Below are positions 1-9,508 of a DNA stretch of 9,508 nucleotides, one piece after another. The stretch's first letter is position 1, and every line of letters starts with the position of its first letter. Under the pieces are notes generated by a model, which was not told the DNA's origin, searched no databases, and worked only from the letters and a program-made list of their open reading frames with translations. Origin of the DNA: Actinomycetota bacterium (GTDB lineage: Bacteria; Actinomycetota; Actinomycetes; Streptosporangiales; Streptosporangiaceae); assembly GCA_003140115.1 (NCBI GenBank), contig PLIQ01000103.1, forward strand, positions 7,052 to 16,559, given 5' to 3'. The translations under genes and the position numbers were made by a program.

Positions 1-22
1 AGACCCCCGAGGAGAAGCTGAC

Positions 23-1093
23 GTGGATTTGTCACTGAGCGAGGACCAGCAGACGCTGCGCACGGCGTTCGCCGAGTTCTTCGATAAGGAAGCGACGGTG
101 GATCGGGTCCGGGCCGCCGAGCCGCTCGGTTTCGACCAGGACCTGTGGGCCAAGCTGGCCGGGACCGGGGCCGTGGCCATGGGCCTGCCCGAGGAAGCGG
201 GCGGCGGCGGGGCCACCAACTTGGACCTGGCCCTGGTCGCCGAGCAGTACGGCCGGCGGCTCGCACCGGTGCCGTTCGTCGAGTGCGCCGCGGCCGGCGC
301 GATACTCGCCGCGGCCGACGCCACCGACCTGCTGGACGGCGTGGCCGACGGCAGCACGCTGCCGACGCTCGCGCTGTCACCGCCCCGCGACGGGCGGCTG
401 CCGCTGGTGCCCGCGGGCGCGGTGGCCGAGATCGTCGTCGCGCTCGACGGCGATCGCCTGATCGCGCTGCGCCGCGAGCCCGGCCCGCGTCCGCGCCCCT
501 ACGTCGCGGCCAGCCCGAACTTCGGCTCGAGCCCGCTGGCCGACTGGTCGCTGACCGACGGCGAGCGGATCGAACTGGCCGCCGGACCGCGAGCCGTCCA
601 GCTCTATCAGGACGGCGTGAGCCAGTGGAAGCTGCTGACCGGCGCGGCGCTGGGCGGCCTGCGCGCGTCGGCCCTGGAGCTCGGCGTCTCCTACGTCAAG
701 GCGCGCAAGGCGTTCGGCGTCATCATCGGCTCGTTCCAGGCCATCCAGCACCGCCTGGCCGACCTGGTGGTGGCGGGCGACGGCGCCCAGCTGCTGGTCT
801 ACGAGGCGGCCTGGGCCCGGGACACCGGCCAGCCCGAGGCCGCCGCGCTGGCCTCGATGGCCTTCTTGTTCAACGCGGACACCGCGTTCCGAACCACCCG
901 GGAGTGCCTGCAGTTCCACGGCGGCTACGGCGTCACGCTCGAGTACGACATCCAGCTGTACTTCCGGCGGGCCAAGGCCTGGCCGCTGGCCCTGGGCGAC
1001 CCGAAGCGGGAGTACCAGCGGCTCGCCGACCTGGCCTACCCCCAATCCGGCCCGGTGAAAGAAGACACAGTGAAAGACACGGGGGAGGAGTAA
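23..1093 (+). CDS. Acyl-CoA dehydrogenase family protein, probable non-catalytic partner subunit
   Basis: 356-residue member of the acyl-CoA dehydrogenase (ACAD) superfamily, flavoenzymes that make the alpha,beta double bond in acyl-CoAs. Visible are the helical N-terminal domain (about 1-110), a middle beta domain (about 110-195) and the C-terminal helical domain with RKAFGVIIGSFQAIQHRLAD (228-247) and QFHGGYG (297-303), both typical of the FAD-binding part. The usual catalytic Glu is missing at both known sites. The helix position used by isovaleryl-CoA dehydrogenase (ERL) falls in QWKLLTGAALGG (201-212), and the C-terminal YEGT segment used by MCAD is absent. This pattern fits the non-catalytic half of heteromeric ACADs such as mycobacterial ChsE1-ChsE2. 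The GTG start has GAGGAG at 9-14, 8 nt upstream. The next gene starts 3 nt after the stop, so the two are co-transcribed. Family assignment is firm; the subunit role is inference. Confidence 0.9.
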   Translation: MDLSLSEDQQTLRTAFAEFFDKEATVDRVRAAEPLGFDQDLWAKLAGTGAVAMGLPEEAGGGGATNLDLALVAEQYGRRLAPVPFVECAAAGAILAAADATDLLDGVADGSTLPTLALSPPRDGRLPLVPAGAVAEIVVALDGDRLIALRREPGPRPRPYVAASPNFGSSPLADWSLTDGERIELAAGPRAVQLYQDGVSQWKLLTGAALGGLRASALELGVSYVKARKAFGVIIGSFQAIQHRLADLVVAGDGAQLLVYEAAWARDTGQPEAAALASMAFLFNADTAFRTTRECLQFHGGYGVTLEYDIQLYFRRAKAWPLALGDPKREYQRLADLAYPQSGPVKEDTVKDTGEE

Positions 1094-1096
1094 AAA

Positions 1097-2278
1097 GTGG
1101 ACTTCAAGGACGTCGACAAGCTCGCCGAGTACCGTCAGGGCGCACGCGACTGGGTGGACAAGCACGTCGATCCCGCCTGGGCCGAGCAGCAGCGGACCTC
1201 GGGCAGCTACCACACCCCCGAGCTGCACGCGCTGCTGGCCGAGCAGGGCTGGTTCGGCGCGGGCTGGCCGGCCGAATACGGCGGCACCGCCAACGACCCG
1301 GACATGGCCGCCGCGCTGATCGAGGAGATCGAAGGCGCCGGCCTGCACCTGGACGGCTGGTACACCACCAGGATGATCGCCAGCACGCTGCTGCGCACCG
1401 CCACCGAGGAGCAGAAGCGCGCCTACGTCGGCGGGGCGCTGCGCGGCGAGATCGTCATCGTGCTCGGCTACAGCGAGCCCGACTCCGGCTCGGACGTGGC
1501 CGCGGCCAAGACCCGGTCCCAGCGTGACGGCGACGAGTGGCTGATCAACGGCCAGAAGATGTTCACCAGCACCGCGCACCGGGCCACTCACGTCTTCATG
1601 CTCACCCGCAGCAACACCGAGGTACCCAAGCACAAGGGCCTGACCACGTTCATGGTCCCGCTGGCCAGTCCCGGGGTGGAGATCAGGCCCGTGTACACGC
1701 TCGGCGGCCAGCGCACCAACGCCACCTTCTACGGCGACGTGCGGGTCCCGGACGCGGCGCGGATCGGCCCGGTCGACGGCGGCTGGGGGGTCATGCACGT
1801 GGCCCTGGTCTTCGAGCGCAGCGGCAGCGGCGGCGGCCGCCGGTCCGGGCCCACCCTGGCCGAACGGGTCGCGAGCTGGGCCCAGCAGACCCGCCGCGAC
1901 GACGGCACCCGGGTCTACGACGACGCCACGGTCAAGGAACGGCTGGCCCGGATCGCCATCGACGCCGAGGTCTCCCGGCTGCTGGGCCTGCGGACCGCCT
2001 GGATCTCCGCCACCGGCGGGCTGCCCGGCACCGAGGGCTCGGAGACCAAGCTGTTCAGCGCCGAGAGCGCGCAGCGTCAGCACTGGGACCTGCTGGACAT
2101 CCTCGGCGCCGAGGCGGTGCTGAGGCGGGAGGCGGACGACGCGCCGCTGACCGCGGCGGTCGAGGAGGCGTTCCGGCGCGGTGTCGTCGGCACCATCTAC
2201 GGCGGGTCCTCGGAGATCATGCGCGAGATCGTCGCCGAGCGCGTGCTCGGCCTGCCCCGGGTCCGCGCCCGGAACTGA
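1097..2278 (+). CDS. Acyl-CoA dehydrogenase, probable catalytic subunit
   Basis: 393-residue ACAD of normal length. It has the N-terminal helical domain, the middle-domain motif LGYSEPDSGSDVAAAKT (123-139), WLINGQKMFTSTA (148-160) that contacts flavin, and the C-terminal IYGGSSEIMREIVAERVLGLPR region with the adenine/FAD contacts. At the C-terminal base position of MCAD it has Gly (IYGG), but VFERSG carries Glu240 where isovaleryl-CoA dehydrogenase and ChsE4-type enzymes have their catalytic Glu, so this subunit probably supplies the base. The GTG start is preceded by GGGGGAGGAG at 1081-1090, which overlaps the end of the preceding gene; spacing is 6 nt. The tight coupling to the preceding base-less ACAD suggests a 1:1 complex acting in one beta-oxidation-like step, perhaps on a bulky or branched acyl-CoA. 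The substrate cannot be read. The gene converges on the next gene with a 7-bp gap. Confidence 0.93.
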   Translation: MDFKDVDKLAEYRQGARDWVDKHVDPAWAEQQRTSGSYHTPELHALLAEQGWFGAGWPAEYGGTANDPDMAAALIEEIEGAGLHLDGWYTTRMIASTLLRTATEEQKRAYVGGALRGEIVIVLGYSEPDSGSDVAAAKTRSQRDGDEWLINGQKMFTSTAHRATHVFMLTRSNTEVPKHKGLTTFMVPLASPGVEIRPVYTLGGQRTNATFYGDVRVPDAARIGPVDGGWGVMHVALVFERSGSGGGRRSGPTLAERVASWAQQTRRDDGTRVYDDATVKERLARIAIDAEVSRLLGLRTAWISATGGLPGTEGSETKLFSAESAQRQHWDLLDILGAEAVLRREADDAPLTAAVEEAFRRGVVGTIYGGSSEIMREIVAERVLGLPRVRARN

Positions 2279-2285
2279 CCCGCCC

Positions 2286-3185
2286 TTACAGGCCCGCGGC
2301 CCGGGTCATCACGGTGTCGGCGAAATGCCGCATGGCCGCGAGCGAGTCGTCGATGACCGGGCTGGCCCTGATGCCGAAGTCCACCGATACCGACGTGGCC
2401 CCGATGGCGGCCAGCCGTTCCAGCCGCCGCAGCAGGTCCGCGGGCTCCGCGTCCGCGGTGACCTGGCCCAGGCTCAGCTCCAGCCCGATCTGGCCGTCAC
2501 GGCCCTGCGCGGCCAGCAGGTCCCGCAGCCGGGGCAGCGCCGCCGCCACCTCCTCGGCCGACAGGCCGATCGGCGTCCAGCCCTGCCCGAACCGCGCGAT
2601 CCGGCGCAGCGACGCCTGCCCCGCGCCACTGCCGATGTAAATCGGCATGGGCCGCTGCACCGGCTTAGGCTCGAAGATCAAAGGCGGGAATGATACCGAA
2701 CGGCCGTGGTACTCGCCCTCGCCCTCGAACAGCACGCGCAGCGCGGCCAGGTACTCATCCACCACCGCGCCGCGCCGGTCGAACGGGATCCCGGCGATGT
2801 CGAATTCGTCCTTCATCCAGCCCACCCCGACCTCCAGGGTCAGCCGGCCGCCGGACAGGTAGTCCAGCGTGGCCACCGACTTGGCCGTGCTGAACGGCGA
2901 GCGCAGGGCCAGCAGCAGCACGCTGGGCTGGAACCGCAGCCGCGTCGTCTGGCCGGCCAGGAAGGCGAAGGTGGTCAGCATCTCCAGCCGCTGCCCGGAC
3001 GGCGAGGGCGGCATCCGGCCGTCCGGCGTGTACGGGTACGGCGCCGCGATCACGGCCGGGTAGACCAGGTGCTCGCCCATCTTGACGTGGTCGAAGCCAA
3101 GCTCCTCGGCCGTCGCCGCGAACGCCCCCACGTTCCCCGGCGTCCCGGCCGGCCCGGCCCACGGTAGTGCGGTCGCGAATTTCAT
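2286..3185 (-). CDS. LLM-class (luciferase-like) F420-dependent oxidoreductase
   Basis: 299-residue cytosolic TIM-barrel protein of the luciferase-like monooxygenase superfamily. Supporting motifs are the N-terminal MKFATALPWAG strand, AEELGFDHVKMGEHL (26-40), TLDYLSGGRLTLEVGVGWM (106-124, the classical LLM signature), and PIYIGSGAGQASLRRIARFG (181-200), the phosphate-binding segment that holds F420 or FMN. Length and motif order resemble the actinobacterial TIGR03619-type family, whose members are mostly annotated as F420-dependent. The reaction and substrate are unknown; a redox step on an acyl-CoA-pathway intermediate is inferred only from neighbours. The ATG is preceded by a close, weak GGAG. 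The gene is divergent from the ArsR-type regulator with a 132-bp gap, a common arrangement for a regulator and its target. It converges with the dehydrogenase operon and no clear terminator was seen between them. Confidence 0.9.
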   Translation of the reverse strand: MKFATALPWAGPAGTPGNVGAFAATAEELGFDHVKMGEHLVYPAVIAAPYPYTPDGRMPPSPSGQRLEMLTTFAFLAGQTTRLRFQPSVLLLALRSPFSTAKSVATLDYLSGGRLTLEVGVGWMKDEFDIAGIPFDRRGAVVDEYLAALRVLFEGEGEYHGRSVSFPPLIFEPKPVQRPMPIYIGSGAGQASLRRIARFGQGWTPIGLSAEEVAAALPRLRDLLAAQGRDGQIGLELSLGQVTADAEPADLLRRLERLAAIGATSVSVDFGIRASPVIDDSLAAMRHFADTVMTRAAGL

Positions 3186-3225
3186 GCTCCGAACCCCAGC
3201 CTTCCGCCCGATCCGAACCCCAGCC

Positions 3226-3255
3226 TGGGCAGGCCGTATACCGATGACCTATGAT
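3226..3255 (+). promoter_or_regulatory. Candidate promoter for the ArsR-type regulator
   Basis: TGGGCA (3226-3231), 18 nt, then TATGAT (3250-3255, 5 of 6 matches to the -10 consensus). Transcription would start near 3262, with a leader of about 56 nt to the ATG at 3318. The -10 is embedded in the repeated element at 3246-3265 and in the palindrome CTATGATAG (3249-3257), so protein binding there would block the promoter. Confidence 0.4.
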
Positions 3256-3264
3256 AGTTGTGAA
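3235..3264 (-). promoter_or_regulatory. Candidate promoter for the LLM oxidoreductase gene
   Basis: Read on the minus strand, TTCACA (3264-3259) and TATACG (3240-3235) are separated by 18 nt, giving a start near 3228 and a leader of about 43 nt to the ATG at 3185. The -35 matches consensus at 5 of 6 positions; the -10 is only moderate. The -35 lies inside the repeated 20-bp element at 3246-3265. Confidence 0.35.
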
Positions 3265-3265
3265 A
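3246..3265 (+). promoter_or_regulatory. Candidate operator, copy 1 (shared 20-bp element)
   Basis: The 20 bp gacctatgatagttgtgaaa match the stretch at 3862-3881 at 15 of 20 positions, with core GATAGTTnTGnAA. The centre is an odd palindrome, CTAT-G-ATAG (3249-3257). It sits between two divergent genes, overlapping the -10 of the regulator and the candidate -35 of the oxidoreductase. The likeliest binder is the ArsR-type protein encoded next to it; this is inference from position and recurrence. Confidence 0.4.
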
Positions 3266-3317
3266 GTACTCCGCCGTCGGGAGATGATGGGCGGACCGGG
3301 ACCGAGCCAGGAACTAC

Positions 3318-3746
3318 ATGCCCATGGATGCCATGTCGCCACAGCCACCCACCGAGATCTTCAAGGCCCTGAGTGACCCGGTCCGGTGGAGCATCATCGT
3401 GCAGATGGCCGCGGTAGACGAGCTGGCGTGCATCACGCTCGAGGACACGCTGCCCGTCTCCAAGCCCACGATCTCCTACCACACGAAGATCCTCCAGCAC
3501 GCGGGGCTGATCAGCGTGCGCAAGTCGGGTCGTAATTACTACTACTCGCTGCGCCGCGACGTGCTGCACAAGCTGCTGGACGACCTGTGGGAGCTCGCGC
3601 CCACGCCGCGCCCGGTGGTCAGCAAGGAAGACGGCCAGATGGCCATGGGCCGCGGCAAGCGCGCCGACGGGCACCTGGCCAGCCCGGCCCGCAAGCGCCG
3701 CGCCAACCGCGAGGCCGTCGAAGAGGCCGTCGTCCTGACCTGGTAA
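3318..3746 (+). CDS. ArsR-family winged helix-turn-helix transcriptional regulator
   Basis: 142-residue DNA-binding regulator. The N-terminal part is a typical ArsR/HTH_20 domain: FKALSDPVRWSIIVQM (15-30) for the first helix, the helix-turn-helix with recognition helix SKPTISYHTKILQHAGLI (48-65), and a beta-hairpin wing SVRKSGRNYYYSL (66-78). The metal-site CxC of classical ArsR/SmtB proteins is absent; only Cys38 lies in that region (ELACITLED), so a metal sensor is unlikely and an organic or acyl-CoA ligand is possible. The C-terminal tail (about 100-142) is basic and low-complexity (GRGKRA, SPARKRRANRE), unusual for the family and perhaps an extra DNA contact. The ATG at 3318 has AGGAAC about 4 nt upstream; the ATGs at 3324 and 3333 are alternatives. 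It lies between the divergent oxidoreductase and the thiolase operon and probably controls one or both. Confidence 0.88.
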   Translation: MPMDAMSPQPPTEIFKALSDPVRWSIIVQMAAVDELACITLEDTLPVSKPTISYHTKILQHAGLISVRKSGRNYYYSLRRDVLHKLLDDLWELAPTPRPVVSKEDGQMAMGRGKRADGHLASPARKRRANREAVEEAVVLTW

Positions 3747-3831
3747 GTCTGCCGAAGAGACCGTCATCCTGACCTGGTAAGTCCGCCGAAGAGACCGTCA
3801 TCCTGACCCGGTAAACGGTCGTCCTGATCTG
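3719..3831 (+). repeat. 34-bp tandem repeat duplicating the 3' end of the ArsR gene
   Basis: Three units with exact 34-bp spacing begin at 3719, 3753 and 3787 (core CGAAGAGnCCGTCnTCCTGA followed by CCTGGTAA). The third is partial, and a degenerate fourth core (CGGTCGTCCTGATCTGG) follows at 3816-3831 after a shortened spacing. The first unit is the coding end of the regulator (VEEAVVLTW plus stop); the later units lie behind the stop and each repeats the TAA. This looks like replication slippage or unequal exchange at the gene end. No role is evident. Confidence 0.85.
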
Positions 3832-3861
3832 GCCATCCTAGGTGCCCGGGATCGCGCCAAC

Positions 3862-3881
3862 GAACTTCGATAGTTCTGCAA
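3862..3881 (+). promoter_or_regulatory. Candidate operator, copy 2, upstream of the thiolase operon
   Basis: gaacttcgatagttctgcaa shares 15 of 20 positions with 3246-3265. Here the same centre is flanked by a clean inverted repeat, GAACT-N5-AGTTC (3862-3876). It ends just upstream of the -35 at 3884. That position suits an activator site or a repressor site at the promoter edge. Confidence 0.4.
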
Positions 3882-3883
3882 CC

Positions 3884-3913
3884 TTGACGTGACGGTCGGC
3901 CGGTCCTTAGCAT
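3884..3913 (+). promoter_or_regulatory. Promoter of the thiolase/DUF35 operon, leaderless type
   Basis: TTGACG (3884-3889), 18 nt, TAGCAT (3908-3913, fits the actinobacterial TAnnnT -10). The -10 ends 6 nt before the A of the ATG at 3920, so transcription should start at or next to the start codon. No Shine-Dalgarno sequence precedes this ATG, which agrees with a leaderless mRNA. Confidence 0.6.
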
Positions 3914-3919
3914 CAGCGC

Positions 3920-5092
3920 ATGACCTTCCCACGGCGGATGGCCGCGATCACCGGGGTCTACACGACCGTCCAGGGCAAGAAGCTCGGCCGGACCGAGGAG
4001 TCCCTCAAGCTCGAGGCCGTCAAGGGCGCGCTGGCCGAAAGCGGGCTGTCCTTCAGCGACGTCGACGGCATCGTCCCGATGGAATCATCGATGCACGGCC
4101 CGGGCTTGGTGTACCACATGCAGTGGGCCGAGCAGCTGGGCGGCCGTCCGCTCGGCTTCATGGGCATCGGCCAGGCCTCAGCCGGCGTGGCCAAGGCGGC
4201 GGCCGCCATCGACGCCGGGATGGCCGAGGTCGTGGTGGTGTTCTGGGCCAACGGCGGCTTCCAGATCGGACCGCGCGGGACACCCGTCCCGGATACCGCG
4301 CCTCGCACCTGGGAGTGGTCCTTCGACGTCCACGGTGCGTACATGACCACGTGGTACGCGATGTGGGCCGAGCGCTACATGCACGAGTTCGGCGCTACCC
4401 CCGAGGACCTGGCCCAGGTCGCGGTGACCCACCGCTATCACGCCACCCTCAAGCCGGACTCGATCATGGGCCGCCGCGGCGAGATCACGGTCGACGACGT
4501 GCTGAACTCCCGGATGATCTGCTCCCCGCTGCACCTGTTCGACTGCGCCATCGACAATGAGGGCGGCTACGCCATCGTGGTCACCTCCGCGGCGGTGGCC
4601 AGGAACTGCGCCCAGACCCCGGTCTGGGTCCTGGGCGGCGCCGAGGCCGCGTACACCGACTTCTACACCACGATCCAGGATCCGTGGTTCCCCCGCAGCG
4701 GGTACGCGGTGCGCCGGATCGGGGACATGGTCTTCGACATGGCCGGCGTCAGCCGGGACGACATCGACGTGGCCGGCCTGTACGACTGCTTCACCATCAC
4801 CATGCTCCGGGACCTGGAGGAGCTCGGGTTCTGCAAGCTGGGCGAGGGGGCCGCGTACTTCGCGGAGGGCCACACCCGGCTCGGCGGCTCGATGCCGTGC
4901 AACACCGACGGCGGCCTGCTGTCCAACAGCCACTGCGGCAGCCCGTCGGGGCTGCACACGATCGAGGTCGTGCGGCAACTGCGCGGCGAATGCGGCGAGC
5001 GGCAGGTGCCCGGAGCCCAGATCGGACTCTCCCTGGCCCAGGGCATGTCCCCGCACGGGCTGACCTCAGCGCTGATCATGGCGACCGACTAG
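3920..5092 (+). CDS. Thiolase-like protein (Ltp/SCP-x type), nucleophilic Cys absent; candidate acyl-CoA aldolase subunit
   Basis: 390-residue member of the thiolase superfamily, of the kind annotated as lipid-transfer protein or acetyl-CoA acetyltransferase in actinobacteria. Thiolase half 1 (about 1-225) contains MGIGQASAGVAKAAAAIDAG (81-100), where the family normally has a nucleophilic Cys in a CAS/CAT context; here that position is about Gln85. Half 2 (about 230-390) has LYDCFTITML (287-296), GHTRLGGSMPCNTDGGLLSN (317-336), His338 in SNSHCG, and SPHGLT (377-382) in place of the second-Cys loop. Loss of the nucleophile together with a DUF35 partner is known from Ltp2, a retro-aldolase that uses tyrosines (Tyr288 is a candidate). 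A Claisen thiolase reaction is therefore doubtful. The stop overlaps the AGGAGG for the DUF35 gene. It is a paralogue of the gene at 5586-6758. Confidence 0.88.
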   Translation: MTFPRRMAAITGVYTTVQGKKLGRTEESLKLEAVKGALAESGLSFSDVDGIVPMESSMHGPGLVYHMQWAEQLGGRPLGFMGIGQASAGVAKAAAAIDAGMAEVVVVFWANGGFQIGPRGTPVPDTAPRTWEWSFDVHGAYMTTWYAMWAERYMHEFGATPEDLAQVAVTHRYHATLKPDSIMGRRGEITVDDVLNSRMICSPLHLFDCAIDNEGGYAIVVTSAAVARNCAQTPVWVLGGAEAAYTDFYTTIQDPWFPRSGYAVRRIGDMVFDMAGVSRDDIDVAGLYDCFTITMLRDLEELGFCKLGEGAAYFAEGHTRLGGSMPCNTDGGLLSNSHCGSPSGLHTIEVVRQLRGECGERQVPGAQIGLSLAQGMSPHGLTSALIMATD

Positions 5093-5105
5093 GAGGAAAT
5101 GACAG

Positions 5106-5543
5106 ATGACGGTCCTAGCCGAAGCGGCCGAGCCGTACCTCAAGCCGCTGCCGCAGGTCACCGAGGCCAACCGGGAGTTCTTCGAGGGCCTCAAGCGCCG
5201 GGAGTTCCTGGTGCCGAAGTGCGACCAGTGCGGCGACTACAACTGGGTCCCGTACCCGGCCTGCCGTTCCTGCCTGTCGGAGAACCAGACCTGGACGCAG
5301 GTGTCGGGCGAGGCCACCGTGTACACCTACTCGGTCATCTACCGCGGCCCGGGCGCCTTCGACGCCGACGTCCCCTACGTCGTCGCCCTCGGCGAGCTGG
5401 CCGAGCGCCCGCGGCCGTGCCTGGTGCTGGCCAACCTGGTCGGAACGGACCCGGACCAGGTGCGGGTCGGGATGCCGATCCAGATTGCCTACCAGGACAT
5501 CCCCGGCGAGGACGTCACCCTCTGGCGCTGGGTCGCGCGCTGA
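5106..5543 (+). CDS. DUF35 zinc-ribbon/OB-fold protein, thiolase partner
   Basis: 145-residue protein with the two DUF35 parts: a helix plus rubredoxin-like zinc ribbon with Cys39-x2-Cys42 and Cys53-x2-Cys56, then an OB fold (about 65-145) including ATVYTYSVIYRGPGAF and PYVVALGELAERPRPCLVL. In characterised systems DUF35 proteins bind thiolase-superfamily enzymes, either as a bridge that passes acyl-CoA (archaeal thiolase/HMG-CoA synthase complex) or as the obligate partner of the aldolase Ltp2 (ChsH2 C-terminal domain). Here the protein stands alone, without the MaoC hydratase fused in ChsH2. It lies between two thiolase paralogues, 13 nt after the first and 42 nt before the second. The start at 5106 is chosen because AGGAGG (5091-5096) lies 9 nt upstream; the overlapping ATG at 5099 is too close and opens a frame without family resemblance. 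Confidence 0.92.
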   Translation: MTVLAEAAEPYLKPLPQVTEANREFFEGLKRREFLVPKCDQCGDYNWVPYPACRSCLSENQTWTQVSGEATVYTYSVIYRGPGAFDADVPYVVALGELAERPRPCLVLANLVGTDPDQVRVGMPIQIAYQDIPGEDVTLWRWVAR

Positions 5544-5585
5544 CCCCCAAGCAACAGCGCCCCCAGGAACAGGCAAGGAGCAGGT

Positions 5586-6758
5586 ATGCCATTCCCGTCC
5601 GGCAAGACCGCGATCGTCGGCGTGTACACCACCGCGCAGGCCAAGTCGCTCTTGCCGCGCACCCCGGTCTCGCTCCAGCTCGAGGCGGTCAAGGGCGCGC
5701 TCGATGACGCCGGCCTGTCCTTCAGCGACGTCGACGGCGTCATCCCCCTGGACCCGGCCCCGTACGGTACCCCCGCCTCGGTGCACATGTTCTGGGCCGA
5801 GCAGTTCGGCGAGCGGCCGCTGACCTACCTGGAGGTCGGCATCGCGTCCGGCGGCCTGGCCAAGGCGGCGACCGCGATCGGCGCCGGGATGGCCAACGTG
5901 GTGGTCCTGTTCTGGGGCAAGGCCGGTTACCAGATCGGCCCGCGCGGGACGCCCCAGCCCGATGCCGCCCCCCGGATCGGCGCGTGGGGCTACGACATCC
6001 ACGGCGCCTACATGACGCCCTGGTACGCCATGTGGGCGCAGCGCTACATGCACGACTTCGGGGTCACCGGGGCCGACCTGGCCGAGGTCGCTGTCACCCA
6101 TCGGTATCACGCCACCCTCAACCCGGACTCGATCATGGGCCGCCGCGGCGAGATCACCGTCGACGACGTGCTCGGCTCGCGCATCGTCGCCTCCCCGCTG
6201 CACCTGCTGGACTGCGCCATCGACAACGACGGCGGGTACGCGATCGTGATCGCGTCCGAGGCGGTGGCCCGGTCCTGCCGCAAGCCGCCGGTCTGGGTCC
6301 TCGGCGGCGCCGAGTCGGCCTACACCGACATCTACAGCTCCATCTCCGACCCGTGGTTCCCCGAGGAGGGCAAGGCCGTCCGGCGCACGGCTGACCTGGC
6401 CTTCGCCCAGGCCGGCGTGACCCGTGACGACATCGACGTGGCCGGCCTGTACGACTGCTTCACCGTGACCATGCTGCGGGACCTGGAGGAGATGGGCTTC
6501 TGCAAGCTCGGCGAGGGGGCGGCCTACTTCGCCGAGGGCCACACCCGCCTCGGCGGCTCCATGCCCGCCAACACCGACGGCGGCCTGCTCTCGAACAGCC
6601 ACAACACCAACCCCTCGGGTATGCACACCGTCGAGGTAGTCCGCCAGCTGCGCGGCGAATGCGGCCCCCGCCAGGTCCCCGACGCCAAGATCGGCATCTG
6701 CCTAGCCCAGGGCTACGCCGTCCACGGCATGGCCGGCACCCTGATCATGGCCGTGTAG
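5586..6758 (+). CDS. Second thiolase-like protein, paralogue of the first, also lacking the nucleophilic Cys
   Basis: 390-residue thiolase-superfamily protein, colinear with the product of 3920-5092 and roughly 70% identical by eye, higher in the C-terminal two-thirds. The nucleophile region reads EVGIASGGLAKAATAIGAG (83-101), with Ile86 near the usual Cys position. Retained are LYDCFT (Tyr289), GHTRLGGSMPANTDGGLLSN (318-337), His339 in SNSHNT, and AVHGMAG (378-384). Most differences from the paralogue lie in residues 20-90, including PAPYGTPASVHM, and around SHNTNPSG versus SHCGSPSG. Those regions shape the acyl pocket or dimer interface in this fold, so the two may differ in substrate or form a heteromer. 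AAGGAG (5575-5580) lies 5 nt before the ATG. It is the third gene of the operon. A redundant duplicate, a pseudo-catalytic subunit and a second specificity are all possible. Confidence 0.88.
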   Translation: MPFPSGKTAIVGVYTTAQAKSLLPRTPVSLQLEAVKGALDDAGLSFSDVDGVIPLDPAPYGTPASVHMFWAEQFGERPLTYLEVGIASGGLAKAATAIGAGMANVVVLFWGKAGYQIGPRGTPQPDAAPRIGAWGYDIHGAYMTPWYAMWAQRYMHDFGVTGADLAEVAVTHRYHATLNPDSIMGRRGEITVDDVLGSRIVASPLHLLDCAIDNDGGYAIVIASEAVARSCRKPPVWVLGGAESAYTDIYSSISDPWFPEEGKAVRRTADLAFAQAGVTRDDIDVAGLYDCFTVTMLRDLEEMGFCKLGEGAAYFAEGHTRLGGSMPANTDGGLLSNSHNTNPSGMHTVEVVRQLRGECGPRQVPDAKIGICLAQGYAVHGMAGTLIMAV

Positions 6759-6776
6759 CTCTAAGCCGAAGTTCAG

Positions 6777-6836
6777 ATCAGGGCACGGAGCACCCCGCCC
6801 CTTGGCGGTCATCAGGGCACGGAGCACCCCGCCCCT
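6777..6836 (+). repeat. 26-bp exact direct repeat
   Basis: 6777-6802 and 6811-6836 are identical over 26 bp (beginning ATCAGGGCACGGAGCACC and ending GCCCCT), so the period is 34 bp. It begins 19 nt after the stop of the second thiolase-like gene. Each copy can fold GGGC with GCCC, and the first copy with its spacer forms CCGCC-CCTT-GGCGG (6795-6808). A weak terminator role is possible, but there is no T-tract. Confidence 0.85.
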
Positions 6837-7003
6837 CCCTGGCCCGGTAGCGGGGACCGCGCCAACTGTGCCCGGCGGCCGACCGTCGAGGTCGTGGTTA
6901 TCCTGTGACCGCTGGGGCCCGTGCTGCTGTCGTGCCCGCCGGCCTGCCGTGCTGAGGCCAGGGTCTGAGAGCGCCGCCCGGGTGAGCGGCCCCGGGCCGG
7001 CGC

Positions 7004-7022
7004 GGGTCAGACCCGCTGACCC
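7004..7022. terminator. Inverted repeat, possible bidirectional terminator
   Basis: GGGTCAG-ACCCG-CTGACCC is a perfect 7-bp stem with a 5-nt loop. An alternative overlapping hairpin, GCGGGT-CAG-ACCCGC, occupies 7002-7016. It lies 246 nt beyond the thiolase operon and lacks a T-tract, as many high-GC terminators do. It could equally be a protein-binding site. Confidence 0.35.
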
Positions 7023-7102
7023 AGCCCCAGGCGGCTCACCCCCGGCGCAGACACCTCACCCGTCCCGCAATTCACCAGCATATTCGAAGCACTGGAATTT
7101 AT

Positions 7103-7180
7103 CGCGGAGGATATAGCTTATGCGGAGCATTTTGGTGGCTATAGCTGCCCGGATCCTCCGCGTAAGCCGGATCCTCCGCG
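7103..7180. repeat. Long imperfect inverted repeat (78-nt stem-loop) with internal 18-nt periodicity
   Basis: The arms 7103-7130 and 7153-7180 pair over 28 positions: 23 Watson-Crick pairs and 2 G-T wobbles. The outer stem is an uninterrupted 10 bp (CGCGGAGGAT with ATCCTCCGCG), followed by a small internal loop, GCTTA with TAAGC, and GCGGAG with CTCCGC. Each arm is itself a partial direct repeat with an 18-nt period (GCGGAG at 7104 and 7122; CCGGATCCTCCGCG at 7149 and 7167). The 22-nt loop contains the palindrome GCTATAGC (7138-7145). It sits between convergent genes, so it may be a two-way terminator, a structured RNA, or a small palindromic (REP/MITE-like) element. Confidence 0.75.
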
Positions 7181-7328
7181 GTAATGGGACGCTGACGCAC
7201 TACCGGGGCCTGCGGGACGACGGCCTGCGGGGCATCGCCCGCCGAGGGACAAATACAGCGATCGCGGATATAAGAGGTGCCGGATCCCGGAAGGGCTCTC
7301 CGGAAAGCTCAGGGCAGATCAGCGCCCG

Positions 7329-7979
7329 CTAGCGCCACGCGAATACGGGCTGCTCGAAGTGGGCTACCCGGGTGGTCAGGCCGTGCAGGGCCACCTGGCA
7401 GAACTGGTGGATGATGGCGGCGGTCGGCGTGTACACGTAGCCGCCCAGCAGGGCCAGCCGCAGGACCAGCGCCGGCGATTCCGGGATGGCCAGCAACTCC
7501 GGCGGGCGGTCGAAGTCGGCCAGCGGGATCACGTGGATCCGCGCCACCTCCGCGGCCTGCTTCGTGAGCGTGCCCACCGGTCCGCCCCAGACCACCACGG
7601 GCGTGATCAGGAAGCCGGACCGGGTCGCGAAATCGTCTAGGACGCCGAGCACCTCGTCCGCCGAAACCACCACGCCCGTTTCCTCGCGCAGTTCCCGCAG
7701 CGCCGCGTCCGGCACGGACTCGCCGGGTTCCCGGCTTCCCCCGGGCAGCGCCCACTGCCCGGAATGGTTCCGCAGGCCCGCCGCCCGCCTGGTGATCAGC
7801 AGGCTGAGGACATCCTGCTGCTGCAGCACGCAGATCGCCACCGACGCGGCCCGCAGGCCAGGCCGCGAGATCGGGACCCGCCGGAACCCGGCCAGGCGGG
7901 CCGCGATGGCACTCCTGTCGTCCGCCACCGAACCCGCGGAACCCGCAGAACCCGGATCAGAACCCGCAGAACCCGTCAT
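7329..7979 (-). CDS. Nudix hydrolase, probable CoA diphosphatase (NudL-like)
   Basis: 216-residue Nudix protein. The Nudix box is complete: G81-x5-E87-x7-R95-E-L-x-E99-E100-x-G102, which binds the metal for diphosphate cleavage. Just before it, LLITRRAAGLRNHSGQWALP (60-79) matches the extra motif of CoA-pyrophosphatase Nudix enzymes (LLTxR..LRxHxGQ..FPGG, with Leu for Phe), so cleavage of CoA or acyl-CoA to 3',5'-ADP and phosphopantetheine is likely. The C-terminal FEQPVFAWR also suits that group. The N-terminal 19 residues are a Gly-Ser-Ala repeat coded by a 9-bp DNA repeat. ATG at 7979 is preferred over the in-frame GTG at 7985 because GAGG lies 5 nt upstream of the ATG but abuts the GTG. 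It is the second gene after the crotonase, 42 nt downstream. Confidence 0.88.
   Translation of the reverse strand: MTGSAGSDPGSAGSAGSVADDRSAIAARLAGFRRVPISRPGLRAASVAICVLQQQDVLSLLITRRAAGLRNHSGQWALPGGSREPGESVPDAALRELREETGVVVSADEVLGVLDDFATRSGFLITPVVVWGGPVGTLTKQAAEVARIHVIPLADFDRPPELLAIPESPALVLRLALLGGYVYTPTAAIIHQFCQVALHGLTTRVAHFEQPVFAWR
7930..7977 (-). repeat. 9-bp short tandem repeat in the 5' end of the Nudix gene
   Basis: Five 9-bp units of the form GAACCCGnn on the plus strand (7930, 7939, 7948, 7960, 7969), with a 3-bp TCA insertion between the third and fourth. They code for the Gly-Ser-Ala/Asp-rich N-terminus. Both unit and insertion keep frame, so copy number could vary without disrupting the enzyme. 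Confidence 0.8.
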
Positions 7980-8021
7980 AAGCACCTCAGCATCGACGGC
8001 AGCCCGTGGAATTCCCCGCGG

Positions 8022-8759
8022 CTACCTGCTCGCCTTGGCCCGGATGGCGTCCTTGAACCCGTCGGTCATGTTCCACTTGAAGTTCCCCGCCACGATAGCG
8101 GCATTTTGCAGCCGCTCGGCCAGCACGCTCCGCCGGTACCTGACCGTTTCTCGCAACGCCGCCTGCGGGTGCGCGATCACCTGCCGGGCCAGCGCCGAGG
8201 CCTCCTCGAGATGGTGGCCGCTGGCCGCGACCTTGGTGATCAGGCCCGCCCGGAAGGCTTCCTCCGCGGTGAAGAACCGGCCGGTCAGCACCACGTCGTT
8301 GGCGAACGAAGCACCGGTGGCACAGGCGATATGAGCCCAGAAGCTGGCCGTCGGCACTCCGTAGCTCGTCTCGGTGACCTGGAACCGGGTGTCCTCGGCG
8401 GCGACCACGAATTCGCAGAGCAAGGCCGTGCCCAGGGCGTGGCCGATCGCGTATCCGTGCACCGCCGCCACGAGCGGTTTGTAGTTCTCGCAGCGCAGGA
8501 CCGCCTGAGTCTCGCTCGGCAGGGACCGGCTGTCCACTCCCTCGTCGGCGATGGCCAGCAGCCGCTGGTTGATATCCGACCCGGTCGAGAAGGCCCGTCC
8601 CGCCCCGGACACGATGCCGATCTGCGCGTCGTCGTCCCGGTCCAGGCGGTCCAAGGCCGCCACGTACTCGACCAGGCCGCTGTTGGTGAAGGCGTTGAGC
8701 TTCTCGGGCCGGTTGAGCCTGATATAGGCGATGCCGTCGATCACTTCGTAGTCGATCAT
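8022..8759 (-). CDS. Enoyl-CoA hydratase/isomerase (crotonase) family protein
   Basis: 245-residue crotonase-fold protein acting on acyl-CoA thioesters. Motifs: IAYIRLNRPEKLNAF (10-24), the first oxyanion-hole segment SGAGRAFSTGSDINQ (51-65), the second segment VHGYAIGHALGTALLCEFV (100-118), and ETSYGVP (130-136). Aligned with rat mitochondrial enoyl-CoA hydratase, the Glu144 position is Gly110 while the Glu164 position is Glu130. A standard two-Glu hydration is therefore doubtful; an isomerase, a hydrolase-like or a decarboxylase-like role is possible. ATG 8759 is chosen because family similarity begins there (MIDYEVIDG) and the length is normal. The open frame continues to 8894, but that extension is low-complexity, overlaps promoter palindromes and lacks a ribosome site. 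AGGAAA lies about 10 nt upstream of 8759, spaced rather far. It is first in an operon with the Nudix gene and divergent from the carboxyltransferase. Confidence 0.85.
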   Translation of the reverse strand: MIDYEVIDGIAYIRLNRPEKLNAFTNSGLVEYVAALDRLDRDDDAQIGIVSGAGRAFSTGSDINQRLLAIADEGVDSRSLPSETQAVLRCENYKPLVAAVHGYAIGHALGTALLCEFVVAAEDTRFQVTETSYGVPTASFWAHIACATGASFANDVVLTGRFFTAEEAFRAGLITKVAASGHHLEEASALARQVIAHPQAALRETVRYRRSVLAERLQNAAIVAGNFKWNMTDGFKDAIRAKASR

Positions 8760-8793
8760 CTGCTGCCGTATTTCCTGTTGGCGTGAATCCGGG

Positions 8794-8810
8794 CCCGCCG
8801 CACCGGCGGG
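8794..8810 (-). other. GC-rich hairpin in the probable crotonase leader
   Basis: CCCGCCG-CAC-CGGCGGG is a perfect 7-bp stem with a 3-nt loop. Flanking GGGCC (8791-8795) and GGCCC (8822-8826) allow a competing larger fold. It lies about 35 nt upstream of the preferred start and could affect translation or early termination. No known riboswitch class is recognised. Confidence 0.4.
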
Positions 8811-8875
8811 ACGCGCCGCGCCGGCCCGCACGGCATGAACCGATGATGGCACAAAGATAGATAAATGTACAAGTA

Positions 8876-8905
8876 TTGACACGTGTCGATGCATCGCACT
8901 AATGT
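8876..8905 (+). promoter_or_regulatory. Promoter of the carboxyltransferase gene
   Basis: A perfect TTGACA (8876-8881), 18 nt, then TAATGT (8900-8905, TAnnnT type). Transcription would start near 8912, leaving a 70-nt leader with GGAGAG (8971-8976) before the ATG at 8982. It lies at the edge of an A/T-rich block (about 8850-8880), which may also carry the crotonase promoter on the other strand. Confidence 0.6.
8878..8896. promoter_or_regulatory. Two abutting 10-bp palindromes, candidate operator
   Basis: GACACGTGTC (8878-8887) and CGATGCATCG (8887-8896) are both perfect palindromes sharing one base. They fill the spacer between -35 and -10 of the carboxyltransferase promoter in a divergent intergenic region. 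Such placement suits a repressor, for example of the TetR type, but no regulator gene adjoins this site. Confidence 0.45.
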
Positions 8906-8981
8906 GCTCTTGACCTGCCGATCACGATCGGCCAGCGCACGCTCGTCTCAGAAGCGGGACGCCGCACTCAGGAGAGAGCCA

Positions 8982-9508
8982 ATGACCTCGGAAGAGATCA
9001 GGACGGTCGAACGGCTCCGCGCGCTTCGCACGCAGGTCACCACCGAGATGGGCGGCGCGGCGGCGGTCAGTGCGATCCACGCGGCTGGCCGCCGGACGGC
9101 CCGCGAGCACATCGCCCAGTTCGTTGACGCTGGGTCGTTCGGTGAAATAGGGACGTTCGCGACGTTCGTCGACAAGGTGACGGCACCCGAGCCGGGGCCC
9201 TACGGTGGCGGCATCATCGGCGGGCACGCCACCCTCGACGGCCGGGCGGTTACCGTGGCCACCGATGACGACAGCGTGGCCACCCCGGCCCGGCGCAGCA
9301 CCGGCAAGGCCGCCCGGCTGTACCAGATGGCGCTCCAGCAGCGCCGCCCCTACATCGAGATCGCCAACGGCGACACCGTCCCCGACCTGGCCGCCCGGCC
9401 CGGCAAGACCGGCACGGCGAACGCCCGGACGTTCGGCGCCGAGCCCGCGTTCCCGTACCTGCTCGAGCGCCAGCGGGCCATCCCGGTGGTCTGCATGGTG
9501 CTGGGCGA
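8982..9508 (+). CDS. Acyl-CoA carboxylase carboxyltransferase subunit, N-terminal part (cut by window end)
   Basis: The frame is open from ATG 8982 to the window edge (175 full codons). The product resembles the N-terminal half of carboxyltransferase beta subunits (acetyl-/propionyl-CoA carboxylase, methylmalonyl-CoA decarboxylase alpha type): AAGRRTAREHIAQFVDAGSF (34-53, like the HARGRLTARERI..LLDPGSF signature), GGGIIGGHATLDGRAVTVAT (75-94), and FPYLLERQRAIPVVCMVLG (157-175). It diverges in places. The usual FGGS segment reads DDDSVATPARRSTGKAARLY, and the GGGARIQE loop is replaced by NGDTVPDLAARPGKTG, so it is an unusual paralogue whose substrate cannot be named. GGAGAG (8971-8976) lies 5 nt before the ATG. 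It is transcribed away from the crotonase and could feed or use the short acyl-CoA released by the neighbouring pathway. Confidence 0.82.
   Translation, partial: MTSEEIRTVERLRALRTQVTTEMGGAAAVSAIHAAGRRTAREHIAQFVDAGSFGEIGTFATFVDKVTAPEPGPYGGGIIGGHATLDGRAVTVATDDDSVATPARRSTGKAARLYQMALQQRRPYIEIANGDTVPDLAARPGKTGTANARTFGAEPAFPYLLERQRAIPVVCMVLG

Follow-up and report, generated by a model that had tools for sequence, protein, structure and literature searches.

The locus described here raises the question of what two closely similar thiolase-superfamily proteins, encoded on either side of a single gene for a stand-alone DUF35 protein, might do together. The three genes, denoted A, D and B (Table 1), lie in a 9,508-nucleotide stretch of actinomycete DNA (hereafter the window). 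A first-pass annotation described A and B as 390-residue paralogues around a DUF35 gene, which is borne out by the open reading frames, by the identity of 276 of the 390 aligned positions (71%, with one gap in the pairwise alignment), and by Pfam: A and B match PF22691 (Thiolase_C_1) with 141.7 and 139.7 bits, respectively, and D matches OB_ChsH2_C and zf-ChsH2, with a PF01796 score of 73 bits, all of these scores exceeding the gathering score. The genes are separated by 13 (A-D) and 42 (D-B) bases, and Shine-Dalgarno-like sites precede both D and B, so that A-D-B is likely to be a single operon. A promoter-like site was detected at 3884-3913 of the + strand (0.2 expected in the promoter scan) and no + strand terminator was found in the terminator scan. 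Judging from its position, the ArsR-family protein is possibly a local regulator. The sole match to a second DUF35 copy or remnant elsewhere in the window covers 14 residues (E = 0.89).

Table 1. Features of the A-D-B locus and its surroundings (positions within the window)
Feature	Position	Strand	Description or basis
ACAD1, acyl-CoA dehydrogenase	23..1093	+	best solved relative 6wy8_A (Tcur3481)
ACAD2, acyl-CoA dehydrogenase	1097..2278	+	best solved relatives 6wy9_A, 6wy8_B (Tcur3483)
ArsR-family regulator, 5' of A	3318..3746	+	NF033788 match over cut-off
A	3920..5092	+	thiolase superfamily, Sal-type (YDCF) aldolase-like chain, 390 aa
A Gln85 codon	4172..4174	+	thiolase nucleophilic Cys position; alignment
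A Y288-D289-C290	4781..4789	+	aligned with CtSal Y302-D-C304; roles from PMC12329534
A His338	4931..4933	+	aligned with thiolase GHP His, CtSal Gln352, Ltp2 Tyr344
GGAGG, Shine-Dalgarno-like, ahead of D	5092..5096	+	direct reading
D	5106..5543	+	stand-alone DUF35 protein (zinc ribbon and OB fold), 145 aa
D zinc-ribbon Cys4, C39xxC42-x10-C53xxC56	5220..5273	+	translation
AAGGAG, Shine-Dalgarno-like, ahead of B	5575..5580	+	direct reading
B	5586..6758	+	A paralogue, 390 aa, YDCF retained
B Ile86 codon	5841..5843	+	thiolase nucleophilic Cys position; alignment
B Y289-D290-C291	6450..6458	+	alignment
B His339	6600..6602	+	equivalent of A His338; alignment

Matches to solved members of the thiolase superfamily have E values down to 3.4e-55 for A (6ok1) and 1.5e-56 for B (4u4e), so that a chance resemblance need not be considered. 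In the profile ranking, 4u4e ('Thiolase'), 6ok1 (Ltp2 aldolase) and 9myr, which we take to be the Comamonas testosteroni Sal-Shy(DUF35) aldolase acting on bile-acid side chains, precede 7yvy and 7pxp (BbsB thiolase). Also compared was the Trypanosoma brucei SCP2-thiolase-like protein (TbSLP), the structure of which is presumably PDB 5ab4. Neither chain reaches the curated cut-off of a named NCBIfam thiolase or lipid-transfer family, the best scores being 255.9 for A (421 needed for PRK06158) and 239.4 for B (likewise 421 needed). AlphaFold models of the single chains with a four-sequence alignment as input have mean pLDDT of 28.7 (A) and 28.8 (B).

The loss of the thiolase nucleophile, as noted in the first-pass annotation, is clear: Q85 in the GQASAG motif of A (residues 84-89) and I86 in the GIASGG motif of B (residues 85-90) align with the Cys of CASG in 7yvy and of CSAG in 7pxp. 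The two chains are not, however, 'cysteine-less' as labelled there. Both contain several Cys residues, among them C290 (A) and C291 (B) of the YDCF motif. In the alignment, the YDCY of 9myr falls on Y288-C290 of A and Y289-C291 of B, so that each chain has the combination of a Tyr base and a proposed Cys acid described for Sal. The claim that no reactive Cys is present is thus not supported, on account of a Cys other than the nucleophile, identified by sequence alignment to solved chains. The top solved match, 4u4e, carries YDSF instead of YDCF, which counts against the Sal reading in that the nearest structure is not simply one of the Sal type. Canonical SCP2-/BbsB-type thiolases have a His in the GHP region, which is present as H338 in A and H339 in B, and a His in the HDx(A/C) motif (HDA in 7yvy and 7pxp), which is replaced by Tyr in both.

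Like A, B and D, Sal-Shy combines a thiolase fold that has lost the nucleophilic Cys, the Tyr-Cys pair of the YDC motif and a DUF35 partner, but it contains one kind of chain, in a central dimer flanked by two DUF35 subunits (PMC12329534). Furthermore, the DUF35 domain of Shy has a C3H1 zinc site and resides in one protein with a MaoC domain, whereas D is a stand-alone protein with a C4 motif, in this respect resembling ChsH2, which has C4-coordinated zinc (PMC12329534); the closest solved relatives of D are 9myr_B and 6ok1_B. Ltp2-ChsH2 (6ok1) shares the thiolase fold and the YD-F motif, with Ala aligned at the nucleophile position, and differs in having a single thiolase-like chain and YDHF with Tyr344 where A and B have YDCF with His. 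Retention of the Ltp2-type catalytic tyrosines is accordingly rejected, in that the first Tyr is kept and the second is His in A and B. A point against the Sal likeness is that H338 is a thiolase feature lost in both Sal and Ltp2; in A, Leu333 and H338 occupy the positions of Sal Gln347, a helper residue of CtSal, and Gln352. According to the available text of PMC12329534, the YDCF motif itself is shared with TbSLP, for which no DUF35 partner is mentioned there.

Taken together, these features make it probable that A and B are both catalytically competent retro-aldolase chains of the Sal type that use D as their one DUF35 subunit; judged from the sequences, the carbon-carbon lyase chemistry of the Ltp2/Sal type suggested in the first-pass annotation is likely. 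The reaction, the class of substrates with bulky or cyclic side chains and the complex with D are what we infer. Under this scheme, ACAD1-ACAD2 would desaturate the side chain of an acyl-CoA, a hydratase would hydrate the product, and the A/B-D enzyme would cleave the resulting beta-hydroxyacyl-CoA, releasing an aldehyde or ketone together with acetyl- or propionyl-CoA, after which an aldehyde dehydrogenase, as in some relatives, could oxidise the aldehyde. The proposed order, with the aldolase after the hydratase, is that reported for Sal-Shy (PMC12329534). By analogy with CtSal, which requires Tyr302 and Cys304 (PMC12329534), Y288/Y289 would take the proton off the beta-hydroxyl before the C-C bond breaks, and C290/C291 would protonate the CoA enolate, probably tuned by H338/H339. 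Given Gln or Ile at the nucleophile position, no acyl-enzyme intermediate would form. Alternatively, A and B may catalyze a different C-C reaction, for example one like the slow malonyl-CoA decarboxylation reported for TbSLP (PMC12329534).

The gene neighborhoods are consistent with retro-aldol cleavage. Among solved proteins, ACAD1 and ACAD2 are most similar to the two chains that make up 6wy8/6wy9, and acyl-CoA dehydrogenases with at least 49% identity are encoded near a family gene in 4 of the 10 fetched neighborhoods (L021-L023 and L031), although the first three, with aldolases 91-97% alike, are close kin and count as approximately one case. Aldehyde dehydrogenases related to that of L021 are present in five of the ten (L019-L023, the locus of the query itself among them), with a distant one in L025, and MaoC-like genes, the hydratase type of some relatives, in four (L002, L020, L024 and L025), of which the L024 ORF (5796-6248) has no Pfam match at 1e-5. 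Neither enzyme was found among the 10 ORFs scanned in the window or in the L031 and L018 neighborhoods. The ibuprofen IpfD/IpfE route (PMC9195938) was considered as a possible functional analogue.

The same active-site pattern holds throughout the family, whose members were drawn from genome scans only; in the large scans the best 4 or 7 candidates per genome were scored, and these samples share members and contain the centre genomes themselves. Y-D-C is retained in every one of the 12 aligned members, and the thiolase His in all 11 whose sequence covers that point. The nucleophile position is occupied by Q, I, G, N or M and never by Cys (0/12); eight relatives that stand singly keep YDC and vary at the nucleophile position. 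The layout observed in relatives is one thiolase gene followed by one DUF35 gene, and 1:1 pairing was observed in 43 of 50 clusters from five genomes (Pfam matches at set E-values, 3-kb gap rule), a count from which divergent thiolases drop out; the Ltp4-like protein in L026, for example, gives no Pfam match at 0.001. A plasmid search yielded 573 records, in each of which the best place is below 60% identity, with the top listed ones at about 40%.

An adjoining second copy was found in one relative only, genome G1159, with the order ACAD1-ACAD2-A'-B'-D' (A-B-D, compared with A-D-B here), so the proposed association of both paralogues with a single DUF35 gene recurs. In the tree, A' is the partner of A and B' that of B, and an A+B clade is rejected (p-AU 0.0002), although monophyly of the four has weak support (65/68). 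Thus, the A/B duplication is old and has been kept with a single DUF35 gene in two lineages. Four-fold site agreement between A and B (0.57) is near the 0.47 expected from composition, so that B is not a fresh copy, and neither gene conversion nor recent duplication is supported. Naive dN/dS values (A-B 0.40, A-A' 0.12, B-B' 0.08) are misleading because A and B share a GC3 of 0.95-0.96 while those of A' and B' are 0.70 and 0.65. That B is a redundant recent copy heading for loss, as its 71% identity to A and the single copies in the other relatives might suggest, is therefore highly improbable, all the more so as its catalytic positions are retained. A true thiolase or acyltransferase with C290 as a substitute nucleophile would account for the GHP-type His338 and for a Cys within the active-site motif; such a role is quite unlikely, considering the absence of an elbow Cys across the aligned family, the Tyr in place of the catalytic HDA His and the role of the equivalent Cys of CtSal as the proposed acid, along with the inference of the authors that CtSal is unable to thiolyse 3-ketoacyl-CoAs, its nucleophile position being Gly (PMC12329534).

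How the two chains share D is a separate matter. The first-pass annotation envisaged, as a possibility, one catalytic and one structural chain. In such a division of labor, the second chain would be structural or regulatory and D would clamp both, as PhlB does with PhlC and PhlA in PpATase, where acyl transfer involves residues of PhlC only (PMC6392133). That two lineages keep one D alongside both paralogues, although the gene order differs, fits this arrangement, as do the departures from columns invariant among relatives (6 in A, 3 in B) and the enrichment of the 28 type-specific substitutions in residues 76-115 (7/28, p 0.016) and 376-386 (4/28, p 0.005), in regions chosen post hoc and uncorrected. 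Nevertheless, Y, D, C and H are kept in both chains, none of the 28 falls within residues 280-340 (p 0.007, likewise post hoc and uncorrected; one is at 341), and the terminal branches are similar (A 0.16, B 0.15), so this arrangement appears unlikely. Within the retro-aldolase explanation, a serious possibility is that of two isozymes, A2D2 and B2D2, which would draw on a common DUF35 pool without forming a mixed A.B.D2 complex and differ in side-chain specificity. This would agree with the one-to-one layout of relatives and with the differences between A and B at the nucleophile elbow and C-terminal loop, which are plausible pocket changes; active-site changes in Ltp2 and Sal track side-chain length (PMC12329534). 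Against it, the adjacent tandem thiolase copies of L031 (13314-16864, alike by eye) have their own DUF35 each, whereas A' and B' share one, albeit this is a single instance. More tentatively, A and B could be obligate partners in a mixed aldolase that has a single DUF35 scaffold and two Tyr-Cys-His active sites that are not equivalent, as an alpha-beta pair derived from a homodimeric Sal-type aldolase. If so, no earlier heterodimer in this aldolase class is known to us, none having been encountered in the literature searched.

There are precedents for a pair of thiolase-fold chains associated with one DUF35 gene, so that the first-pass statement that no system with exactly this arrangement is known goes too far. 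PhlACB (PpATase) and the archaeal acetoacetyl-CoA thiolase/HMGCS/DUF35 complexes have this composition, but there one chain is HMGCS-like and the other thiolase-like, unlike the same-family A and B, and PhlC has the nucleophilic Cys88 that A and B lack, according to the available text of PMC6392133. A further precedent is the DUF35-thiolase-thiolase operon of L026 (M. pyrenivorans), with tandem thiolase-superfamily genes. Its gene order is the same as in Mtb Rv3521-Rv3523 (ltp4, ltp3), where Rv3521 is presumably the DUF35 protein; it differs from the present locus in that the DUF35 protein has two OB domains and the chains, from separate NCBIfam families (PRK07937, PRK08313), have no YDC motif in the translations. 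For a same-family Sal-type pair with one DUF35 protein, no counterpart was found in the literature searched. The A/B pair lends itself to testing whether DUF35 can accommodate two unlike aldolase chains and bears on the transition from homodimeric to heteromeric thiolases.

Thiolase-fold proteins of this superfamily are commonly annotated as acetyl-CoA acetyltransferases or lipid-transfer proteins and are numerous in some Actinobacteria, with 8 to 19 Thiolase_C_1 matches per genome in four genomes. A family with the Sal dyad and the thiolase His, encoded near aldehyde dehydrogenase or MaoC genes in several loci, lends weight to reclassifying some of them as C-C lyases, in line with what has been suggested for TbSLP (PMC12329534).

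The paralogues A and B, thiolase-superfamily proteins that share 71% identity, and the stand-alone DUF35 protein D are encoded in one direction, with intergenic gaps of 13 bases (A-D) and 42 bases (D-B) and Shine-Dalgarno-like sites ahead of D and B, in a window of high GC content (66-74% per kb in the nine kb listed). Both A and B match Pfam Thiolase_C_1, and D matches OB_ChsH2_C and zf-ChsH2; neither A nor B exceeds the cut-off of any NCBIfam thiolase model.

Coordinates of the genes discussed, in the window and in two further loci (L026, L031)
Location	Feature	Coordinates	Strand	Remark
window	A	3920-5092	+	ORF, thiolase-superfamily
window	D	5106-5543	+	ORF, DUF35
window	B	5586-6758	+	ORF, thiolase-superfamily
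window	LLM-class oxidoreductase, F420-dependent	2286-3185	-	over TIGR03619 cut-off
window	ArsR/SmtB-family regulator	3318-3746	+
window	NUDIX, CoA pyrophosphatase-like	7329-7985	-
window	crotonase-family gene	8022-8894	-
window	carboxyltransferase gene	8883-9506	+
L026	Ltp4-like lipid-transfer protein (PRK07937)	2168-3232	-
L031	two tandem DUF35-thiolase pairs	13314-16864	-	near A'-B'-D'
L031	Rieske oxygenase with VanA_C domain	1024-2040	-	about 5 kb past D'

Active-site positions were assigned by profile alignment to solved structures, plus single-sequence alignments. Q85 of A and I86 of B fall on the nucleophilic Cys of 7yvy (motif CASG) and 7pxp (motif CSAG); Y288-D-C290 of A aligns with H-D-A, and H338 with the GHP His, of both structures. 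The nucleophile, YDC and H338 positions are occupied by Gly, Y-D-C and Gln in 9myr and by Ala, Y294-D-H296 and Tyr344 in the steroid aldolase Ltp2 (6ok1), whereas 4u4e has the motif YDSF and retains the His. 9myr is taken to be CtSal-Shy, the Comamonas testosteroni bile-acid side-chain aldolase with its DUF35 partner, because its residues fall on Tyr302, Cys304, Gln347 and Gln352 at a constant offset of 24. In CtSal, the Tyr is the base and Cys304 the proposed acid, and the C304A/S/H variants are without activity, according to PMC12329534, from which the residue roles for Ltp2 are likewise drawn. The first-pass annotation had described A and B as cysteine-less, which holds for the nucleophile (Q85/I86) but not for the active site, where the YDC Cys aligns with Cys304 of CtSal. 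The carbon-carbon lyase chemistry that it proposed fits better with this Cys present than in its absence.

Members of the family with more than 50% identity are found in M. pyrenivorans (L001), in the Sphingomonadaceae MAG G002, which carries two copies on separate contigs, and in genomes G413, G818, G867, G871, G883 and G1159. Matches at E<=1e-80, counted in samples that overlap and include the centre genomes, occur in 1/396 genomes of the phylum sample and 5/397 of the order sample of G001, 2/249 of the family sample of G002, 3/112 of the family and 2/394 of the class sample of G883, 1/166 genomes in the order of G1159 and 1/266 in a class sample of G1159, the last being searched with B. In an alignment of 12 proteins (A, B, their G1159 counterparts A' and B', and eight singly standing relatives, two of which, L018 and the contig-end-truncated L002, come from one genome), the Y, D and C of YDC are invariant and H338 is kept in all 11 members with sequence at that position. 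The nucleophile position holds Q in A, A' and L017, I in B and B', and otherwise G, N or M.

The DUF35 gene lies directly 3' of the thiolase gene in all seven intact single relatives (L014-L017, L020, L018 and L001/L025), and likewise after the thiolase gene fragment of L007; no second thiolase of the A/B family adjoins the single relatives in stretches of about 3 to 20 kb. Simple thiolase/DUF35 pairs make up 43 of 50 clusters in five genomes, a count from Pfam matches at set E-values with a 3-kb gap rule that misses divergent thiolases (Ltp4-like, L026). The notable exception is G1159, where a TetR-like gene (called by eye), ACAD1 and ACAD2 (acyl-CoA dehydrogenases, ACADs), A', B' and D' are consecutive on the same strand, with identities of 77% (A' to A), 76% (B' to B) and 65% (D' to D). 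In the tandem pairs near this cassette (L031), each thiolase has its own DUF35, whereas A' and B' have one D' between them.

The tree joins A to A' (100/99) and B to B' (91/92), and a grouping of A with B to the exclusion of the others is rejected (p-AU 0.0002); all four come together with support of only 65/68. In an earlier tree, A and B were sisters (93/96) because A' and B' were absent. Agreement at four-fold sites is 0.57 between A and B (0.47 expected from composition), much as between A and L014 (0.54; 0.46 expected), so that the pair is an old one, with no sign of recent gene conversion in this comparison. Type-specific positions, identical between A and A' and between B and B' but different between A and B, number 28 of 390. 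Residues 280-340, the stretch with YDC and H338, contain none of them, although 341 is one; seven fall in 76-115 and four in 376-386 (regions picked after looking, without correction of the p values). This pattern suggests pocket or interface tuning in which both copies retain the catalytic core. A is the somewhat more derived copy, given its six departures from columns invariant in relatives versus three in B.

Two thiolase-fold chains with one DUF35 have precedents. PpATase (PhlACB) has the composition Phl(A2C2)2B4, with acyl-transfer residues from PhlC only, and the archaeal HMGCS/thiolase/DUF35 layout is likened to it by the PpATase authors (PMC6392133). The L026 locus of M. pyrenivorans has a gene for a two-domain DUF35 protein and, after it, two thiolase-superfamily genes whose products exceed the cut-offs of PRK07937 and PRK08313; the Ltp4-like one has no Pfam match at E 0.001, so that Pfam-based surveys miss such chains. 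This gene order matches Rv3520c-Rv3523, given in PMC6429209 as an F420-dependent oxidoreductase, a conserved hypothetical protein (Rv3521), ltp4 (Rv3522) and ltp3 (Rv3523). LLM genes flank the L026 operon on both sides. A reference title names ltp3 and ltp4 as essential for sterol side chains branched at C24. Literature searches that covered mainly open-access papers, judged on their titles and the openings of their abstracts, listed none on a same-family YDC pair with one DUF35. Two Sal-type chains with one DUF35 are a real, conserved variant; the reaction of A and B is one that we infer, and their complex with D is putative.

Among solved structures, ACAD1 and ACAD2 best match Tcur3481 and Tcur3483, the steroid acyl-CoA dehydrogenase chains that make up 6wy8/6wy9. 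Among 10 neighbourhoods (ACAD search at 1e-10), ACADs related to these at 49-62% lie near the family gene in L021-L023 and L031; those of L024 and L025 are only about 28-36% alike, and none was detected at 1e-10 in L018, L019, L002 and L020. Aldehyde dehydrogenases (ALDHs) akin to that of L021 (53-95%) are encoded in L019, L020, L022 and L023, and one of another kind in L025; because L021-L023 are close relatives, these represent about three independent cases plus L025. MaoC-like genes are present in L002, L020, L024 and L025, and neither ALDH nor MaoC-like gene was seen in L018 and L031. L025 has consecutive genes for two MaoC proteins, two ACADs, a CoA ligase and an ALDH. These functions match, as indirect evidence, the needs of beta-oxidation ended by a retro-aldol step, and the VanA_C Rieske oxygenase of L031 and the RraA-like and SnoaL genes of L020 at most hint at cyclic or aromatic substrates. 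In L019-L023, the aldolase gene has related ALDH and SnoaL-like genes in its neighbourhood both in G883, G867 and G871 and, on the sphingomonad side, in G002 and G413; their likeness across these genomes is 53-63%, which suggests transfer of the pathway.

In the window, the LLM-class gene lies between the ACAD pair and A-D-B, and the ArsR/SmtB-family gene is just 5' of A, whereas in G1159 the TetR-like gene precedes the ACAD pair. The crotonase-family and carboxyltransferase genes overlap at their starts, as called.
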